A stretch of DNA of 64,000 nucleotides. It comes from Loktanella sp. (GTDB lineage: Bacteria > Pseudomonadota > Alphaproteobacteria > Rhodobacterales > Rhodobacteraceae). Positions 1-64,000 of this stretch are shown in pieces. The DNA lies in NCBI GenBank assembly GCA_017390475.1, contig JAFPBO010000001.1, positions 1 to 64,000 on the forward strand, written 5' to 3'. Under the pieces are notes generated by a model that was not told the origin of the DNA, did no database searches, and worked only from the letters and a program-made list of their open reading frames with translations. The first letter of the stretch is position 1; each line of letters starts with the position of its first letter. A program made the position numbers and the translations under genes.

Positions 1-14
1 GCGCGCCTCGGCGG

Positions 15-917
15 TTATCTCGCCAGAGTGTCTGATCCGCCGCCAGGCAACACCGTTATATGGAGGGGGATGCGCCGCCTCGCAGATATCCAGCTTGGAG
101 CAGAGATTGGACAAGGTTCCACTTGTGGGTAATCGCAAGCCTCGCCGGAGGTGAACAGATTGCGCCGGAACGTGCTGCCCAGCCATGTCCCAAGCGCGAT
201 CTGCGCCAGCGCCATCACCAGCAACGGAAACGGCGGCAGTTCCACACCAAAGGCCGAGACCGCCGCCGAGACTGCCAGCGGCCCGAGGAAATAGGGATTT
301 GACAGTCGGAGAAAGCGGAACAGCAACGCGCCGGAAATGGCGAGTATGGCCAATCTTGCATGGCTTATCGCGAATGGTTCCGCGGCAAAGGCTTTCCCGG
401 TGTCCGGCATCCCGCCGATGAGATAGATCGACATCGGCACCAGCAGCACGATCATCGCGATCCTGATTGTCTGTGCCGCCACGACCGGGCCGGGCGGGAT
501 GCCCAGCCGTTCGGCGATCACCGCCGCCTCGACCGGGCTGGTCGGGAAGGTGCTGACAAAGGCCTGCGCCAGCCGCATATCGGTGGCCCGTGCGAGGATG
601 ATCGCGACCAGAGAAGCGATGATACCGCTGACCACCGCCAGCCCCACGATCAGCGGGGCAAGGTTCAGCAGCGATGCAAAGGCCGCCGGTGTGAAGGTCA
701 GTCCTACTTGCGCGGCGACGGTCATTTGGCCGAAAGGGCGCGTGCGCACTGGGACTTTGACCTTTGTCACGCCGCTGACATAGGCTGCAGCGCTCAGCAC
801 CAATGGTCCCAGCATCCATGGCAGCGGCAGGCCGGTCTGCGCGAAGACCCAGCCTGCCGCTGCCGCTGCCGCATAAAGCCCCACAAGAAATGCCGCGTCT
901 TTTGGTGTCGTTGGCAT
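15..917 (-). pseudogene. AbrB-family membrane protein with broken C-terminal half
   Basis: Hydrophobic protein of the AbrB duplication family (often annotated as AbrB or ammonia monooxygenase-like; putative permease). The first repeat, about residues 10-155, looks complete, with the segment PTSPVEAAVIAERLG where the family has its conserved Pro/Glu loop. The second repeat starts near residue 190 but is recognisable only to about residue 255 (ALGTWLGSTFRR). The last ~45 residues are hydrophilic and do not look like AbrB; they end in PGGGSDTLAR. Family members are usually about 350 aa with two full repeats, so this 300-aa frame is truncated or fused to foreign sequence. Its ATG directly follows the stop of the hydrolase remnant upstream, so the two were probably one operon. 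The first half is a confident family match; whether any function remains is doubtful. Confidence 0.6.
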
Positions 918-1316
918 TCAGTTTCCAGAATTGTGGATGAACGTGGTCAGCGCTGCGTCGAATGCTATGGAGCATTCGATATTCACCGAATGTCCACCCG
1001 GTAGATCGGTAATCGCGATCTGTGGATGTGTCTGCGCCAGCCAGTTACGATGCGGCTGAAACCGGCGTTCCAGGGTGCCGTTGATCAGCAGGCACGGCGG
1101 TTCCAACTGCCCCAGCCCCGCGCGCACGCTCAGGCGTGGCATCGCCTCTTGCTGCAACAAGGCGGCGGTTTCGGGTGTCACACGTGCGGCCTCTGCCACC
1201 AGCGTCGCGCGGATTTCAGCGGGAAAGCGGCGGGCATGGGCCGGGTGATAGGGCATCGCGCGCAGGGCTTTGGCACCGTCAGTGCGTAGGCGCTGGGCGA
1301 GGTCGGATTGCGCCAC
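918..1316 (-). pseudogene. C-terminal fragment of an alpha/beta hydrolase
   Basis: The frame carries only the C-terminal third of an alpha/beta-hydrolase: a helical cap-like stretch, then PPCLLINGTLERRFQPH (the strand that normally holds the catalytic Asp/Glu) and the terminal LPGGHSVNIE, whose His would be the catalytic one. The nucleophile Ser elbow and oxyanion region are absent. The only start is a GTG lying inside the end of the upstream pcaF remnant, so the fragment appears joined to pcaF by a deletion. Its stop abuts the ATG of the AbrB-like gene. It might be the remnant of an enol-lactonase, but the family alone is all that can be supported. Confidence 0.6.
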
Positions 1317-1957
1317 CCCTGCGCTGTGGAATGGTGACCAGCGTGATTTCGCGCGCGAGACGACCGTTCGTCATGGCGGCACCGGCTTTTTGTTGCGACC
1401 GCAGAGCAAAGGCATCCTGATCAGCACGCGAGATGTTGAAATCCTCGGCCACATTTTTCGGCCGTTTCGGGCATGGAATCGACGCCATATCGCACCCGCA
1501 TCGCCGGATTGACGAAACGCCAGCCGATGGTGGTGTCATGCACCTCCATGTTGCGGGAAAACGCTGTTTCGGCCTTGGGCATCACAAAGGGCGCGCGGCT
1601 CATGCTTTCGACGCCGCCCGCGATGATCAGATCAGCTTCGCCTGCCTTGATCGCGCGCGCCCCGGCGATCACCGCATCCATGCCGGACCCGCAGAGCCGG
1701 TTCATCGTTGTGCCCGGCACGGTTTCCGGCAGGCCTGCCAGCAGCAGCGACATCCGCGCGACATTGCGGTTATCCTCGCCCGCCTGATTGGCGCAGCCAA
1801 AGATCACCTCGTCCACCGCGGCCCAGTCCAGATCATGCCTTGCCATCAGCGCCCGTAGCGGCACCGCGCCCAGATCATCGGCACGGATGGCGGACAAGGC
1901 ACCGCCGAACCGGCCAATCGGGGTGCGGATATAGTCGCAGATGAAAACCTCGATCAT
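1306..1957 (-). pseudogene. pcaF: Truncated, frameshifted 3-oxoadipyl-CoA thiolase (pcaF)
   Basis: The first ~165 residues read as the thiolase PcaF, which cleaves 3-oxoadipyl-CoA in the beta-ketoadipate pathway. They include the N-terminal CDYIRTPIGRFGG and the nucleophile Cys89 in MNRLCGSGMDAV. After SMPETAE the frame breaks at a run of five A (plus-strand T run 1454-1458). The thiolase continues one frame over as NVAEDFNISRADQDAFALRS up to TIPQRRGGAI, then stops matching near 1306 and runs into the hydrolase fragment. About 40% of the gene, including the catalytic His and second Cys, is missing. ATG 1957 is chosen because AAGGA lies seven bases upstream. No pca or paa partner gene is nearby. 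It is a pseudogene by both frameshift and deletion. Confidence 0.85.
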
Positions 1958-2253
1958 GGAATGTCCTTTCGGGTGTGACATGCTGTGATGCGCGCCGGTC
2001 AGGCCCGTCAGTGCTGGGGTGAACCGTCCTTGGTCCTGATCGGAACAATAGGTCAGCGGCGCTGATTTTGATAGCTGCGCCTGCCCAACAAATGATCACA
2101 CATTGCCCAATGCCATCAGCTGGTTAGCGTGGAAAATCTGCCATGACGACATTGCGTTGGTGGCATTCTAATGCGGGCATTTTCCATAGTGATGGATGCC
2201 AAGCTCAGGTCAGGATGCCCGTTTGATACAGGCATTTACTGCGCGATACCCGA

Positions 2254-3057
2254 TCAATTCGCTTTGTCGGTAATTACCCGGGCGATCACTCGGCCTTGCG
2301 AGTCCAGTGTCAAGTGATGACGATCCGCCACGGACAGATCACGCCACAACCGGGCGGTGACAGGTGCCCCGGCATCGACATTGCCCAGATATACGACTTT
2401 GCGCGTCGTAAGTAACCGTTGCCCCTGTTCCGGCCAAAGCGCCCATTCCGCGCGGTCCGCCAAGGCCGGATAATTCGCGCAATAAAGCAGACCAGCGGCG
2501 TTGAACTCGGTCGTCGGGCATGGGGTCACATCGGTCGTCGCGGCGGGGGGCGTGGCCGCGGCCCCGCGATACAGGCTGGCGGCCTCTTCGGCAAAGCCAC
2601 CATCTGCCCCCGGTTCCATCGCGGCAATGTCCAGCACGCCGCAAGGCTGTGCGCGCCGGATCTGCGCATTGCCGCCCGCGCCATGGCGCACGAAGGCGGT
2701 GATCAGTGTCACCTCGGCAAAGGCCGCGCCGTCGATATCAAGGCCGTGGAACGATATCAACCGGGTGGCCGATAACCTGCGCAAGCGCGAGGTGATTGTC
2801 AGCACGGCACCGGGCCGCGCCAGTGCGGGGCGCATGATCTGCTCCGAAATCGCGCAGAACGCCGCATAGACCGGCGCACCGGTCGCATCATGAAACAGCG
2901 CCGCCTTTTGCCCCATCGCATCTGCGATCTGTTGCCAATGCACATCGCCCAGATGCCGCAGCAGCCAGCCTTCGGACAGACCGCGCCAGCCGCATTCCAC
3001 CATGCCCAGACGGCGTTGCGCGACCCTTTCGCCCTGTCCGATCCGCGCGTGTTTCAT
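2254..3057 (-). CDS. Pnap_2097-type LnmK-like hotdog protein, last gene of the Nit cluster
   Basis: 267 aa. The sequence resembles the Pnap_2097 family of presumed biosynthetic proteins, related to LnmK-type hotdog-fold acyltransferase/decarboxylases. Two halves can be seen: residues ~1-130 with WLLRHLGDVHW and an acyl-binding-like hotdog pattern, and ~185-265 with FNAAGLLYCANYPALAD followed by strands ending in RVIARVITDKAN. The gene overlaps the preceding flavoprotein by four bases (ATGA at 3057), so it is translationally coupled to the Nit cluster and is its distal gene. A role on an acyl-thioester or another intermediate made by the cluster is inference. The roughly 300 bases after its stop, up to the pcaF remnant, hold no recognisable gene or terminator. 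Confidence 0.65.
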   Translation of the reverse strand: MKHARIGQGERVAQRRLGMVECGWRGLSEGWLLRHLGDVHWQQIADAMGQKAALFHDATGAPVYAAFCAISEQIMRPALARPGAVLTITSRLRRLSATRLISFHGLDIDGAAFAEVTLITAFVRHGAGGNAQIRRAQPCGVLDIAAMEPGADGGFAEEAASLYRGAAATPPAATTDVTPCPTTEFNAAGLLYCANYPALADRAEWALWPEQGQRLLTTRKVVYLGNVDAGAPVTARLWRDLSVADRHHLTLDSQGRVIARVITDKAN

Positions 3058-4337
3058 TCGGCGGCCTGTCGTCCGATGCCCGCCTGTGCGGCGATCTGTT
3101 GCGCCAGATAGCGCGCATCGTCGTCAATCCCCAGAAACCGCCCCGACCCCCAGGTGTTCAGCCAGCCCAGCCCGATGAAATACACACCGGGGGCCTGCGT
3201 CACCCCGCGCCGATAGACCGGGCGGCCCTGCGCATCAAAGCAATCGGCCTCCAGCCAGCCATAATCCGGGCGGAACCCGATGGCCCAGATGATCGAAGTG
3301 ATCCCCAGTGCCGCGCAGTCGATTTCCGTCACTTCGGCCTCTGGCCGCCAGACTTTTTCAAACGGTGGTTCCACCGGTGCGTCGATCCCCTGCGCCTTGA
3401 TCCATGCATCAATCTGATCACGGATACCGCAATAGCTGCGGTCGGCATCATCCAGGTTCTTTTCCAGATCCGGCAGAAAACGCAGCTGCGTTCCCTCGGC
3501 CCCCGACATCGAACCGTAAAGCTGCACCCCCGCAACTGCGAATTTGCGCAGATCGATTTCCTTGCCGCCATCACGGCCCGACATGTAATGGTTGGTCTGC
3601 GTCAGCGCCTTGTGCGGGTCGGGATGCTGGTCAATCGTAATCGCATAATGCCCCATGTCATGCAGCCAGTCCGTCGCATCGCGCCCGCGATATTTACGCG
3701 GGCTGCGCGGCGCTGGCCCGACCGCCAGATGCACGGGGCGGCCTGCGCGGTGGAAATCTTCCATGATCTGCACGCCGGACTGGCCGGTGCCCACGATCAG
3801 TGTGCCGCCTTCAGGCAATTGCGCCGGGCGGCGGTAATCGACCGAATGCATCTGCACCACCTCTGGCGCAATCGCGCTGGCATAGGGCGGCACAATCGGC
3901 TGATCATAGCCGCCCGTTGCCACCACCACCTGCCCGGTGGTCCAGGTTCCCGCCGTGGTCTCCACCCGGTAGCCGCCATCGGCCAGCGGGGACACCCGCG
4001 TGACGGACACGCCTTCGCGCAGCGGCGGGTCAAAGCTGGCGCTGAATGCGTCCAGATAATCGACGATCTCATCGCGCAGCATGAATCCATCGGGGTCATC
4101 GCCCTGATACGGAAATTCCGGCAAGCGACATTGCCAGTTCGGCGTGACCAGACAGAAACTGTCCCACCGGTTTTCCCGCCAGGACTGAAACCGGCGGTGC
4201 CGTTCAAAGAGGATGTGATCAATCCCGTCCCGGTTCAGGTACCAACTGACCGATAGCCCGGCCTGCCCGCCGCCGATGATGATGACAGGGATATGCGGAA
4301 TGGCTGTATCAGGATCGGACATTGGCATGGCTTTCAT
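3054..4337 (-). CDS. nitH: MSMEG_0569-family flavin-dependent oxidoreductase (NitH)
   Basis: 427 aa, flavin-monooxygenase-like. An N-terminal Rossmann dinucleotide site is visible at VIIIGGGQAGLSVSWYLNRD (about residues 18-37), followed by the adenine-binding acidic end LFERHR. A second Rossmann motif, GTLIVGTGQSGVQIMEDF, lies near residue 180. The C-terminal IWAIGFRPDYGWLE resembles the ATG/GD motif of such enzymes. It matches the flavoprotein of the Nit1C cluster, whose exact reaction is unknown. The ATG at 4337 overlaps the stop of the small gene upstream; alternative in-frame ATGs lie at 4328 and 4322, and no Shine-Dalgarno sequence decides between them. Family assignment is strong, function is not. 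Confidence 0.88.
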   Translation of the reverse strand: MKAMPMSDPDTAIPHIPVIIIGGGQAGLSVSWYLNRDGIDHILFERHRRFQSWRENRWDSFCLVTPNWQCRLPEFPYQGDDPDGFMLRDEIVDYLDAFSASFDPPLREGVSVTRVSPLADGGYRVETTAGTWTTGQVVVATGGYDQPIVPPYASAIAPEVVQMHSVDYRRPAQLPEGGTLIVGTGQSGVQIMEDFHRAGRPVHLAVGPAPRSPRKYRGRDATDWLHDMGHYAITIDQHPDPHKALTQTNHYMSGRDGGKEIDLRKFAVAGVQLYGSMSGAEGTQLRFLPDLEKNLDDADRSYCGIRDQIDAWIKAQGIDAPVEPPFEKVWRPEAEVTEIDCAALGITSIIWAIGFRPDYGWLEADCFDAQGRPVYRRGVTQAPGVYFIGLGWLNTWGSGRFLGIDDDARYLAQQIAAQAGIGRQAAE

Positions 4338-4615
4338 TGCAGGGACAGGCAGATGACGGCTGCGTCATCCGGGGAATAGCGGCGCGCAGTGGCCTCGATC
4401 CGGGCGAGCTGGTCCATCGCACTGGAACAGGCAAAGCCGTATTTCGCCGCCACCCGGTCCGACGCCTCGATCAGCCCGGCACGGGCGCGCGCCAAAAAAT
4501 CGTCAAGCGGATAGCTTTGCCCCGCGCTCAGATGCTGGTGAATGATGGTCGAGGGCGAATAACACCGTTCTTCGGTGCCGTCGGGCCAGCGGATGTGAAA
4601 AATGACTTCAGGCAT
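4334..4615 (-). CDS. nitG: MSMEG_0570-family nitrogen starvation response protein (NitG)
   Basis: Small acidic protein of 93 aa beginning MPEVIFHIRWPDGTEERCYS, the signature of the MSMEG_0570 family found only in Nit1C-type clusters. A longer open frame extends upstream, but ATG 4615 fits the family start and overlaps the end of the AIR-synthase-like gene by eight bases. The middle has a conserved-looking SAGQSYPLDDFLARA segment and the C-terminus is helical. No catalytic motif is evident; an accessory or substrate-carrier role is only a guess. Placed between the AIR-synthase-like and flavoprotein genes, as in other members of the cluster. Confidence 0.85.
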   Translation of the reverse strand: MPEVIFHIRWPDGTEERCYSPSTIIHQHLSAGQSYPLDDFLARARAGLIEASDRVAAKYGFACSSAMDQLARIEATARRYSPDDAAVICLSLQ

Positions 4616-5597
4616 GATGCACCTCCCCGCGCACGGATTGCCCCGGACCCAGCGCCAGATAGGGCTGCGCCTGCCAGTCCCAGAACGTGGCGCGCGCATC
4701 ACCCTGCATCAGATCAATCGCTGATCCACCCGTCGCGCGGCCAATCACCGCCGCCGCTAGATCGCGGTCGGTAAAGCGGGCGCAGACCTCTGTCGCATCC
4801 GCCGCGGGCACCGAAAGCAGGAAACCATAGCTGGGAAAGGCCCGCATCCAGCGCACGGGGTCCGTTCCGGGTGGCATCGGCAGCCGGTCGAGATCAATCT
4901 CGAACCCGCAGCCAGAACATTCTGCCAGCATCAGGCTGGTCCCGGCAATGCCGCCCTGGCTGATATCCTTGCCGGCGCGCACCAGCCCGGCCTCGGCCAG
5001 TTCGGCCAGCAGCGCCAGATCCCCGCGCAGGCGGGGCGCGGGCGCATCGGCGGCAGCGAACCAATTGTCAAACCGGGGCCGCCAAGCACCGCGCAGGTCA
5101 ATGGCCGCGATCAGCATGTCACCGGGCTTTGCGGCAAAGCTGGAAATCAGCGCCTGCGCCCGGCCAGTCACCGCGACCGACAGGTTCAGCCCCGGCGCGT
5201 GCAAATTTGTATGCCCCCCGACAATCGGCACGCCATAGGCTTTTGACGCCGCAGACAAACCTTCCAGCACCGGGGCGGCGCTGGCCACATCGGGGGCCCA
5301 GATCATATCGGTTATCGCGGTGGCTGTCCCGCCCATGGCGGCGATATCCGACAGGTTCACCATCACGCCGCACCAGCCAGCAAACCACGGATCATCCGCA
5401 ACAAAGGCCGGAATGAACGCCTCGGCTGCGAACAGATCCCAGCCGCCTTGTGGCCGGGGCAGGGCGGCAGCATCATCGCCGGGTTGCCCTGTGCTGCTGG
5501 CCGTCAGGCCCAAGGCGCGGGTTGCCCCGGCGATATCGAGCTTGCCCAAGATGGACGGATGCGCCGCCAGTTCGGCGGCAATCGCGGCGACATTCAT
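4608..5597 (-). CDS. nitF: Sll0787-family AIR-synthase-like protein (NitF)
   Basis: 329 aa of the PurM/ThiL/SelD ATP-binding fold. The start MNVAAIAAELAAHPSILGK is chosen because ATG 5597 overlaps the stop of the acetyltransferase gene (ATGA); an upstream extension of 13 residues is unlikely. GDDAAALP near residue 40 is the acidic, Mg-ATP-binding motif of the fold. WCGVMVNLSDIAAMGGTA forms the dimer-core strand and KDISQGGIAGTSLML is the ligand-binding Gly loop. Members of this superfamily phosphorylate and activate amides or acids. The substrate in the Nit cluster is not known, but the gene sits exactly where expected after the acetyltransferase. Confidence 0.88.
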   Translation of the reverse strand: MNVAAIAAELAAHPSILGKLDIAGATRALGLTASSTGQPGDDAAALPRPQGGWDLFAAEAFIPAFVADDPWFAGWCGVMVNLSDIAAMGGTATAITDMIWAPDVASAAPVLEGLSAASKAYGVPIVGGHTNLHAPGLNLSVAVTGRAQALISSFAAKPGDMLIAAIDLRGAWRPRFDNWFAAADAPAPRLRGDLALLAELAEAGLVRAGKDISQGGIAGTSLMLAECSGCGFEIDLDRLPMPPGTDPVRWMRAFPSYGFLLSVPAADATEVCARFTDRDLAAAVIGRATGGSAIDLMQGDARATFWDWQAQPYLALGPGQSVRGEVHHA

Positions 5598-6148
5598 GTG
5601 CCCGCCTCCACCGGGCTGGGCGCGCTGATCTGCCAACCGGCAACCGGGTCATCAATCGGGGTGTAATGTTCCAGACCGGCCAGCATATGTACATGCGGAC
5701 GGCCATGCAGATCGATTTCTGCCGCGACCACCCAATGCAAGCGGCGGAACAGCACGGCGTTCTGTTTCTGCACATGGGCGTGGAATTCGACAGCACCGCG
5801 CGCCCGCGCCGTGCCAACCGCCAGTTTGATCAGCTCTGACCCCAGCTTGCCGACCCGGCGCCATTGCGGGGCCACGGCAAGGCGTGATCCCCACCAGATG
5901 CCGGGTGTCTCCTCGTGAATCCGCACTGTCCCGACCACCAGTGGACCGTTTGCGGTGTTCTCGGCGATCGCGACCAGAGGAATGGCCAGGTCGTCAATCG
6001 CGTCGCGGTCATGGCCTGCGAACAAAGCCTGTTCCTGCACGAAAACCTGCTTGCGCAAGGCACTTGCGCCTGCCTGCATCCATGGCGCGGATGCCTCACA
6101 GATGCGGAAGCTTTGCACAAATCCCGTCTGAGACGTCAGATGTGTCAT
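5594..6148 (-). CDS. nitE: MSMEG_0567/Sll0786-family N-acetyltransferase (NitE)
   Basis: 184 aa with a GNAT fold. RKQVFVQEQALFAGHDRDAID is the N-terminal substrate-side region, GPLVVGTVRIHEE the central strand, and WWGSRLAVAPQWRRVGKLGS holds the acetyl-CoA pyrophosphate loop (R/QxxGxG-like, relaxed to RVGKLG). The C-terminal FHAHVQKQNAVLFRRLHWV matches the family. ATG 6148 overlaps the radical SAM stop (ATGA). Homologues are induced by nitrogen starvation in cyanobacteria and mycobacteria. The acyl donor and acceptor are undefined; acetyl-CoA-dependent N-acylation is inferred from fold alone. Confidence 0.88.
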   Translation of the reverse strand: MTHLTSQTGFVQSFRICEASAPWMQAGASALRKQVFVQEQALFAGHDRDAIDDLAIPLVAIAENTANGPLVVGTVRIHEETPGIWWGSRLAVAPQWRRVGKLGSELIKLAVGTARARGAVEFHAHVQKQNAVLFRRLHWVVAAEIDLHGRPHVHMLAGLEHYTPIDDPVAGWQISAPSPVEAGT

Positions 6149-7248
6149 GCCACCCTCAGCTTTTCATAGGTGGACAGCGCGGAACACGCGCCGCATTTGC
6201 CGCAGCCGGCCTTGATGTCGCTGGCCTGCATGCCGCCTTCGACCGTCATCCGCGACAAGGGCGACAGGATCGTGGCCATGAAATCCGAACTCGGTGCAGG
6301 ATGGCTTTCCAGCGGCGTGCCCGATATCGGCACAAAGGGAACGACGAACGGGTAAACGCCCATCGCGACCAGCCGTTCGGACATCGCTAGTATGTCCTCT
6401 GCCGTATCGCCCAGACCGGCGAGAATATAGGTGGATACCTGACCGCGCCCGAACACCTTCACGGCCGCTTCAAAGCTGGCGAAATATTTCTCCAGCGGGA
6501 CAGACGCTTTACCCGGCATGATCCGTGCGCGCACCTCTGGGGTCACGGCTTCCAGATGCATGCCCAGCGTATCGACGCCCGCGTCAAACATGCGCTGATG
6601 CCAGATATCATCTTCCGGCGGTTCGCATTGTGCCTGGATTGGCAGGTCAACTGCGGCCTTGATCGCGCGGGCGCTATCGGCCAACACTTGGGCCCCCCGG
6701 TCAGACCCTTTCGGTGTGCCGGTGGTCAGCACCATATGTTTGATACCGTCAAGTTCTACCGCGGCCTTGGCCACCTCGGCCAGTTGCGCTGGGGTCTTGT
6801 GGGCAATGGTCCGCCCCGCGGCAAGGCTTTGCCCAATAGCGCAGAACTGGCAGGTTTTTTTGCGGCTTTCATAGCGGATACAGGTCTGCAAAACCGTGGT
6901 GGCCAGCACGTCACGGCCATGCAGCACGGCGATCTGGGAATAGGGGATGCCGTCAGCGGTGCGCAGATCATAAAACCTTGGCCGCCCCGGAAAGCGGATG
7001 CGCCCGACCTCTGCACCGTCACGCAACACGCGGGCTTCGCCCTTGGTGCCATCGGGCGCGTCGATCACATAGGGGCTCTGGAACGCGGGCGCGGTATGGA
7101 CCGGCACCATCACCGTCTGTCCCGCCAGTGTCATTGCCTTGTGATCAGATGGCCCGGCACCGCCCCGCCGGCTTTCATGCCCGGCAGAAGGATCTATCAG
7201 CCGCGCGCCCTTGGTCTGCAATTCGTTGATCAGGTCAGCATCAAGCAT
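6145..7248 (-). CDS. nitD: MSMEG_0568-family radical SAM protein (NitD)
   Basis: 367 aa from ATG 7248, chosen because GAGGA lies eight bases upstream; in-frame TTG and GTG codons further up are less likely. Cluster-binding cysteines are seen at C123, C133 and C136 ([20 protein letters not shown]), a C-X9-C-X2-C spacing unlike the classic CX3CX2C but in the right place before the TIM-barrel. [13 protein letters not shown] and QAQCEPPED look like barrel strands with SAM contacts, similar to the biotin-synthase/lipoyl-synthase type. The tail carries a second Cys triad C349-C352-C355 (GCGKCGAC), which could bind an auxiliary Fe-S cluster. It overlaps the nitrilase stop by eight bases. The reaction is unknown. 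Confidence 0.9.
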
Positions 7249-8212
7249 CACTTGGTTCCTCAATCATCAGGGGGTCTGTTGCGCTTATTTCACGCGGGGT
7301 CACGGCGCTGGTGTCGTGCAACAAGCGCAGCAGTTCGGGTCGCGCGTAGTGGCCGACGCTGTCCATCATCCGCTTGCGTTTGGTGATCAGCTTCATATCC
7401 AGATCAGCGATCAGAATGCCCTCGCCGCTGGTCAGGGGCGGGACGGCATGTTTGCCTTCGGGCGTGACGATGCAGGTCATGCAGCCATCGCGCAGGCCCT
7501 TTTGCAGTTTCGGGTCAAGATGAATGCTGGCGATCTGTTCTTCGGACAGCCAGCCAGTCGCATTGACGACAAAACAGCCCGCCTCCAGCGCGTGATGCCG
7601 CATCGTCACCTCGATCTGTTCGCCGAAGATCGGGCCAACCAGCGAACCGGGGAAATGCGCTGCGTGGATTTCCTCATGTTGGGCCATCAGCGCATAGCGG
7701 GCCAGCGGGTTGTAGTGTTCCCAACAGGCCAATGCGCCGACCCGGCCCACGGCGGTATCAACCACCTTCAACCCGGCACCGTCACCCTGACCCCAGACCA
7801 TGCGTTCGTGATAGGTTGGTGTGATCTTGCGGCGTTTCAGCACCAGGGACCCGTCAGCATCAAAGATCAGCTGCGTATTATACAGCGACCCGTGGTCGCG
7901 TTCATTCACACCCAGCACCACGACGACACCGCGCTTGCGCGCGGCCTCTGATACGGCACGGGTCTCGGGTGAGGGCACGGTGACGGCCTCATCATATAAT
8001 CGCAGATGCTCTGGCCCCTGCTGCACGGGGGGCAGTACAAAGCTGAAGTAAGGATAATAAGGTACGAAGGTTTCGGGAAAGACGATGAAATCCGCCCCCT
8101 TGTCCGCCGCATCGCCAATCGCGTTCAGCACCTTTTCCATCGTGCCGGCGCGCGAGGTCAGGTCTGGCGCGATCTGCACGGCGGCGGCGCGGATGACGGG
8201 CTTGGGGGACAT
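7241..8212 (-). CDS. nitC: Nit6803-type nitrilase (NitC)
   Basis: 323 aa carbon-nitrogen hydrolase. The catalytic triad is visible: E47 in [13 protein letters not shown]129 in [12 protein letters not shown] and C163 in [14 protein letters not shown]. Together they are diagnostic of true aliphatic/aromatic nitrilases rather than amidases. Length and sequence fit the Nit6803/Nit1C nitrilase, the core enzyme of clusters linked experimentally to growth on low cyanide as nitrogen source. The likely products are the carboxylic acid plus ammonia. Second gene of the cluster, 54 bases downstream of nitB and translationally coupled to nitD. The physiological substrate may be cyanide-derived, for example a cyanohydrin adduct; this is not shown by the sequence. 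Confidence 0.95.
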
Positions 8213-8266
8213 TGTCTTCTCCTTGAAAAAGATATCAGCCCGCCGCGATGGACGGGCCGCACCGGA

Positions 8267-8749
8267 TCACACGGTCCAGGTGTCGATGATCACGGCATTG
8301 GCTTTCTTGTGCAGCAGGATGCAGTCCAGCACGTCCTGCGGCATGATCGGCGTGATGCCGGGGATCAGCGAAGGCTCGCCTGAACCGTAAAGCGCCTGCA
8401 AGGCGAAACGGCAGGCATAGACTTTGCCACCTTCGGCCATGAAGCGTTCCAGGTTCTTGTTGAAGTTCTGATGCCCCGGAAACGCCTCATCACCGATCTT
8501 GGGAAAACCGCGCTGCACACCCAGCAGAACGCCCGGACCATACAGCAGGATCGATGTTTCATAGCCTTTCTTGTTCAGGCGGATGGCGTTCAGTATGTTG
8601 ACCAGCCCGATCGATCCTTCAAACGCCATGGTGTGAAAGGTCACCAGCGCCTTTTCGCCCGGTTCGGCCTGCACGTCCTCAAATACTTTGTTTTCGTAGT
8701 CGACGAAGAAATCGCCGGGCTTGTGGGCTTCGGTGGTAACTGTGGGCAT
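8267..8749 (-). CDS. nitB: MSMEG_0572/Sll0783-family nitrogen starvation response protein (NitB)
   Basis: 160 aa, first gene of the Nit operon. The start ATG 8749 ([20 protein letters not shown]) is preceded by AGGAGAGG; the longer open frame upstream is rejected. The sequence [37 protein letters not shown] and [14 protein letters not shown] suggests a small alpha/beta DsrE-like fold with one cysteine near residue 115. Members of the family occur only in Nit1C clusters; sll0783 in Synechocystis is strongly induced by nitrogen starvation. No enzymatic motif is obvious. Regulation probably runs from the divergent promoter shared with the MocR gene. Confidence 0.88.
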
Positions 8750-9009
8750 CTGCCTCTCCTGTTCGCGGTTGAGTTGAGAGCAGGATGCACCCCTGATTGA
8801 TGCGATCAATAAGTGAATCAATTATGCATACAATAAACCTTAATGCATGTATAGAATGCTGACATTATAAGCGGGGCTAGATCGTGCGTGGACACATAAG
8901 TAGCAAATAATGATCATTGGCCGTGGAATTTTGCAGAATCGACTTGCAATTGAACTTTGCGACGGCGATGCATACAAATACAGTCAATGTGAAAATGCCG
9001 GAGCAAAAT
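8750..9009. promoter_or_regulatory. Divergent promoter of nit operon and MocR gene with repeated ATGCAT boxes
   Basis: 260 bases, clearly more AT-rich than the flanks. ATGCATACAATA begins at 8824, ATGCATGTATAG at 8843 (19 bases on) and ATGCATACAAATA at 8968, the last in the leader of the regulator. MocR/PdxR-type regulators typically bind direct repeats in the divergent promoter, so these are candidate operators. The repeats are seen directly; binding is inference. Confidence 0.45.
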
Positions 9010-10383
9010 ATGAAATCCTGGGTGCCCACCTTTGGCACAAGCGGCAAGCCGCGCTATCTGGAAATCGCGGATGCGATCGAACGTGACACCCAGAGTGGTA
9101 TGTTGTCAGCCGGTGACCGTCTGCCCCCGCAAAGACGTCTGGCCGAAGTCCTGGGGCTGGATTTCACAACCATCAGCCGCGCCTATACCGAAGCACAGTC
9201 GCGCGGGCTGGTCGAAAGCCATGTCGGGCGCGGCACCTTTGTCCGGGAACGGGCCGTCGCCACCGGCCCTGCCGCTGACCCGCGGCGTGCGCGCGAACAG
9301 GATCTGGCCATGAACCTCCCGCCGGAACCGGACGATCCGGCCCTACTTGCCGCCATGCGCGCCGGTCTGGAAACGGTTGGTGCCAATCTGGTGCCGCTGT
9401 TGCGGTATCAATCCGCCATCGGGTCCGAGATGGACCGCGCAGCCGCCCTTTCCTGGTTATCAATGCGCGGCATGGTGCCCAATCTGGACCGCATTGCCGT
9501 CACGCCCGGTGCCCATGCAACGATGGTGGCGGTGCTGCACACGCTTGCCTCGCCCGGCGATACGATCCTGTGCGAGGCGATCACCTATCCCGGTCTGCGT
9601 TCAATCGCTGCGCGGGCCGGACTTCATCTTGTTGGCCTGCCGGTTGATGGCGCTGGCATTTTGCCAGATGCGCTGTCTGACGCCATCCTCAAACATGAGC
9701 CCAAGGCGCTTTATCTGAACCCGACGCTGCACAATCCGACGACATTGACCATCCCGGCTGACCGCAGGATGGAGATCGCCGAAGTACTGCAGCGCTACCG
9801 CCTGCCGCTGATTGAGGATGACGCCTATGGATTCGTGCAGCCCAATGCACCTGCGCCATTTGCAACGCTGGTCCCCAATCTGACATGGCATATCGGCGGG
9901 CTTGCCAAATGTATTGGGGCTGGCTTGCGCCTTGCCTTTACCATCGCGCCGGACAGCCGATCATCTTATCAGCTGGCCCAAACCCTGCGGGTTGGCAATG
10001 TCATGGCATCACCATTGTCGATGGCGCTTGTCACACGCTGGATCGAGGATGGTACCGCAGACCGGATTTGCCGATTTATCCGTGCCGAAAGTGCCGCCCG
10101 GCAGGATATCGCGGAAAAGGTGCTGCACGGATTTGACTTTGATGCGGACAGGCACGCCTTCAATATCTGGCTAAAGTTGCCTGTCGGGGTCAGCCGGGCA
10201 GAGTTGATGGGGCGCATGAACGGACATGGAATTGGTCTGATGCCCTCTGATGCTTTTACTGTTCACGGCACACCTGATGAGCATGTGCGTATCTGCCTTG
10301 GCGGGCCAATCAGCAGGGAAGGGCTAAACAATGGCCTGTCCTTTCTCGCCAACAGCCTGAACGGCGAAAGCTGGTTGGGCTGA
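9010..10383 (+). CDS. MocR-type PLP-dependent transcription regulator, probable nit operon regulator
   Basis: 457 aa from ATG 9010, chosen because GGAG lies six bases upstream and it gives the usual MocR length; a longer frame from a TTG at 8917 would run through the putative operator. Residues ~10-80 are a GntR winged helix (IADAIERDTQSGMLSAGDRL, then LDFTTISRAYTEAQSRGLV). Residues ~110-457 form a class I aminotransferase-like domain, with the PLP lysine K300 in HIGGLAKCIGAGLRLAF. Such regulators sense PLP plus an amine or amino compound. Divergent placement next to nitB makes it the likely regulator of the nitrilase cluster; activator or repressor cannot be told. Confidence 0.88.
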   Translation: MKSWVPTFGTSGKPRYLEIADAIERDTQSGMLSAGDRLPPQRRLAEVLGLDFTTISRAYTEAQSRGLVESHVGRGTFVRERAVATGPAADPRRAREQDLAMNLPPEPDDPALLAAMRAGLETVGANLVPLLRYQSAIGSEMDRAAALSWLSMRGMVPNLDRIAVTPGAHATMVAVLHTLASPGDTILCEAITYPGLRSIAARAGLHLVGLPVDGAGILPDALSDAILKHEPKALYLNPTLHNPTTLTIPADRRMEIAEVLQRYRLPLIEDDAYGFVQPNAPAPFATLVPNLTWHIGGLAKCIGAGLRLAFTIAPDSRSSYQLAQTLRVGNVMASPLSMALVTRWIEDGTADRICRFIRAESAARQDIAEKVLHGFDFDADRHAFNIWLKLPVGVSRAELMGRMNGHGIGLMPSDAFTVHGTPDEHVRICLGGPISREGLNNGLSFLANSLNGESWLG

Positions 10384-10408
10384 AAGGCCGTATCAAGCTT
10401 CGCCCAGG

Positions 10409-12730
10409 TCAGGACCCACCAGGGCGTCGTTTCATGGCATCTGCTAAGGCGGATCCGAATGCACCCTGACTTTGCGCTTCGGTTGGACTTACCTTTCCGG
10501 ACTTGCTGGCCCGAGATGAACTTGGTGATGCAGCTTCGCGTGGCCGGGGTGAAGGGTCGGCACTGTTGTCCTTGCGCATGCTCAAGCCAATACGCTTGCG
10601 CGCAACGTCGATTTCGGTGACGCGCACACGCACGACATCACCTGCTTTCACCACCTCATGGGGGTCTTTGACAAACCGGTCGGCCAGTTGGCTGACATGC
10701 ACCAGCCCATCTTGATGCACGCCTATGTCGACAAACGCGCCGAAGGCCGCGACATTGGTGACTGTACCTTCCAGTGACATGCCGGGTTTGAGGTCGGTGA
10801 TACTGTCGATGCCTTCCGCAAAGGTTGCGGTCTTGAACGTCGGTCGCGGATCGCGTCCCGGCTTTTCCAGTTCTGTCAGAATATCACGCACCGTCGGCAG
10901 GCCGAAACTACCGTCGACAAACTGCTCCGCTTTCAGGTGCGATAGGGCGCTGCTATTCCCCATAATCTCGCGGATATCGCGCCCGCAGGCTTTTACGATT
11001 TCACGCGCAACCCCGTAAGCTTCGGGGTGAACCGATGACGCGTCGAGCGGCTCTGTCCCGCCTGTGATCCGCAAGAAACCGGCGCATTGTTGAAAAGCCT
11101 TGGGCCCAAGGCCCGCTACTTTCAGCAAAGCCTTGCGATTGGCAAAAGGTCCGTTCGCGTCGCGATGCGCCACTACGGCCTGTGCCAGCGATGGCCCAAG
11201 CCCCGCGATATGTGACAGTAAAGGTGCGGAAGCCATGTTGAGATCCACACCGACAGAGTTCACGGCATCTTCGACCACAGCGGCAAGGCTTTGGGCAAGA
11301 CGCCGCTGGTCGACATCATGCTGATATTGTCCAACACCAATGGCCTGTGGTTCGATTTTCACCAGTTCAGACAAAGGGTCCTGCAGGCGACGGGCGATGG
11401 ACACAGCCCCGCGAATGGACACATCGACATCGGGGAATTCTTGCGACGCCAGTTCAGATGCCGAATAGACCGAGGCACCAGCCTCGGATACGATGACCGG
11501 GGTAGGGCGGGTGCTGCCTGCCGGTAGACGCTTGATCACATCAGCCACCAGGCGTTCGGATTCCCGGCTTGCCGTGCCATTGCCAATGGCGATCAGCGCA
11601 ATACCATGTTTCCGGATCATCTGCGTCAGGGTGTTTTCGGCACCGCGCAGGTCCATACGCGGCTGGAAAGGATAGATCGTTGCTGTATCCAACAGTTTCC
11701 CTGTCTCATCCACCACAGCGATTTTGCAGCCGGTCCTGATCCCCGGATCAAGACCCAATGTCGCCCGCGCGCCAGCCGGTGCCGCCAGTAACAGATCGCG
11801 CAGGTTACGGGCGAACACGTCAATCGCGGCATCATGGGCGCGACGGCGCAGGTCGGTCATCAGGTCCATGAACATCGCCAGGCTAAGCTTGACGCTCCAC
11901 GCCCAATGCGCAACGCCACGCAGCCAGATGTCGCCCTTCGCTTCTCCGTTGATCCCGATTTCGGCGGCAATGATCCCGACCACGCGCGGCAGACCTGCCT
12001 CTGGTTCGGGCGCGATGTTGATGGTCACGATCTCTTCTTTCGAGGCGCGTAGGATGGCCAGTGCGCGGTGCGACGGAATGGTTGCCCAGCGTTCACTATG
12101 GGCAAAATAATCGGAAAACTTTGCGCCGATCTCTTCCTTTCCGGCGGACACCTGCGACGTGATCACCGCCTCTTTGTGCATGAATTCGCGCAAGCGGCCC
12201 AGCAGCGCGGCGTTTTCCCCAAGCTCTTCGACCAAGATATCACGTGCTCCGTTCAGCGCGTCTTTCTCGGTGGGAACCGCTTCACTAATGTATCCTTGTG
12301 CCAATGCGGCTGGGTCCGCGGTGCGGTCGGCCAGTATCGCCCGCAACAACGGCTCCAATCCATTTTCGCGGGCGATCATGGCTTTTGTGCGCCGCTTGGG
12401 CTTGAACGGCAGATAAAGGTCTTCGAGGACAGATTTGGTGTCCGCAGACGCAATCGCGCGGGCCAGCATGTCGGTCAGCTTCCCCTGCGATGTAATCTCG
12501 GCGACGATGCTGGCACGGCGCTTTTCGAGATCGCGCAGATAATCCAGTCGCTCGGCCAGTTTGCGCAATTGCGTGTCGTCAAGCCCACCTGTCGCCTCTT
12601 TGCGATAACGCGCAATAAAAGGCACGGTATCGCCACCGTCAAGCAATGCGACCGTCGCTGTGACCTGATCAGGGCGCGCACCGATGTCGGTTGCGATTGT
12701 GCGGGCGATACGATCTGCGATGGCAGTCAT
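10409..12730 (-). CDS. tex: Tex-family S1 RNA-binding transcription accessory protein
   Basis: 773 aa from ATG 12730 (AAGGAA eight bases upstream); an in-frame extension to 12778 is less likely. The order is Tex-typical. An N-terminal helical domain holds DTVPFIARYRKEATGGLDD (residues ~30-50). A YqgF/RuvC-like domain holds LGLDPGIRTGCKIAVVDETG (~325-345). Helix-hairpin-helix repeats follow (GLGPSLAQAVVAHRDANGPF, ~490). A C-terminal S1 domain lies at ~640-715 (EGTVTNVAAFGAFVDIGVHQ) with a basic, low-complexity tail. It is a conserved cytoplasmic nucleic-acid-binding protein implicated in transcription and RNA turnover. It converges with the MocR gene, with 25 bases between the stops. Confidence 0.96.
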   Translation of the reverse strand: MTAIADRIARTIATDIGARPDQVTATVALLDGGDTVPFIARYRKEATGGLDDTQLRKLAERLDYLRDLEKRRASIVAEITSQGKLTDMLARAIASADTKSVLEDLYLPFKPKRRTKAMIARENGLEPLLRAILADRTADPAALAQGYISEAVPTEKDALNGARDILVEELGENAALLGRLREFMHKEAVITSQVSAGKEEIGAKFSDYFAHSERWATIPSHRALAILRASKEEIVTINIAPEPEAGLPRVVGIIAAEIGINGEAKGDIWLRGVAHWAWSVKLSLAMFMDLMTDLRRRAHDAAIDVFARNLRDLLLAAPAGARATLGLDPGIRTGCKIAVVDETGKLLDTATIYPFQPRMDLRGAENTLTQMIRKHGIALIAIGNGTASRESERLVADVIKRLPAGSTRPTPVIVSEAGASVYSASELASQEFPDVDVSIRGAVSIARRLQDPLSELVKIEPQAIGVGQYQHDVDQRRLAQSLAAVVEDAVNSVGVDLNMASAPLLSHIAGLGPSLAQAVVAHRDANGPFANRKALLKVAGLGPKAFQQCAGFLRITGGTEPLDASSVHPEAYGVAREIVKACGRDIREIMGNSSALSHLKAEQFVDGSFGLPTVRDILTELEKPGRDPRPTFKTATFAEGIDSITDLKPGMSLEGTVTNVAAFGAFVDIGVHQDGLVHVSQLADRFVKDPHEVVKAGDVVRVRVTEIDVARKRIGLSMRKDNSADPSPRPREAASPSSSRASKSGKVSPTEAQSQGAFGSALADAMKRRPGGS

Positions 12731-12912
12731 GGCTGGTTCCTTCATGGCTTCGGAGGGCCGTGATAACGGCACAGGCACCGGCCGCCAAGCCCAGTGATGT
12801 CAGAAACAAGCAACCAAGAGCGTTGCATCACTCGGGCTGTGCAAGGGTTAGGCTGCGTTCAGCCTACAACGGGTATCGTTTTGCGCGCCAGCGTATTGGT
12901 GCTGGCTGCTTG

Positions 12913-13803
12913 TCAACGCAATTTCTGCGCCAGAATTTCCATTGACACGTCCTGCACGTGTTTGGAAAAAATGGCCAGCATCCGTGGTCTTGACGGCTCT
13001 TTCAGAAAAGCCAGTGAAAAGCTGTGCTGCGGCGCGTTGGCGAAGGGCCGACATACCAGTCCATCACCAGAGGCCCCGCGCGCCAGAAGCGCGTTTGCAA
13101 TCGTTATCCCCAGCCCCTGACGCACGAAACTGCACGCTGCGCTCACGGCTTGCGTTTCGATGAACACCTCCATCCGCATCCCGGCATGCAGAAAGATCTG
13201 GTCAAGCTGCGCACGGAACGGTCGGTTGCGTCCCAACAGGATCAGATCTTCGTCGACCAGATCCCGGGGCGTGATCTGGTCTTTTGCGGCGAGCGGATGA
13301 TCGGACAGCAACACAACATCTGTGCCGACCGTGACCAGCGGCACGGTTTCAAGCGCGGGATGTTCCACCGGCGCTTTGACAAAGCCCAGGTCAACACGGC
13401 CTGACGCCACAGCAGCGATGACATCGTGGTAGGACATGATCTCGGCAACGATTTTCTGGCCGGGTCGTTCCAGCAGCAGGCGGCGCACGGCAGGCGCGAT
13501 AATCTGCGCGATAACCCCAGCAGGGGCCGCAATGCGCAAGGGCAGAGCGGTGCGGTCCACATTGCTGAGCAAGCCTTCGAAGCCCGCAAGGGTCCGGTCC
13601 ACATCGGGCAGGATCAGTTCCGCCACATCACGCGGGATCAGTCTACCATTGGCACGGGTAAACAGCCTTTCACCGGTGGCGGCCTCGAATTCAGACAGCA
13701 GGCGACTTACGGAAGGTTGCGAAACGCCCAGCATTCTGGCGGCTTCGACCGTAGAGCCGGTCTGCATGATGGCCTTGAAGGCACGGACATGACGCAGGTC
13801 CAT
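12913..13803 (-). CDS. LysR-family transcriptional regulator of the adjacent ABC operon
   Basis: 296 aa. The N-terminal helix-turn-helix is clear (GSTVEAARMLGVSQPSVSRLLSEFE, residues ~17-41). It is followed by a linker and a two-lobed effector domain (IAAPAGVIAQIIAPAVRRLL; VDLGFVKAPVEHPALE; GLGITIANALLARG). It is divergent from the oligopeptide-type ABC operon, with 135 bases between the starts, so it probably controls that operon. The ATG is immediately next to a CTATT-N9-AATAG inverted repeat. A hairpin (12849-12866, TAGGCTG/CAGCCTA) lies past its stop but has no T run, so it is not called a terminator. The inducer is unknown. Confidence 0.92.
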   Translation of the reverse strand: MDLRHVRAFKAIMQTGSTVEAARMLGVSQPSVSRLLSEFEAATGERLFTRANGRLIPRDVAELILPDVDRTLAGFEGLLSNVDRTALPLRIAAPAGVIAQIIAPAVRRLLLERPGQKIVAEIMSYHDVIAAVASGRVDLGFVKAPVEHPALETVPLVTVGTDVVLLSDHPLAAKDQITPRDLVDEDLILLGRNRPFRAQLDQIFLHAGMRMEVFIETQAVSAACSFVRQGLGITIANALLARGASGDGLVCRPFANAPQHSFSLAFLKEPSRPRMLAIFSKHVQDVSMEILAQKLR

Positions 13804-13822
13804 CTATTCACCTTACAAATAG
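13804..13822. promoter_or_regulatory. Candidate LysR operator in the lysR/opp intergenic region
   Basis: Inverted repeat CTATT-N9-AATAG directly upstream of the lysR ATG, containing a T-N11-A core of the kind LysR proteins bind. A single short palindrome of this size can occur by chance, so binding and autoregulation are inference from position. Confidence 0.3.
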
Positions 13823-13938
13823 GGTAATGAGAAAACATCATAAGATTGCAAGATAAATCAGAAAAGTCGATCCTTGATTCGAATGGGTGTGTCGGATCGT
13901 CTGGAGGGGCAGTCAGACCCAGCAATAGGAGAATCGCG

Positions 13939-14913
13939 TTGGTCTATGTCATCAGGCGTTTGTTGCAGGCAGTTTTTCTTGCCCTCGTCATGTCTTTTCT
14001 GGTCTTCACGGGGATTTTTGCGGTTGGCAATCCCGTCGATATCCTGATCTCACCCGAGGCGACGCAAGCCGAACGTGTCTTGTTGATCGCCCAACTTGGT
14101 TTGGACCGGCCGTTTCACGAGCAATATCTGATCTTTCTGGGCAATGTCCTGCAAGGCGACTTTGGCAACAGCTTTGTCTACAACAGGCCCGCGCTGGGCC
14201 TGATCCTAGAGCGGATGCCCGCGACTTTGGAATTAGCCTTTGCCGCGATCATGATTGCGGTTGTGCTGGGGATTCCGTTGGGCGTTTACGCCGGTCTGCG
14301 TCCGGGAACGCTGGGCAGCCAGACAGTGATGGCGGGGTCTATTCTGGGCTTTAGCGTGCCGAATTTCTGGCAGGCGATCATGCTGATCATGGTGTTTTCG
14401 GTCATGCTGGGCTGGTTCCCAGTTTCAGGCCGGGGCGAGGTTGGCGAATTTCTGGGTATCCGGTCCAGCCTGTTCACCCTCAACGGGCTGCAACATATTG
14501 CCTTGCCTGCGATCAATCTGGCGATTGGCCATCTGGCGCTGGTGATCCGTCTGGCGAGGTCGGGTACACGAGAGGTGCAGTCACAGGATTTCATTCGCTT
14601 TGCCCGTGCCAAGGGCCTGACAGAGCCGCGTATCGTGATCGTGCATCTGCTTCGCAATATCCTGATCCCGATTGTGACGTTGGTGGGCATGTCATTCGGC
14701 GGGCTGATCGCCTTTGCGGTGGTGACGGAATCGATCTTTGCGTGGCCCGGCATGGGCAAGCTGATCATCGACTCGATCAGGCAATTGGATCGCCCGGTCG
14801 TTGTTGCATATCTGATCGTGATCGTTGTGATCTTCATCATCCTCAATCTGCTGGTTGATCTGCTTTATTCGCTGATCGATCCGCGCATCCGGCTGGACGG
14901 GGCAAAGCAATGA
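13939..14913 (+). CDS. Oligopeptide/dipeptide-type ABC transporter permease (OppB/DppB)
   Basis: 324 aa inner-membrane permease. The start is read as TTG 13939 (VYVIRRLLQAVFLALVMSFL), because AGGAG precedes it by seven bases and OppB proteins begin this way; the ATG at 13846 would add 31 hydrophilic residues. About six transmembrane segments are seen. The periplasmic QLGLDRPFHEQYLIFLGNVL is typical of OppB. The cytoplasmic EAA loop reads DFIRFARAKGLTEPRIVIVH. First gene of a five-gene operon with ATGA overlaps throughout, divergent from lysR. Substrate class: peptides, opines or similar amide compounds. Confidence 0.93.
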   Translation: MVYVIRRLLQAVFLALVMSFLVFTGIFAVGNPVDILISPEATQAERVLLIAQLGLDRPFHEQYLIFLGNVLQGDFGNSFVYNRPALGLILERMPATLELAFAAIMIAVVLGIPLGVYAGLRPGTLGSQTVMAGSILGFSVPNFWQAIMLIMVFSVMLGWFPVSGRGEVGEFLGIRSSLFTLNGLQHIALPAINLAIGHLALVIRLARSGTREVQSQDFIRFARAKGLTEPRIVIVHLLRNILIPIVTLVGMSFGGLIAFAVVTESIFAWPGMGKLIIDSIRQLDRPVVVAYLIVIVVIFIILNLLVDLLYSLIDPRIRLDGAKQ

Positions 14914-15818
14914 CCGACGCGACCACCAACCCCGCCACATTGGCCCCGGAACGCCCGGTCTGGCGCATCATGCGCGATTTTCGCAAGAACCCGCTGGCGA
15001 TGGTTGGTCTGGCGATGCTGCTGGTGATCGTCACGGCGGCCTTACTGGCACCATGGATCACCCCGCAGGACCCCTATGATCTGCGCAGCCTCAGCATCAT
15101 GGACAGCCGCCTTGCGCCGGGCGAGGTCGGGTTTTCCGGCATATCATTCTGGCTTGGCACGGACGGGCAGGGGCGGGACATGTTCTCTGCTATTCTGTAC
15201 GGGCTGCGGATATCGCTGATGGTGGGGGTGATTGCCTGCACCACGGCGATGATCCTGGGGCTGACCTTAGGGTTGGTCGCGGCCTATTTCGGCGGCCGGA
15301 TCGATACATTGGTCATGCGTCTGGTTGACCTGCATTTGTCGTTTCCGCCCATTCTGGTGGCGCTGATCCTGCTGGCGGTGCTGGGGCGAGGGTTGGAAAA
15401 CATCATCTTTGCGCTGATCATCGTGCAATGGGCGACCTTTGCGCGGATGGCCCGCGCCACCGCGCTGTCCGAGCGTGGGCGCGAATATGTTGAGGCAGCG
15501 CAATCGTTGGGCTTGTCGCGCAGCCGCATCCTGTTCGGGCATCTGCTGCCGAACTGCCTGCCGCCCCTGATGGTGCTTTACACGGTCGAAATCGCCAGCG
15601 CGATCGCGCTGGAAGCAACCTTGTCCTTCCTCGGTGTCGGTCTGCCTGCGACGCAACCCAGCCTTGGCTTGCTGATCTCGAACGGATTTCAATTCGTCAT
15701 GTCGGGGCAATACTGGATCAGCGTTTTCCCCGGTGTCGCGCTTTTGCTGCTGATCGTGGCGATCAATCTGGTGGGCGACCGCCTGCGTGACGTGCTGAAC
15801 CCAAGGAACATCACATGA
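14910..15818 (+). CDS. Oligopeptide/dipeptide-type ABC transporter permease (OppC/DppC)
   Basis: 302 aa. A short cytoplasmic N-terminus with FRKNPLAMVGLAMLL leads into the first TM helix. The OppC N-domain (ALLAPWITPQDPYDLR, LGTDGQGRDMFSAILYGLRI) and the EAA loop REYVEAAQSLGLSRSRILFG are both present, followed by LEATLSFLGVGLPATQPSLG, a strong DppC hallmark. It overlaps oppB by four bases and the first ATPase gene by four. It would form the transmembrane channel heterodimer with the OppB-like protein. No unusual residues were seen. Confidence 0.94.
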   Translation: MTDATTNPATLAPERPVWRIMRDFRKNPLAMVGLAMLLVIVTAALLAPWITPQDPYDLRSLSIMDSRLAPGEVGFSGISFWLGTDGQGRDMFSAILYGLRISLMVGVIACTTAMILGLTLGLVAAYFGGRIDTLVMRLVDLHLSFPPILVALILLAVLGRGLENIIFALIIVQWATFARMARATALSERGREYVEAAQSLGLSRSRILFGHLLPNCLPPLMVLYTVEIASAIALEATLSFLGVGLPATQPSLGLLISNGFQFVMSGQYWISVFPGVALLLLIVAINLVGDRLRDVLNPRNIT

Positions 15819-16786
15819 GCTTGCTGCAAATCGACGATCTGCAAACCCATTTCTTCACCTCTGGTGGCGTGGTCAAGGCGGTGGACGGCGTCAGCTACAG
15901 CGTCGACCGGGGCAAGGTGCTGGCGGTGGTCGGCGAAAGCGGGTCGGGCAAATCGGTCACCGGCCTGTCGGTGATGGGGCTGATCGATGCACCGGGCAGG
16001 ATCGTCGGCGGGTCGATCAAATTCGACGGCCGCGAGATTGCCAATCTGCCTTCGCCCGAAATGCGCAAATTGCGCGGGGCACGGATCTCGATGATCTTTC
16101 AAGACCCGATGATGACGCTGAATCCGGTGCTGCGGGTCGATACGCAGATGGTCGAGACGATCCATGCCCACCGCGACATGTCGAAACCGGATGCATGGGC
16201 ATTGTGTCGTGATACTTTGGGCCGCGTTGGCATCCCCAGCCCGGATGAACGGATGCGCGCCTATCCCCATCAGTTTTCCGGTGGGATGCGCCAGCGCGTG
16301 GCGATTGCGATTGCCTTGCTGAACAAGCCCGATCTGATCATCGCTGATGAACCGACGACCGCGCTGGATGTCACCATACAGGCGCAGATCTTGCATCTTA
16401 TGCAAAAATTGGTGGAAGAGGATGGCACCGGCCTTGTCTGGATCACGCATGATCTGTCGGTTGTTGCAGGTTTCGCCGATGATGTAGCGGTCATGTATGC
16501 GGGCGAGATTGTCGAACAGGCGACGACCGACGCCCTGATCGCAGAGCCTCGTCATCCGTATTCACGCGGGCTGATCGGTTCGGTCCCGTCGCGTAACCGG
16601 CGCGGGGCGCGGCTGGCGCAAATTCCGGGCGGCGCACCGCCGGCGGTAAACCGGCCCAAAGGCTGCCGTTTCGCCACGCGCTGTAGCTATCGCACCGCCG
16701 GTTGCGACGCCCCCCAGGAATTGCGCAATCACGTCCGCTGCTGGCGTGCCGACGATCTGCCCGCATTCGACGAGGTGCTGGCATGA
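15815..16786 (+). CDS. Oligopeptide/dipeptide-type ABC transporter ATP-binding protein (OppD/DppD)
   Basis: 323 aa. Walker A is GESGSGKSV (residues ~43-51), the Q-loop lies in ISMIFQDPMMTLNPV, the ABC signature is FSGGMRQRVAIAIALL, Walker B is LIIADEPTTALD and the switch His is in WITHDLSVVAG. The C-terminal oligopeptide extension holds cysteines in CRFATRCSYRTAGCDAPQE, as expected for the Fe-S or Cys cluster of OppD/DppD. It pairs with the following OppF-like protein, and all neighbouring genes overlap. The substrate is inferred only from family. Confidence 0.95.
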   Translation: MSLLQIDDLQTHFFTSGGVVKAVDGVSYSVDRGKVLAVVGESGSGKSVTGLSVMGLIDAPGRIVGGSIKFDGREIANLPSPEMRKLRGARISMIFQDPMMTLNPVLRVDTQMVETIHAHRDMSKPDAWALCRDTLGRVGIPSPDERMRAYPHQFSGGMRQRVAIAIALLNKPDLIIADEPTTALDVTIQAQILHLMQKLVEEDGTGLVWITHDLSVVAGFADDVAVMYAGEIVEQATTDALIAEPRHPYSRGLIGSVPSRNRRGARLAQIPGGAPPAVNRPKGCRFATRCSYRTAGCDAPQELRNHVRCWRADDLPAFDEVLA

Positions 16787-17784
16787 GCGAACTTCTGACT
16801 CTTGATGGCGTCTCGAAACGCTTTTCCAAACCGCAGGATATCGCGGTTCGTCTGGCGCGGCGGCTGGGCGCGAGAATCCCCAATGAAACCGTCCATGCCG
16901 TCGATGATGTGACGCTTTCGGTCGCTGCGGGCGAGGTTGTGGGGCTGGTCGGTGAATCTGGTTGTGGAAAATCCACGCTTGGCCGGGTCGCGGCGGGCAT
17001 CCATGCGCCCAGTGACGGTCAGATCCTGTGGAACGGCAAGCCGGTCACCCGCGACCCGGCCGCGCGGCTGAAGGTGCAGATGGTGTTTCAGGACCCGATG
17101 TCATCGTTGAACCCGCGCCACCGGATCGACCGGATCATCAGCGAAGCGCCGCGTTTCCACGGCCAGATCACCGCGCGTGAGGCAGATGGTTTTGCGGCTG
17201 ACCTGTTGGAAAAGGTCGGGCTGGACCCCGATTTCCGGTCCCGCTATCCGCATCAGTTCTCGGGCGGTCAGCGCCAGAGGATCGCCATTGCCCGCGCACT
17301 GGCCGTGAAGCCAGAGATCATCGTGGCCGATGAATCCGTCAGCGCCTTAGATGTGTCGGTGCAGGCGCAGGTGCTGAACCTGTTCATGGATTTGCGCCGT
17401 GATCTGGGGCTGGCCTATCTGTTCATCAGCCATGATTTGGGCGTGGTCGAACATATCGCTGACCGTGTCGTGATCATGTATCTGGGCCGCGTCGTGGAAA
17501 CCGCCGCGACCGAAGAATTGTTCGCAGGCCCCCTGCATCCCTATGCTCAGGCCTTGCTGGATGAGGTGCCGCGCCTGACCAGAGGCAAGCGCCGATTCCA
17601 GCCGATCAAGGGGGAAATCCCCTCACCGCTCAACCCGCCATCGGGTTGCCATTTTCACCCCCGTTGCCCCTTGGCCGACGGGGAATGCCGCGCTTTGCGT
17701 CCTGCCTTACGGCAGATCGCACCCGGGCGCACAGTCGCTTGCCACAAGGTGGCAGGTCCACAACAGGGAGATATGCCACAATGA
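16783..17784 (+). CDS. Oligopeptide/dipeptide-type ABC transporter ATP-binding protein (OppF/DppF)
   Basis: 333 aa from ATG 16783, which overlaps the OppD stop; a longer frame upstream lies inside oppD. Walker A is GESGCGKSTLGR, the Q-loop is in VFQDPMSSLNPRH, the signature is FSGGQRQRIAIARALAV and Walker B is IIVADESVSALD (Ser in place of the usual Pro-Thr, as often in OppF). The C-terminal Cys-rich extension reads GCHFHPRCPLADGECRA. Near the N-terminus an insertion (KPQDIAVRLARRLGARIPNE) lengthens the strand before Walker A, common in OppF. The stop overlaps the ATG of the binding-protein gene. Confidence 0.94.
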   Translation: MSELLTLDGVSKRFSKPQDIAVRLARRLGARIPNETVHAVDDVTLSVAAGEVVGLVGESGCGKSTLGRVAAGIHAPSDGQILWNGKPVTRDPAARLKVQMVFQDPMSSLNPRHRIDRIISEAPRFHGQITAREADGFAADLLEKVGLDPDFRSRYPHQFSGGQRQRIAIARALAVKPEIIVADESVSALDVSVQAQVLNLFMDLRRDLGLAYLFISHDLGVVEHIADRVVIMYLGRVVETAATEELFAGPLHPYAQALLDEVPRLTRGKRRFQPIKGEIPSPLNPPSGCHFHPRCPLADGECRALRPALRQIAPGRTVACHKVAGPQQGDMPQ

Positions 17785-19334
17785 CAAAGCTATCCAAATT
17801 CTTTGGTGCAACAGCCGTTATCGCGCTGATGGCCGGCACCGCAGGCGCGCAAAGCCTGACGGCCGGGCTGGCCGCCGCACCGTCATCAATGGACCCGCAT
17901 TTCGCGACCACCGGCCAGAACCAGCAGGTGGCGGCAGTTCTTTATGATCGGCTGATCCACATTGATGAGGAAGGCAATTTCGCCCCGGGTCTGGCGACCG
18001 CATGGGAAGTGTCCGAGGATCTTCTGACCTGGACCTTTACCCTGCGCGAAGGTGTGACCTTCCATGACGGCAGCCCTTTCACCGCTGCGGATGCCGTTTT
18101 CACCTTTGACCGTATCCCACAGGTACCCAACAGCCCCGCACCTTTTACCCAGCGTCTGGCTGCGATTGAAAGCGCGGAAGCCGTGGATGATTATACGCTG
18201 GTGATCACCACATCTGCCCCGGCCCCGGGCCTGCCGACCGATCTGTCTACGATCTATATCGTGTCGCAGGATGTGGGTGATGCCGCCAGCGCCGATTTCG
18301 ACCGTGGCACTGCCGCCATCGGCACCGGCCCTTATCGGCAAGTCAGCTATAGCCCCGGCGAAAATCTGGTGCTGGAACGCAACCCCGATTACTGGGGCGA
18401 TGCACCTGATTTTGAAAATGTGAACATCCGTTTTCTGGAAAACTCCGCCAGCCGTGTCGCGTCCCTGCAGGCCGGCGAGGTGGATTTCATCGACGCGGTG
18501 CCGCCCAATGATCTGGACCGTCTGCGCGAGATTGCCGAGATTGAAGTGATCGCCGAACCCTCTGCTCGGATGGTCTATATGGGGGTCGATCAGTTGGAAG
18601 ACACGACCGTCATGATTGACCCCTCCGTCGGTAATCCGTTTCAGGACCAACGCGTGCGCGAAGCGCTGAGCCTTGCGATCAACCGTGAGGCGATCATTGA
18701 TCGTATCCAGTTCCAGTCTGGCGCGCCTGCCAACCAGTTCGCACCGGAAGGGATCTTTGGCCACAACCCCGATATCCCGCAGCCGGAGTATGACCCTGAA
18801 CGCGCGCGCGCATTGCTGGAGGAAGCAGGCTATGGCGATGGCTGGTCAATGACAATTCACGGGCCTGCCGGGCGTTATGTGAACGATACGGATGTGCTGT
18901 TGGCTGTAGGGCAGATGTGGTCGCAGATCGGTCTGGACATCAATGTCGAAAATGTGCCTGCCAATGTCTATTTCGGTGCAGCAACAGACCGGGAATTTTC
19001 GGCCTTCATGGTGGCTTTCGGGATCACGACCGGGGAAAGTTCGCTCGCGCTGCGCAACGTGCTCGGTACTGCGGATGAAGATCGCGGTTGGGGGTCCAAC
19101 AACCGTTTCAGCTATTCCAGCGAAGCTTTTGATGCGGCCCTTAGTCAGGCATTCGAGGCTTTCGAGGATGAAGACCGCGAAGCCGCCTTGCGGGAAGCTG
19201 CTGCCATCGCCGCCGAAGACGTCGCTGTTATTCCGCTGTACTGGGAAGGCAACAACTGGGCGGTACGGGGCGAACTGGACTTTATCCCCAGCCCTGACGG
19301 CCGGTCGCTGATCACCAATCTCAGCACGCGGTAA
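17781..19334 (+). CDS. ABC transporter family 5 substrate-binding protein
   Basis: 517 aa periplasmic binding protein (SBP_bac_5 / DppA-OppA type). The start ATG 17781 overlaps the OppF stop and gives a clear signal peptide (MTKLSKFFGATAVIALMAG, then AGAQ as cleavage site). After processing come SSMDPHFATTGQNQQVAAVL, LTWTFTLREGVTFHDGSPF (the family signature region), GPYRQVSYSPGENLVLERN and DQRVREALSLAINREAIID. The gene closes the transporter set and is followed six bases later by the CocE-type hydrolase. The ligand is not predictable from sequence; peptides or N-acylated amines are reasonable candidates given the hydrolase. Confidence 0.94.
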   Translation: MTKLSKFFGATAVIALMAGTAGAQSLTAGLAAAPSSMDPHFATTGQNQQVAAVLYDRLIHIDEEGNFAPGLATAWEVSEDLLTWTFTLREGVTFHDGSPFTAADAVFTFDRIPQVPNSPAPFTQRLAAIESAEAVDDYTLVITTSAPAPGLPTDLSTIYIVSQDVGDAASADFDRGTAAIGTGPYRQVSYSPGENLVLERNPDYWGDAPDFENVNIRFLENSASRVASLQAGEVDFIDAVPPNDLDRLREIAEIEVIAEPSARMVYMGVDQLEDTTVMIDPSVGNPFQDQRVREALSLAINREAIIDRIQFQSGAPANQFAPEGIFGHNPDIPQPEYDPERARALLEEAGYGDGWSMTIHGPAGRYVNDTDVLLAVGQMWSQIGLDINVENVPANVYFGAATDREFSAFMVAFGITTGESSLALRNVLGTADEDRGWGSNNRFSYSSEAFDAALSQAFEAFEDEDREAALREAAAIAAEDVAVIPLYWEGNNWAVRGELDFIPSPDGRSLITNLSTR

Positions 19335-19339
19335 GGCGG

Positions 19340-21181
19340 ATGTCTGTCGCCAGCCGCAAACTCGATGACAACGCCCTGCGCGATATCATGGTGCCGATGC
19401 GCGATGGTATCCGGCTGGCGACGGATGTGTTTTTTCCGCAAAACGCGGGCCTCGGACCTTGGCCCGCGATCATGGAACGTACACCTTATGACAAATGTGC
19501 GGCACGGGTGAATGAATACACCCGCGATCACCCCGATGTCTTTGGCCGCGAAGAATTGGCGCGGTTTTTCACCGATGCCGGTTTCGTCGTGGTGTTTCAG
19601 GATTGTCGCGGGCGGTACGGGTCCGAAGGGCGGTTCACCAAATATCGGGGCGAGGCAGAGGATGGGTTCGACACCATCGGTTGGATTGCCGCGCAGGATT
19701 GGTGTGACGGGCAGGTGGCGACGATGGGAATGTCCTATTCCGCCCATACCCAGATGGCCGCTGCCTGTCTGAACCCGCCTGCTCTCGCCGCGATGATCTG
19801 CGATTGCGGTGGGTTTTCCAACGCTTATCAGGGTGGCATCCGTTATGGTGGGGCGCTGGAACTCAAACAGGTAACATGGGCCTTTCGTCATGCGCTGCGG
19901 TCACGTGCTGCTGCCGCTGATCCCATCGCCAAAGCCGCGTTGGAGGCAACCGATCTGCGCGACTGGATGCAGCGTCTGCCTTGGAACGCTGGACAGTCGC
20001 CGCTGACGCCGGTGCCCGACTACGAAAACTTTCTGTTCGACCAATGGACCAACAGCACATTCGACGATTACTGGAAGGTTCCAGCGCTATATGCTGCCGG
20101 ATGGCACCATTCCATGCGCCAGGTGCCCAGCGTTCATATCTCTGGATGGTATGATCCTTATGCCGTTACGGCAGTGGAAAACTTTACCGGATTGCGTGCG
20201 CATGGCCATGACACCAGCCTGATCCTTGGCCCATGGACCCATGGTAATCGGTCACGGACCTATGCCGGTGATGTGGATTTCGGCGAAGATTGCACGTTCG
20301 AAGCTGCCACCGGGCAGGATTTTGTGCAATTCCGTATTGACACATTTCGCAGGCATCTGCTGGATGCTGGTTCATCCGTAAAACCGCGCGTGCGCTATTT
20401 TGTCATGGGTGGCGGGGACGGTCATCGTACGGGTGCGGGCCGTATGTTCCATGGCGGCGCTTGGCATAATGCGGATAACTGGCCACCCGAACAGACAAAG
20501 CCGTTCAACCTGTTTTTGTCCGATGGTGGCGCATTGTCAGAAATGCCAGCCAGCGCTGCGGCACATAGTTCATTCTTGTTTGACCCTGCCAGGCCGGTGC
20601 CAACGATTGGTGGGCCTATCACGTCTGGCGCGCCTTTGATGGTGGGGGGCGCGTTTGATCAGCGCGAAACCGACGATCTTTTCGGTATGTCATCACCGGG
20701 TATGCCGTTGACCAGCCGCCCAGACGTCCTGGTCTTCGAAACCGCCCCCTTGACTGTGCCGGTGACGATTGCCGGCAATGTCGGGTTACGGCTGTTTGTC
20801 AGCTCAGACCGACCGACCACGGATTTCACGGCTAAATTGGTCGATGTTTACCCACCAACGCCGGATTACCCGCATGGCTATGCGATGAACCTGACGGACG
20901 GAATTTTGCGCAGTTGCTATCGCGATGGCTTTGACCGGATGGCTGCGCTGCACCCTGACGAGGTTGCCGAACTGATCGTCCGGCTTTATCCCACGGCCAA
21001 CAGGTTCGAGGTGGGTCACCGGATCCGGGTGGAAATCTCTTCCTCCAACTTCCCGCGTTTCGACGTGAACCCCAATCACGAGGTCGGCAAGGATCTGAGC
21101 CCGATCAGGTTCTGCGCACTCAATACGGTTCATTGCGGGCCGGACTACCCGTCCAGCCTGATCCTTGACCGTCTGGCATAG
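19340..21181 (+). CDS. CocE/NonD-family serine hydrolase, last gene of the ABC operon
   Basis: 613 aa, no signal peptide, so presumably cytoplasmic. N-terminal alpha/beta hydrolase with the X-Pro dipeptidyl-peptidase S15 pattern: MVPMRDGIRLATDVFFP, AIMERTPYDK, VVVFQDCRGRYGSEG, and the nucleophile elbow GMSYSAHTQMA with Ser132. The acid is likely in HISGWYDPYAVTAVENF and the His in ILGPWTHGN. The C-terminal jelly-roll (~400-613) ends with IRVEISSSNFPRFDVNPN, characteristic of CocE/glutaryl-7-ACA acylase-like enzymes. It starts six bases after the binding-protein gene, so it probably hydrolyses the imported compound (ester, amide or peptide bond). The exact substrate is unknown. Confidence 0.93.
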   Translation: MSVASRKLDDNALRDIMVPMRDGIRLATDVFFPQNAGLGPWPAIMERTPYDKCAARVNEYTRDHPDVFGREELARFFTDAGFVVVFQDCRGRYGSEGRFTKYRGEAEDGFDTIGWIAAQDWCDGQVATMGMSYSAHTQMAAACLNPPALAAMICDCGGFSNAYQGGIRYGGALELKQVTWAFRHALRSRAAAADPIAKAALEATDLRDWMQRLPWNAGQSPLTPVPDYENFLFDQWTNSTFDDYWKVPALYAAGWHHSMRQVPSVHISGWYDPYAVTAVENFTGLRAHGHDTSLILGPWTHGNRSRTYAGDVDFGEDCTFEAATGQDFVQFRIDTFRRHLLDAGSSVKPRVRYFVMGGGDGHRTGAGRMFHGGAWHNADNWPPEQTKPFNLFLSDGGALSEMPASAAAHSSFLFDPARPVPTIGGPITSGAPLMVGGAFDQRETDDLFGMSSPGMPLTSRPDVLVFETAPLTVPVTIAGNVGLRLFVSSDRPTTDFTAKLVDVYPPTPDYPHGYAMNLTDGILRSCYRDGFDRMAALHPDEVAELIVRLYPTANRFEVGHRIRVEISSSNFPRFDVNPNHEVGKDLSPIRFCALNTVHCGPDYPSSLILDRLA

Positions 21182-21259
21182 CGCAGCCCTTCAATACCCG
21201 ACCTCAAAAACGTGACTTTTGTCGTGACAGTGCAGATCGCAGGGTCATTCGGGCGCGGC

Positions 21260-22846
21260 CTATGTGTGGGCGTCTGTCTGAAGAACCTTCTGATCTGCGG
21301 CATCTATGGCCAGGTTCTTTGCCCAGGCGCGGGTATGGACGCCAAAACAATCGTGGATCGAATCCGTGGCGATGCTCGCACCTTCGCCAAGCCGCCCCAG
21401 CACAGACAGCCTCTGGCCGGCTTTTCCGCCGCGACCCAGTTGAATGGCACCTGTGGCTGGATTTTCGCGCAGATGCCCTTGGCGCAACAATGACCCGATC
21501 AGTGGGTCGTCAAGCTGCGCCAGCTTTGGCCCAGGTAGGACCGCATCGATCATCACCTGTGCCGTCACATCCGCGTCCAGCGTCCAGCCTTTGTCGCACA
21601 GCTCAATATCGGGTCCATCAGCAAGGCTAAGCTGCACCAACCCGGCCTCTACCAGCGCCAACATCAGCCGCGCCGATGTCAGTGGTGGGCCATAGGTGAC
21701 CCGCTTTAAGCCATTGTCGATAGCAATAATCGCTGCGCGCGTGGCGGGGTTTCCGTCGGCCTCATGGAAAAGCACACGCAGATCGGATTGCAGTTCTCTC
21801 CATATCTGACCGACAGTATATTCGACGGACGGTGCGCTGCGGCCTTCCGCCATCGAAATCGCATGTCGAAGGAAGTCGACAGGATGTATCGTGGGATGAT
21901 CGGCGTCGGGATCTACCTCTATGGCGAGCCATGCATCTGCATCTTGGCCAGCGATCCGCGTTGCCGGTCGTGTCATTGCTGCGGCAATAACCTGCCGCGC
22001 ATCCGCAGGATTACCGTCAAGCGCGTCACGCATGCGCGCCAGATTCTGTGCCCGTTCCTGCGGGTCAAGGGCGTATCGCGGTTCTTCGGCCATGCAGGGT
22101 TTTGGCATCGGCGGCAGCCCGTCGCGTGAAAATGGTACGATCAGTTTTGGCTCGTGGCCCGATGGTTCGTAGCGCCCGTTCGTCACCCGCCCGCCCATCC
22201 CGAGTGTCAACATAGCCACGACATCGAATGCCGACAGGCCAAGACCGCGGATTGCAACCGTTTTGCCGCCCCAGTTGTTTGCCGCCTTGACCAAGGCGCG
22301 GCCAGGATAGGCAGGCATCAAGTCAAGGCCTCGGCTGGCTGCAAAATGCTGCCAGCGTGTCAATTGTTCATCGGGTCGTGATATTGGCTGACCCGGTGCG
22401 AGCAGCAGTGCATCGAATGGCCCAAGGGTTGCATCCGCCGTCGTCAACCGCCAGCCTTGGCGATCGCACCAGGCATCCGTGACGAGCTTTGCATGATGGG
22501 TCAGCGCATGAGGATAACAATCCCTGAGCCGCGAAAAACGCGCCGACAGATAGCGCCCGAGCATATGGCGCGGCGCGTAAAGGTCAGGATCAGGCGAAGG
22601 ACCGGATGCCTGCGCGATGAAGTCATGAAATGACACTGCTTCGCCCCCCGCCGATGGTGGAAGATCAACCGCGTGCAACGGCAGGTTCAGCAGGCACTCG
22701 GGCGGCTCGTCTGGTCGAAAATTCGGTCCTGCAGCCGGCTCTTTGCACGGATCAAATATATCGATCTTGAGATCGGTGTTTCCCGCCAGCGCATATTCGG
22801 CAGCGGCCAGGCCCCTTGGGCCAAATCCTACAATCGCGATATGCAA
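21260..22846 (-). CDS. FAD/NAD(P)-binding protein (NAD_binding_9 type)
   Basis: 528 aa. The N-terminal dinucleotide fold MHIAIVGFGPRGLAAAEYAL with the acidic end KIDIFDPCKEPAAGPNF is seen, followed by NLPLHAVDLPP, a pattern of the HI0933/NAD_binding_9-type FAD-dependent proteins (related to amine or siderophore hydroxylases). A second Rossmann-like stretch, KTVAIRGLGLSAFDVVAML, lies near residue 195. The start is TTG (22844-22846) with GAGGGA five bases upstream. It converges with the CocE gene and has no operon partner. The reaction is unknown. Confidence 0.8.
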   Translation of the reverse strand: MHIAIVGFGPRGLAAAEYALAGNTDLKIDIFDPCKEPAAGPNFRPDEPPECLLNLPLHAVDLPPSAGGEAVSFHDFIAQASGPSPDPDLYAPRHMLGRYLSARFSRLRDCYPHALTHHAKLVTDAWCDRQGWRLTTADATLGPFDALLLAPGQPISRPDEQLTRWQHFAASRGLDLMPAYPGRALVKAANNWGGKTVAIRGLGLSAFDVVAMLTLGMGGRVTNGRYEPSGHEPKLIVPFSRDGLPPMPKPCMAEEPRYALDPQERAQNLARMRDALDGNPADARQVIAAAMTRPATRIAGQDADAWLAIEVDPDADHPTIHPVDFLRHAISMAEGRSAPSVEYTVGQIWRELQSDLRVLFHEADGNPATRAAIIAIDNGLKRVTYGPPLTSARLMLALVEAGLVQLSLADGPDIELCDKGWTLDADVTAQVMIDAVLPGPKLAQLDDPLIGSLLRQGHLRENPATGAIQLGRGGKAGQRLSVLGRLGEGASIATDSIHDCFGVHTRAWAKNLAIDAADQKVLQTDAHT

Positions 22847-23074
22847 CTGATCCCTCGCAGTTTTTGTCCATTATTGCACCGGTTCGGCGGACCCAATCAT
22901 ATCCCGAAACAAACGGACAAGGCTGATAAAGCAGTGTTGCGCCGCAACGGTCTAACCACGCAACGCGGCATAAGTTCCCCAACCCTCTGCCATAAAAAAA
23001 TAAGGCTGCCGACAGGCCTGACGACAAAGGCGCAACCGTGCCTCTATAAAGTAAAACCGGTGGCAAAATCGGCT

Positions 23075-23722
23075 TCAGTTATGCGTGCTGTGGCTGGGGG
23101 GTGGGCTTGTCAACAGGCGCAGGATCAGGTCGATATGGCTTTGCCGGATGTGATCGACGGGGTTCAGTTGGTCCCGATCCGCGAAGTCGGCGGTCATTTC
23201 GCGTTCCATCGCCAGAAAGATGATCGGTCCGAATATCATCTGCCGCAGGCCGATCGGGTCCAGCGCAGTAAAGCTGCCACGCGCAATCCCGTCTTCGATC
23301 ATGCCGGTGACCAATGCATAATGCCGCGCAATAAAGCCGCCGTGAAAAGCGCGGGCGACCTCGGGGATGTTGGGGGCGACCTCGGCGATCAGCGGAGCCA
23401 TCCGGCCGACAGGGGTGGTCAAGTTGACGCGGTAAATTTCCGCCATCGCTGTACGGATCCGGTTGGCGTCAGACAGGCTTGCATCGGCGCGGATCGCTTC
23501 CAGCTTTTGCAATGCGCCTTCATAGCCCTCGGTCACACAGGCGATGAACAATGATTGCTTGGATGGGAAATGGTGATAGATGCTCGCTTTCTGGATACCC
23601 ACCGAACTGGCCAGATCAGCCATTGAAGTACCGGCATAGCCATTGGTCACAAAAGCCTCTGTCGCGATAGCGAGGATTTTTGCACGTCGATCCAGTGGTT
23701 GTGTATCTTTCAAATCGCTCAT
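23075..23722 (-). CDS. TetR-family repressor of the adjacent RND pump
   Basis: 215 aa. The N-terminal TetR helix-turn-helix is textbook: RRAKILAIATEAFVTNGYAG then SMADLASSVGIQKASIYHHF. The C-terminal ligand-binding domain (~65-205) is helical and variable. The ATG at 23722 is preceded by GAGGTGACC. It is divergent from the RND pump genes, with two matching palindromes in between, so it most likely represses both itself and the pump. Past its stop there is an A7 run (plus-strand 22997-23003) after a short G/C hairpin that may serve as its terminator; this is weak. Confidence 0.93.
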   Translation of the reverse strand: MSDLKDTQPLDRRAKILAIATEAFVTNGYAGTSMADLASSVGIQKASIYHHFPSKQSLFIACVTEGYEGALQKLEAIRADASLSDANRIRTAMAEIYRVNLTTPVGRMAPLIAEVAPNIPEVARAFHGGFIARHYALVTGMIEDGIARGSFTALDPIGLRQMIFGPIIFLAMEREMTADFADRDQLNPVDHIRQSHIDLILRLLTSPPPSHSTHN

Positions 23723-23750
23723 TGACGGTCACCTCGCAGGCTTAAATTAC

Positions 23751-23764
23751 CTACCGGTCGGTAG
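23751..23764. promoter_or_regulatory. TetR operator, tetR-proximal copy
   Basis: Perfect inverted repeat CTACC-GGTC-GGTAG, 29 bases upstream of the tetR ATG. The same half-sites and the same 4-base spacing recur at 23916-23929, in front of the pump genes. TetR-type pump repressors usually bind such ACC/GGT palindromes. Confidence 0.65.
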
Positions 23765-23915
23765 CTTTTTTCCAACTTAACGATTCAGCAGGCAATTTAA
23801 AGTCTTCAGGATGAGGAAAGCAGCGATGCGGATAGTTGTCTCGCCGCTACGCGCGTCCGGAATTTATTGTTGTATGACACGATTTCCTTCTTGCCATGGC
23901 AGACCATCCCCCTAC

Positions 23916-23929
23916 CTACCAATCGGTAG
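23916..23929. promoter_or_regulatory. TetR operator, pump-proximal copy
   Basis: Perfect inverted repeat CTACC-AATC-GGTAG, 24 bases upstream of the GTG start of the membrane-fusion gene. Outer bases extend the symmetry (CTA five bases to the left, TAG to the right). It matches the copy at 23751-23764 in half-site and spacing. Confidence 0.65.
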
Positions 23930-23952
23930 ATAGCTGAAATGGGGTCACCACA

Positions 23953-24987
23953 GTGCCGATAGCCCGCCTTGCATCTTTGTTGTGCCTGCTCGTTCTGGCT
24001 CTCCCGCTTCGCGCCGAAGAGGCACCGGCTGTGCGGACACTCGTCATTGACGACGCACCTGATACTATCTCCCGGCAGTTTTTCGGCCAGATAGTCGCGC
24101 GGGAAACAGTCGATCTTGCCTTCGAGGTCGGCGGCACGATGCGCCGCCTGATGCCTGAAGAAGGTATGCGCGTAAATGCAGGCGAGATGATCGCGCAACT
24201 ACGGCTGGATGCGTTTGAACGTGCGGTGGCGCGGGCGGAACTACAGGTGGAAATGGCCACGCGCGAGGCCAGCCGGGCTGCGGATCTTGCCGCGCGCGCC
24301 GCTGCACCGACAAGCCGGGCCGAGGATGCCGAAACCGCCCGCGAGATGGCCGATGTTGATCTGCGTGATGCGCGTGCCGCGCTGGAAGATGCCAGTTTGC
24401 TGGCCCCATTCGATGGGCTGGTTGCCGCGCGCCTGATCCCGGAACATGCCAGCGTCGCACCCGGCCAGCCGGTCTTGCGTTTGCATGACATGTCCGAAAT
24501 GCGAGTCGAGATAGCGGTGCCGGAACGGCTTTTCGCCGCCGCTGGCGGGCTGGAGGCGCTTCGCTTTACCGGACAGATCGCCGGCCAGCCGGATATCGAC
24601 CTGCGGCTTGTCGGTTTTCAACCCGAAACGGCGTCAGTTGGACAATCCTATCGCGTCACGCTGGCGCTGCCTGCGGGGACTGGTGGTCTGTTGCCCGGTG
24701 CCTCGATTGAGGTCACGGTTATGATCCCCGCGTCGGCCCGGGGTGTGCCGGTGCCGGCTGCCGCATTGATCGCCACCGCCGATCGTCAAGCGAAGGTGAT
24801 GGTCGTCGAAGGGGCAGATGTTCTGACCGTGCGCAGCGTCGCCGTGCAGGTCGCGGCCCCGGCGGGCAGTTCGTTTCTTGTTGAAGGCCTTCCGCCGGAA
24901 GCCGAGATCGTCGTGACCGGCGCGCATTTGCTGCGTGATGGCCAACAGGTGCGGCGTTTCGCGCCGCTGACCTTTTCTGAAAACTGA
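23953..24987 (+). CDS. RND efflux pump periplasmic adaptor (membrane-fusion protein)
   Basis: 344 aa from GTG 23953, giving a signal peptide (PIARLASLLCLLVLALPLRAEE). The barrel-sandwich halves are split by a coiled-coil hairpin, in the usual HlyD/AcrA order. The first lipoyl-like half is FEVGGTMRRLMPEEGMRVNA. Residues ~85-130 are Ala/Arg/Glu-rich and form the hairpin, and LAPFDGLVAARLIPEHASV is the second half. A beta-barrel follows (IAVPERLFAAAGGLEALRF). It ends 11 bases before the permease gene. No outer-membrane factor gene is in the window, so the pump probably uses a TolC encoded elsewhere. Regulated by the TetR protein, by inference from the operators. Confidence 0.93.
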   Translation: MPIARLASLLCLLVLALPLRAEEAPAVRTLVIDDAPDTISRQFFGQIVARETVDLAFEVGGTMRRLMPEEGMRVNAGEMIAQLRLDAFERAVARAELQVEMATREASRAADLAARAAAPTSRAEDAETAREMADVDLRDARAALEDASLLAPFDGLVAARLIPEHASVAPGQPVLRLHDMSEMRVEIAVPERLFAAAGGLEALRFTGQIAGQPDIDLRLVGFQPETASVGQSYRVTLALPAGTGGLLPGASIEVTVMIPASARGVPVPAAALIATADRQAKVMVVEGADVLTVRSVAVQVAAPAGSSFLVEGLPPEAEIVVTGAHLLRDGQQVRRFAPLTFSEN

Positions 24988-24998
24988 GGGATCGCCGG

Positions 24999-27900
24999 AT
25001 GTCTATCGCCCGCGCTGCCATTGAACGCCCACTTTACACATGGTTGCTGATCCTGTTCTGCATTTTTGGCGGGATCGGTGGCTATCTTTCGGTGGGAAAG
25101 CTGGAAGATCCCAGTATCACGCTGAAATCCGCGCTGGTCATCACGCCATGGCCGGGTGCCACGGCGGCAGAAATGGCGAGTGATGTATCCGAAGTGCTGG
25201 AAAGCGAGATCCAGAAGCTGGACGAGCTGGATTTCATCACCTCGCGCAATACACCCGGCCTGTCTGTGATTGAGGTCAATATCCGCGATACATTTGATGG
25301 CAGCGAATTGCCGCAGGTCTGGGACAAATTGCGTGCGCGGGTGGCAGATGCGATACCCAATCTGCCAAGCGGCGTGCTGACACCTGAAATCAACGATAGT
25401 TTTGGGGACATCTACGGGATCTATCTGGCCATCACCGCGCCCGGCTTTGACGATGCTGAAATCCACGATATTGCCCGCTTTCTGCGCCGCGAATTGCTGG
25501 GCATCCGTGGTGTTGCGAATGTAGAGTTGCTGGGCCTGCCGGAAGAAGCGGTTTTCGTTGAACCAGATCAGGCGATCCTCACCAATCTGGGCGTACCACC
25601 TGGGGCAATCCTGTCGGCGCTGGGCGCTGTGTCTGGCGTTAATCCCACGGGCGCGGTGCGTGACGGCGCAGCCCGCCTGCGGGTTGAAGCACCGCAGCAG
25701 GATGCTGCAGATTTTGCTCTGCGTGGCCTGACCATTGGATCGCAGGGGGAAACCTTCAACCTGATCGATCTGGCAGAGATTTCGCGCGGGCGTGTGGATG
25801 AACCGCGCCAGATGATCCGCCACAACGGGGTCGAGGCGTTCACGCTTGCCATTTCGGCTCTTGATACCGAAAACATCGTCACCGTCGGGGCGAGGGTCGA
25901 GGCGCATCTGGCCCAGATCGGCAGTGACCTGCCGCTGGGGCTGCAGATGGATCCGATTTACCAACAACATGTCGTCGTTTCGGATGCCAACAACGCCTTT
26001 CTGGTCAGCCTGGTGCTGTCGGTCAGCGTTGTGATCGGCGTGCTGGCATTGTTCATGGGCGGACGGGCTGCAGTGGTGGTCGGGGTCACACTGGCCCTGA
26101 CGGTGATCTTCACCTTCTTTTTCATGATGCTGTTCGGGATCAAGGTCGAACGGATCAGCCTCGGTGCGCTGATCATTGCCATGGGCATGCTGGTGGATAA
26201 TGCCATCGTCATGGCCGAAGGCATGCAGATCGAGATGCGCAGGGGCCGCTCTGCCACGGAAGCCGCGCAGGAAACAGCACGCAAGACGCAGGTGCCGCTA
26301 TTGGGGGCCACCGTGATCGGCGCGATGGCCTTTGCCGGGATTGGGTTAAGCCCTGATGCTTCGGGCGAATTCATGTTCTCGCTTTTCGCGGTGATCACCA
26401 TTTCGTTGTTGCTGTCCTGGCTGCTTGCGGTGACGGTGACGCCGCTTCTGGCGAGCTATTTCTTCGAGGTCGGTGGTCTGGCCGAAGGTGAGGACCCATA
26501 TGACCGCCCGTTCTTTCGCGGCTATGCCGCCATTGTGCGTGGCGCCTTGCGTGTGCGCTGGTTGGTGATCATGGGGCTACTGAGCGGTACGGTCGCGGGT
26601 TTTGGTGCGATGGCCTTTGTCACACAGCAATTCTTTCCGCCTGCCGATACGCCCTTGTTCTACTTCAACTATCAAGGCGCGCAGGGTACATCGATCCATG
26701 AGGCGAGCGACGATCTGGCCGTGATCGAAGACTGGCTGGCCATGCGCGATGACGTACAGGCCTATACCACCATCATCGGCCAAGGTGTGTCGCGTTTCAT
26801 CCTGACCTATGCCCCCGCCAAGCCGGACCCCGCCTATGGTCAGGTCATCATTCGCGCCAGCGAGGTCGAGGCAATCCCGGCACTGCGCGACGATCTGGCG
26901 GCTTTCGCCCGAAACGCCTTGCCCTGGGCGGAAACGCGGGTGGAGCAGATCATTTATGGTCCGCCCGTGGGTGCAGATGTTGAAATCCGTCTGTCCGGTC
27001 CTGATCCCGATGTGTTGCGCACACTCGCCGCAGAGGCGCAGTTGATCCTCGAAAGCACGCCGCTGCTTTACACTCAGCGGATCGACTGGCGTGAACGCGA
27101 ATTCACTGCGCGCCCCGTCTATGCGCATGACCGCGCGCAAAGGCTGGGGATCAGCCGTGCCGATGTTGCGGGTGCTCTGGCACTTGCGACCGATGGTATT
27201 CCCGCCGGCACGATCCGCGAAAGCGACCGCGAAATTCCGATCATCGTGCGCAGTCCACGGGTCGATCACGACACGCGGCTGGTGGATCAGATCGTCTTTG
27301 CGCCCGTGACAGGTAGCTATACGATGATGGATCAGGTGATCGACGGGTTCACCGTACAGGCGCGCGACAGCGTGATCGTGCGCCGTGATCGCGCACCGAC
27401 GATTGCGGTGCAATCCTTTACCGTGCCCGGTGTGCTGGCCGATGCTGCGTTCCGCGAAGTGCGTACCGCGCTTGAAGGCATTGCCTTGCCGGAAGGATAC
27501 CGCTTTGCATGGGGTGGCGAATTTGAAAGCGCAGGACAGGCGCAGGAAAGCCTGGGCCGACAAATGCCATTGGCTTTTGGCACGATGCTGCTGATCACGG
27601 TCCTGCTGTTTGGTCGATTGCGCCAGACCGCCGTGATCTGGACCGTTGTGCCAATGGCAGTCAACGGGGCGGCGATCGGCCTGTTGGTGACCGGGATGCC
27701 GTTCAGCTTTACGGCGCTTTTGGGCTTGCTCAGCCTGTCGGGCATGTTGATCAAAAATGCCATCGTGCTGGTCGAGGAAATAGATGTGCAGAAAGAAGAG
27801 GTCGGGTTGCCACAATCGCAGGCGATCATCATCGCCTCTGTCAGCCGGTTGCGGCCCGTGGTGTTGGCCGCCGGCACCACGATCCTGGGGATGGCACCGC

Positions 27901-28103
27901 TGCTGTTTGACCCATTCTTCGCTGCGATGGCGGTGACGATCATGGCAGGGCTGGGTTTTGCGTCGGTCCTGACACTCGTCGGTGTGCCGGTGCTGTATCA
28001 CACCTATCTGCGGACCGAACGCCGGGCCGAGGCAGAAGCCACTCCTCTGCCGCCGTTATCGGCACAAGCTCAACCAACCCCGCGTTCTCTGGTCGCGGAG
28101 TAG
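24999..28103 (+). CDS. RND efflux pump inner-membrane permease
   Basis: 1034 aa, the usual length of an AcrB/HAE1-type RND transporter. Twelve transmembrane segments are arranged as 1 + 5 and 1 + 5 around two large periplasmic loops. The proton-relay Asp is in the TM4 segment GMLVDNAIVMAEGMQIE (LVDNA replaces the common VDDA). TM10-12 contain SLSGMLIKNAIVLVEEID. Periplasmic subdomains include DKLRARVADAIPNLPSGVLT. It is coupled to the adaptor gene as one operon. Its subfamily resembles pumps of the MexF/CzcA-like 'efflux RND transporter permease' group; the substrates (drugs, solvents, bile-like compounds) are not predictable. Confidence 0.95.
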   Translation: MSIARAAIERPLYTWLLILFCIFGGIGGYLSVGKLEDPSITLKSALVITPWPGATAAEMASDVSEVLESEIQKLDELDFITSRNTPGLSVIEVNIRDTFDGSELPQVWDKLRARVADAIPNLPSGVLTPEINDSFGDIYGIYLAITAPGFDDAEIHDIARFLRRELLGIRGVANVELLGLPEEAVFVEPDQAILTNLGVPPGAILSALGAVSGVNPTGAVRDGAARLRVEAPQQDAADFALRGLTIGSQGETFNLIDLAEISRGRVDEPRQMIRHNGVEAFTLAISALDTENIVTVGARVEAHLAQIGSDLPLGLQMDPIYQQHVVVSDANNAFLVSLVLSVSVVIGVLALFMGGRAAVVVGVTLALTVIFTFFFMMLFGIKVERISLGALIIAMGMLVDNAIVMAEGMQIEMRRGRSATEAAQETARKTQVPLLGATVIGAMAFAGIGLSPDASGEFMFSLFAVITISLLLSWLLAVTVTPLLASYFFEVGGLAEGEDPYDRPFFRGYAAIVRGALRVRWLVIMGLLSGTVAGFGAMAFVTQQFFPPADTPLFYFNYQGAQGTSIHEASDDLAVIEDWLAMRDDVQAYTTIIGQGVSRFILTYAPAKPDPAYGQVIIRASEVEAIPALRDDLAAFARNALPWAETRVEQIIYGPPVGADVEIRLSGPDPDVLRTLAAEAQLILESTPLLYTQRIDWREREFTARPVYAHDRAQRLGISRADVAGALALATDGIPAGTIRESDREIPIIVRSPRVDHDTRLVDQIVFAPVTGSYTMMDQVIDGFTVQARDSVIVRRDRAPTIAVQSFTVPGVLADAAFREVRTALEGIALPEGYRFAWGGEFESAGQAQESLGRQMPLAFGTMLLITVLLFGRLRQTAVIWTVVPMAVNGAAIGLLVTGMPFSFTALLGLLSLSGMLIKNAIVLVEEIDVQKEEVGLPQSQAIIIASVSRLRPVVLAAGTTILGMAPLLFDPFFAAMAVTIMAGLGFASVLTLVGVPVLYHTYLRTERRAEAEATPLPPLSAQAQPTPRSLVAE

Positions 28104-28324
28104 TGCGAAGGCTGACGTTTCCGCTACGATGGTTGTGCCCCCGGTCCTGTCGGTATCAATCAAATTGGCGGTTTGAATGAAACCATCAACATGGCAAATA
28201 AGATCCTGGAGTGTATCGAATTCGTGCAATTTATGGCTCATAGCTGACTTGTCTGCATGGAATTTTACTGAAAAACTGGCTCTGAATGACGTCAACCTAA
28301 CGACACGCCAGAAAGTGACCAAAA

Positions 28325-28840
28325 TTGCAGCGCATCTCGCCCAGACAACGGATTACCCTGCTGCTCGCCTGCCTGTCTGTTCTGGCAGGATGCGGCAGGT
28401 CATCTTCACTATCCGCGCCAGCAAGCGAAATCGATTGTATGGCACGTGCCATGTATTTTGAATCGAACCGCTCCAGCCGGGATGGCATGGTCGCAGTAGG
28501 AAGCGTAGTTATGAACCGTGTTGAATCTGATGCGTTTCCCAACAGCATCTGCGATGTGGTCAGCCAGAAAAATCAGTTCGCACCCGGCGTCATGACCAAG
28601 GAAATGAACAGCAGTTCAGCACCTTTTGCCAGGGCCGCCGCGCAGGCGGTTTACGCAGGTGAAAGGCACCCCGATATCGGAGGCGCAAGATTTTTCCATG
28701 CAGCCTGGTATCAGGCGTCTTACAATAACATGCACTACGTCCTGACAACCGGGGGAAACGCCTTCTACGAACGGCGGCGGCCTGAAAACGTTACTGTCCC
28801 GGCACCGCTTCCTGCATCAGAGGGCAAAACTGGAAGGTGA
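28325..28840 (+). CDS. Lipoprotein cell-wall hydrolase (Hydrolase_2 / SleB type)
   Basis: 171 aa. A lipoprotein signal is visible: a hydrophobic core then LSVLAGC with Cys23 as the acylated residue. The rest is a SleB-like catalytic domain: CMARAMYFESNRSSRDGMVAVG holds the conserved Glu after YF, followed by VMNRVESDAFPNSICDVVSQ and NQFAPG, all standard for Hydrolase_2 lytic enzymes acting on peptidoglycan. The C-terminal ARFFHAAW fits the same family. The only in-frame start before the signal is a TTG at 28325, so the exact start is uncertain. It stands alone, convergent with the phn genes. The 221 bases upstream hold no other gene. Confidence 0.85.
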   Translation: MQRISPRQRITLLLACLSVLAGCGRSSSLSAPASEIDCMARAMYFESNRSSRDGMVAVGSVVMNRVESDAFPNSICDVVSQKNQFAPGVMTKEMNSSSAPFARAAAQAVYAGERHPDIGGARFFHAAWYQASYNNMHYVLTTGGNAFYERRRPENVTVPAPLPASEGKTGR

Positions 28841-28910
28841 CAATGCATCCCGCCCTCTCTCACGCCGTTTTCGCGGCACGGGTCCATCATGGGAGACGAT
28901 GGAGGTACAG

Positions 28911-29567
28911 CTAAGCGCTGCCATTGCCCGACCCGGACCTGACTCGATACTTTGCGATGAAGTCATCAATATCGAGCTTGCGGATGTCGGGAAGGGCGGC
29001 CTTATACTCCTTGTGTGACCAGTCCCAGACGGCAATCTCCAGCAACGCCTCTGCCTGGCTTTCTGAAAAGCGGCGCTTGATCAGACGCGCTGGCACACCT
29101 CCGACGACGGTATAGGGCGCGACATCGCGGGTCACGACTGCACCCGCGCCGATCACCGCGCCCGTGCCGATGGTCACACCTGCGGTGATCGTCACACCAT
29201 GCCCGATCCAGACGTCATGCCCGATGGTGACCCAATCAGCCTTGCGCCAGGCAAAGAAATCATGATCATCCTCGCCCAGCCCATAGGCCGCAGCACGATA
29301 GACCGAATGATGCTGCACCGCCCGCCATGTCGGGTGATTGCCCGGATTGATCCGCGCGCCATTGGCGATCGAGCACATCTTGCCGATGCTGGTCCAGACG
29401 ACATGGCAATCCTGCGTGATATAGGACCAGTCCCCCATGGACGACGCCCGCATCTGGGTGCTTTTGCCGACCTCGGTCCAGGCACCCAGATCACAGTCCA
29501 CCACGATGGCATCTGGGTGGATCGTTGGGGTTTCGCTGAGGTGGTTCTTGCTGCCTGCGCCGCTCAT
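28911..29567 (-). CDS. Phosphonate-locus hexapeptide-repeat transferase
   Basis: 218 aa of the left-handed beta-helix acyltransferase type. The hexapeptide pattern runs from ~25 to ~165 (for example [20 protein letters not shown], then [15 protein letters not shown], then the [16 protein letters not shown] closing signature). ATG 29567 overlaps the phnE2 stop (ATGA); a frame extending upstream lies inside phnE2. Family members linked to phn loci are annotated as phosphonate-metabolism transferases. A role such as acetylating an aminophosphonate is inferred from position only. It ends the phnCDE operon and converges with the cell-wall hydrolase gene. Confidence 0.85.
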
Positions 29568-30421
29568 CTTGCTGTCTCTGTCTTGCCGATCAGGCGTTGA
29601 CGGATCAGGGCGGACATCCAGTCGATGACATAAACCATCGCGATGATCAGAAAGATGATCGACCAGGCCTGATCCCATTGATAGGTGGATATTCGGTCAG
29701 ACAGCAAAAATCCGATGCCACCCGCCCCGACAATGCCAAGGATCGTGCTGGAACGCACGTTGGATTCAAAATTATACAGCAGGATCGACAGGATCACCGG
29801 ATTGACCTGCGGCATGACCCCATAGCGGATTTGCTGCAAGCGTGACCCGCCCGATGCCTTGACCCCGTCGACCGGTTTTTGCGACGTATTTTCAATCGCT
29901 TCCGAGAAGAGTTTGGCAAAAGTGCCGATCTCGCTGACCGCGATGGCCAGCACCCCGGCCAACGGCCCCAACCCGAAGGCCCGGATAAATATCAGTGCCA
30001 GAATAAGCGTTTCAAAGGCTCGGATCACGTCATAGCCGCGCCGCGTGCTCAGCCGCAGAAAATTCAGCCGGTTGATGTTCTTTGCCCCCAGAAACGACAG
30101 TGGAAAGGCGATGATCGCCCCCAGCAGCGTGCCCAGAAAGGCCATCGACAACGTCTCGGCCAGCCCGAACAGCACTTCTGCAAACTGGTCCCATTCGGTC
30201 CAGACATAGGGCGGGAACATGAAGGACAGCACCCGGCCCAGACGGCCAAGGCCGTCCCAGATGCGCGTTGGCGAAAAGCCGAAATCATAAAGGCACCACG
30301 CGAACAGCAGGATAAACCCGGCCCAGATCGCTGCGCGGCGCAGGCGCACTTGCAACGGTGCCCGAAAGGCCAACGGCGCGCGCGCGCGGGCTGCCGCGAT
30401 TTGTTCATTGGTCATGCTCAT
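29564..30421 (-). CDS. phnE2: Phosphonate ABC transporter permease PhnE2
   Basis: 285 aa. After a basic N-terminus there are about six TM helices. The EAA loop lies in [21 protein letters not shown], followed by [21 protein letters not shown], characteristic of PhnE. The [20 protein letters not shown] stretch after the loop matches the family. The gene overlaps phnE1 upstream and the transferase downstream by four bases each. It forms the inner-membrane channel with PhnE1 for phosphonates delivered by PhnD and powered by PhnC. Confidence 0.95.
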
Positions 30422-31320
30422 GGCCGTGCCTCCATTCCGATCACCCGGTGGCGTAACTTTTCTGATCCGTAATCAATGACCATCACGGTCACGAGGATGA
30501 TGACAAACAGTGCTGAAAGGTCGGTATAGACCTGATAGGACATCGCGGTACGAAACTCCTGCCCCAGCCCACCTGCGCCGACATAGCCGATGATCGACGA
30601 GGCCCGCACATTGATCTCAAACCGCAACAACGTGTAGCTGATGATATTGGGCAGGATCTGCGGCACTGCGCCATAACGCATCTGGTCAAACCATGACCCA
30701 CCCGCCGCCTTGACGCCGTCTAGCGGGCGCATGTCGATGTTTTCATTGACCTCTGAATACAGCTTGCCCAAGGCACCGACTGTATGCAGCCCGATAGCCA
30801 GCACCCCGGCCATAGGTCCGACACCAAAGCAAAAGACAAAGATCAGCGCGAAAACCAGTTCCGGTACGGTACGGGCGATTTCCAGGTAGCGCCGTGAGAT
30901 CCACAGCACCCATTTGGCAGGGGTCAGGTTTCGTGCGGCGGGAAATGACAGCACAAAGCCTCCGATCACACCCAGCACCGTTGCCATGAACGCGATCAGG
31001 ATCGTTTCCAGCAACAGCCGCGCCCAGATTTGCCAGCGGGCAAACCATTCGGCGATGTCAGTGCCAAGCGTTGCCCAGTGCAGATCGGGCAGCGTCTTGA
31101 CCAGGTATTCACCAAGCCGCGGCAACCCTGCGCCGATGACCCAGCGTTCGGCACGGGTACCGTCGGCCTGGGTGACCTGCGTCACCTTGAAAAAGTTCGA
31201 GGCTTCAGCCGTCAGCAGAAACAGGATGACAAGCGTGCCGGTGATCACCAGAAAGCTGAGCCGTGACCGTTTGCGATGCTGGGCAAAATCGGATTCAAAG
31301 GAAAGGATCGCTGCGTTCAT
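30418..31320 (-). CDS. phnE1: Phosphonate ABC transporter permease PhnE1
   Basis: 300 aa from ATG 31320; upstream in-frame codons fall within an intercistronic hairpin and are rejected. One TM helix (LSFLVITGTLVILFLLTAEA) is followed by a periplasmic region (~60-110) and five further TM helices. The EAA-type loop is RPLDGVKAAGGSWFDQMRYG, then VPQILPNIISYTLLRFEINV. VGAGGLGQEFRTAM ends the conserved block. The gene begins 65 bases after phnD and overlaps phnE2. The two permeases probably make a heterodimer. PhnE1 has the longer N-terminal extension typical of the first copy. Confidence 0.95.
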   Translation of the reverse strand: MNAAILSFESDFAQHRKRSRLSFLVITGTLVILFLLTAEASNFFKVTQVTQADGTRAERWVIGAGLPRLGEYLVKTLPDLHWATLGTDIAEWFARWQIWARLLLETILIAFMATVLGVIGGFVLSFPAARNLTPAKWVLWISRRYLEIARTVPELVFALIFVFCFGVGPMAGVLAIGLHTVGALGKLYSEVNENIDMRPLDGVKAAGGSWFDQMRYGAVPQILPNIISYTLLRFEINVRASSIIGYVGAGGLGQEFRTAMSYQVYTDLSALFVIILVTVMVIDYGSEKLRHRVIGMEARP

Positions 31321-31341
31321 AAGAAATATCCCGGCGCAAGG

Positions 31342-31365
31342 CGGGTGGGCTGTCAGGCCCACCCG
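31342..31365 (-). other. Intercistronic stem-loop between phnD and phnE1
   Basis: A perfect 9-bp stem (CGGGTGGGC / GCCCACCCG) with a 6-base loop lies in the 64-base gap after phnD, with no T run. Hairpins in this place often protect the binding-protein part of the mRNA from 3' decay, giving more PhnD than permease; that role is inference. Confidence 0.55.
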
Positions 31366-31384
31366 GACAGGTTCAGATCAGGTG

Positions 31385-32287
31385 TCAGCCCCGGCGATTG
31401 GCACGGAACCAGTCGCGCATTTCGATCAGGATTTCATATTGCTCATGCTCCACGTCGATATAACGGCCAGCGGTCGAGGCTTCGCCGCCTGTGATCTGCT
31501 TGAACAGTTCAGGCGCGGCTGTCGGCGTGGCCATAACCGCCGCCTTCATGTCGTCGATCAACCCTTGCGGCAGATTTGCCCGCGCGGTGAACGGGCTGGA
31601 TGGGATCAGCGGGCTTTTCCAGATGAAACAGATATCGTCTGCGGCGATCATCCCCTTGCTGACCATGCGCTGGACATTGCCAGAGATTTCATTGGACCAA
31701 CTGGTTGCAGCCGCGTCAAACTGCCCGTTGACCACCCCCATGATCGAGGATTCATGGCTGCCCGAAAACGGAACTGCGCCAAAGAACTCTTCTGGCGGAT
31801 ATCCTTCGGCTGACAATGTATAGAAAGGTACCGTGTAACCAGAGGCGCTGTTGGGATCAGCAAAGGCAAGCGTTTTACCTGCCAGATCGTCGACTGTCGT
31901 ATATCCCGCATCGCATCGCGCAGCGATGACGCTGTGATACCCGAAGGACCCGTCCTGCTGTTCAGTTGTCAGCAGCGGGACGACATTGCCATCCATCTCT
32001 GACCAGGCCGCGGCATAGGCCGATGGGCCGAACCAAGAAAATTCGATCTGGCCCGCCGCAAGCGCCTGAATGGCACTGTCGTAGCTGCCGGCGGGGAAAA
32101 TCTCGACCTCGACGCCCAGGGTTTCTTCCAGATAATCCTCGAACGGGCCCCAGCGCGTATTGCGGTCCAGTTCGTTCTCGCTGGAAATCAGCGCAAACCG
32201 GACGATCCGGTAATCGGTTTTCCAGTCTTCTGCCACAGCGGGCAAAGCCATCAGGGTGGCCAGAGCAGTCATCATTGTCAGTCGCAT
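31385..32287 (-). CDS. phnD: Phosphonate ABC transporter substrate-binding protein PhnD
   Basis: 300 aa from ATG 32287 (MRLTMMTALATLMALPAVAE is the signal peptide, cleaved after AVA). The mature protein has the PhnD signature: FALISSENELDRNTRWGPFE near the N-terminus, AIQALAAGQIEFSWFGPSAY as the ligand cleft, then LAFADPNSASGYTVPFYTLS and SHESSIMGVVNGQFDAAATS. Serines and threonines in these loops normally bind the phosphonate. It sits between phnC and phnE1; AAGGAT precedes the ATG. Broad-specificity phosphonate uptake is established for the family. Confidence 0.95.
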   Translation of the reverse strand: MRLTMMTALATLMALPAVAEDWKTDYRIVRFALISSENELDRNTRWGPFEDYLEETLGVEVEIFPAGSYDSAIQALAAGQIEFSWFGPSAYAAAWSEMDGNVVPLLTTEQQDGSFGYHSVIAARCDAGYTTVDDLAGKTLAFADPNSASGYTVPFYTLSAEGYPPEEFFGAVPFSGSHESSIMGVVNGQFDAAATSWSNEISGNVQRMVSKGMIAADDICFIWKSPLIPSSPFTARANLPQGLIDDMKAAVMATPTAAPELFKQITGGEASTAGRYIDVEHEQYEILIEMRDWFRANRRG

Positions 32288-32317
32288 GGAAGGTATCCTT
32301 ATCAAAGGGTGGGGAAA

Positions 32318-33130
32318 TCAGGCGTCGATCTTGACCGGCGCAGCATAGGCCGTGGTGGATGTGACGGCCTCCTTGAACTCGGCCAGCCCTTCCAATCCAT
32401 AAATGTCGCGCACGACATCATTGGTCAGTTGCTTGGCTGTGCCGTCGAACATCACACGGCCCGCGCGCATCGCGACGATCCGGTCGCAATATTCGCGGGC
32501 AGTATCCAGCGTGTGCAGATTGACCAGCACGGTCAGTCCGTCTTCGCGGTTGATCTTGCGCAGTTCATCCATCACGCGGGTCGCATTGGCCGGGTCAAGG
32601 CTGGCGATCGGTTCATCGGCGAGCATGATCTTGGGCCGCTGCACCAGCGCCTTGGCGATGGCCACGCGCTGTTGTTGTCCGCCAGATAAAGTCCCCGCCC
32701 GCTGCAGCGCCTGTGGGACAAGGTCCAGCCGGTCCAGCGCCTGAATCGCCATGGCGCGTTCTTCGTCGGTAAAGCGCATTGCCATCGAACTGATGAACCC
32801 ATGCTCTGACAGCCGCCCGATCAGCACATTGGTCAGCACGTCAAGTCGGTCAACCAGATTGAACTGCTGAAAGATCATTGCACAATCACGCCGCCATTCC
32901 CGCAAGGCCTTGCCCTTCAGCGCCGTGACATCGACCCCTTCAAAGGAAATCGTCCCCGACGTCGGGTCAATCAAGCGGTTGATCAGGCGGAGCATTGTTG
33001 ATTTGCCTGCCCCTGAGCGTCCGATCACCCCGACAAACTGTCCGGGTGGAATCGAGAGTGATACTTTGTCAACGGCGGTGGTGTCACCAAATTGGCGGGT
33101 GATCGCGGAGAGCGTGAGATGTGCTGTCAT
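32318..33130 (-). CDS. phnC: Phosphonate ABC transporter ATP-binding protein PhnC
   Basis: 270 aa. Walker A is [17 protein letters not shown], the Q-loop is [16 protein letters not shown] (PhnC-specific wording), the signature is [16 protein letters not shown], Walker B is [12 protein letters not shown] and the switch is [11 protein letters not shown]. It is the first gene of the uptake operon. A 16-bp palindrome identical to that before phnF ends four bases upstream of its ATG, so PhnF probably blocks both the promoter and the ribosome site. The phnM stop is only about 60 bases upstream, so the two operons may also read through. Confidence 0.95.
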
Positions 33131-33134
33131 GGTG

Positions 33135-33150
33135 ATTCATCCGAATGAAT
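33135..33150 (-). promoter_or_regulatory. PhnF operator upstream of phnC
   Basis: Palindrome ATTCATTCGGATGAAT (ATTCAT-N4-ATGAAT) read on the minus strand, ending four bases before the phnC ATG. The identical 16 bases precede phnF at 39571-39586. Identity at the two phn promoters and nowhere else noticed makes a shared PhnF operator very likely. The element doubles as the ribosome-binding region (GGAT). Confidence 0.75.
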
Positions 33151-33189
33151 TTTACACCTGAGTCCTAGCCTCTCTGCGTAACAGTCCCA

Positions 33190-34395
33190 TTACCCGTATA
33201 TGACAGTTCCTTGACGCTCTTTGCCCCGTGTTTCCTGCAAGTCGTTGATCAACGGCAACGTGCCGTTGGCATGGATCATCTCGCCATTGCGCAGTGTCAT
33301 CACCACCCGGTCAGCGGCATCGACCACTACCAGATCAGCGTTTCTTCCGATGCTGATTTCACCACGATCATGCAGGCCCAATGCCTTGGCCGGATTGACA
33401 GTGGCCAGCCGCGCAGCGCCCGCCAGGCCAGCAGGGTCATCCATCGCCAAGGCCCGGATCGCCGGAAGGATCGCGGCTGGGTGATAATCCGCCGCCAAAA
33501 TCGACAAAAGCCCGGCGCGATGCGCATCGCGGGCAGACAGATTGCCGGAATAGCTTTGTCCGCGCATCGCATTGGGCGCGCCCATCGCAGTCATCAGGCC
33601 ACGGTCAATCGCGATCTGTGCGGCCTCCTGCGTGACGGGAAATTCTGCGATGACAGATCCCAGATCAGCCATCAGATGCGCCTTGGCGGCTGTGTCATCG
33701 TCATGACTTGCCAAGGGCACGCCGTTTTCGCGGCACATCTCCGCGACCATCTGCATATTGGCGAGCAGGATATCTTGCGGACGGCTGCGGGTTGCGATCG
33801 CCTCTTTCACCATCTGCCGCGCTTCTGCTTCGGATATGCCATTCTGGGCCGCCCGGTTCTGGATGTGGATTTCCAGGTTGCGATATTGCCCTTGCCCCGG
33901 CGTGTGATCCATCAGCGACACCAGATCGACATGGCCTTCGTCCAGCAGATCGCGCAACACGCCGACGGCATTGTCAAAGGTGATGTCGAACCGGGCATGG
34001 ATGCGGTGATCGACGCGGGCGCTGCCGCGCGCCTTTGCCAATTCGCGGATCACATGGCTGGTGTGATCGAATGACCGCCGCTCGCCTTCGCGCGCGCCGC
34101 GCGAAAACGATACCGCAGCATAGGCCGTGGTCACACCCGCCGCAGCGAGCCGCGCATCCAACGCGTTCAGCGCGACAGGCATCGGGAAATCGACCCGGGC
34201 GCGCGGCTCCAGTTCCTGTTCGATCATATCGCCATGCATGTCGATAAACCCGGCGAACACGGTGTGACCCCGTCCCCGGACACCACCGTTGACAGGTTTT
34301 TCAGAGATGTCTGCGATCTTGCCATCGGCGATCCGTACCGCGCCATGCGGTACAACGCGATCAGGCAGAACGAGTGTAAAATCAGAGAGCCACAT
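33190..34395 (-). CDS. phnM: RPnTP hydrolase PhnM
   Basis: 401 aa amidohydrolase, PhnM of the C-P lyase pathway: it removes pyrophosphate from alpha-D-ribose 1-methylphosphonate 5-triphosphate before C-P cleavage. The N-terminal metal region reads VFAGFIDMHGDMIEQELEPR, a family-specific variant of the HxH site. Further metal ligands lie in VDLVSLMDHTPGQGQYRN and VPLASHDDDTAAKAHL. The C-terminal RNADLVVVDAADRV is the usual amidohydrolase beta-sandwich return. It overlaps phnL by 14 bases and ends the phnF-M operon. Neither phnN nor phnP follows. Confidence 0.95.
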   Translation of the reverse strand: MWLSDFTLVLPDRVVPHGAVRIADGKIADISEKPVNGGVRGRGHTVFAGFIDMHGDMIEQELEPRARVDFPMPVALNALDARLAAAGVTTAYAAVSFSRGAREGERRSFDHTSHVIRELAKARGSARVDHRIHARFDITFDNAVGVLRDLLDEGHVDLVSLMDHTPGQGQYRNLEIHIQNRAAQNGISEAEARQMVKEAIATRSRPQDILLANMQMVAEMCRENGVPLASHDDDTAAKAHLMADLGSVIAEFPVTQEAAQIAIDRGLMTAMGAPNAMRGQSYSGNLSARDAHRAGLLSILAADYHPAAILPAIRALAMDDPAGLAGAARLATVNPAKALGLHDRGEISIGRNADLVVVDAADRVVMTLRNGEMIHANGTLPLINDLQETRGKERQGTVIYG

Positions 34396-35101
34396 CGGCG
34401 CGGTCCTTTTGTGATGTCTGGGTCGGTGTCAGGTCAAGTTCGCGGTCGATCAGCGTGGCCACGTCGCCGGGATGGTGAAAGACACCGATCATCGCGGTGC
34501 CAGCGGCCTTGAGTTCTGCCAGCCGCGCGATCAGCGCCGCGCGGGCCGCGACATCCAGCGATGCTGTCGGTTCATCCAGCAGCAACAGGCGTTGCGGCAG
34601 GATCAGCGCGCGGGCCAGGTTGACCTTTTGCTGTTCGCCGCCGGAAAATGTGGTCGGATAGGCGGGCCAAAGTGCAGGTTTCACGCCGAATGCGTTCAGC
34701 CAATGGCGCGCCTGATCCAGCGCGTCAGCGGCATCAATGCCGGCAAGGCGCAGGGGTTCGGCCACCAGCGCTTCGGCGCTGACGCGGGGGCGGGCGGTCA
34801 GGAACTGGGTGACAAAGCCGATCTCGGTCCGACGCAGATAGGTTACATCCACATCCGCTGCGCGCGCCAGATCGATTACCCCGTGGCTGGCGTGAAACAA
34901 TATCTGCCCGCCTGCCGCCAAATAGCTGCGATAAAGCGTGCGTAGCAGCGTGGATTTCCCCGCCCCGTTGCGCCCCTTCAGCAGCAGAAATTCACCTGCG
35001 TGCAGCTTAAAGGAAATATCATCGAACGCCGCCATCTTTGTATTCAGATGGTGCATGGTAAAGCCTTTGGCCAGGCCGTGGACATCAAGGATCAAGGTCA
35101 T
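34382..35101 (-). CDS. phnL: C-P lyase ABC-type protein PhnL
   Basis: 239 aa ATP-binding protein that associates with the C-P lyase core rather than with a transporter. Walker A is LLKGRNGAGKSTLLRTLYRS, the signature is FSGGEQQKVNLARALILP and Walker B is LLLLDEPTASLD. YLRRTEIGFVTQFLTARPRVS carries the Q-loop in the form typical of PhnL. The ATG overlaps the phnK stop by four bases (ATGA). Together with PhnK it is thought to drive assembly or turnover of the PhnGHIJ complex. Confidence 0.94.
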   Translation of the reverse strand: MTLILDVHGLAKGFTMHHLNTKMAAFDDISFKLHAGEFLLLKGRNGAGKSTLLRTLYRSYLAAGGQILFHASHGVIDLARAADVDVTYLRRTEIGFVTQFLTARPRVSAEALVAEPLRLAGIDAADALDQARHWLNAFGVKPALWPAYPTTFSGGEQQKVNLARALILPQRLLLLDEPTASLDVAARAALIARLAELKAAGTAMIGVFHHPGDVATLIDRELDLTPTQTSQKDRADVAL

Positions 35102-35895
35102 AGTTTTGCATGCACCAATTGTTGCGTATAGGCATGTTGCGGGTCCTGAAACACCTGATCGGCAAGGCCGGTTTCCACGACCTCGCCCCGGCGCATCACC
35201 ATCACCCGGTCAGATAGGGTGCGGATCACGCCCAGATCATGGCTGACGATGACCATGGTGATCTGCCGGTCCTGTTGCAGCCGCTTCAGCGTATCCAGCA
35301 CCAGCGCCTGCACGCTGACATCCAGCCCCGTTGTCGGCTCATCCAGCAACAAAAGGGCCGGTTCCAGCGCAATCGCCTTGGCCAGTTGCACCCGTTGCTG
35401 CATGCCGCCAGACAATTCCACCGGTGGTGCATCCATCCGGTCGAGCGGGAATTCCGACGCGTCCAATGCGGCGCTGGCCTTGTCGCGCAGCACGGCAAAG
35501 CGGCGTTCGCCCGCGACCAGCAACCGTTCCGCAACATTGCCGGACGAGCTGTGATGCATCAGCAGACCCAGATGCGGGTTCTGGTAAACGATACCAATCC
35601 GCGTCGCACACAGCATCCGGCGCGCGTAACGGTCAAGCTCGAACAGATTGCCCTGCACATCGGGCAGGTCCAGCGTATAGCTGCCGCTGTCGGGGGTTTC
35701 TTCCAGATTGAGGCAACGCAGAAAGGTGGATTTGCCAGATCCGCTTTCACCGACAATCCCCAGCACCTCACCAGGATAGATGGTGGCAGAAACATCTCGC
35801 AACGCATGAACCGCGCCATAGGATTTGCTGACGTTGCGCGCGATCAGCAGGGGCTGGGTTTTGACCAGCTGCGGTGCATCAAATGTCATGGTCAT
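35098..35895 (-). CDS. phnK: C-P lyase ABC-type protein PhnK
   Basis: 265 aa. Walker A is GESGSGKSTFLRCLN, the Q-loop is VYQNPHLGLLMHHSSSGNVA, the signature is LSGGMQQRVQLAKAIAL and Walker B is LLLLDEPTTGLD. The Q-loop wording is distinctive for PhnK, which docks on PhnJ in the C-P lyase core complex. It overlaps both phnJ and phnL by four bases. No residue is missing from the ATPase motifs, so PhnK looks intact even though its partner PhnJ is unusual here. Confidence 0.94.
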   Translation of the reverse strand: MTMTFDAPQLVKTQPLLIARNVSKSYGAVHALRDVSATIYPGEVLGIVGESGSGKSTFLRCLNLEETPDSGSYTLDLPDVQGNLFELDRYARRMLCATRIGIVYQNPHLGLLMHHSSSGNVAERLLVAGERRFAVLRDKASAALDASEFPLDRMDAPPVELSGGMQQRVQLAKAIALEPALLLLDEPTTGLDVSVQALVLDTLKRLQQDRQITMVIVSHDLGVIRTLSDRVMVMRRGEVVETGLADQVFQDPQHAYTQQLVHAKL

Positions 35896-36806
35896 TGCAC
35901 AAGCTCCCCATCCTTGTACCAGGTCTGGCCGATGCGGGCGGATTCGCCTTCGGCCATGCGGATCGTCTTGACGCCCAATTCGCTGTCGGACACTTCAAAG
36001 GTGGATGTGCCGCCCGCCTGCGGGATCTCATTCATGAAATAACCCTTGGCCCCGGATCGTTGGCAGGTCAGATGGCCATGATCCTCGACCCGGTAGGGCA
36101 CATCGTCAAAGACCAATGGTTCAACCCGCGTGAACGGCGGCACCGCATAAAGCCGTTTCTCCCGCCCCGCCGACAGGATGGTCAGGTGTTGCGCCATATG
36201 CAGCTTGGGCACGTCCCAACGCGGGATCGGCGAGGGGGTCATCAGGTAGCGTCCGTTGACAAGGCTGGGATAGCTTGCGCCCTGCATCACCCGGCCGGAC
36301 CGGACGATCTGTTCGTACAGTTGCAGCCACATTCGGCCGTAATCGGCATCTGCATGCATCTGGCGCGCAATCGACATATTCGGCTGCACCGACCGCAAAG
36401 GTTCAGGGTTGGGCACTTGCAGCACCAATATCTGATCAGCGCGCAGCATTTCTTCGGGGATGCGGTGGCGCGACTGGATCAGGTCGGCCTGCAATGTGTC
36501 CATCGTCGTTGGCGCACCTGACACACGCGCCAGAAAGCTGCGGATGGATGCGGCATTCACGCTGTCGTCGGCACCCTGGTCGATCACCTTGATCCGCATC
36601 GCCGGGTTGATCAGCGTGCAAGAGATCTGCAAACCGCCGGTGCCCCAGCCGCGGGCCATTGGCACCTCGCGGCTGGCATAAGGCATCTGACAGCCCGGCA
36701 CTGCGATAGCCTTGAGCATCTTACGCCGGATTTCGCGTTTGGCAGATCCGTCAAGGAAACCATAAGACATCGGTTCCCAGTCGCGGGTCAGGGATTTCAG
36801 GCTCAT
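35892..36806 (-). CDS. phnJ: C-P lyase subunit PhnJ with degenerate cysteine motif
   Basis: 304 aa, colinear with PhnJ, the radical SAM subunit that cleaves the C-P bond. Conserved landmarks are present: FLDGSAKREIRRKMLKAIAV then PG with Gly38 (equivalent to the glycyl-radical Gly32 in E. coli), GWGTGGLQ, KVIDQGADDS, LIQSRHRIPEEM, NGRYLMTPSPIPRWD and GREKRLYAVPPFTRVE. The C-terminal cluster motif is altered. Where E. coli has C241-X2-C244-X21-C266 and C272, this protein has C248-X2-S251, no Cys at the third site, and EVSDSELG in place of VCSDTDYC. It also has a ~26-residue extension ending GQTWYKDGELVQ. The frame is continuous and overlaps phnI and phnK, so a frameshift is not the cause. Cluster binding and activity are therefore doubtful. 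Confidence 0.93.
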   Translation of the reverse strand: MSLKSLTRDWEPMSYGFLDGSAKREIRRKMLKAIAVPGCQMPYASREVPMARGWGTGGLQISCTLINPAMRIKVIDQGADDSVNAASIRSFLARVSGAPTTMDTLQADLIQSRHRIPEEMLRADQILVLQVPNPEPLRSVQPNMSIARQMHADADYGRMWLQLYEQIVRSGRVMQGASYPSLVNGRYLMTPSPIPRWDVPKLHMAQHLTILSAGREKRLYAVPPFTRVEPLVFDDVPYRVEDHGHLTCQRSGAKGYFMNEIPQAGGTSTFEVSDSELGVKTIRMAEGESARIGQTWYKDGELVQ

Positions 36807-37867
36807 TCTGCGGGCTCCGGTTGTTTGTCTTTCGCGGCACGCTTGGCCTTGGCATCGCGCATCGCATCAAGGCTGGACTGGAAGGTCACGTAATGCGGCA
36901 GTTTGAAATGGATGCAGAACCCCGAGCTTTCGACGCCTTCGGTGTGGTAAAGGAAAAACTCTTCCTCGGTTGCCGACCCTTTGGGGGCGCCTGCGGCATT
37001 CAGATCAAGCGTTGCTGCCGCGATCACCTTGACCTCGTTCCAGCCCAGCGTGGCGGCAAAGCCAAGGCCTAGTTCAGAGCCTTGCTTTGATACCACCTCG
37101 GCCTGACTGACCTTGACCCGACCGGCGCTGAACCGGGTCCCGCGCGGGTGCTGGACTACGACATCCGCCTCGGCCAGCCGCAATTCATTGACGGTCGGAT
37201 GCGCCTGCCCATAGCCGCGCTGCGCGGCATAGCCCAAGGCCAGCACACCGCCAGTTTCGGCGCGCGCAAGGCTTTGCAGGGTATGGGCGCGCTTGGCAGG
37301 AAACAGCAAAGGTTCGCGGGTGATATCAGGGATATCATTGCCGGTGGTGGCATCTGGCAGCGATTTGGCAAGCAATCCGTTTTCGGCCTGCCATGCGGCT
37401 ACCGATGGCTGGCGCGCGGGCGATGGCTGCGGTGCCGGGTCTACCGGATCAGGGTGATAGGTCTGCCCTGACAACACGTCAGTCGCCAGAATACGATGCG
37501 CGTAATCCAGTGTCGGGCCCAGCACTTGTCCACCGGGAATATCCTTGAACGCCGCTGAAATCCTGCGATGGGTGAACAGGCTGTCCTGGGTTACCGGGTC
37601 GGCCACTGTCAGGCGAGGTTGTGTCGTGCGCCACGCACGCAGCAGCAAGATCGCTTCGTATAATTCACCCCCCGTCTGGGCCAGTGCCAATGCGGCAAGG
37701 TCTTCGTCATACAGCGATGCTTCGCCCATCACACGGTCAATCAGATAGGGCATCGCGCTGCGGATTTCCGCGACGCGCTCTGGCGTGATCGCACCCATTT
37801 CCGCGCGGAACAGCCGTTGAGATTGTTCAATCGCGCGTTCACCGCCTCGGGTTGCAACATAGGCCAT
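36803..37867 (-). CDS. phnI: C-P lyase subunit PhnI
   Basis: 354 aa, the nucleosidase-like PhnI that, with PhnG, PhnH and PhnL, attaches ribose triphosphate to the phosphonate. Recognised from MAYVATRGGERAIEQSQRLF, RVMGEASLYDEDLAALALAQ, GGELYEAILLLRAWRTTQPR and the C-terminal YHTEGVESSGFCIHFKLPHY with PhnI-type His residues. The ATG shares one base with the phnH stop (TGATG). The Lys/Glu-rich C-terminal tail (AKRAAKDKQPEPAE) is typical. Nothing unusual was seen. Confidence 0.95.
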   Translation of the reverse strand: MAYVATRGGERAIEQSQRLFRAEMGAITPERVAEIRSAMPYLIDRVMGEASLYDEDLAALALAQTGGELYEAILLLRAWRTTQPRLTVADPVTQDSLFTHRRISAAFKDIPGGQVLGPTLDYAHRILATDVLSGQTYHPDPVDPAPQPSPARQPSVAAWQAENGLLAKSLPDATTGNDIPDITREPLLFPAKRAHTLQSLARAETGGVLALGYAAQRGYGQAHPTVNELRLAEADVVVQHPRGTRFSAGRVKVSQAEVVSKQGSELGLGFAATLGWNEVKVIAAATLDLNAAGAPKGSATEEEFFLYHTEGVESSGFCIHFKLPHYVTFQSSLDAMRDAKAKRAAKDKQPEPAE

Positions 37868-38403
37868 CAGAGCACCTCTATCTGTGTCGATCTCGGCAGG
37901 CCCAGAACGCGGGACCCGTCTATCAGAAAAATCTCGAACCCCATCGGATAGCGCATGATCCGCGCGCGTTCGGCCCAGAACCCGTCAGGCAGACCGCCGA
38001 TTGAGAGATCGACCGCACCGTCGATACCCGGGCCGGTCAGGCGCAAAGCTGTGCCGACGGACAGGTCGGCGTTGATCACAAGGGTCGCACCATCCTCGGG
38101 GTAAAGGTCAGACCCGCAGCGCAAGTCCCGCAGCAGATCGGCCTGGGCGAGGTCTCTGGCAAAGACATGATCAGCCGCATCCATATCGACAAGCGCAGCA
38201 CCTGCGCGGGCGGCAAATGCGGCCAGTGCGGGATCGGTGCAATGCACCGCAGATTCCCGGTCGATCAGTGCCGTGATGATCTGGGCCTGTCCGGTGCCCG
38301 GCAAATGACCGATCAGACCGGGACGCGACAGCGCCCACATCAGGGCAGCATAGGTTGCATTGGTTTCGGCTTCGAAATCAGACGGGGTCGGAGGAGCGGT
38401 CAT
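37867..38403 (-). CDS. phnH: C-P lyase subunit PhnH
   Basis: 178 aa from ATG 38403 (MTAPPTPSDFEAETNATYAA), which shares a base with the phnG stop; an upstream frame is inside phnG. PhnH features are SRPGLIGHLPG near the N-terminus, LIDRESAVHC, LRDLRCGSDLYPEDGATLVI, and RLTGPGIDGAVDLSIGGLPD (the GPGI loop), ending in FEIFLIDGSRVLGLPRSTQI. It is a non-catalytic dimeric component of the PhnGHIJ core. Length and order are normal. Confidence 0.94.
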   Translation of the reverse strand: MTAPPTPSDFEAETNATYAALMWALSRPGLIGHLPGTGQAQIITALIDRESAVHCTDPALAAFAARAGAALVDMDAADHVFARDLAQADLLRDLRCGSDLYPEDGATLVINADLSVGTALRLTGPGIDGAVDLSIGGLPDGFWAERARIMRYPMGFEIFLIDGSRVLGLPRSTQIEVL

Positions 38404-38846
38404 CAGAATGTCTCCATGTCCACGCGGGTCGCCTCGACCCGGCATAAAGTGTCATGATCGGCCTGCGCCTGTGCGCGCGCTTCTGCGTCCAGAAACCGGA
38501 CGCAGGCGTCAGCGGCCACGCCAAGTGCGGCGGCAAGATCGACCAGCGCCATGGCCATCGCAGCCTCCAGATCGCGCCCGCGCCGCATGCCATAGCCAAG
38601 CTGGTTGCCCGCCGTGATGCGCGCCTCGCTCATCAGGATTTCGCCAAGATGGAAATGTGTGCCCTGCGCTGTGTCGCGCATCGGCAGCATGACCAGACCG
38701 GTGCGGTTTTCCAATACTTTGATCTCCGGCAATTGCGCGATCAGCGGTTCGGCAAACGCCTTGAGCCGTTCGGTATCGGCCCGGGCCAGCACGGCCAGCA
38801 TCGCATCATGCGCCCAGCCGGGCAGGTCTTGCGGGGTTTGCGTCAT
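38403..38846 (-). CDS. phnG: C-P lyase subunit PhnG
   Basis: 147 aa. Recognised by WAHDAMLAVLARADTERLKA, VMLPMRDTAQGTHFHLGEIL and ARITAGNQLGYGMRRGRDLE, the standard PhnG segments (fold shared with PhnI partners). It is the first structural gene after phnF; its ATG overlaps the phnF stop (ATGA). Core component of the C-P lyase complex. No abnormality was seen. Confidence 0.94.
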   Translation of the reverse strand: MTQTPQDLPGWAHDAMLAVLARADTERLKAFAEPLIAQLPEIKVLENRTGLVMLPMRDTAQGTHFHLGEILMSEARITAGNQLGYGMRRGRDLEAAMAMALVDLAAALGVAADACVRFLDAEARAQAQADHDTLCRVEATRVDMETF

Positions 38847-39565
38847 GGCGCGTCCTCATTGGTGGAGATGTTGAATTTGACGCGGGCGGCGGACCAGATC
38901 ACTTCGCTATAGGACAGCGGCGTGCCATCCATATCCTTGTCTACCGCACGCACGACGATCACCGGCATATCGGGGTGCTGATGTAGCTGTCGCGCCTCGT
39001 TCACCCGTGCGGGGCGGGCATACATCCTGGTGCTGTCACGCAGGTAGTCGGTAATGCCATAGGATGCATAGACCGCCGTGATGGACCCCAGCGATTGCCG
39101 CCGTTCGGGAAAATCAGGAAACCGCGTGGCATCATGATAAATCGTGCCAAGCGAGACCGGCACATCATTTGCAAAGGACAACCGCTGCGAGGCGATGACC
39201 AGCGCGCCGACGTCAAGACCAAGCCGTTTTGCCACCCGTTCGGTCGCGGGAATCCGCTCCACGTCAAGAGTCCGGCCGGTGACGGTGACGCCCTGCGGGG
39301 TCAGGTTTCGCCGCAAACGTGTGCGTGAACCAATGGTATAATCCAGCATCGGGCGCGGGTGTACGAAAGTACCGCGGCCTTGTTCGACGCTTAGATAGCC
39401 TTCCTTGGCCAGCTCAGCCACTGCGCGGCGGATCGAATGGCGCCCGGCGCCGTAAAGGCCCGCCAATTCAGGTTCTGTCGGCAGCTTTGCGCCGGGCTCT
39501 AGAACGCCGTCCATGATGTCCTGCTCGATTGCTGCGCGAATGTCGCGCCAACGGTCTCTGATCAT
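38843..39565 (-). CDS. phnF: GntR-family phosphonate repressor PhnF
   Basis: 240 aa. Residues ~5-75 are a GntR winged helix (DIRAAIEQDIMDGVLEPGAK, AGRHSIRRAVAELAKEGYLS, QGRGTFVHPRP). Residues ~90-238 are a UTRA (chorismate-lyase-like) effector domain, the HutC/PhnF architecture. It heads the phnFGHIJKLM operon. The palindrome ATTCATTCGGATGAAT five bases upstream of its ATG and the same one before phnC suggest autoregulation and control of both operons. The effector is unknown; phosphate or a phosphonate metabolite is inference. Confidence 0.95.
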   Translation of the reverse strand: MIRDRWRDIRAAIEQDIMDGVLEPGAKLPTEPELAGLYGAGRHSIRRAVAELAKEGYLSVEQGRGTFVHPRPMLDYTIGSRTRLRRNLTPQGVTVTGRTLDVERIPATERVAKRLGLDVGALVIASQRLSFANDVPVSLGTIYHDATRFPDFPERRQSLGSITAVYASYGITDYLRDSTRMYARPARVNEARQLHQHPDMPVIVVRAVDKDMDGTPLSYSEVIWSAARVKFNISTNEDAP

Positions 39566-39570
39566 TTTTT

Positions 39571-39586
39571 ATTCATCCGAATGAAT
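39571..39586 (-). promoter_or_regulatory. PhnF operator upstream of phnF
   Basis: ATTCATTCGGATGAAT on the minus strand, five bases before the phnF ATG, identical over all 16 bases to the site at 33135-33150. The intervening AAAAA and embedded GGAT form the only ribosome-binding region, so repressor binding and translation signals overlap. Confidence 0.75.
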
Positions 39587-39613
39587 TATTGAGTATATGC
39601 ACCATGTGACAAC

Positions 39614-39649
39614 CATGTGTCAGAGGGAAGGGTCTGACACATGTTTTTT
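39614..39649 (+). terminator. Intrinsic-terminator-like hairpin on the plus strand, no plus-strand gene upstream
   Basis: Perfect 11-bp stem CATGTGTCAGA / TCTGACACATG, loop GGGAAGGG, followed directly by TTTTTT. This is a strong rho-independent terminator for plus-strand transcription, but both flanking genes (phnF and the PRC protein) are on the minus strand. On the minus strand there is no T run. Confidence 0.7.
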
Positions 39650-39722
39650 GTGAAAATCGTGATTGCCGATTTGATGATGAGGTTGTTGCCGGGTGGCAGG
39701 ATGTGATCCCGGTCACAGATGC

Positions 39723-39752
39723 AAAAAGGGGGCCACCTTGCAGCGGCCCCCC
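39723..39752 (-). terminator. Rho-independent terminator of the PRC-barrel gene
   Basis: Minus-strand reading: stem GGGGGCC / GGCCCCC (seven base pairs, one extra G on one side), ten-base loop, then TTTTT. It lies 31 bases after the PRC gene stop, the normal place for its terminator. Confidence 0.85.
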
Positions 39753-39782
39753 ATACAGGAAAGAAACGAAAGAACTAGTTTA

Positions 39783-40385
39783 TTAGTTATTCGTTGTTGT
39801 GTCTTCAGGAGCGGTGTCCATGTCCATGGTAGCGTCATCCATCGGATCTGCTGCCGGTGCGTCAGTCATCGGGGCGTCGGTCGCCGGTGCATCTGGCGCA
39901 TCCGAGGTGCCCATGTCATCAACGATCATCGAAGATAGTGGCGTCTCTGCTGGCAGTGGCTCAATGTCGCCAGCTTCATATTCCGGCAGTGCCTCCAACT
40001 CTTCGCGAGTCAGCGTCACTGAAATGGCCCGGTCTTCGGGGTTGTAGTTCAGGTCGCTGAGCGGCAGGGCAACATCGTAACGCCCGATGCCCAGGAAACC
40101 ACCGATACCCACGACAGCTTCGGCCTCGCCGGCACCCTGAATCACGTCACGGATGCTGCCGATTGAATCGCCGTTGGCGTCAATCACATCAGTGCCTGTC
40201 AGGTCACCAACGGTCATTTCCTCAAGGCTCTGTGGCGCCATGACCTCGGCGTCCATCATGCCATCGGTTGCCATAGGCGCGGTATCGTCCATCGGTGCCG
40301 CCGTTCCGTCGGCAGTCTGCGCGACAGCGGACGTGGCCAGCAAAACACTAAGGGCGGTTGTTGTCAGGAATGTCTTGGTTGTCAT
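39783..40385 (-). CDS. Secreted PRC-barrel domain protein with acidic tail
   Basis: 200 aa from ATG 40385, preceded by GAGGTG; a longer frame upstream is rejected. The signal peptide TTKTFLTTTALSVLLATSAV ends AQ. A low-complexity Asp/Met/Ala region (25-60) is followed by a PRC-barrel (~62-125) with VGDLTGTDVIDANGDSIGS and DVALPLSDLNYNPED. The C-terminal ~50 residues are Asp/Ala/Pro/Met repeats (PATDAPMTDAPAADPMDDA) ending in Thr/Asn. PRC-barrel proteins of this type are common, abundant periplasmic proteins of alphaproteobacteria with unknown role. It stands as a single gene with its own terminator. Confidence 0.88.
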   Translation of the reverse strand: MTTKTFLTTTALSVLLATSAVAQTADGTAAPMDDTAPMATDGMMDAEVMAPQSLEEMTVGDLTGTDVIDANGDSIGSIRDVIQGAGEAEAVVGIGGFLGIGRYDVALPLSDLNYNPEDRAISVTLTREELEALPEYEAGDIEPLPAETPLSSMIVDDMGTSDAPDAPATDAPMTDAPAADPMDDATMDMDTAPEDTTTNN

Positions 40386-40783
40386 AGTATCACCTCTTTG
40401 TTGCGGGTTGTGCCATATCAACCGGGCAGCGCAGGATCGGTTCCTGCTTGGCGGGTGATTTAGCGCGATGTGAAAATGGTTGCTCATATGACAAGAACTG
40501 GCCGGAACATGTTCTCTGGAAACCTCCTGAAGTGGAAGTTAACTAACTAAAATATAATAGAATTAGCAAATTGTGCTGCCGTTGGCCGCTGCGATTTTTT
40601 GCGGTGGTCAGGGTGCCGACCGACCGCTTATAGCGGCAGCAAATCGCCGATGGCGCGCTGTGGTTTGAGCTGATTTGTGCGCATTCGCAGGCGCTGCGTA
40701 GAAACCGATGACCTGTCAGAAGGTGCAAAACTCTGCGATTTTCAAATGAAGGTAGGCTTGGTTCCACGTGTGATCCGGTCTGG
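40386..40783. other. Intergenic region upstream of the PRC gene
   Basis: 398 bases between the PRC-barrel start and the end of a LysR gene, both minus-strand. It holds the PRC promoter somewhere near an AT-rich stretch (40530-40570). No gene, clear repeat or RNA structure was recognised; a 74-residue frame here lacks coding character. Confidence 0.6.
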
Positions 40784-41677
40784 TCATGGCGCCGCTTTGA
40801 TCAATTGCGTCATCCAGTCGACAAAGATGCGGCAAGCCTCACGGTCCCGGCTTCGGGCGGGAACGACCAGATAAAATGCTTCTTTCGGGAAATACTCGCC
40901 GTCCGGCAAGGCGATCAGGCGCCCTTCACGTACCAGATCGCCGGTGTTGGACTGCCAGCCCAGCATAACACCCTGTTGCGACAAGGCCGCCTGTGTTGCC
41001 TGAACGTAGTTCGAAAAACTGCGCCCACGCGACCTGTTTTCGGGTAAGCCAAGGCGCTCAAAATAATCTTTCCACGACAACCATGTCGGGTCCGTCTTGA
41101 CCACGTGTAGCAGCGTCGCGTCCTGAAGATCGGCCAATGTGCGTGGCGGATCTGCAAGGGACGGGCTGAAAACCGGGACAAGCCTTTCTTCAAACAGCTT
41201 GATCACATCGCCATCTTCCCAGCTGCCAAGGCCATAGCGGATGACCAGATCTACCCCCTGCGTGACGTTGGGGCTGTCGATCGTCGTCAGCACGTTGACT
41301 GCAATCTGGGGGTGTTCTGCGTAAAACCCCGCCAGAAGCGGCATCAACCAATAAGTCGCCGTTCCCACCGTACAACTGATTGTGACAGAGCTTTCATCGC
41401 TGCCCTGCTCGATCTGCGCCCGCTCTATCGCCTCTGCAATACGGCTCAGCCCCTGTGACACGCCTGATTTCATGATCTCACCGGCCCGTGTCAGGGCGAC
41501 CGGTCGGGTGCTCCGGTCAAACAGCGTCACGCCAACATGCTGTTCGAGCGATTTGATAGCCTGACTGACGGCGGGCTGGGTGACATTCAGCACGCGGGCA
41601 GCCGCTTGCGTGCTACCAGATCGGTTCACCGCATCGAAAACTGTCAAAAGCCTGAGAGGCGGGAGAGTGGCAGGCAT
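40784..41677 (-). CDS. LysR-family (GcvA-like) transcriptional regulator
   Basis: 297 aa. The helix-turn-helix is GSTQAAARVLNVTQPAVSQAI (residues ~20-40), followed by the GcvA-like LFDRSTRPVALTRAGEIM. The effector domain (~95-290) includes VTISCTVGTATYWLMPLLAG, the GcvA-type DLVIRYGLGSWEDGD and GVMLGWQSNTGDLVREGRLI. It is divergent from the hydroxylase gene with 132 bases between, so it probably regulates it. TATAACCTTGGTATTA, a possible operator with short dyad symmetry, sits at 41681-41696 just upstream of its ATG; that is weak evidence. Confidence 0.92.
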   Translation of the reverse strand: MPATLPPLRLLTVFDAVNRSGSTQAAARVLNVTQPAVSQAIKSLEQHVGVTLFDRSTRPVALTRAGEIMKSGVSQGLSRIAEAIERAQIEQGSDESSVTISCTVGTATYWLMPLLAGFYAEHPQIAVNVLTTIDSPNVTQGVDLVIRYGLGSWEDGDVIKLFEERLVPVFSPSLADPPRTLADLQDATLLHVVKTDPTWLSWKDYFERLGLPENRSRGRSFSNYVQATQAALSQQGVMLGWQSNTGDLVREGRLIALPDGEYFPKEAFYLVVPARSRDREACRIFVDWMTQLIKAAP

Positions 41678-41809
41678 TTGTATAACCTTGGTATTATTCT
41701 ATGCGTAGATTTTACAGTGTTCACAACGCATGGGTGACAGGATAGCCTTACATTTATGGTGTTTATAGTAGGAACATCACAGAGACAGCATAAGCTTGGA
41801 CCGCCCTTC

Positions 41810-42949
41810 ATGGATACGCATTTCATACCGCAGCAGGCAGTTGTTTTGCTGGAGAACGGTCTGCAACTGCCGCTTGGCACAGATGGTCGCGCCTATTTCA
41901 ACTATTACTGGCTGCGCGATAACTGCCCGTCCTCGTTCGACAGCGCGACGCGCGAACGTAGTTTCGACATATTCCACCTTGAACAGCCGCCGCGCGCGGC
42001 CTCGGCTGATATCGTTGGGGATACCCTGATAATTTCATGGGCCGATGAAACGCATGTGTCGCGCTATCCTTTGTCCATGCTGGCGGCCAATACCGGGGGC
42101 CAACAGCGCGCTGATCCTGCGGACCTGCCGCGCAAGGCCTGGTTCAGCGATCATTATCCGCAGATCCAGCGGTTTTCCCAACCCGATCTGATGCAGGATA
42201 GATCCTTGGTTGCGCAATGGATCAAGGCGATGATTGTCGATGGTTTGACGATTGTCACAGATATGCCCGACAGTGATCAGGGCTTGACGGATACCGTCAG
42301 GCTGATGGGCCATGTGAGGCCGACCTTCTTTGGCGAATACTTCGACGTGAAAACCCATATCAACCCGACCAATACGGCCTATACCGCCAAGGCGCTGGAA
42401 CTGCATACCGATACCCCAGCAGAGGAATATGCCCCCGGGATCCAGTTTCTGCACTGCCGCGCCAATACGGTTCAGGGCGGGCTGAGCATCTATTCCGATG
42501 GGGTGGCTGTGGCCAATGCGTTCCGCACCGCTGATCCAGAGGGGTTTCGCCTGCTTAGCGAAATCGACATCCCGTTTTATTGCGAACATGACGATTATGA
42601 CATGCGGTCCCGGCAGCGGGTCATTGAACTGGACCAACATGGCGAGGTGTCGGGGCTGACCATCAGCCAGCATATGGCAGATGTTTTCGATTTGCCGCAG
42701 GATGTTCTCGACAGTTACTATCCCGCCTTCTGCCGCTTTGGCAGGATGTTGCAGGATGATCGCTTCTTGATGCGGTTCATGATGAAGGCCGGTGAATGCA
42801 TGGTGTTCGACAATCACCGGGTCGTGCATGGGCGGCTTGCCTATTCCGCGACCACCGGCGACCGCTATCTGCGGGGCTGCTATGCTGATCGCGCGGAAAT
42901 GCGATCAACCTATCGCGCGCTCGTTTCAGAAGGGCGGTTCAGGGCATGA
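41810..42949 (+). CDS. Gamma-butyrobetaine-hydroxylase-like Fe(II)/2-oxoglutarate dioxygenase
   Basis: 379 aa. The N-terminal domain (~1-95; YFNYYWLRDNCPSSFDS is the WLRDNC signature) resembles the zinc domain of gamma-butyrobetaine hydroxylase. The C-terminal double-stranded beta-helix is TauD-like, with the Fe ligands H and D in ELHTDTPAEEYAPGIQFLHC and the distal His in DNHRVVHGRLAYS, plus the 2-oxoglutarate Arg in GDRYLRGCYADR. Family activity is hydroxylation of gamma-butyrobetaine to carnitine; a related trimethylammonium substrate is possible. ATG 41810 gives the usual length; ATG 41756 would add 18 residues. It is followed by a broken class II aldolase that overlaps its stop. Confidence 0.88.
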   Translation: MDTHFIPQQAVVLLENGLQLPLGTDGRAYFNYYWLRDNCPSSFDSATRERSFDIFHLEQPPRAASADIVGDTLIISWADETHVSRYPLSMLAANTGGQQRADPADLPRKAWFSDHYPQIQRFSQPDLMQDRSLVAQWIKAMIVDGLTIVTDMPDSDQGLTDTVRLMGHVRPTFFGEYFDVKTHINPTNTAYTAKALELHTDTPAEEYAPGIQFLHCRANTVQGGLSIYSDGVAVANAFRTADPEGFRLLSEIDIPFYCEHDDYDMRSRQRVIELDQHGEVSGLTISQHMADVFDLPQDVLDSYYPAFCRFGRMLQDDRFLMRFMMKAGECMVFDNHRVVHGRLAYSATTGDRYLRGCYADRAEMRSTYRALVSEGRFRA

Positions 42950-43285
42950 CCTTGGCACCGCAGGACCTGACCCAATTTCGCCAGGACCTCGCCGCGGCGT
43001 TCCGCATCTGCCACCGCTTTGGGTGGAGCGAATCCATGGGCAACCACGGTGTTTCTATCGCGGGCCAAAACCGTGGCGGACGCATTTGAAGACCTGTATT
43101 TCTTTGAAAAAGCCGCTCAGACGATGATCCTGGCGCTTTCCACCGGCAAGCCACTTGCTGTCCTTTCCGACAATGTGGCCAAGGCGACTGCCGATGGCTG
43201 GGGGCCCTATCGCGGCATGGCAATGCGCCATTTCGCCTATCTGAAGGCAGAGCTGGAACGTGACGACCCGGGTTTCAAAAACTGA
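42946..43285 (+). pseudogene. Class II aldolase/adducin gene with internal deletion and frameshift
   Basis: The ATG overlaps the hydroxylase stop (ATGA). The first ~32 residues (MTLAPQDLTQFRQDLAAAFR then ICHRFGWSESMGNH) are the N-terminus of a class II aldolase. Instead of the expected ~110-residue core, the sequence goes directly to NHGVSIAGQ and, after one extra A in an AAAA run (43067-43070), to TVADAFEDLYFFEKAAQ and the normal C-terminus ending DDPGFKN. The middle, with the zinc-binding HxH site, is gone. The join falls on an NH dipeptide shared by both parts, suggesting deletion between short repeats. The original gene probably acted with the hydroxylase. Confidence 0.85.
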
Positions 43286-43360
43286 GATTGGTCTGGCTTT
43301 GCACAGTTCACCGGGCTAATCCGATGGTATCTTTGGAACAGTTGGATCAGGCATCCTTTG

Positions 43361-44107
43361 ATGAACGCTATCAACAATGCAGCGTCGCAAGATGCGAACA
43401 GCGCTGGCACTGCTGCGTTGGCGAAGGTGTCCATCATCCTGCCCGTCCGTAACGAGGCTGCAACGATCCGGAAGGTGTTGCAGCTGCTGGCGACATACGA
43501 CGCGGCGGTCGAGGTGATTGTTGTTGATGGCGACAGTCAGGATGGGACCGCTGATCTGGCCGCCGGGCTGGCCGACCGGATCATCCAATCCGCGCCGGGC
43601 CGGGCACGGCAGATGAATGCAGGATTTGCTGTCGCCAGCGGCGAGATCATTCTTTTTCTGCACGCAGATACCATGCTGCCGCCCACGGCCTTGGCCGATA
43701 TCCGCCAGATCGCAAGGCCTGGCGCCCCAGTCTGGGGCCGGTTCGATGTGGATATCGCGGGGCGAAGCCTGCTGTTGCCAGTTGTGGCGGCCTTGATGAA
43801 CCTGCGATCGCGGCTCAGCGGGGTGGCAACCGGGGATCAGGCGATTTTTGTCCGTCGCGATATTCTATCCCGGATTGGCGGCCTGCCGGATATCGCAATC
43901 ATGGAAGATGTCGCGCTGTCCAAAGCGTTACGGCGCATCAGCGCGCCGCTATGTCTGCGTTCGCGGGTACGCACCTCGGGGCGGCGGTGGGATGCGAATG
44001 GGGCTCTGCGGACGATTGTCACGATGTGGCTTATGCGGTTGCTTTATGTGTCGGGCGTCGCACCGGACCGGCTGGCAGGACTCTATGCGCGGTTGCGGTC
44101 CGGTTAG
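43361..44107 (+). CDS. Family 2 glycosyltransferase, TIGR04283-type (arsenosugar/rSAM-selenodomain-associated)
   Basis: 248 aa. GT2 N-terminus KVSIILPVRNEAATIRKVLQ and VEVIVVDGDSQDGTADLAAG, with the UDP-sugar loop APGRARQMNAGFAVASGEII (the GRARQMN block marks the rSAM/selenodomain-associated transferase 2 family), the DxD-like FLHADTMLPP and the acceptor site EDVALSKALRRIS. One or two hydrophobic helices at the C-terminus suggest membrane attachment. The ATG 43361 follows an in-frame TTG by one codon. It converges with the kinase gene (4-base overlap). Family members are found with arsenosugar-type loci; the real acceptor is not known. Confidence 0.85.
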   Translation: MNAINNAASQDANSAGTAALAKVSIILPVRNEAATIRKVLQLLATYDAAVEVIVVDGDSQDGTADLAAGLADRIIQSAPGRARQMNAGFAVASGEIILFLHADTMLPPTALADIRQIARPGAPVWGRFDVDIAGRSLLLPVVAALMNLRSRLSGVATGDQAIFVRRDILSRIGGLPDIAIMEDVALSKALRRISAPLCLRSRVRTSGRRWDANGALRTIVTMWLMRLLYVSGVAPDRLAGLYARLRSG

Positions 44108-45372
44108 CTGACCGGCCTTGCCGCGATCTCCTGGGCAAGGTTGACGATATCCTGCACCCCGGAAATGCTTGTACGCTCCAGCAGCAAGATACGTGCGAGC
44201 TCCAGTGCGCGGGCTTCACAGGCGACGCGCAGCGGGATATCGGTGATCGTCTCGAAATCCTCGACATGGGAAATGCCGATAATGCGCCGGATCATCTTTG
44301 CCCCGGCAAAGCCCAGCGTGTCGCGGAATACCCCGGCAAGCAGTCGGTCGACAAAGAGAGCCTGTTCTGCCCCGGTCAGGATTTGCGGATTCTGCAAAGC
44401 CCCTGCCTCGGTTTTGCAAAGGTGCCGAAAGCCGGTATCAAAAGCGGTCCAGCATTGCACAATCGTATCGCAGAGAAACCGGCGCTGCATCGATCTGTCA
44501 TCATTGACCGTGGCATGACCCGTCTGGCTGAAATAGCTCAGCAGCAGATTGCCCAGCAAAGCACCGATGTCAAACCCCATCGGTCCGACAAAGGCCCATT
44601 CGGGGTCGATCACGCGGGTATCATCTGCGGTGACCATGATCGATCCGGTATGCAAATCGCCGTGGATCAACGCCTCTGCCCGGCTGCAAAAGATGTGTTT
44701 CATCTCGCTCACCGCCAGTTTCAGGGGGCCATCGGCGCGCAAGACTGCGGCCTGCCTTTCCTGCCCCGGGGTGATCCGGTTCAGGGGGGCGTCCCAATAG
44801 GGGCCGGTAAAGACCACATCCTGCGTGGTTTCGCACAGATGCGCATTACCGGAAAACGCCTCCGCGATGGCGTTTTTCCGGCTCGTACTGAGATAAAGAT
44901 CGGATGTGTAAAACAACGAACGGGCCAGATAGCCGCCCAGATCGGCAGCCAGACGCGGATATTGCATACCGGAAATCAGACCATGGCGCAGCACGATATG
45001 TGGTGACAGGAACTGCATGAAAATCAGGCCAAGTTCGGGTCGGTAATCATAGACCTGCGGCAGGTAGTGCGGCACATGGTGCGCCTGCAGGGTCAATGCG
45101 CGATGTTCAAAGGCGATCCGGTCCACCGGAAATGGCCAGCTTGTGCCGATCACCCGGATATACGGCAGCGCCTGTTTGGCAATCACGGAACCGGCAGGGC
45201 CGTCAATCCGCCAGACGGCATTCATATTGCCATCACTGACCTCGGTCACTTGCAGGGCGGAAGGTGGTCCGCCGAGCCGGTCGGAAACCGCAGGCAAGCC
45301 GCTGGCAATAGCTGCCAGATCAGCGGGTGATACTTCGCGGTAACCGTGCGGAATCGGGAATGATTTTGTCAT
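44104..45372 (-). CDS. mtnK: S-methyl-5-thioribose kinase-like protein
   Basis: 422 aa of the aminoglycoside-phosphotransferase/choline-kinase fold. The MtnK order is visible: N-terminal SDGNMNAVWRIDGPAGSVIA (nucleotide loop) and KQALPYIRVIGTSWPFPVDR (MtnK signature), the catalytic loop LIHGDLHTGSIMVTADDTRV with Asp, then VIDPEWAFVGPMGFDIGALL, the metal-binding DPE. Established MtnK phosphorylates methylthioribose in methionine salvage. No mtnA, mtnB or mtnC neighbour is present. It lies between two rSAM/selenodomain-associated transferase genes on the other strand, an arrangement that may reflect a different sugar substrate. Confidence 0.88.
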   Translation of the reverse strand: MTKSFPIPHGYREVSPADLAAIASGLPAVSDRLGGPPSALQVTEVSDGNMNAVWRIDGPAGSVIAKQALPYIRVIGTSWPFPVDRIAFEHRALTLQAHHVPHYLPQVYDYRPELGLIFMQFLSPHIVLRHGLISGMQYPRLAADLGGYLARSLFYTSDLYLSTSRKNAIAEAFSGNAHLCETTQDVVFTGPYWDAPLNRITPGQERQAAVLRADGPLKLAVSEMKHIFCSRAEALIHGDLHTGSIMVTADDTRVIDPEWAFVGPMGFDIGALLGNLLLSYFSQTGHATVNDDRSMQRRFLCDTIVQCWTAFDTGFRHLCKTEAGALQNPQILTGAEQALFVDRLLAGVFRDTLGFAGAKMIRRIIGISHVEDFETITDIPLRVACEARALELARILLLERTSISGVQDIVNLAQEIAARPVS

Positions 45373-45445
45373 GGATCATGTATGCTGCCCGGCAATGGAC
45401 TTGCCAAGCGGTCCACAGATTTGTGAAAGCCAGAGGGAACATAAC

Positions 45446-46072
45446 ATGACCGACACAGGCCGATCTGCCGCGCAACTCGTGATCTTTGCCAAAGCCCCGG
45501 TTCTGGGCACCGTCAAGACCCGGCTTGCCGCAACAATCGGCGATGCTGCCGCCTTGGCGGTCTATCGGCGGATGTTGTGGCGTTGCACGGACCGGTTGCG
45601 GCAGGGGCAGTGGCGTCTCATACTGTCGGTGACACCGGATGCAACTACCAACGGCAGCCACGATTGGCCTGCCGACATTGATCTGGTGGGGCAGGGGAAA
45701 GGCGATCTGGGCGCGCGGATGCTGCGCGCGTTGCAGCAGGCACGGCCTGATGCGCCGGTGGTCGTGGTGGGCAGTGACATCCCCGAGCTTGCGGCCCGGC
45801 ATGTCACTCAGGCGATCAAGGCGTTGGAAACAGACAAGCTTGTATTTGGCCCCAGCGCGGATGGCGGGTTCTATCTGGTCGGGGCCAGCGCCCCGCCGCC
45901 GCAGGATATCTTTGCCGGGGTGACATGGTCATCGCCATCCACCCTTGCGCAGGTGATCCGGAATTGCGCCTTGCGACCTGCATTGATCGATATGCTGGAC
46001 GATTTTGACGATATGGCTGCCTTTGCGCGGCATCGTGACAATCCTGACTGGGCCTCGCTCTTGCAGGGCTGA
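45446..46072 (+). CDS. TIGR04282-type transferase (rSAM/selenodomain-associated transferase 1)
   Basis: 208 aa from ATG 45446 (AGAGGGAAC upstream); a longer frame from 45371 is rejected. The nucleotidyltransferase-like fold starts with AAQLVIFAKAPVLGTVKTRL (the family signature AKxPxPGxVKTRL), continues QGKGDLGARMLRALQQARPD, then VVVVGSDIPELAARHVTQAI (metal-binding SDIP) and FGPSADGGFYLVGAS. It is thought to prepare a sugar or nucleotide for the partner GT2 enzyme. Same family group as the gene at 43361. The nucleoside hydrolase follows 100 bases downstream in the same direction. Confidence 0.88.
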   Translation: MTDTGRSAAQLVIFAKAPVLGTVKTRLAATIGDAAALAVYRRMLWRCTDRLRQGQWRLILSVTPDATTNGSHDWPADIDLVGQGKGDLGARMLRALQQARPDAPVVVVGSDIPELAARHVTQAIKALETDKLVFGPSADGGFYLVGASAPPPQDIFAGVTWSSPSTLAQVIRNCALRPALIDMLDDFDDMAAFARHRDNPDWASLLQG

Positions 46073-46172
46073 TCAGGCAAACAACTGCGTGATCCGGGCA
46101 TTTGCATCTGGGATTACGGCGACAAAGCAGCCAGCCTGCGCAATGACAATGAATGTATTCAAAGGTTCCGCC

Positions 46173-47177
46173 GTGACATCTGCCCATTCCCCGCTCCGCC
46201 TTGTGATTGACACCGATTGCGCGAATGAGATTGACGACCAGTTCGCATTGGCCTGGGCCTTGCTGGCACCCGACAAGTTGCAGGTCGAGGCGACGATTGC
46301 AGCGCCGTTTTCGTTTCGTCATCATCTACCGCCCCTGCGGGCAGCGACTGATCCGGCCTATCAGATATGGGCGGCGCGGCTGGCAGATGAGGGGCGCAGC
46401 ATTGACGACCTTGATCGTGATCTTGTTGACCCCGCAGCGGGGATGGCTTTGTCATTGCAGGAAATCCGACATATCCATCACCTGTGCCGCGCAGATCCGC
46501 CAGCCTATGCTGGGGCGACACGCTATATGACGGCCGCTGACGATGTGGTCTGGTCCGCCGGGGCCGAGGCGCTTGTCGATCTGGCGAAATCGGGGACAGA
46601 GCCGCTGTATGTTGCGGCGATGGGCTGCGTGACGAATATCGCTGCGGCGCTGATCCGTGCGCCAGAGATTGCCCACAGGATCACGGTCTTGTGGACCGCA
46701 GGCTTTCCGACGTTGCAGCCGCATCCGCAACACAGCGCCTTGAACCTTGTCCAGGACCCGCATGCCACGCGCATCCTGTTTGATTGCGGCGTACCGCTGA
46801 TCTATCTGCCGGGCTATCATATCGGGGCGCAATTGCGCATCTCAAAGCCGGAAATGCGCAGCTATGTCAAAGGCAAAGGCCCGCTCGGGGATTACCTGTG
46901 GTCACTTTATGACAACAACCCGATTCAACACATGCGTGCTGTGTCAGATACTGACAGGCGCAGCTGGGTGATCTGGGATATGATCGACATTGCCTGGCTG
47001 CTTAACCCCGACTGGGTGCCGACATTCGAGACACCCTCGCCGGTGCTGACTGATGACCTGTGCTGGCAGGCTGCACCGGGCCGTCACCTGATCCGCGAAG
47101 CCTATGATATCAACCGTGACGATATTTTCCGTGATTTCTATGACCGGCTGGCGGCCTTTGCCGCTGTCACGGACTAA
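46173..47177 (+). CDS. Nucleoside hydrolase-family protein
   Basis: 334 aa from GTG 46173, preferred because AAAGG lies seven bases upstream; ATG 46149 is an alternative. The calcium and substrate site LVIDTDCANEIDDQFALAWA (D13, D15, N18, D21, D22) has the longer DTDxxNEIDD spacing of a nucleoside-hydrolase subgroup. Further signatures are EPLYVAAMGCVTNIAAALIR and the C-terminal IWDMIDIAWLLNPDWV with the catalytic-side Asp. It cleaves N-glycosidic bonds of ribonucleosides in the known family. Substrate here is unknown; co-location with sugar transferases and an MtnK-like kinase suggests an unusual nucleoside. Confidence 0.88.
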   Translation: MTSAHSPLRLVIDTDCANEIDDQFALAWALLAPDKLQVEATIAAPFSFRHHLPPLRAATDPAYQIWAARLADEGRSIDDLDRDLVDPAAGMALSLQEIRHIHHLCRADPPAYAGATRYMTAADDVVWSAGAEALVDLAKSGTEPLYVAAMGCVTNIAAALIRAPEIAHRITVLWTAGFPTLQPHPQHSALNLVQDPHATRILFDCGVPLIYLPGYHIGAQLRISKPEMRSYVKGKGPLGDYLWSLYDNNPIQHMRAVSDTDRRSWVIWDMIDIAWLLNPDWVPTFETPSPVLTDDLCWQAAPGRHLIREAYDINRDDIFRDFYDRLAAFAAVTD

Positions 47178-47200
47178 GTAACGCGGCCCTGGCGCGAAAC

Positions 47201-47878
47201 CTATCCGCCTGACCGCGTCGCGATTTCACGCGCGATAAACCGGCCGATCAGAGCTGACCCGGCAGCGCTGGGATGGGTGCGGTCTGACGCCAGCAAAGCT
47301 GGCACAGCAGGATCAAGCACATCTTCAGCATCGATGAAATACACACCCTCTTTCGCCCCGGCGTAGATCGCTATGCGGCGTTCCAATTCGACCAGACCCG
47401 GGCGGCATCCCTGAAAGGACCGCGATGTCGGAGCCTCATAATACCCCACCCAAAGCACACGGGCACCTGTCGCGCGGGCGCGGGCAATCAGGTCGGGTAT
47501 TGCGCCGTTCTGTGCAGCGGGCGCGATCAACTGGTCAATTTCATCGTCGCATTGAGTGCAGCCGCAGGCAAAGCCCAGATCATTGGCCCCACCGTTCATC
47601 ACTACCCAGTTCCAAGGGCCGGCAGATAATTGATCCGGGATGCTTAACCCACCCAATGCGCCGAGCCCACCAGAGCGCAGACGCGCGCCCAAGGCGGCGC
47701 GGCTGACAACATCACGGCCCAGTGCAGCCCCGATCACATGGCCCACATCCTGCCCACTGGTCCTGTTCCATGCCAGAACGGAATCCCCGATTACAAGGAT
47801 ATCGCCGCCGGATTGTCGCGGCGCGATCCCGCAGGCGGTGAGATGCAGCACCAAAACCAAGATAAAAAACCAGCGCAC
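47201..47878 (-). CDS. SGNH/GDSL-hydrolase lipoprotein
   Basis: 225 aa from GTG 47878 (AAAGG seven bases upstream). MRWFFILVLVLHLTAC is a lipoprotein signal with Cys16. Block I of SGNH hydrolases is ILVIGDSVLAWN (Ser33), block III is VVMNGGANDLGFACGC (Asn of GAND), and block V is SDRTHPSAAGSALI (Asp and His). A CGCTQCDDE motif is inserted after block III and may bind a metal or form a disulfide. Probable periplasmic or outer-membrane-attached esterase/acyl hydrolase. It converges with the nucleoside hydrolase gene (23 bases apart). Confidence 0.85.
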   Translation of the reverse strand: MRWFFILVLVLHLTACGIAPRQSGGDILVIGDSVLAWNRTSGQDVGHVIGAALGRDVVSRAALGARLRSGGLGALGGLSIPDQLSAGPWNWVVMNGGANDLGFACGCTQCDDEIDQLIAPAAQNGAIPDLIARARATGARVLWVGYYEAPTSRSFQGCRPGLVELERRIAIYAGAKEGVYFIDAEDVLDPAVPALLASDRTHPSAAGSALIGRFIAREIATRSGG

Positions 47879-48431
47879 GCAACAACCTTTCTGGGTGACT
47901 GAGACCTGAATAGGCAATATCGGATCACCGGCCAAATCACAGTCCCGTTGCAACCCTGCCCGCTGCGGTCACGATCACACCTTTGGCCTGATCCGCCTTG
48001 GAACGATGCAATCCCCGAAAGTGTCCGGCGGTATCAAAGGAGGGACACATAATGCATCTCTGTCGTGGACAACGGCGCGACGGACGCGGCACAGCCAGAG
48101 GTCAGTTTCAATTTAGTTGCTGGCGTTGATCCAGCAACTGCCAGTTTGACCTGCCCACAAGCCGGGCTGCTGATCCGGTTTGATCTGCGCGATTTGCGGC
48201 CGGATCAATGGCGAGGATCTCGTGCCCATTGAGGTGGGGAATGTGACGCTGCGGGCAAGTTTGAATTCGCGGGGAGCATTGGGATGAAGGCGATCAGGTT
48301 CATGTTTCGCTGGTCAGGGGCTGCCGCATTTCAGTAGCATGCCGCGATTGCTACCAAAACCACGGCCTTTTTCGCAAAGAATGATGCGTCGACACGGTTA
48401 AAAGTGTGACGGGGCCCAAACACCGTCTTGT
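47879..48431. other. Intergenic stretch with a decayed coding remnant
   Basis: 553 bases without an intact gene. AAAGGAGG precedes an ATG at 48052, whose frame stops after 25 codons. A neighbouring frame (48054-48210) reads VVDNGATDAAQPEV and then FNLVAGVDPATASLTCPQAG, with a further piece EDLVPIEVGNVTLRASLNSR before a stop near 48288. This looks like a small gene broken by frameshifts; no family is recognised. The rest shows nothing. Confidence 0.35.
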
Positions 48432-49346
48432 TCAGAACCTGACATCCACGCGGATTGACCCAACGACTTGCCCTTCGCTCTGGCCTTCAAATTCCCGGTC
48501 CAGATAGGTCAGCCCGTAGAACAAAGCGGCGGGACCGCCTTGCCAATGTATGCCGCCACGGTACCGGTTGCGCAGATCACGTGCCACAATACCAGAAGAG
48601 GCGGGGAATAATTCACTGGATATGACCGATGCAAAATCCGCGCCCAGCACGACGGCAAAACCTGCCTGATTCCGCGGCATTGTTCGGTAGCGTTGGCCGC
48701 TGACTGTATCGCGGATCAGCAACTCGCCGTTGGTCAGATCGCCAAAGGTCAGATCAAACCCGACCCTTGCCAGCGTTTCCAGACCGGCGCGGGCCTCGAT
48801 AAACGGGCGCATCGTTGTTCCGCCCGGTAGCGCAAAATCGCGCCCTGCCTCTGCCACCAATGTCAGAAGGGTCGCATCAGGGACCTGATTGGCCCGTGTC
48901 CGCGGCGAGGCCTTGTTGATCCCGACCAAGTCATGAAACGCCCCTTGCAATTGATCCAGCCGGGTTTGTGGGCCAACCAGAACCAGATCAGTGCCCAAGG
49001 CAAAATCGGTGCCGCCTCGCATGAAATGAGTGTGCAAACCTGCGGTCAGCACCCCGGCAAACGGCCTGTCACCCCGCGCGGGGGCGGCAAGATTCTTTGG
49101 CCCGATGATTTCCACGCCAAAGCGCAGCTCAATGATCTCGCCGGGTTGCTGTGGCAGCATGCCGTCCCAGCCCTGACCCCAGATCCGGCTGGACGAAAAA
49201 GAACCGCTACGCCATCTGTCGTTGCCGTCGCCGATGTAATCATTGGTGATCAGGCGACCATAGCCGATCCTTTCGCGGTTCTGCGCGGCACTGTCTTGCG
49301 GAAGCAAAAGAAGGGCCAGGCATATTGCGAACAAGTGGCGAATCAT
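48432..49346 (-). CDS. LpxR-family lipid A deacylase-like outer-membrane protein
   Basis: 304 aa from ATG 49346 (GAGGTG upstream). The signal peptide IRHLFAICLALLLLPQDS ends AAQ. The mature start RIGYGRLITNDYIGDGNDRW contains the LpxR (DUF2219) site residues Asn35 and Asp36. GDRPFAGVLTAGLHTH and GAFHDLVGI (candidate catalytic His) follow, and the C-terminus ends with IRVDVRF, an aromatic last residue as usual for outer-membrane beta-barrels. LpxR removes the 3'-acyloxyacyl chain of lipid A. It is a single gene, in the same direction as the LLM gene upstream. Confidence 0.85.
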   Translation of the reverse strand: MIRHLFAICLALLLLPQDSAAQNRERIGYGRLITNDYIGDGNDRWRSGSFSSSRIWGQGWDGMLPQQPGEIIELRFGVEIIGPKNLAAPARGDRPFAGVLTAGLHTHFMRGGTDFALGTDLVLVGPQTRLDQLQGAFHDLVGINKASPRTRANQVPDATLLTLVAEAGRDFALPGGTTMRPFIEARAGLETLARVGFDLTFGDLTNGELLIRDTVSGQRYRTMPRNQAGFAVVLGADFASVISSELFPASSGIVARDLRNRYRGGIHWQGGPAALFYGLTYLDREFEGQSEGQVVGSIRVDVRF

Positions 49347-49538
49347 GGTGCGCACCTCTGGAACAGTTACCGCCACAAAGGCTGGATCACCCTAAGGTTG
49401 CACAGAAACAGACCATCGCTTCAAGATGATATTGTTGCCCGCAGGTACTCAATCATCAGATTCGCTTTGCAGCCGCTTCTGGCGGTCCGGCTATCGGGTT
49501 TCAACGCCGCATCCGCGACCGCGCAACACCTGTCCGGC

Positions 49539-50555
49539 TTAACCAGCGTTGGCTATCTGTTCCTTTCCGCTGAAGTCCGACAGGACATCGGCGGCGATCT
49601 CGAACGAGCGGACCCGCGCGCTGTGGTCGTGGATCATCCCTGTCACCATCAGTTCGTCCGGTTGGTAGGACGCAAGAATGCCTCCAAGTTGCCTCTTTAT
49701 CGTTGCGGCGGAACCTGTGGCCGAACAGGACAAGGATTGTTCCACCTGCGCCATGACGGGGGCGGGGATCGTCAAATGCACATCGCGGACCGGCAGTGGC
49801 AGTTTGCCGGGCTGGCCGGTATGCAGACGTGCGAAAGCCAGAACCTGTGACGAGCGCAGAAATTCCGCCTCGGCATCGGTTTCAGCGGCGCAAACCCCTG
49901 CCACCATCATCACATGCGGCTTTTCCAGCCGTTCCGATGGCCGGAAGCTGCGGCGGTAGATCGCCAAGGCTTCTTCCAGCATGGCGGGCGCAAAATGGGA
50001 CGCAAAAGCATAGGGCAGACCCAGATAGGCCGCCAGCTGCGCACCATAAAGGCTGGACCCCAGAATCCAGACCGGCACATGGGTGTTCTCGCCGGGGATG
50101 GCGCGCACTGACCTGCCCTCGCTGGTTGCCCCGAAATAGGCGATCAGTTCCTGCACATCCTGTGGAAAGCTGTCCTCTGGTGCCATGTGCCTGCGCAAGG
50201 CGCGGGCCGTTGCCATATCCGTGCCCGGTGCCCGCCCAAGCCCCAGGTCAATCCGGTCCGGATAAAGCGTGGCGAGCGTGCCGAATTGTTCAGCCACGAT
50301 CAATGGCGCATGGTTTGGTAGCATGATGCCCCCGGCACCGATGCGCATTGTCCGGGTCGCCGCCGCCACATGGCCGATCACAATCGCCGTGGCCGCGCTG
50401 GCAATGCCGGGCATGTTGTGATGTTCGGCAAGCCAATAGCGATGATACCCGAATTGCTCTGCCGCGCGCGCCAGCTCAACGGTGTTGGAAAGAGCATCGG
50501 CTGCGGTCTTTCCGTCCGGGACAGGTGAAAGATCGAGAAGTGAAAAATTTTGCAT
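49539..50555 (-). CDS. LLM-class flavin-dependent oxidoreductase
   Basis: 338 aa bacterial-luciferase-like TIM-barrel. [20 protein letters not shown], then [18 protein letters not shown] and [20 protein letters not shown], then [20 protein letters not shown] are the standard blocks of the MsnO8/YhbW-type LLM group. The ATG 50555 has GGAGG just upstream. FMN-dependent monooxygenase activity is expected; the substrate is unknown. No flavin reductase is adjacent. The gene stands alone, 192 bases upstream of the lpxR-like gene. Confidence 0.9.
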
Positions 50556-50764
50556 AACGGCCTCCGTTCAGGAGGACCTAAGCACCCGGGTCGGCGAAGC
50601 CAATAGCGGCATCGGTCTTTGCGCGACGGCAGTTGTCATTTTTGGATGTCCGCAGTTTCGCGCTCATCCACTTGTAGTTGTACGAAATGCTGCGGTCATT
50701 GATGAAGCTACATTCTCACATTGGAAGAGGTGGGGGCAGTTTGCGGTAAATTAATGCGTCGTCG

Positions 50765-51140
50765 CTGCTGATGACCCGGTCTGAATGTCGCAACCCGCCC
50801 AATCTTGCGTTCCGGTTCATGCCCCGCGGGCCAAAGCGGACGTTGTCCAGCAGAGTTAGGTTTGGAAACAGCGCGTAATCCTGAAACACAAACCCGATGC
50901 CGCGCCGCTATGGCGGCCTATGCGTGATGTCGTGTCTGCCCAGATGGCCCGTCCCGAAACCGGTTACTTCAAGGCCGCCGATCATAGGCAATGTCGTGGT
51001 TTTGCCACAGCCGACGGGACAAGCGGTGCCAGCAATTCGCGTTCGCCCAAGGTAAAGCTGGCCTGTTCGACCGCCGCCGCATCGTTGTTGTGAACGGTCT
51101 TGCGCAACCTTTCCACCGGCAGCAACGGATTGGCCGGGCC
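50765..51140 (-). pseudogene. Decayed ABC transporter ATP-binding protein
   Basis: Remnant of a PotA/CysA-type ABC ATPase. RKTVHNNDAAAVEQASFTLG and ELLAP lead up to Walker A, but one base is missing near 51015, so GCGKTTTL continues in the next frame. An in-frame TAG (50908-50910) interrupts the sequence where a Tyr would stand. It then continues RRGIGFVFQDYALFPNLTLL (Q-loop) and DNVRFGPRG, and ends abruptly near 50765 before the signature and Walker B. The surrounding bases from 50556 to 51275 hold nothing else recognised. Transporter partners are absent. Confidence 0.8.
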
Positions 51141-51275
51141 TTGACTGGCGCGCTGCTGTTGCTGCTGGGTCAGCCGGGGTTGCAGGCCATGCGGATGAAT
51201 GAGGATGATTGAGCAAAAGCGGTCATCGCCCGGGGTGTGGGAATGCGCCTGACTGGATTACCGGGCTTCGCTTCG

Positions 51276-52769
51276 TTATTTTCCGTCTCTGCGCGCGATT
51301 GCAGCGGTAAATTCAGCCTCCTGATCGGCCATCCATGTGGCGACTGAGAAGCGTTTGACCATTTGCCGCAGCGCCCGCATGCGTTCGCGCCGTTCGTCGG
51401 GTGCCATGTCGAGCGCTTGCAGGATTCCACTGTCCATGGATCGGCTGGAAAACGGATTGGTGATGACTGCTGCGCCAAGCTCTACCGCGGCACCGGCGAA
51501 TTCGGACAGCACCAGCACACCGTCTTCATCGGTGCGGGCGGCGACATATTCCTTGCAGACAAGGTTCATGCCATCCGCCAGCGGCGTGATCCATGCGACG
51601 TCCGCTGCAAGGTAATACTGGATCAGATCGTCAAACGGGATCGCGCGGGAAATCAGCGTGATCGGTTGCCAGTCGAGCGTGCCGAAGCGGCCGTTGATAC
51701 GGCCTGCGGTCTCTTCGATCCCGGATTGGATATCTTCATAGGCCGTCATGTTCCGGTTCGCACTGACAGAGACATGCATCAGCCGCACCTTGCCCCGCAG
51801 TTCGGGATGCGCGTCGAGCACACGTTCAAAGCTTTGCAGCTGCTGGATGCCGCCTTTGGTGTAATCGGTGCGTCCGACCGAAATGACAAGCTTGACCCCG
51901 TTCATGCCTTCCTTGATCTCGCGCGCCTTGGCCTGCACTGTAGCATCGTTTGCCCGTTCTTCGATAAAATCGACCGCGACGCCGACGGCAGAGGAACTGA
52001 TCGAAATCTCGCGCCCGTCATAGCTGACCAAGGTCGGTGCGCGTCGTTCGCTGAGCGCTGTGCCCTCGAAAATCAGGTCCGGATCAACCGGTCGGCGTTC
52101 GCTGGCGGTCACGTCAAACATACTGCTCGCCACCGATAGAAAATTCGCAGAATAGCGCGGGATGTGGAAACCCACGACATCACAGGCGAGCAGGCTTTCA
52201 ACGATTTCCTTGCGCCAGGGCAGGACGTTGAACATATCCGCTGCCGGGAATGGCGTGTGATGGAAGAAAGATATGACCACATCAGGGCGCAATTGCCGCA
52301 GATAGCCGGGCACCAGCCATAGATTGTAATCATGGACCCAGACGCGCGCGCCCTTGCTGGCCTCATTCGCTGCGGCCTCTGCGAAAGCCCAGTTCACTTC
52401 GCGGAAGGTCGGCCAGTCGACGGGGTCGTAATTATACTTTTCCTTGAATGAATGCAGGATTGGCCAGAACGCCTCTTTCGACGAAATGTGGTAGAAACTG
52501 CTGACCTGTTCCGCTGTCAGCGGCAGGCGGGACACGGTGTATTTGCCATGGGCATCGTCGATCTCGATCACCCGCTCAAAGGTCGGGTTGGCCGGGTCCT
52601 CCGCCAGTTTCCACGCGACCCATGCACCATGCTCGGCCTTGCCGAAAAAGCTTTTCAGTGTCGGCACAATCCCGTTGGGGCTGGAATTTTCGCGCAGTTC
52701 GGTTTTGCCGTTGACCTCAACTTCCTCGTAAGGTTGGCGGTGATAGACGATGACGAAATCTGATGACAT
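51276..52769 (-). CDS. ggpS: Glucosylglycerol-phosphate synthase
   Basis: 497 aa GT20 glycosyltransferase related to trehalose-6-phosphate synthase OtsA. WVHDYNLWLVPGYLRQLRPD, SFFHHTPFPAADMFNVLPWR, VGRTDYTKGGIQQLQSFERV and ITPLADGMNLVCKEYVAART are GT20 blocks carrying the UDP/ADP-sugar and acceptor sites. The choice of ggpS over otsA rests on context: genes for a HAD phosphatase and for glycerol-3-phosphate dehydrogenase lie directly upstream, supplying the acceptor glycerol-3-phosphate. The expected product is 2-O-glucosylglycerol phosphate from ADP-glucose. AAGG precedes the ATG; the upstream HAD gene ends two bases before it. Confidence 0.88.
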   Translation of the reverse strand: MSSDFVIVYHRQPYEEVEVNGKTELRENSSPNGIVPTLKSFFGKAEHGAWVAWKLAEDPANPTFERVIEIDDAHGKYTVSRLPLTAEQVSSFYHISSKEAFWPILHSFKEKYNYDPVDWPTFREVNWAFAEAAANEASKGARVWVHDYNLWLVPGYLRQLRPDVVISFFHHTPFPAADMFNVLPWRKEIVESLLACDVVGFHIPRYSANFLSVASSMFDVTASERRPVDPDLIFEGTALSERRAPTLVSYDGREISISSSAVGVAVDFIEERANDATVQAKAREIKEGMNGVKLVISVGRTDYTKGGIQQLQSFERVLDAHPELRGKVRLMHVSVSANRNMTAYEDIQSGIEETAGRINGRFGTLDWQPITLISRAIPFDDLIQYYLAADVAWITPLADGMNLVCKEYVAARTDEDGVLVLSEFAGAAVELGAAVITNPFSSRSMDSGILQALDMAPDERRERMRALRQMVKRFSVATWMADQEAEFTAAIARRDGK

Positions 52770-52771
52770 GA

Positions 52772-53545
52772 TTATACCTTTTTCGGGGTCGGGTGCAGAT
52801 CAAACGCGCTGATCGCTTCGAGAATGCCGGCGGCCCCGATCGCCTTTGCGCGGTGAATCCTGTCTGACTGGGGCAGGGCGCGCAGCAGGTCAGCCTCGGA
52901 GCCGCCCACGGCAACAGCGGGTGTGCCCGCGATCAGCATCGACAGATCGTTCAACGTATCGCCTGCAGCCAGCACACGCGATGCATCGACACCGAGGTGG
53001 TCGATCAGCCGCAGCAGTGACGGGCCTTTGCTGATGCCGCGCGGCAGCACATCAAAATACAGATTGTCGGACATCAGCACATCGGCACCGAGGCTTTCGA
53101 CAATCTGCACAGCTGAATCGTCAAATTCATCGGGCTGCATGTAATAGCTGACACGGTAACGGAATTCTGTTGGCTGCAGCCGCAGACCGGCATGTCCGTC
53201 CAGTTTGGCGCGGACTTTCGGCCCAAGGTCGTTCCAGGCGGCGGTGATATCTGCCTCCAACGATGCAATGGGCGTCAGGCCAGTGGACGGGTCGACATGT
53301 GCGATTGTCGTGCCGACATCGCCGACAACGTAATCGGGCCAAGGGATACGACCGGCCCCGCACAGATCCTGAATAAACCCCGGGTCGCGCCCGGTGACAA
53401 AGATCAGTCCGATGGTGCGGCGGTTCTGTTCCACCCATTCATAAAGGTGATCGCGGTCGGCATCGCTACCGCCCAGAAACGTGCCGTCCAGATCGGTGGC
53501 AAGCACCATCCGGCGGTCTGCCAGTTGTGTCATGTTGTCAGTCAT
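52772..53545 (-). CDS. HAD phosphatase, probable glucosylglycerol-phosphate phosphatase
   Basis: 257 aa from ATG 53545, one base after the gpsA stop; a longer frame upstream lies inside gpsA. Motif I is ATDLDGTFLGG (nucleophile D18, acid D20), motif II is LIFVTGRDPGF, and motifs III/IV lie in SKGPSLLRLIDHLGVDASRV (Lys) and LAAGDTLNDLSML (Asp-Asp). A C2-type cap of the sucrose-phosphatase kind lies between. It probably dephosphorylates glucosylglycerol phosphate made by the next gene's product. It resembles the S6PP family rather than the cyanobacterial StpA type, so its substrate is inferred from the operon. Confidence 0.85.
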   Translation of the reverse strand: MTDNMTQLADRRMVLATDLDGTFLGGSDADRDHLYEWVEQNRRTIGLIFVTGRDPGFIQDLCGAGRIPWPDYVVGDVGTTIAHVDPSTGLTPIASLEADITAAWNDLGPKVRAKLDGHAGLRLQPTEFRYRVSYYMQPDEFDDSAVQIVESLGADVLMSDNLYFDVLPRGISKGPSLLRLIDHLGVDASRVLAAGDTLNDLSMLIAGTPAVAVGGSEADLLRALPQSDRIHRAKAIGAAGILEAISAFDLHPTPKKV

Positions 53546-53546
53546 A

Positions 53547-54695
53547 TCAGAGCTTTTGGATACCTTGTGTTGCGGCGATGTGAACCGGGTTTGCAAGCAG
53601 GATTTCCAGCCCTTTTGGCTCGCCTTCGATCGGGCGGGTCCACAATGCGTGAAATCCGGTTTTGAGGTTCATGTTGCCATTCAGGATGGCGTTGACGGTT
53701 TCACAGATCGGCATCGACACGCCGACCCGACGGGCGAGATCGGTGACGGAAACAGCGTTCACCTCGCCCTCGACAACGACGGGACGTCCGTCAAAACAAT
53801 CACCGCGCGGGATTCCTTGGCCCAGTTGCAGGCCCAGCGACATGTTGCGAGATGTGGCGCTGGAACAGGTCAGCGTCAGATCACCTGCACCCGACAGGCC
53901 GGTCACTGTTTCGCGTCTGCCGCCCAAAGCCTCTGCCAGTGCTTTCATCTCGGCCATGCCGCGGGTGATCAGCACGGCGCGGGTGTTTTCGGCAAAGCCG
54001 GCCCCGGTCATCATCCCGCAGGCGATGGCGATCACGTTTTTCACCGCGCCGCCGATTTCCACGCCCACCAGATCGTCGGATATATAGGTCTGAAAAGAGG
54101 CGGAACTGAGCGAGATCGCAAATCGCGCAGCCGCGCTTTCGTGCGGGTTCAGGCGATCTGCATAGGTAAAGGGAAAGGCGACCGTTGCTGCTGTCGGATG
54201 GCCGAGTGCGGTTTCACGCGCGAATGTCGGGCCGGAGATTGCACCAAGGCGGGCATCGCCGATCTCTTCCTCGACGACTTGTGTCATCAGCAGGCCGGTC
54301 TTGGGTTCAATCCCCTTTGTGCAGATCGCGACCGGCAGGCCTGGCGCGATGAATTTGGCCACTTCGGCTGCCATGCTGCGGATCGCGCGCGATGGTACTG
54401 CCAGCATCACCGCCGTCGCGCCGTCAAGCGCTGTCGCCAGATCAGTGGTCGCGCGCAGGTTAGGTGGTAACGCGACATCAGCCAGATAGGCCGGGTTCAT
54501 GTGGCTGGCATTGATTGCATCGGCAATTTCACCCCGGCGACAATACAGCATCACCTCACGCCCTGCGGTAGCGGCAACCGCAGCAAGCGCTGTGCCCCAG
54601 GCCCCGCCGCCGACAACAGCAATGCGGTCATAGGGGCGGCTATGCAGGCTGGGCGTGGGCGGTAGGGTTGATGCATTCATGGTTGACGGGTCCAT
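53547..54695 (-). CDS. gpsA: NAD(P)H-dependent glycerol-3-phosphate dehydrogenase
   Basis: 382 aa. The Rossmann loop IAVVGGGAWGTALAAVAATA (residues ~25-44) is followed by AVPSRAIRSM, CTKGIEPKTG, the catalytic-Lys segment GGAVKNVIAIACGMMTG, and GLSGAGDLTLTCSSATSRN, all typical of GpsA. It reduces dihydroxyacetone phosphate to glycerol-3-phosphate. As first gene of the operon with the HAD phosphatase and ggpS it likely feeds glucosylglycerol synthesis; it could also be a second copy beside a housekeeping gpsA. ATG 54695 is used; ATG 54680 is possible. The C-terminus is extended by ~30 residues (PIEGEPKGLEILLANPVHI). Confidence 0.92.
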   Translation of the reverse strand: MDPSTMNASTLPPTPSLHSRPYDRIAVVGGGAWGTALAAVAATAGREVMLYCRRGEIADAINASHMNPAYLADVALPPNLRATTDLATALDGATAVMLAVPSRAIRSMAAEVAKFIAPGLPVAICTKGIEPKTGLLMTQVVEEEIGDARLGAISGPTFARETALGHPTAATVAFPFTYADRLNPHESAAARFAISLSSASFQTYISDDLVGVEIGGAVKNVIAIACGMMTGAGFAENTRAVLITRGMAEMKALAEALGGRRETVTGLSGAGDLTLTCSSATSRNMSLGLQLGQGIPRGDCFDGRPVVVEGEVNAVSVTDLARRVGVSMPICETVNAILNGNMNLKTGFHALWTRPIEGEPKGLEILLANPVHIAATQGIQKL

Positions 54696-55226
54696 TTAAT
54701 TACATTGCCCGGAACTGGGCTTTCTGGACAGGGCAGCCTCGCCCCGTCTTTGAACTCTAGCACGGATAAAGGAACTTGACCGCCCTTCAAGGCAACTTGT
54801 CAAAAAACGACATAGGGCGACCAGCGGCATTGGCAACGAGTCCGATAAATACGCATTATGCATAAATTTTATGCTGAAATAATTCACCTTTCAGATGAAA
54901 CTTGCGCCTGTCCTTACAGCAAAGTTGTATAAATCAAAGGTATGAATATATTGTAAATATATGAAATAAATAAATGATTGTCATCTTCCGGCCGCGATTG
55001 ACCAACGCTTTCGCTGCGTTGATCGGTGATTGTGACCCGTGCTGTCGAAAACATGTGCATTTCCGGCAATATGTCGTTTTTCGACATTCCCGTCGCAGCA
55101 TGTGTCGTTAATCCACGCTTCACCGGACGCGGCGGATACGAAAAGCTGTGGGCGGGTCCGCTGCGCAGGGATTGCAGCGGGCACGCCTGTGTCAGACTGC
55201 TTTGCCGTGCAGTCAGGCTTTGGCGA
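54696..55226. promoter_or_regulatory. AT-rich upstream region of the glucosylglycerol operon
   Basis: 531 bases with no credible gene. The stretch 54840-54975 is strikingly AT-rich for this genome and includes the perfect inverted repeat ATATATT-GTA-AATATAT (54946-54962). It lies upstream of gpsA and downstream of the thiY stop. Promoter and regulator sites for osmotic induction are expected here but none can be named. Confidence 0.4.
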
Positions 55227-56210
55227 TCACTCGATCATCCAGCTTTGATCAAACCAATTCGAAACATCGCCCGGCCATGGAAGCGCTGCGCCGGTGGGAT
55301 CTGTCAGCACCCCGCTGTCGAATAAAAATTCCGCCATCGTTGCAAAACGCGCGGGGTCGATCTGGCCAACTGGCTTGTCGCCGTCACGCAAATAGCCACC
55401 CGCGACAATGGCTTGCATCGACCCATGGATCAACGCGGGGTTCGGAAAGTCACCGGCACCGATCAAGATTTCTGCGGCCTGTTCGGGGTGGTCTGCTGCC
55501 CAAGCATAGCCTGCCTGTGTCGCTTGCATGAAGGCGGCAACCATATCCGGTTGTGCATCCAGCGTTTCACCCCTTGTGCCGATATAGCCGTTTTGCTGGT
55601 CGGGAACGCCGTAATCGGCATAGGTGAACGACGATTGTTGGCGACCCAGCAATTCGCCGTTCACACCTTCCCATGTCGCGACTTCGAGCGTGAAATCCAC
55701 CGCGCCGGATGCCAACGCCTCATAGGCACCTGTACCCAGCGTCACGGTATCCCAGACCGGATCGCCGCCATCGTGGCTGATCATCGTCCCGATCAGCGCG
55801 GCCTCCCAGGCGCTGCCGAAACCGGCATAGATCTTGCCGGACAGATCGGCGGGCCGGGTGATTTCGGTGTTGGCGGTATTGTAAACCAGCCGCCCGGTTT
55901 CATGCTGCATGGTGGCCCAGAGCGCGACCAGATCAGCGCCACCTGCCTTAGCGCTCGTGAAACCAAGCGCAGTGAGATAGCCGAAATCGGCCACGCCAGC
56001 CGCCAGCAGTGCTGCGGAATTGGTGTCAGAATAGGGCAGTAGATCGACGGCAAGGCCGGCGTCGGCATAAAATCCCTGCTCCTGCGCGACAACAAGGCCG
56101 ATGTGGTTAGTGTTCAATGTCCAGTCCAGCGCGACGGTGACCTGCGTTTCGGCCAGGACCGGCAGGGGGGTGGCAAGGCTGGCGGCGATCACGAATGGTC
56201 GTAACATCAT
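55227..56210 (-). CDS. thiY: ABC transporter substrate-binding protein, ThiY-like (thiamine pyrimidine uptake)
   Basis: 327 aa. The signal peptide MLRPFVIAASLATPLPVLAE is followed by TQVTVALDWTLNTNHIGLVV, the NMT1/THI5-like core that binds pyrimidines such as N-formyl-4-amino-5-aminomethyl-2-methylpyrimidine. GFYADAGLAVDLLPYSDTNS and AGVADFGYLTALGFTSAKA are further family blocks. Last gene of the riboswitch-controlled operon, overlapping the ATPase gene. Ligand assignment to a thiamine precursor rests on the TPP riboswitch and the YkoF-like gene. Confidence 0.9.
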   Translation of the reverse strand: MMLRPFVIAASLATPLPVLAETQVTVALDWTLNTNHIGLVVAQEQGFYADAGLAVDLLPYSDTNSAALLAAGVADFGYLTALGFTSAKAGGADLVALWATMQHETGRLVYNTANTEITRPADLSGKIYAGFGSAWEAALIGTMISHDGGDPVWDTVTLGTGAYEALASGAVDFTLEVATWEGVNGELLGRQQSSFTYADYGVPDQQNGYIGTRGETLDAQPDMVAAFMQATQAGYAWAADHPEQAAEILIGAGDFPNPALIHGSMQAIVAGGYLRDGDKPVGQIDPARFATMAEFLFDSGVLTDPTGAALPWPGDVSNWFDQSWMIE

Positions 56211-56947
56211 GGTGTTTGCTCCAAAAGCAGGGTTTTCAGTGTTTCACGTAAGTCAGCAAGTATCGCTTCGGTCCGTGCGCCGGGCTGCCCGGGCACATCA
56301 ATTTCGGCAATGATCCGGCCAGGATTGGCCGCCATCACCAGAATACGATCGGCAATCCCGGTGGCCTCGTGCAAGTCATGGGTCACCAGCAGAACACCGC
56401 GCGGGCGGTCGCTGAGACGGGACAGCAGCCAATCCTGCATCCGCAGGCGCGTGACGGCATCAAGTGCAGAAAATGGTTCATCAAGCAGCACCAGACGGCT
56501 GTCTTGCACGATGGTCCGCAAAAAGGCTGCGCGTTGCCGCATGCCGCCCGAAAGCTGAGCGGGGAATTGCGCCTCGCAGCCAGCAAGCCCGAAGGGTGCA
56601 AACAGCGCTGTGACCTGCGCCAAGGCAATGCGACGCGGTAGACCAGCGATTTCCAGCCCCATAGCGGCGTTTTCGGCGATGGTCAGCCAAGGGAATAGCG
56701 CATCGCTTTGCGGCTGATAGCAAAGGCCCCGATGTGGCAAGCTGATCGGTTTGCCATCAAGCAGTGCTGTTCCATGTGTTTGAAAGGCATCCGGCAGAAT
56801 GCCCGCCATCCATTTCAGCACAGAGGTCTTGCCACAGCCGGACGGGCCGATCAGCGCAGTGATCCCGTCCCCCGGCACGACGAGCGACAAATCCTTTATC
56901 AGACTGCGCCCGTCGGCATGCAGTGTCAGGTTCTGGATCTCAAGCAT
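56207..56947 (-). CDS. thiZ: ABC transporter ATP-binding protein, ThiZ-like
   Basis: 246 aa. Walker A is GPSGCGKTSVLKWM, the Q-loop is LCYQPQSDALFPWLTIAENA, the signature is LSGGMRQRAAFLRTIVQ, Walker B is LVLLDEPFSALD and the switch is LLVTHDLHEATG. It overlaps the permease gene by eight bases and the binding-protein gene by four. Powers the thiamine-precursor importer predicted from the operon. Confidence 0.9.
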   Translation of the reverse strand: MLEIQNLTLHADGRSLIKDLSLVVPGDGITALIGPSGCGKTSVLKWMAGILPDAFQTHGTALLDGKPISLPHRGLCYQPQSDALFPWLTIAENAAMGLEIAGLPRRIALAQVTALFAPFGLAGCEAQFPAQLSGGMRQRAAFLRTIVQDSRLVLLDEPFSALDAVTRLRMQDWLLSRLSDRPRGVLLVTHDLHEATGIADRILVMAANPGRIIAEIDVPGQPGARTEAILADLRETLKTLLLEQTP

Positions 56948-57695
56948 TGCCGCGCGCCTCCGGGCCGCGGGCGCTCAGCCAGTCGAGCAACCGTATCAGG
57001 CCCAAAAGTGCCAGGGTTAGGGTTGCCGATACCACGACAGCCGAAAGCACCAGATCGGCGCGGAAATTGTTTTTGGCCGTCAGGATATATATCCCCAGCC
57101 CGCGCCGAGCCCCGGCATATTCGGCAAAGATCGTCGCGACGATTGCATAGGTCGCCGATATACGCAGCCCGGCGAGAAAGGCCGCCCGCGCCGAAGGCAA
57201 AGTTGCACGGCGAAAGATCGTCCAGCGCCCGGCCCCCATCGAGGCCAGCAAGTCGCGGAACGCCGGGGGTGTCTGCCGGTAGCCTGACAACAGGCTTAGC
57301 AGGATCGGAAAGAAGGTGACCAGCACCACCAGCAACACCTTGGGCAACATGCCAAAGCCGAACCACAGGATCATCAACGGCGCCAGCGCCACCAGCGGGA
57401 TCGTCTGGCTGGTGACGAAAAGCGGCATCAGCCCGCGCCGTAGCCAAGGCTTGAAATGCAGCAAGATCGATGTCAGCACTGCAAAACTGACCGACAGGCT
57501 GAAACCAAGTGCTGCCACCGACAGGGTTGATACGGCATGGCGACCGATCTCTGACCGTTCGCGGATCAGCGCGCTGATCACTTCGGTCGGCGCGGGCAGG
57601 ATCAGGGGCGAGACCCCGGATTGGCGGCAATAGATCTCCCACCCACCCAGCAGGCAAGCGGTCAGGACGAGCGTCGGCAGGGTCCGCTGCAACAT
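56940..57695 (-). CDS. thiX: ABC transporter permease, ThiX-like
   Basis: 251 aa with about six TM helices. GVSPLILPAPTEVISALIRE is the periplasmic start typical of SsuC/ThiX permeases. The EAA loop is AFRDLLASMGAGRWTIFRRA. The ATG is preceded by AAGGAAG. It lies 25 bases after the YkoF-like gene. Forms the membrane channel for the predicted hydroxymethylpyrimidine-type importer. Confidence 0.9.
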   Translation of the reverse strand: MLQRTLPTLVLTACLLGGWEIYCRQSGVSPLILPAPTEVISALIRERSEIGRHAVSTLSVAALGFSLSVSFAVLTSILLHFKPWLRRGLMPLFVTSQTIPLVALAPLMILWFGFGMLPKVLLVVLVTFFPILLSLLSGYRQTPPAFRDLLASMGAGRWTIFRRATLPSARAAFLAGLRISATYAIVATIFAEYAGARRGLGIYILTAKNNFRADLVLSAVVVSATLTLALLGLIRLLDWLSARGPEARGNA

Positions 57696-57720
57696 CTGTC
57701 TTCCTTTATGAAAGTCGCCG

Positions 57721-58332
57721 TCAGCGCGCGGTCGGGCTGTTGGCCGATGCTGTCAGGTCAATCGTCACATGCCCTTCGGCGGGTCCGAACCGCAGGAAAG
57801 CCTGCCGCACCGTTTCGAACACGGCACCCGCGTCGCCGCGCAGCCGGGTGCAAAAGTTCTTGGACCGCAGGAAGGTGCCGGATTCTTTCAGAAAATCGAT
57901 GCAGCCATAGATCTCATCCATGTGCCGGTCCTGACCCAATACATAGAGCGAGAACTGCACATCAATCTCGACACCAAGAACTGGGGCATCCCTTACCGCG
58001 TCCCGCGCCAATTGCTGACGTCTGTCCAAGGTCAGGTCTTGCGCTGTCGTTAACGTGTCGCAGCGGCAGGTCGGGTCATCGGGTTCGCCTGGGCAACCAC
58101 GTGAATAGGTCACATGCATCGTCACATGGGCCGGACCCTGCGCTGCGCGCGCGAAAAGATCGCGGGTCGCGTCAAACAGCGGATCGGGTGACCCAACCAT
58201 CAGCGTCGACATATCGTCGGTTTCGATCCGTAGCTGATCTTTGTATGGTGACAGGGCTTCAAGCCCCGAAAGGATGACCCCGACAAAATCCGAGGTCATC
58301 GGATATAACGACACTTGCGCGCCAATGAACAT
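57721..58332 (-). CDS. YkoF-like thiamine/hydroxymethylpyrimidine-binding protein
   Basis: 203 aa from ATG 58332, directly after the riboswitch. Two ferredoxin-like YkoF repeats are visible: residues ~1-80 (MFIGAQVSLYPMTSDFVGVI then the LRIETDDMSTLMVGSPDPLF core) and ~120-195 (VEIDVQFSLYVLGQDRHMDE, FLRSKNFCTRLRGDAGAVFE), separated by a Cys-containing linker GCPGEPDDPTCRC. YkoF binds thiamine and pyrimidine precursors in the cytoplasm. First gene of the ykoF-thiXZY operon. Confidence 0.88.
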   Translation of the reverse strand: MFIGAQVSLYPMTSDFVGVILSGLEALSPYKDQLRIETDDMSTLMVGSPDPLFDATRDLFARAAQGPAHVTMHVTYSRGCPGEPDDPTCRCDTLTTAQDLTLDRRQQLARDAVRDAPVLGVEIDVQFSLYVLGQDRHMDEIYGCIDFLKESGTFLRSKNFCTRLRGDAGAVFETVRQAFLRFGPAEGHVTIDLTASANSPTAR

Positions 58333-58338
58333 ATTTTT

Positions 58339-58423
58339 CCCTCGCTCCGCCGGTATTACCCGGATCAGCTGTAAAGGGTTCACGCGTGATTGCGCATCTC
58401 AGCCCCGATAGGAGCACCCCTGG
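58339..58423 (-). ncRNA. TPP riboswitch
   Basis: Minus-strand leader of the ykoF-thiXZY operon with the TPP aptamer core in order: CCAGGGGTGCTCC, then GGGGCTGAGATG (CUGAGA of the pyrimidine helix), ACCCTTTACAGCTGATCCGG (the ACCCUUU / GAUC junction), GTAATACCGGCGGAG and GAGGGA. The last G-rich strand, GGAGCGAGGG, lies just before the ATG at 58332, so it probably contains the ribosome site; TPP binding would then block translation. All conserved blocks are visible in the expected spacing. Confidence 0.96.
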
Positions 58424-58513
58424 TGATGGGCCGGATCATGCGGTCTGTCCCGGCCAGTGTCAAGGGTCCGGTCTGCGTCCTTTCAACCTCAGGCCGACGG
58501 CAGCCAAGGAGTG

Positions 58514-59377
58514 TTATCGCCGCTGTCCGGTAACGCTGCAGCGCCAGCTGATCTCATTTAATCGTATGTCCTTGATCATCTGGGGAAGCGCATTTTTCAA
58601 TCCGTCCCAACCAGACTGGCACCACCCCAGCGCCCGCAACCTGTCACATAGCATGATACTGACCGGCTTTTCGCTGGGTGGCGGCGGCATATGAGGTGAT
58701 GGCACAAGGCGCGCGACAAGCGTCAGCAAGTCATGCCGGTCAAGCAGGATGTCAGAGGCGTTGAACGCGCCGCTGGCTGTACTGCCCAGCAAAACGCGCA
58801 CCGCGCTGGCCAGATCCGTGCCAAGAAGCTCGGTGCCCCTTTCCGCAGAAACAACGCGCCCCGAAAGAAAATCCGCAAAAAGCGTGGACCATTTATGCCC
58901 GGGACCCGGCCCATAGATACCGGTCGCGCGGATCGATGCTGTGCTGAACCCCGGCGCGTTCAAGGCCGCGAGGGCCTGTTCAGCCTGCCATTTTACCTCG
59001 CCATAAAGGGTGGCGGGCAGGGGGTGCAGATCTTCGGTCAGTTCTGTGCCGGGTGCATAGCCATCATAGACAGCGCGGGAACTGAGGAAGATCACCCGCG
59101 CTACGCCCGCTGCCTTGGCCGTTTCAAACAAGGTGATCGAGCCGTCGAGGTTTGCGCGGGTGAAACCTGCGGGATCATCGGCTTCACCGCCCCGATAGCG
59201 CCCCGGCGTGTGCTGGAAGGCGCAATGTATCAGCGCATCGCAACCGTCGAGCGCCGGGCGGTCGCCCAAAGAATAGTCCGGGCGCGATAGCACCATGACG
59301 TCATCACCTGCAGCGCGGGCTTCTTCGACGACAAAACGACCGACAAGGCCAGTGCCGCCGGTGACGGCGATTTTCAT
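58514..59377 (-). CDS. sqdC: SqdC-like NAD-dependent epimerase/dehydratase
   Basis: 287 aa short-chain extended reductase. The dinucleotide motif is MKIAVTGGTGLVGRFVVEEA. The catalytic region is VIFLSSRAVYDGYAPG and YGEVKWQAEQALAA (YxxxK as Tyr-Gly-Glu-Val-Lys). Position as the third gene after sqdB and a GT8 gene matches the Rhodobacter sphaeroides sqdBDC operon, in which SqdC is a reductase-like protein with unclear role in sulfolipid synthesis. The ATG overlaps the SqdD stop. The last ~15 residues (NEISWRCSVTGQRR) look non-homologous. Confidence 0.75.
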   Translation of the reverse strand: MKIAVTGGTGLVGRFVVEEARAAGDDVMVLSRPDYSLGDRPALDGCDALIHCAFQHTPGRYRGGEADDPAGFTRANLDGSITLFETAKAAGVARVIFLSSRAVYDGYAPGTELTEDLHPLPATLYGEVKWQAEQALAALNAPGFSTASIRATGIYGPGPGHKWSTLFADFLSGRVVSAERGTELLGTDLASAVRVLLGSTASGAFNASDILLDRHDLLTLVARLVPSPHMPPPPSEKPVSIMLCDRLRALGWCQSGWDGLKNALPQMIKDIRLNEISWRCSVTGQRR

Positions 59378-60174
59378 GACGGGCCGGGAAGACTGGCAGG
59401 ATCAGGCACCGGCCCGTCGCCGGCATAGGCACGCCACAGGTCGATCAGGACCCGCAGTTGATCGGCCCTGTCATGATCCTGCCATGGCTTTTCATATTGG
59501 AAATGCAGCACGTGAATGTCCGGCCAGCTCCACAATCCGGGCATGTTGAACCAGACATATTGCAGCATGTTCATAAAGATTGGTAGCCCGTGCCAGTCCG
59601 GATAGGACGCTTGCAGAAAGCTCTGGTCCGTACGCGGCCAGAACGCATCCGGCGCGTCAAGGCGCGCCAGCATCGCTGCAAAGGTCGCGGGATCGGGTCG
59701 CGCGGTGAACACGCCCGAGTTCATGCGCTGGAAATCGGCGAGGTTTTCATAGACATTCGGGGCGGCGCAAAGTTCGGGATAAGCAAACAGCCTGTCGATA
59801 TTTTTCAGAACCAGCGTATCGGCATCCAAAAAAACGACTTTCTCATAGGGCAATTGCCAAAGCCGCAGTTTGGCAAAATTATCCAGTGGGGTATGAAATG
59901 TGGGTTTTGTCCCTTTCAGGAACGGGGCCGCGTTGTGCAGGTTGTCGCGTGCGTGGCGGATGTTGAACGCTGCCGATGTCGGCAAAAGATCGACCGGGTG
60001 CAGTTTGGCGCCAAGTGCCGCAAGCGGCGCAAGACAATACTGCGAAACCCCACCGGTATGCATTACCACACGGTCTGCCTGTGTACCCGATCGATTCAAT
60101 GACCGCAGCAGGGCCTTGGCACCTAGGGCAAAATCGGCATTGGTGACCAGTGTCACATAGGCATGCCCGTTCAT
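59374..60174 (-). CDS. sqdD: SqdD-like glycosyltransferase (GT8)
   Basis: 266 aa. Glycogenin-like GT8: HAYVTLVTNADFALGAKALL, the nucleotide-sugar metal site KVVFLDADTLVLKNIDRLF (DxD), MNSGVFTARPDPATFAAMLA and the acceptor region PDWHGLPIFMNMLQYVWFNM. In Rhodobacter SqdD is proposed to transfer sulfoquinovose from UDP-sulfoquinovose to diacylglycerol. The gene overlaps both neighbours by four bases. A single-copy cytoplasmic or membrane-associated enzyme; no TM segments. Confidence 0.85.
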   Translation of the reverse strand: MNGHAYVTLVTNADFALGAKALLRSLNRSGTQADRVVMHTGGVSQYCLAPLAALGAKLHPVDLLPTSAAFNIRHARDNLHNAAPFLKGTKPTFHTPLDNFAKLRLWQLPYEKVVFLDADTLVLKNIDRLFAYPELCAAPNVYENLADFQRMNSGVFTARPDPATFAAMLARLDAPDAFWPRTDQSFLQASYPDWHGLPIFMNMLQYVWFNMPGLWSWPDIHVLHFQYEKPWQDHDRADQLRVLIDLWRAYAGDGPVPDPASLPGPS

Positions 60175-61388
60175 GAAACGGATTTCAGCCGTTTCTGTTC
60201 GGGATCGGTTTCAACACGTGTGGCCAGATCCTTGGTCCAGGCGCTGACCGCCGGAACACGGGCACGGTCGACCCGATGGGCGAACTTTCTGGCGATCTCG
60301 ACGACCTCGTCCAGCAGGCCTTCGGCCAATGTTGTCGGATTTAGACCCAGGGCGAGAAATTGATCGTTCTTCACGATCAGCTCATTTTCGGCGGCTTCTT
60401 TGCGCGGGTTGGGAAGCCAGGCAATCTGCGCCCCGGTCAGCCCTGCGACCATTTCTGCAAGATCACGAACCCGGTGGGTTTCGGTCATCTGGTTAAATAT
60501 CTTGACCCGGTCACCTGCCTTGGGCGCGTCGGACAGAGCCAGTTCGATACAGCGCACGCTATCCTTGATATGGATGAAGGCCCGTGTCTGGCCGCCACTG
60601 CCATGTACGGTCAGAGGATATCCGATAGCGGCCTGAATCAGAAACCGGTTCAGCACGGTTCCGAAATCACCGTCATAGTCGAAACGATTGATCAACTGCG
60701 GATGGCGCTGGGTCTGGTCGGTATGGGTGCCCCATACGATGCCCTGATGCAGATCCGTGATCCGCAACCCGTCGTTCTGAGCATAGAACTGGAACATGAC
60801 CTGATCCAGCGACTTGGTCATGTGATAGACTGATCCGGGCCGCGTCGGATACAGGATTTCCTGCGCTTTCTTACCGGTGGGCGTGTCGATCTCAACGTCC
60901 AGATAGCCCTCGGGGATCGGGGCACCGACGCTGGAATATCCGTAGACCCCCATCGTGCCCAGATGCACCAGATGCGCATCAATGCCGGTTTCTACCATCG
61001 CTGTCAGAAGGTTATGCGTCGCGTTGACGTTGTTGTTGACGGTATAGACCTTGTGACGGTCCGATTTCATGGAATAGGGTGCCGCACGCTGTTCGGCGAA
61101 ATGGATGATGGCATCGGGGCGTTCGGCCTCCAACCACTGGCGCAGGCGCTGGTATTCACCGGCAATATCCAGCAGGTGAAAATGCAGCACCCGCCCGGTT
61201 TCCTGTTTCCAGATGCGGCAGCGTTCCTGAATACTGTCCATCGGTGTCAGCGATTGCACGCCCAGTTCCGTGTCGATCCAGCGGCGCGACAGGTTGTCGA
61301 TGATGTGAACCTCATGTCCAGCATGCGACAGTTGCAGCGTGGTCGGCCAGCCGCAAAACCCGTCACCCCCGAGAACTGCTATCTTCAT
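60171..61388 (-). CDS. sqdB: UDP-sulfoquinovose synthase
   Basis: 405 aa SQD1/SqdB. Start KIAVLGGDGFCGWPTTLQLS shows the variant glycine motif GGDGFCGW of this family. NLSRRWIDTELGVQSLTPMD is the SqdB-specific sulfite/UDP region. LVHLGTMGVYGYSSVGAPIP and YHMTKSLDQVMF (YxxxK) hold the catalytic residues, followed by HQGIVWGTHTDQT. It makes UDP-sulfoquinovose from UDP-glucose and sulfite. The ATG has AAGGAAAG upstream. First gene of sqdBDC; sulfolipid partly replaces phospholipid under phosphate limitation, consistent with the phn genes nearby. Confidence 0.95.
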   Translation of the reverse strand: MKIAVLGGDGFCGWPTTLQLSHAGHEVHIIDNLSRRWIDTELGVQSLTPMDSIQERCRIWKQETGRVLHFHLLDIAGEYQRLRQWLEAERPDAIIHFAEQRAAPYSMKSDRHKVYTVNNNVNATHNLLTAMVETGIDAHLVHLGTMGVYGYSSVGAPIPEGYLDVEIDTPTGKKAQEILYPTRPGSVYHMTKSLDQVMFQFYAQNDGLRITDLHQGIVWGTHTDQTQRHPQLINRFDYDGDFGTVLNRFLIQAAIGYPLTVHGSGGQTRAFIHIKDSVRCIELALSDAPKAGDRVKIFNQMTETHRVRDLAEMVAGLTGAQIAWLPNPRKEAAENELIVKNDQFLALGLNPTTLAEGLLDEVVEIARKFAHRVDRARVPAVSAWTKDLATRVETDPEQKRLKSVS

Positions 61389-61507
61389 CGATACTTTCCT
61401 TTTGCGAACCGGCTGCTGTCTGATCTTGCAGCGCAGCCCTTTCGGGTGAGGATAAGATCGAATGTCGTAACTGTCATATTAAAGTTTTGTGTCGGCCCCT
61501 TTGTGCC

Positions 61508-61533
61508 GGCCAGAGCAGAGCGAAGCTTTGGCC
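61508..61533. other. Imperfect stem-loop between dppF and sqdB
   Basis: GGCCAGAGC / GCTTTGGCC, nine pairs with one wobble, eight-base loop. It lies after the dppF-like stop and upstream of sqdB; no T run follows on either strand, so it may be a transcript 3' end structure but not a standard terminator. Confidence 0.3.
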
Positions 61534-61577
61534 AGGCACCAAGGTGTGACAGCTACCGTTGCGCCGATCCGTCGGAA

Positions 61578-62564
61578 TCAGGCTGCGCGCCCTTCTTCGA
61601 CGGCATGGCAGGCGACCCCGTTGATCACCTTTGGAACGTCGCGTTTGCAGCGGTCATTGGCCAAGGGGCAACGGGGGTGAAAGGCGCAGCCGGATGGCGG
61701 GTCAATGGGTGAAGGTATCTCACCCTCGACCTGTTTGCGCCTGCGGCCCGTCATTTCAATGTCAGGAACCGCATCCAGCAACATGCGTGTATAAGGGTGA
61801 CGCGGTGCATCGAAAAGCGCGGCAGCACCAGCCACCTCGGCCAGCCGACCCAGATAGAGAACGCCGATGTCATTGGCCATGTGCCGCACGACCTGCAGGT
61901 TATGCGAGATGAACACATAGGTCAGACCGAGATCTTTCTGCAGATCCTTCATCAGGTTCAGGATTTGGGCCTGTACCGACACATCAAGCGCTGATGTTGG
62001 CTCGTCGCATACAATGAAATCGGGATTGGCAGCCAGCGCGCGGGCGATGGCAATCCGCTGGCGTTGCCCACCGGAAAACTGGTGTGGAAACTTGATCCCA
62101 TCCTCGGGGGCGAGTCCCACCAGTGTCAGCAATTCGCCCACCCGCAGGCGTTGGTCACGATTGCTCATGCTGCGTTCGAACACGCGCAGGGGTTCGGCGA
62201 CGATATCGGCAACCCGCCAGCGCGGGTTCAGGCTGGCCAGCGGATCCTGAAAGATCATCTGGAACCGGCGCCGGAGGGCCCGGGCCTTGGCCCCTTTCAG
62301 CCCGTTTTTCAGTGAGGTACCGTCAAAAATGATATCGCCCTTGCTGGGCTCCAGCAGGCCGACGATCAGCCGGGCGATGGTCGATTTGCCAGAGCCGCTT
62401 TCGCCGACAAGGGCGAATGTCTCGCCCTGTTTGACGCTGAAGCTGACATCATCGACGGCATTCACATAAAGCTTGCCTGTTCCTTCGATCTTGCGATTAA
62501 GCCACGGCTGCGACACATCAAAGCGTCGCGATAAACCGCGTACATCCAGCAGCGTCTGGGTCAT
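61578..62564 (-). CDS. Peptide-type ABC transporter ATP-binding protein (DppF/OppF)
   Basis: 328 aa. Walker A is GESGSGKSTIARL, the Q-loop is IFQDPLASLNPRWR, the signature is FSGGQRQRIAIARALAA, Walker B is FIVCDEPTSALD and the switch is VFISHNLQVVRH. The C-terminal Cys cluster is SGCAFHPRCPLANDRCKR. The N-terminal insertion WLNRKIEGTGKLYVNAVDDV is typical of OppF/DppF. The ATG overlaps the DppD-like stop. Last gene of this second ABC operon. Confidence 0.93.
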   Translation of the reverse strand: MTQTLLDVRGLSRRFDVSQPWLNRKIEGTGKLYVNAVDDVSFSVKQGETFALVGESGSGKSTIARLIVGLLEPSKGDIIFDGTSLKNGLKGAKARALRRRFQMIFQDPLASLNPRWRVADIVAEPLRVFERSMSNRDQRLRVGELLTLVGLAPEDGIKFPHQFSGGQRQRIAIARALAANPDFIVCDEPTSALDVSVQAQILNLMKDLQKDLGLTYVFISHNLQVVRHMANDIGVLYLGRLAEVAGAAALFDAPRHPYTRMLLDAVPDIEMTGRRRKQVEGEIPSPIDPPSGCAFHPRCPLANDRCKRDVPKVINGVACHAVEEGRAA

Positions 62565-63574
62565 TCTGCCTGCCGCCTTTCATCAACTAAAGGAGTGGTG
62601 CTGCCCTGCGGCGGATAAAGCCAGCAGGCCACCTGCCTGCCTGGTGCGATCTCTGCCGGTTGTGGCTGATCCACCCGGCATTTGTCCATCACATGTTCGC
62701 AGCGCGGATTGAAGGCACAGCCACGCGGAATCGCCGACAGCCGTGGCATCGCCCCGGGAATCTGCATCAGCCGGTCCAGGTTGGCCCCAAGCCGCGGAAT
62801 AGCGCCCATCAGACCTGCGGAATACGGATGTTTCGCATCTTTGATGACATCACGCACCGGGCCAATTTCGGCGATCCGGCCCGCATACATGACCGCGACA
62901 CGGTCGGCGGTTTCCGCGATCACCCCCATATCATGCGTGACCAGCATGATTGCCGCGCCGTTTTCTGCGCAAAGCCGTTTCATCACGTCAATGATCTGCG
63001 CCTGAACAGAGACATCAAGCGCTGTGGTGGGTTCATCTGCGATGACCAGATCAGGCCCGGCGCAGAGCGCCAGTGCGATCACGACTCGCTGCCGCATCCC
63101 ACCCGAAAACTGATGCGGATAATCGTTGATCCGTCGCCCGGCATCGGGAATGCCAACATCGTCCAACAAGCCAATCGCCTTTTTGCGTGCTTCGCTCTCT
63201 GAGAGCGGCAGATGGGTGCGGATCGTTTCGATCAATTGTTCCGAAATCCGATACAGCGGATTGAGCGAGGTCAGCGGGTCCTGGAAGATCATCCCGATCT
63301 TGCGACCCCGGATCTTGCGCATCTCTGCTGCGGGCAGATTGTCGATCCGGCGGCCTTGCAGGAACACCTCGCCCTGCGCGATCCGGCCCGGTCGTTCGAT
63401 CAGCCCGTTGATGGCAGAGCCGGTCATTGACTTGCCAGCACCGGATTCACCAACCACGCCCAGCACTTCGCCAGGCATGATGTCAAAAGATACGTCCTGC
63501 ACAGCAGTCAGAATGCCACGCCTTGTGGGAAATTCGACCGTCAGATTGCGTACGGACAAAAGCGGTTCGGTCAT
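62561..63574 (-). CDS. Peptide-type ABC transporter ATP-binding protein (DppD/OppD)
   Basis: 337 aa. Walker A is GESGAGKSMTGSAI, the Q-loop is IFQDPLTSLNPLYR, the signature is FSGGMRQRVVIALALCA, Walker B is LVIADEPTTALD and the switch is LVTHDMGVIAE. The C-terminal cysteines are in RGCAFNPRCEHVMDKC. The ATG is preceded by AGGAAAAGG. Paralogous to the OppD at 15815 but not a recent copy: the sequence differs throughout. Confidence 0.93.
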   Translation of the reverse strand: MTEPLLSVRNLTVEFPTRRGILTAVQDVSFDIMPGEVLGVVGESGAGKSMTGSAINGLIERPGRIAQGEVFLQGRRIDNLPAAEMRKIRGRKIGMIFQDPLTSLNPLYRISEQLIETIRTHLPLSESEARKKAIGLLDDVGIPDAGRRINDYPHQFSGGMRQRVVIALALCAGPDLVIADEPTTALDVSVQAQIIDVMKRLCAENGAAIMLVTHDMGVIAETADRVAVMYAGRIAEIGPVRDVIKDAKHPYSAGLMGAIPRLGANLDRLMQIPGAMPRLSAIPRGCAFNPRCEHVMDKCRVDQPQPAEIAPGRQVACWLYPPQGSTTPLVDERRQAE

Positions 63575-63583
63575 AGCCTTTTC

Positions 63584-64000
63584 CTAACGCAGTTTGGGGT
63601 TCAGCGCATCGCGCAGCCAGTCACCCAAAAGGTTGACCGACAGCGCCAGCGCAATCAGCGTGATTGCCGGGAAAAACAGGATCCACCATTCGCCCGAGAA
63701 CAGAAATTGCTGCCCAATCCGGATCAATGTGCCAAGAGATGGCTGTGTGGGCGGCACACCGACACCAAGGAAGGACAATGTTGCCTCTTCGATGATGGCA
63801 AGCGCAAGGCTGATCGTGCCGATCACCAGCACCGGTCCCAGTACATTGGGCAACACATGCCGCAACAGGATCAATATCGGATGCACACCCATGATCCGCG
63901 CCGCTGAAACGTAATCTTTCTGACGTTCCACCATCGTGGCACCGCGAACAGTGCGCGCAAATTGCGCCCAGTTCGACAGGCCGATGGCCAGGATCAGCAC
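63584..64000 (-). CDS. Peptide-type ABC transporter permease (DppC/OppC), partial
   Basis: C-terminal 138 aa; the N-terminus lies beyond the window end. The EAA loop is KDYVSAARIMGVHPILILLR, followed by IIEEATLSFLGVGVPPTQPS and the last TM helix ending NLLGDWLRDALNPKLR, all DppC-like. The stop is nine bases upstream of the dppD-like gene. Together with the two ATPases it belongs to an ABC importer whose binding protein and other permease should lie past 64000. Confidence 0.92.
   Translation of the reverse strand: MLILAIGLSNWAQFARTVRGATMVERQKDYVSAARIMGVHPILILLRHVLPNVLGPVLVIGTISLALAIIEEATLSFLGVGVPPTQPSLGTLIRIGQQFLFSGEWWILFFPAITLIALALSVNLLGDWLRDALNPKLR

Follow-up and report, generated by a model that had tools for sequence, protein, structure and literature searches.

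A complete Nit1C nitrilase operon with an added LnmK-type gene that may feed propionyl groups into the pathway

We found that a 64,000-nucleotide stretch of Loktanella sp. DNA (the whole of which we call the window) contains a Nit1C operon that is complete and has one further gene at its end, which we read as an acyl-supply module: a LnmK-type enzyme that would feed propionyl groups to the Nit1C pathway. We put the probability of this reading at slightly over one half. It draws on gene content, on the family, fold and conserved active-site positions of the added protein, and on the linkage of its gene to the operon.

Nit1C was named in 2005 (Podar et al., 2005) and occurs in several bacterial phyla, according to passages of PMC1199592 and PMC11049912, the latter of which reports, for other species, that growth with cyanide or nitriles as the nitrogen source depends on the cluster. 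An earlier note on this DNA had presented the cluster as the window's best candidate for an undescribed pathway, a claim that these published descriptions overturn for all but the product and the full pathway; the literature searched names no Nit1C product.

An eight-gene Nit1C operon with overlapping genes

Profile searches placed all eight minus-strand genes of the operon above their curated NCBIfam cut-offs (Table 1), establishing that the eight-gene Nit1C-type set of the earlier note is real. A Nit6803-type nitrilase gene is contiguous with nitB, nitD, nitE, nitF, nitG and nitH in the conserved order that marks a Nit1C cluster, and a locus comparison found that order kept among relatives, so the arrangement is not a matter of chance. 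Coordinates and start and stop codons of the cluster genes were verified on the sequence. A gap of 54 nt separates nitB from nitC. Downstream of nitC the genes overlap by 4–8 nt, which upholds the proposed translational coupling: the overlap is 4 nt at nitD/nitE, nitE/nitF, nitG/nitH and nitH/hotdog, 8 nt at nitF/nitG, and 8 nt at nitC/nitD if nitD starts at its ATG at 7248 (its reading frame extends open to a TTG at 7263). The starts of nitG and nitF are likewise ATG codons, at 4615 and 5597. The CX9CX2C motif of NitD and the CWE motif of NitC were each present in 152/152 homologues. The AF2 model of NitG had a pLDDT of 94.9 and matched no PDB structure with E <0.9.

Table 1. Features of the Nit1C locus in the window, with profile scores and curated cut-offs.
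Feature	Position	Strand	Evidence
Pnap_2097/LnmK-type double-hotdog gene (extra eighth gene)	2254..3057	-	TIGR04099 and TIGR04098
nitH, MSMEG_0569 family flavin-dependent oxidoreductase	3054..4337	-	TIGR04046, 612.6 bits (cut-off 498.35)
nitG, MSMEG_0570 family small protein	4334..4615	-	TIGR04042, 128.5 bits (cut-off 79.85)
nitF, sll0787 family AIR-synthase-like protein	4608..5597	-	TIGR04049, 402.1 bits (cut-off 321.3)
nitE, MSMEG_0567-type GNAT acyltransferase	5594..6148	-	TIGR04045, 188 bits (cut-off 68.45)
nitD, MSMEG_0568 family radical SAM protein	6145..7248	-	TIGR04043, 604.5 bits (cut-off 303.7)
nitC, Nit6803 family nitrilase	7241..8212	-	TIGR04048, 551 bits (cut-off 502.6)
nitB, MSMEG_0572/Sll0783 family	8267..8749	-	TIGR04044, 278.5 bits (cut-off 109.85)
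Candidate regulator site, nitB-mocR gap	8796..8834		Inverted repeat and CATACAAT
Divergent MocR-type regulator (ORF)	8917..10383	+	GntR and aminotransferase domains

A divergent MocR gene is the usual neighbour of Nit1C clusters

The regulator encoded divergently from nitB has the MocR-type domain order, PF00392 (GntR) followed by PF00155 (aminotransferase). In-frame ATGs lie at 8968, 8995 and 9010, the last being the likely start, and the span given in the earlier note stops immediately before it, at 9009. Against NF052286, the model of the MocR-like regulator EhuR, the protein scored 416 bits, short of the 480 expected of an EhuR ectoine regulator. A divergent mocR upstream of nitB was found in 21 of the 22 Nit1C genomes that came from the class and phylum surveys, in 49 of the 50 surveyed in Burkholderiaceae (two genomes are common to these counts), and at 71/71 full homologous loci among the best 80 of 247 loci in a named-genome scan. 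The MocR gene that had been described as the cluster's own is thus present and divergent but, as the usual Nit1C neighbour in the surveys, not special to the window. In this cluster it stands in place of a sigma-54 regulator of the Pseudomonas NitA type, and since most surveyed genomes share the MocR neighbour, NitA is not a defining part of Nit1C. Between nitB and mocR lies a candidate regulator site, made up of the inverted repeat ATTGAT-NNN-ATCAAT at 8796-8810 together with CATACAAT at 8827-8834; ATTGTATG/CATACAAT occurred in 64 of 147 upstream regions and the inverted repeat in 6 of the 147.

The eighth gene belongs to the Pnap_2097/LnmK family

The terminal gene of the operon scored 197 bits against TIGR04099 (Pnap_2097; cut-off 125) and 190 bits against TIGR04098 (LnmK; cut-off 100), which places it in the hotdog family that the earlier note had claimed, not in an unrelated one, and supports the acyl-transfer or decarboxylation step suggested there. 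Its nearest solved relative is LnmK (PDB 4hzn, 6x7l), with which the protein shares a double-hotdog fold over almost the entire chain at ~22% identity. Tyr64 and Asn186 of the hotdog protein align with LnmK Tyr62, which we take to be a functional active-site position, and with the catalytic-loop Asn, and both residues were invariant (86/86 and 8/8). A role for an Asn is stated in a passage of PMC8666670 that gives no residue number. Judged by family and alignment, the product is most likely a LnmK-type methylmalonyl-CoA decarboxylase/acyltransferase. NCBI lists TIGR04099 without a named function, and the tags Pnap_2097 and TIGR04099 had zero matches in the literature searched. At 73 of 74 loci measured, no more than 30 nt lay between the gene's start and the stop codon of nitH, and its distances correlated with those of the nit genes (0.77-0.88).

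Distribution and neighbours of the hotdog gene

Our class, phylum and family surveys sampled 385, 398 and 249 genomes, respectively, and give fairer counts than the named-genome scan, whose best 80 of 247 loci are biased towards the window type (71/80). Co-occurrence of the Pnap_2097 gene with Nit1C in other genomes, which the earlier note had named as a check, was confirmed. Of the 71 Nit1C genomes surveyed, 28 carried the gene intact, and we rejected it as a core Nit1C gene. The other 43 had no intact copy in the cluster stretch read, and 41 of the 71 had neither an intact hotdog gene nor the PrpE-like gene described below, so the module is optional; for two of these 41 (L130 and L172) the contigs stop short of the module slot. 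Presence of the hotdog gene switched 14 times on a tree that is a quick build with long branches. Hotdog fragments lie at three loci (L160, L163 and L165). DUF983 or bd oxidase was rejected as a fixed partner, with DUF983 at 13/71 and cydA at 1/71 full scan loci. Oxidase genes adjoin some Nit1C clusters (L021, L147, L153 and L161).

In Burkholderiaceae, a methylmalonyl-CoA mutase gene and the hotdog gene were present together or absent together, the mutase adjoining the hotdog gene in 22 of 23 intact cases. A methylmalonyl-CoA epimerase over the cut-off was found in none of the eight mutase-bearing Burkholderiaceae tested (8 of 22 such genomes). The propionyl reading also rests on these two observations. 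The window cluster has the hotdog gene without an adjacent mutase. In some other Nit1C clusters, a propionate-CoA-ligase-like (PrpE-like) gene takes the hotdog gene's place, and among the clusters read it never occurred together with the mutase. The LAGEP motif, which we take as a hint for propionate ligases, is present in the Klebsiella and two Burkholderiaceae proteins and absent from three Acetobacteraceae ones; for the AMP-binding protein of Acidisoma, acetate-CoA ligase was almost as close a match (551 vs 514 bits).

A proposed propionyl supply and its alternatives

We propose that the hotdog enzyme would take (2R)-methylmalonyl-CoA, remove CO2 and either leave a propionyl thioester or hand the propionyl group on, and that this group would enter the Nit1C pathway, most likely through the acyltransferase NitE, the candidate user. 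The proposal takes into account the stereochemistry of methylmalonyl-CoA mutase products. In the window genome the substrate could come from a housekeeping methylmalonyl-CoA mutase and epimerase, and in Burkholderiaceae with the module it would come from the mutase encoded beside the hotdog gene. What we infer here is the reaction catalysed by the hotdog protein, the choice of propionyl for the acyl group, the part of NitE as its acceptor and the nature of the end product. In a broader version, possible but with the odds against it, Nit1C, until now regarded as serving cyanide or nitrile use, would have a GNAT step that consumes a propionyl thioester, supplied by three interchangeable modules at the same operon end: a LnmK-type decarboxylase alone, this decarboxylase plus a dedicated methylmalonyl-CoA mutase, or an enzyme resembling propionate-CoA ligase. 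Under this version the pathway would pass through or end in a compound propionylated on N or O, which could be sought by its mass.

If the propionyl reading is true, a dedicated module supplies the Nit1C acyltransferase and one building block of the pathway can be named. The open search for the Nit1C product would become a targeted one, aimed at a +56 Da conjugate, and TIGR04099 would gain a suggested role.

Several observations count against the propionyl reading. Besides the module being optional, G803 is a genome with an intact hotdog gene in which no mutase passed the cut-off; in alphaproteobacteria the mutase did not predict the hotdog gene, many Nit1C genomes having a housekeeping mutase and no hotdog gene; and the PrpE-like proteins score below equivalog cut-offs. 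The match to the Pfam LnmK N-terminal domain was weak (17.7, under the gathering score of 26.5), and the hotdog protein diverges fast (median identity 33% vs 75% for NitC). At 26 loci, mostly from Burkholderiaceae, NitE and the hotdog protein gave no co-evolution signal (partial r 0.04); other gene pairs reached 0.42-0.55. LnmK transfers its acyl group to an ACP; of the 80 scan loci, those with Nit1C gave no hit to a single ACP query, which divergent or distant ACPs could escape, and four without Nit1C (Stappia) did. Pnap_2097 family members away from Nit1C, at L022 and four Stappia loci, have ACP genes close by.

The enzyme might instead act on malonyl-CoA, malonyl-ACP or a similar short malonyl-type thioester and provide NitE with acetyl, not propionyl. 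In E. coli MadA, which joins a GNAT and a hotdog decarboxylase of malonyl-ACP in one protein (a passage of PMC8666670), the hotdog part makes acetyl-ACP, and the Acidisoma gene's closeness to acetate-CoA ligase is in keeping with this; we nevertheless consider it unlikely, as LnmK is a named methylmalonyl-CoA enzyme and the mutase adjoining the hotdog gene in Burkholderiaceae would be superfluous for malonyl-CoA use. More doubtful is a substrate derived from NitC itself, whereby an alpha-cyano acid or cyanohydrin would become a malonate-type diacid, then a thioester, which the hotdog enzyme would decarboxylate. The published cyanide route has NitC hydrolysing a 2-hydroxynitrile (passages of PMC11049912), and on chemical grounds two carboxyls could come to sit on one carbon, the type of group that LnmK-type enzymes cleave, but this leaves the adjacent mutase and missing epimerase unexplained, and 43/71 surveyed genomes have no intact hotdog gene in the stretch read.

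It is improbable that propionate from propionitrile (via NitC) is assimilated through the PrpE-like ligase and the mutase to succinyl-CoA, with the hotdog protein as an accessory thioesterase: the epimerase was missing from the Burkholderiaceae tested, ligase and mutase never shared a cluster among those read, and LnmK is the closer fold. Least probable is an operon passenger without a defined role in Nit1C chemistry, which would suit the hotdog gene's minority presence, its many switches on the tree and its fast divergence, but not its invariant catalytic positions, tight spacing to nitH, correlation with the nit genes and joint occurrence with the mutase.

Comparison with known systems

The window shares with the Nit1C cluster of Pseudomonas pseudoalcaligenes CECT5344 (nitBCDEFGH) the seven structural genes, their families and the published proteobacterial order, and differs in two respects: a LnmK-type gene follows as the eighth, coupled to nitH, and the regulator is of the MocR type in place of the sigma-54 NitA. 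The hotdog-mutase arrangement is already in print. Passages of PMC4751646 describe the NitraS-ATII operon (Atlantis II Deep metagenome, 2016) as a Nit1C cluster ending in a hypothetical gene and then a putative methylmalonyl-CoA mutase, so the gene arrangement is not new; the hypothetical gene probably codes for the hotdog protein, and NitraS-ATII would then be the mutase form found in Burkholderiaceae, whereas the window has the hotdog gene alone. Those passages assign the last two genes no role and do not contain the propionyl-module reading of the pair. A passage of PMC6368324 reports Nit1C along with propionyl-CoA carboxylase, the latter at an unrelated locus, and parts of PMC3901256 and PMC8567248 also belong to our literature basis.

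MadA/YiiD of E. coli pairs a GNAT-type acyltransferase with a hotdog decarboxylase (a passage of PMC8666670), as the window does, although in the window the two are separate genes and the hotdog protein is of the LnmK double type, not Pfam 09500. LnmK, the bifunctional acyltransferase/decarboxylase of leinamycin biosynthesis, shares fold, Tyr, Asn and family model with the hotdog protein, which differs in its low identity, in lying in a nitrilase cluster and in having no ACP by the one query. By curated score the protein is a member of the Pnap_2097 family (TIGR04099). E. coli ScpA/ScpB couples a mutase to a methylmalonyl-CoA decarboxylase, leading from succinyl-CoA to propionyl-CoA; ScpB is a crotonase-type enzyme, whereas the candidate decarboxylase of the window is a hotdog protein.

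A coupled eight-gene Nit1C operon ends in a hotdog gene

The earlier note had read nitB to nitH and a terminal Pnap_2097-type hotdog gene as one coupled minus-strand Nit1C run with its own MocR regulator, and the observation of these genes was confirmed. All eight genes exceeded their curated NCBIfam cut-offs in a profile search, their reading frames are intact with consistent start and stop codons, and the overlaps downstream of nitC are 8, 4, 4, 8, 4 and 4 nt in gene order, taking the ATG at 7248 as the nitD start. A gap of 54 nt separates nitB from nitC, and a domain search found GntR and aminotransferase domains in the MocR-type gene divergent from the run. The thiolase fragment past the hotdog gene matches model positions 1-174 of 401, the N-terminal thiolase domain only.

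Features of the window
Feature	Position	Strand	Remark
nitB	8267-8749	-	first gene of the eight-gene run
nitD	6145-7248	-	
nitG	4334-4615	-	
hotdog gene	2254-3057	-	last gene of the eight-gene run
thiolase fragment	1421-1981	-	pcaF-like 3-oxoadipyl-CoA thiolase, first half only, just past the hotdog gene
phnI	36803-37867	-	phosphonate use

The motif CX9CX2C occurs in 152/152 NitD homologues and CX3CX2C in none of them; CX2CX2C, which is C-terminal in the window's NitD, occurs in 151 of the 152. The AlphaFold model of NitG is confident (pLDDT 94.9) and had no PDB match below E 0.9; the predicted structure is possibly a new fold. Invariant NitG residues include W9, P10, D11, Y18 and C62 (numbered from the residue after Met).

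Upstream of nitB, 71/71 full scan loci (from the best 80 of 247) carry a divergent MocR gene, as do 21/22 genomes of the class and phylum surveys and 49/50 Burkholderiaceae Nit1C genomes; in the Burkholderiaceae exception (L158) no MocR was present within the stretch scanned. The position of this gene suggests that MocR may regulate Nit1C. A sigma-54 regulator is present in one surveyed genome (L139) and on an Acinetobacter plasmid (L148). Genes for bd-type oxidases adjoin Nit1C on an Alloyangia pacifica plasmid (L153), together with a second MocR-like gene and 5-aminolevulinate synthase, and in Komagataeibacter (L147), neighbours that fit a cyanide setting; the genome of the window has a single match to bd oxidase, and this lies on a different contig. 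On a Methylocystis iwaonis plasmid (L021), the hotdog gene directly follows nitF in a Nit1C cluster with a quinol oxidase, beside phosphosulfolactate synthase and lyase-family genes that presumably resemble coenzyme M synthesis. The available part of PMC8567248 attributes to a MocR of Pseudomonas pseudoalcaligenes a presumed repressor role on the adjacent cio cluster for cyanide resistance.

Linkage of the hotdog gene to Nit1C

Scanning the hotdog alignment against 84,980 species genomes gave 247 loci. Among the best 80 of these, all seven nit genes were present at 71, two to four at three (L058, L044 and L096, the latter two on short contigs) and none at six, namely one at a contig edge, one in Mangrovicoccus and four in Stappia with a nearby ACP gene. 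A single ACP query identified no ACP partner at the Nit1C loci among these 80. In 73 of 74 placeable loci (81 tried), the hotdog gene begins no more than 30 nt from the end of nitH or overlaps it. The class and Burkholderiaceae surveys give fairer counts than the best-80 loci: TIGR04099 exceeded its cut-off in three of 385 class genomes, NitB in 10 and both in two, and among 249 Burkholderiaceae NitB did so in 50 and TIGR04099 in 23, with all 23, and three further fragments, falling within the 50 Nit1C genomes. Of the 71 Nit1C genomes surveyed, an intact hotdog gene is present in 28 and a PrpE-like gene in two; the remaining 41 have neither, and among these L130 and L172 lie on contigs that stop before the slot. 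The hotdog label requires 14 changes on the 71-genome tree, at least 10 of these forced by well-supported branches.

A decayed Nit1C cluster on a Gemmobacter fulvus plasmid (L025) retains MocR and nitB, followed by a hotdog gene matching in two pieces, the intervening genes being absent. A metagenome-assembled genome titled Verrucomicrobiaceae (L030) has a hotdog gene near a contig end, 64% identical to the window's; the contig is possibly misbinned alphaproteobacterial DNA.

A methylmalonyl-CoA mutase accompanies the hotdog gene in Burkholderiaceae

In Burkholderiaceae, the usual gene after the hotdog is methylmalonyl-CoA mutase, the two being adjacent in 22/50 Nit1C genomes; one of these (L158) has the pair upstream of nitB, with the complete hotdog gene in a second stretch (L206). 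Only G803 (L168) among the 50 has an intact hotdog gene without the mutase, and no Burkholderiaceae Nit1C cluster read has the mutase without the hotdog. Three related genomes (L160, L163 and L165) retain hotdog remnants and no trace of the mutase at the cluster, and in G773 the nit contig ends early, the mutase, preceded by a hotdog-gene end, is on another contig and a hotdog fragment is on a third. Among the 249 Burkholderiaceae, 57 have a member of the mutase family over cut-off: 23 with Nit1C and 34 without, 29 of the 34 coming from a single genus that lacks Nit1C. The cluster copy is the sole such mutase in the 22. Of 5 independent pairs on the 71-genome tree, 4 to 5 show hotdog and mutase changing together (median p 0.0625, p 0.05 being out of reach with five pairs). 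The pair also occurs on plasmids of Paraburkholderia sp. FT54, P. caribensis, Cupriavidus oxalaticus and Burkholderia anthina.

In all five surveyed hotdog-bearing alphaproteobacteria, a mutase encoded on a different contig exceeds the cut-off, and a housekeeping mutase there would explain their mutase-free clusters, which would need none of their own. The mutase alone predicts nothing in alphaproteobacteria, since many hotdog-free Nit1C genomes also carry it.

Propionate breakdown through this mutase requires methylmalonyl-CoA epimerase, which was over cut-off in 0/8 hotdog-mutase Burkholderiaceae (eight of the 22) and in 4/4 hotdog-bearing alphaproteobacteria, including the window's genome; weak matches well under cut-off occur in all twelve. 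Because breakdown needs the epimerase, the Burkholderiaceae cluster mutase most likely runs from succinyl-CoA to (2R)-methylmalonyl-CoA, the substrate that LnmK reportedly uses.

Three operon ends may supply a propionyl thioester

At eight loci without a hotdog gene, an AMP-binding protein gene follows nitH: Klebsiella (L024, L155), an E. coli record (L156), Komagataeibacter (L147), Acidisoma (L149), Acetobacter (L151) and one Burkholderiaceae genus (L167, where it sits after a relocated nitE, and L188). Propionate-CoA ligase was the top NCBIfam model for 6/6 proteins tested (L024, L147, L149, L155, L167 and L188), all scoring under equivalog cut-offs; acetate-CoA ligase scored clearly lower for the Burkholderiaceae proteins (576 vs 828 and 509 vs 727 bits) and slightly lower for the Acidisoma one (514 vs 551 bits). 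The PrpE-like gene ends the cluster in 3/3 enterobacterial plasmid loci read. Nitrilases close to NitC (E up to 1e-60) occur on 528 plasmid records, of which Klebsiella accounts for 373.

Since hotdog alone, hotdog with mutase and PrpE-like ligase would all yield a propionyl thioester at the same operon end, the simplest account of these gene sets is that the Nit1C pathway consumes one, with NitE, a GNAT acyltransferase, as the natural user of the propionyl group. Counting against this proposal are the 41/71 genomes with neither module, which, apart from the two on contigs that stop early, would rely on general metabolism or do without, together with the lack of an ACP match at the Nit1C loci of the best 80, and G803. 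In distance matrices from 105 loci, the hotdog protein pairs most closely with NitE (partial r 0.42, range on resampling 0.35-0.48, best in 299/300), with partial r 0.46 in 79 mainly alphaproteobacterial loci and no signal in 26 mainly Burkholderiaceae loci (0.04). Comparable or larger values occur for other pairs of genes, and the signal is supporting, not decisive, for a NitE-hotdog partnership.

Comparison with known systems

Literature searches, with most subscription journals outside them, returned no paper for Pnap_2097 or TIGR04099 and only PMC4751646 for Nit1C with methylmalonyl. None was found linking Nit1C to propionyl, PMC6368324 having both terms on another matter in its available part, and a broader search had no Nit1C paper among the matches listed. 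A precedent for pairing NitE with the hotdog protein is MadA of E. coli, in which, according to the accessible text of PMC8666670, a GNAT and a hotdog decarboxylase are fused. The portion of PMC4751646 (2016) available describes a brine-pool metagenome Nit1C operon in which the flavoprotein gene is followed by genes for a conserved hypothetical protein and a putative methylmalonyl-CoA mutase, and it gives these last two genes no role. This gene list, as excerpted, matches the Burkholderiaceae hotdog-mutase form, and the arrangement is thus already in print.
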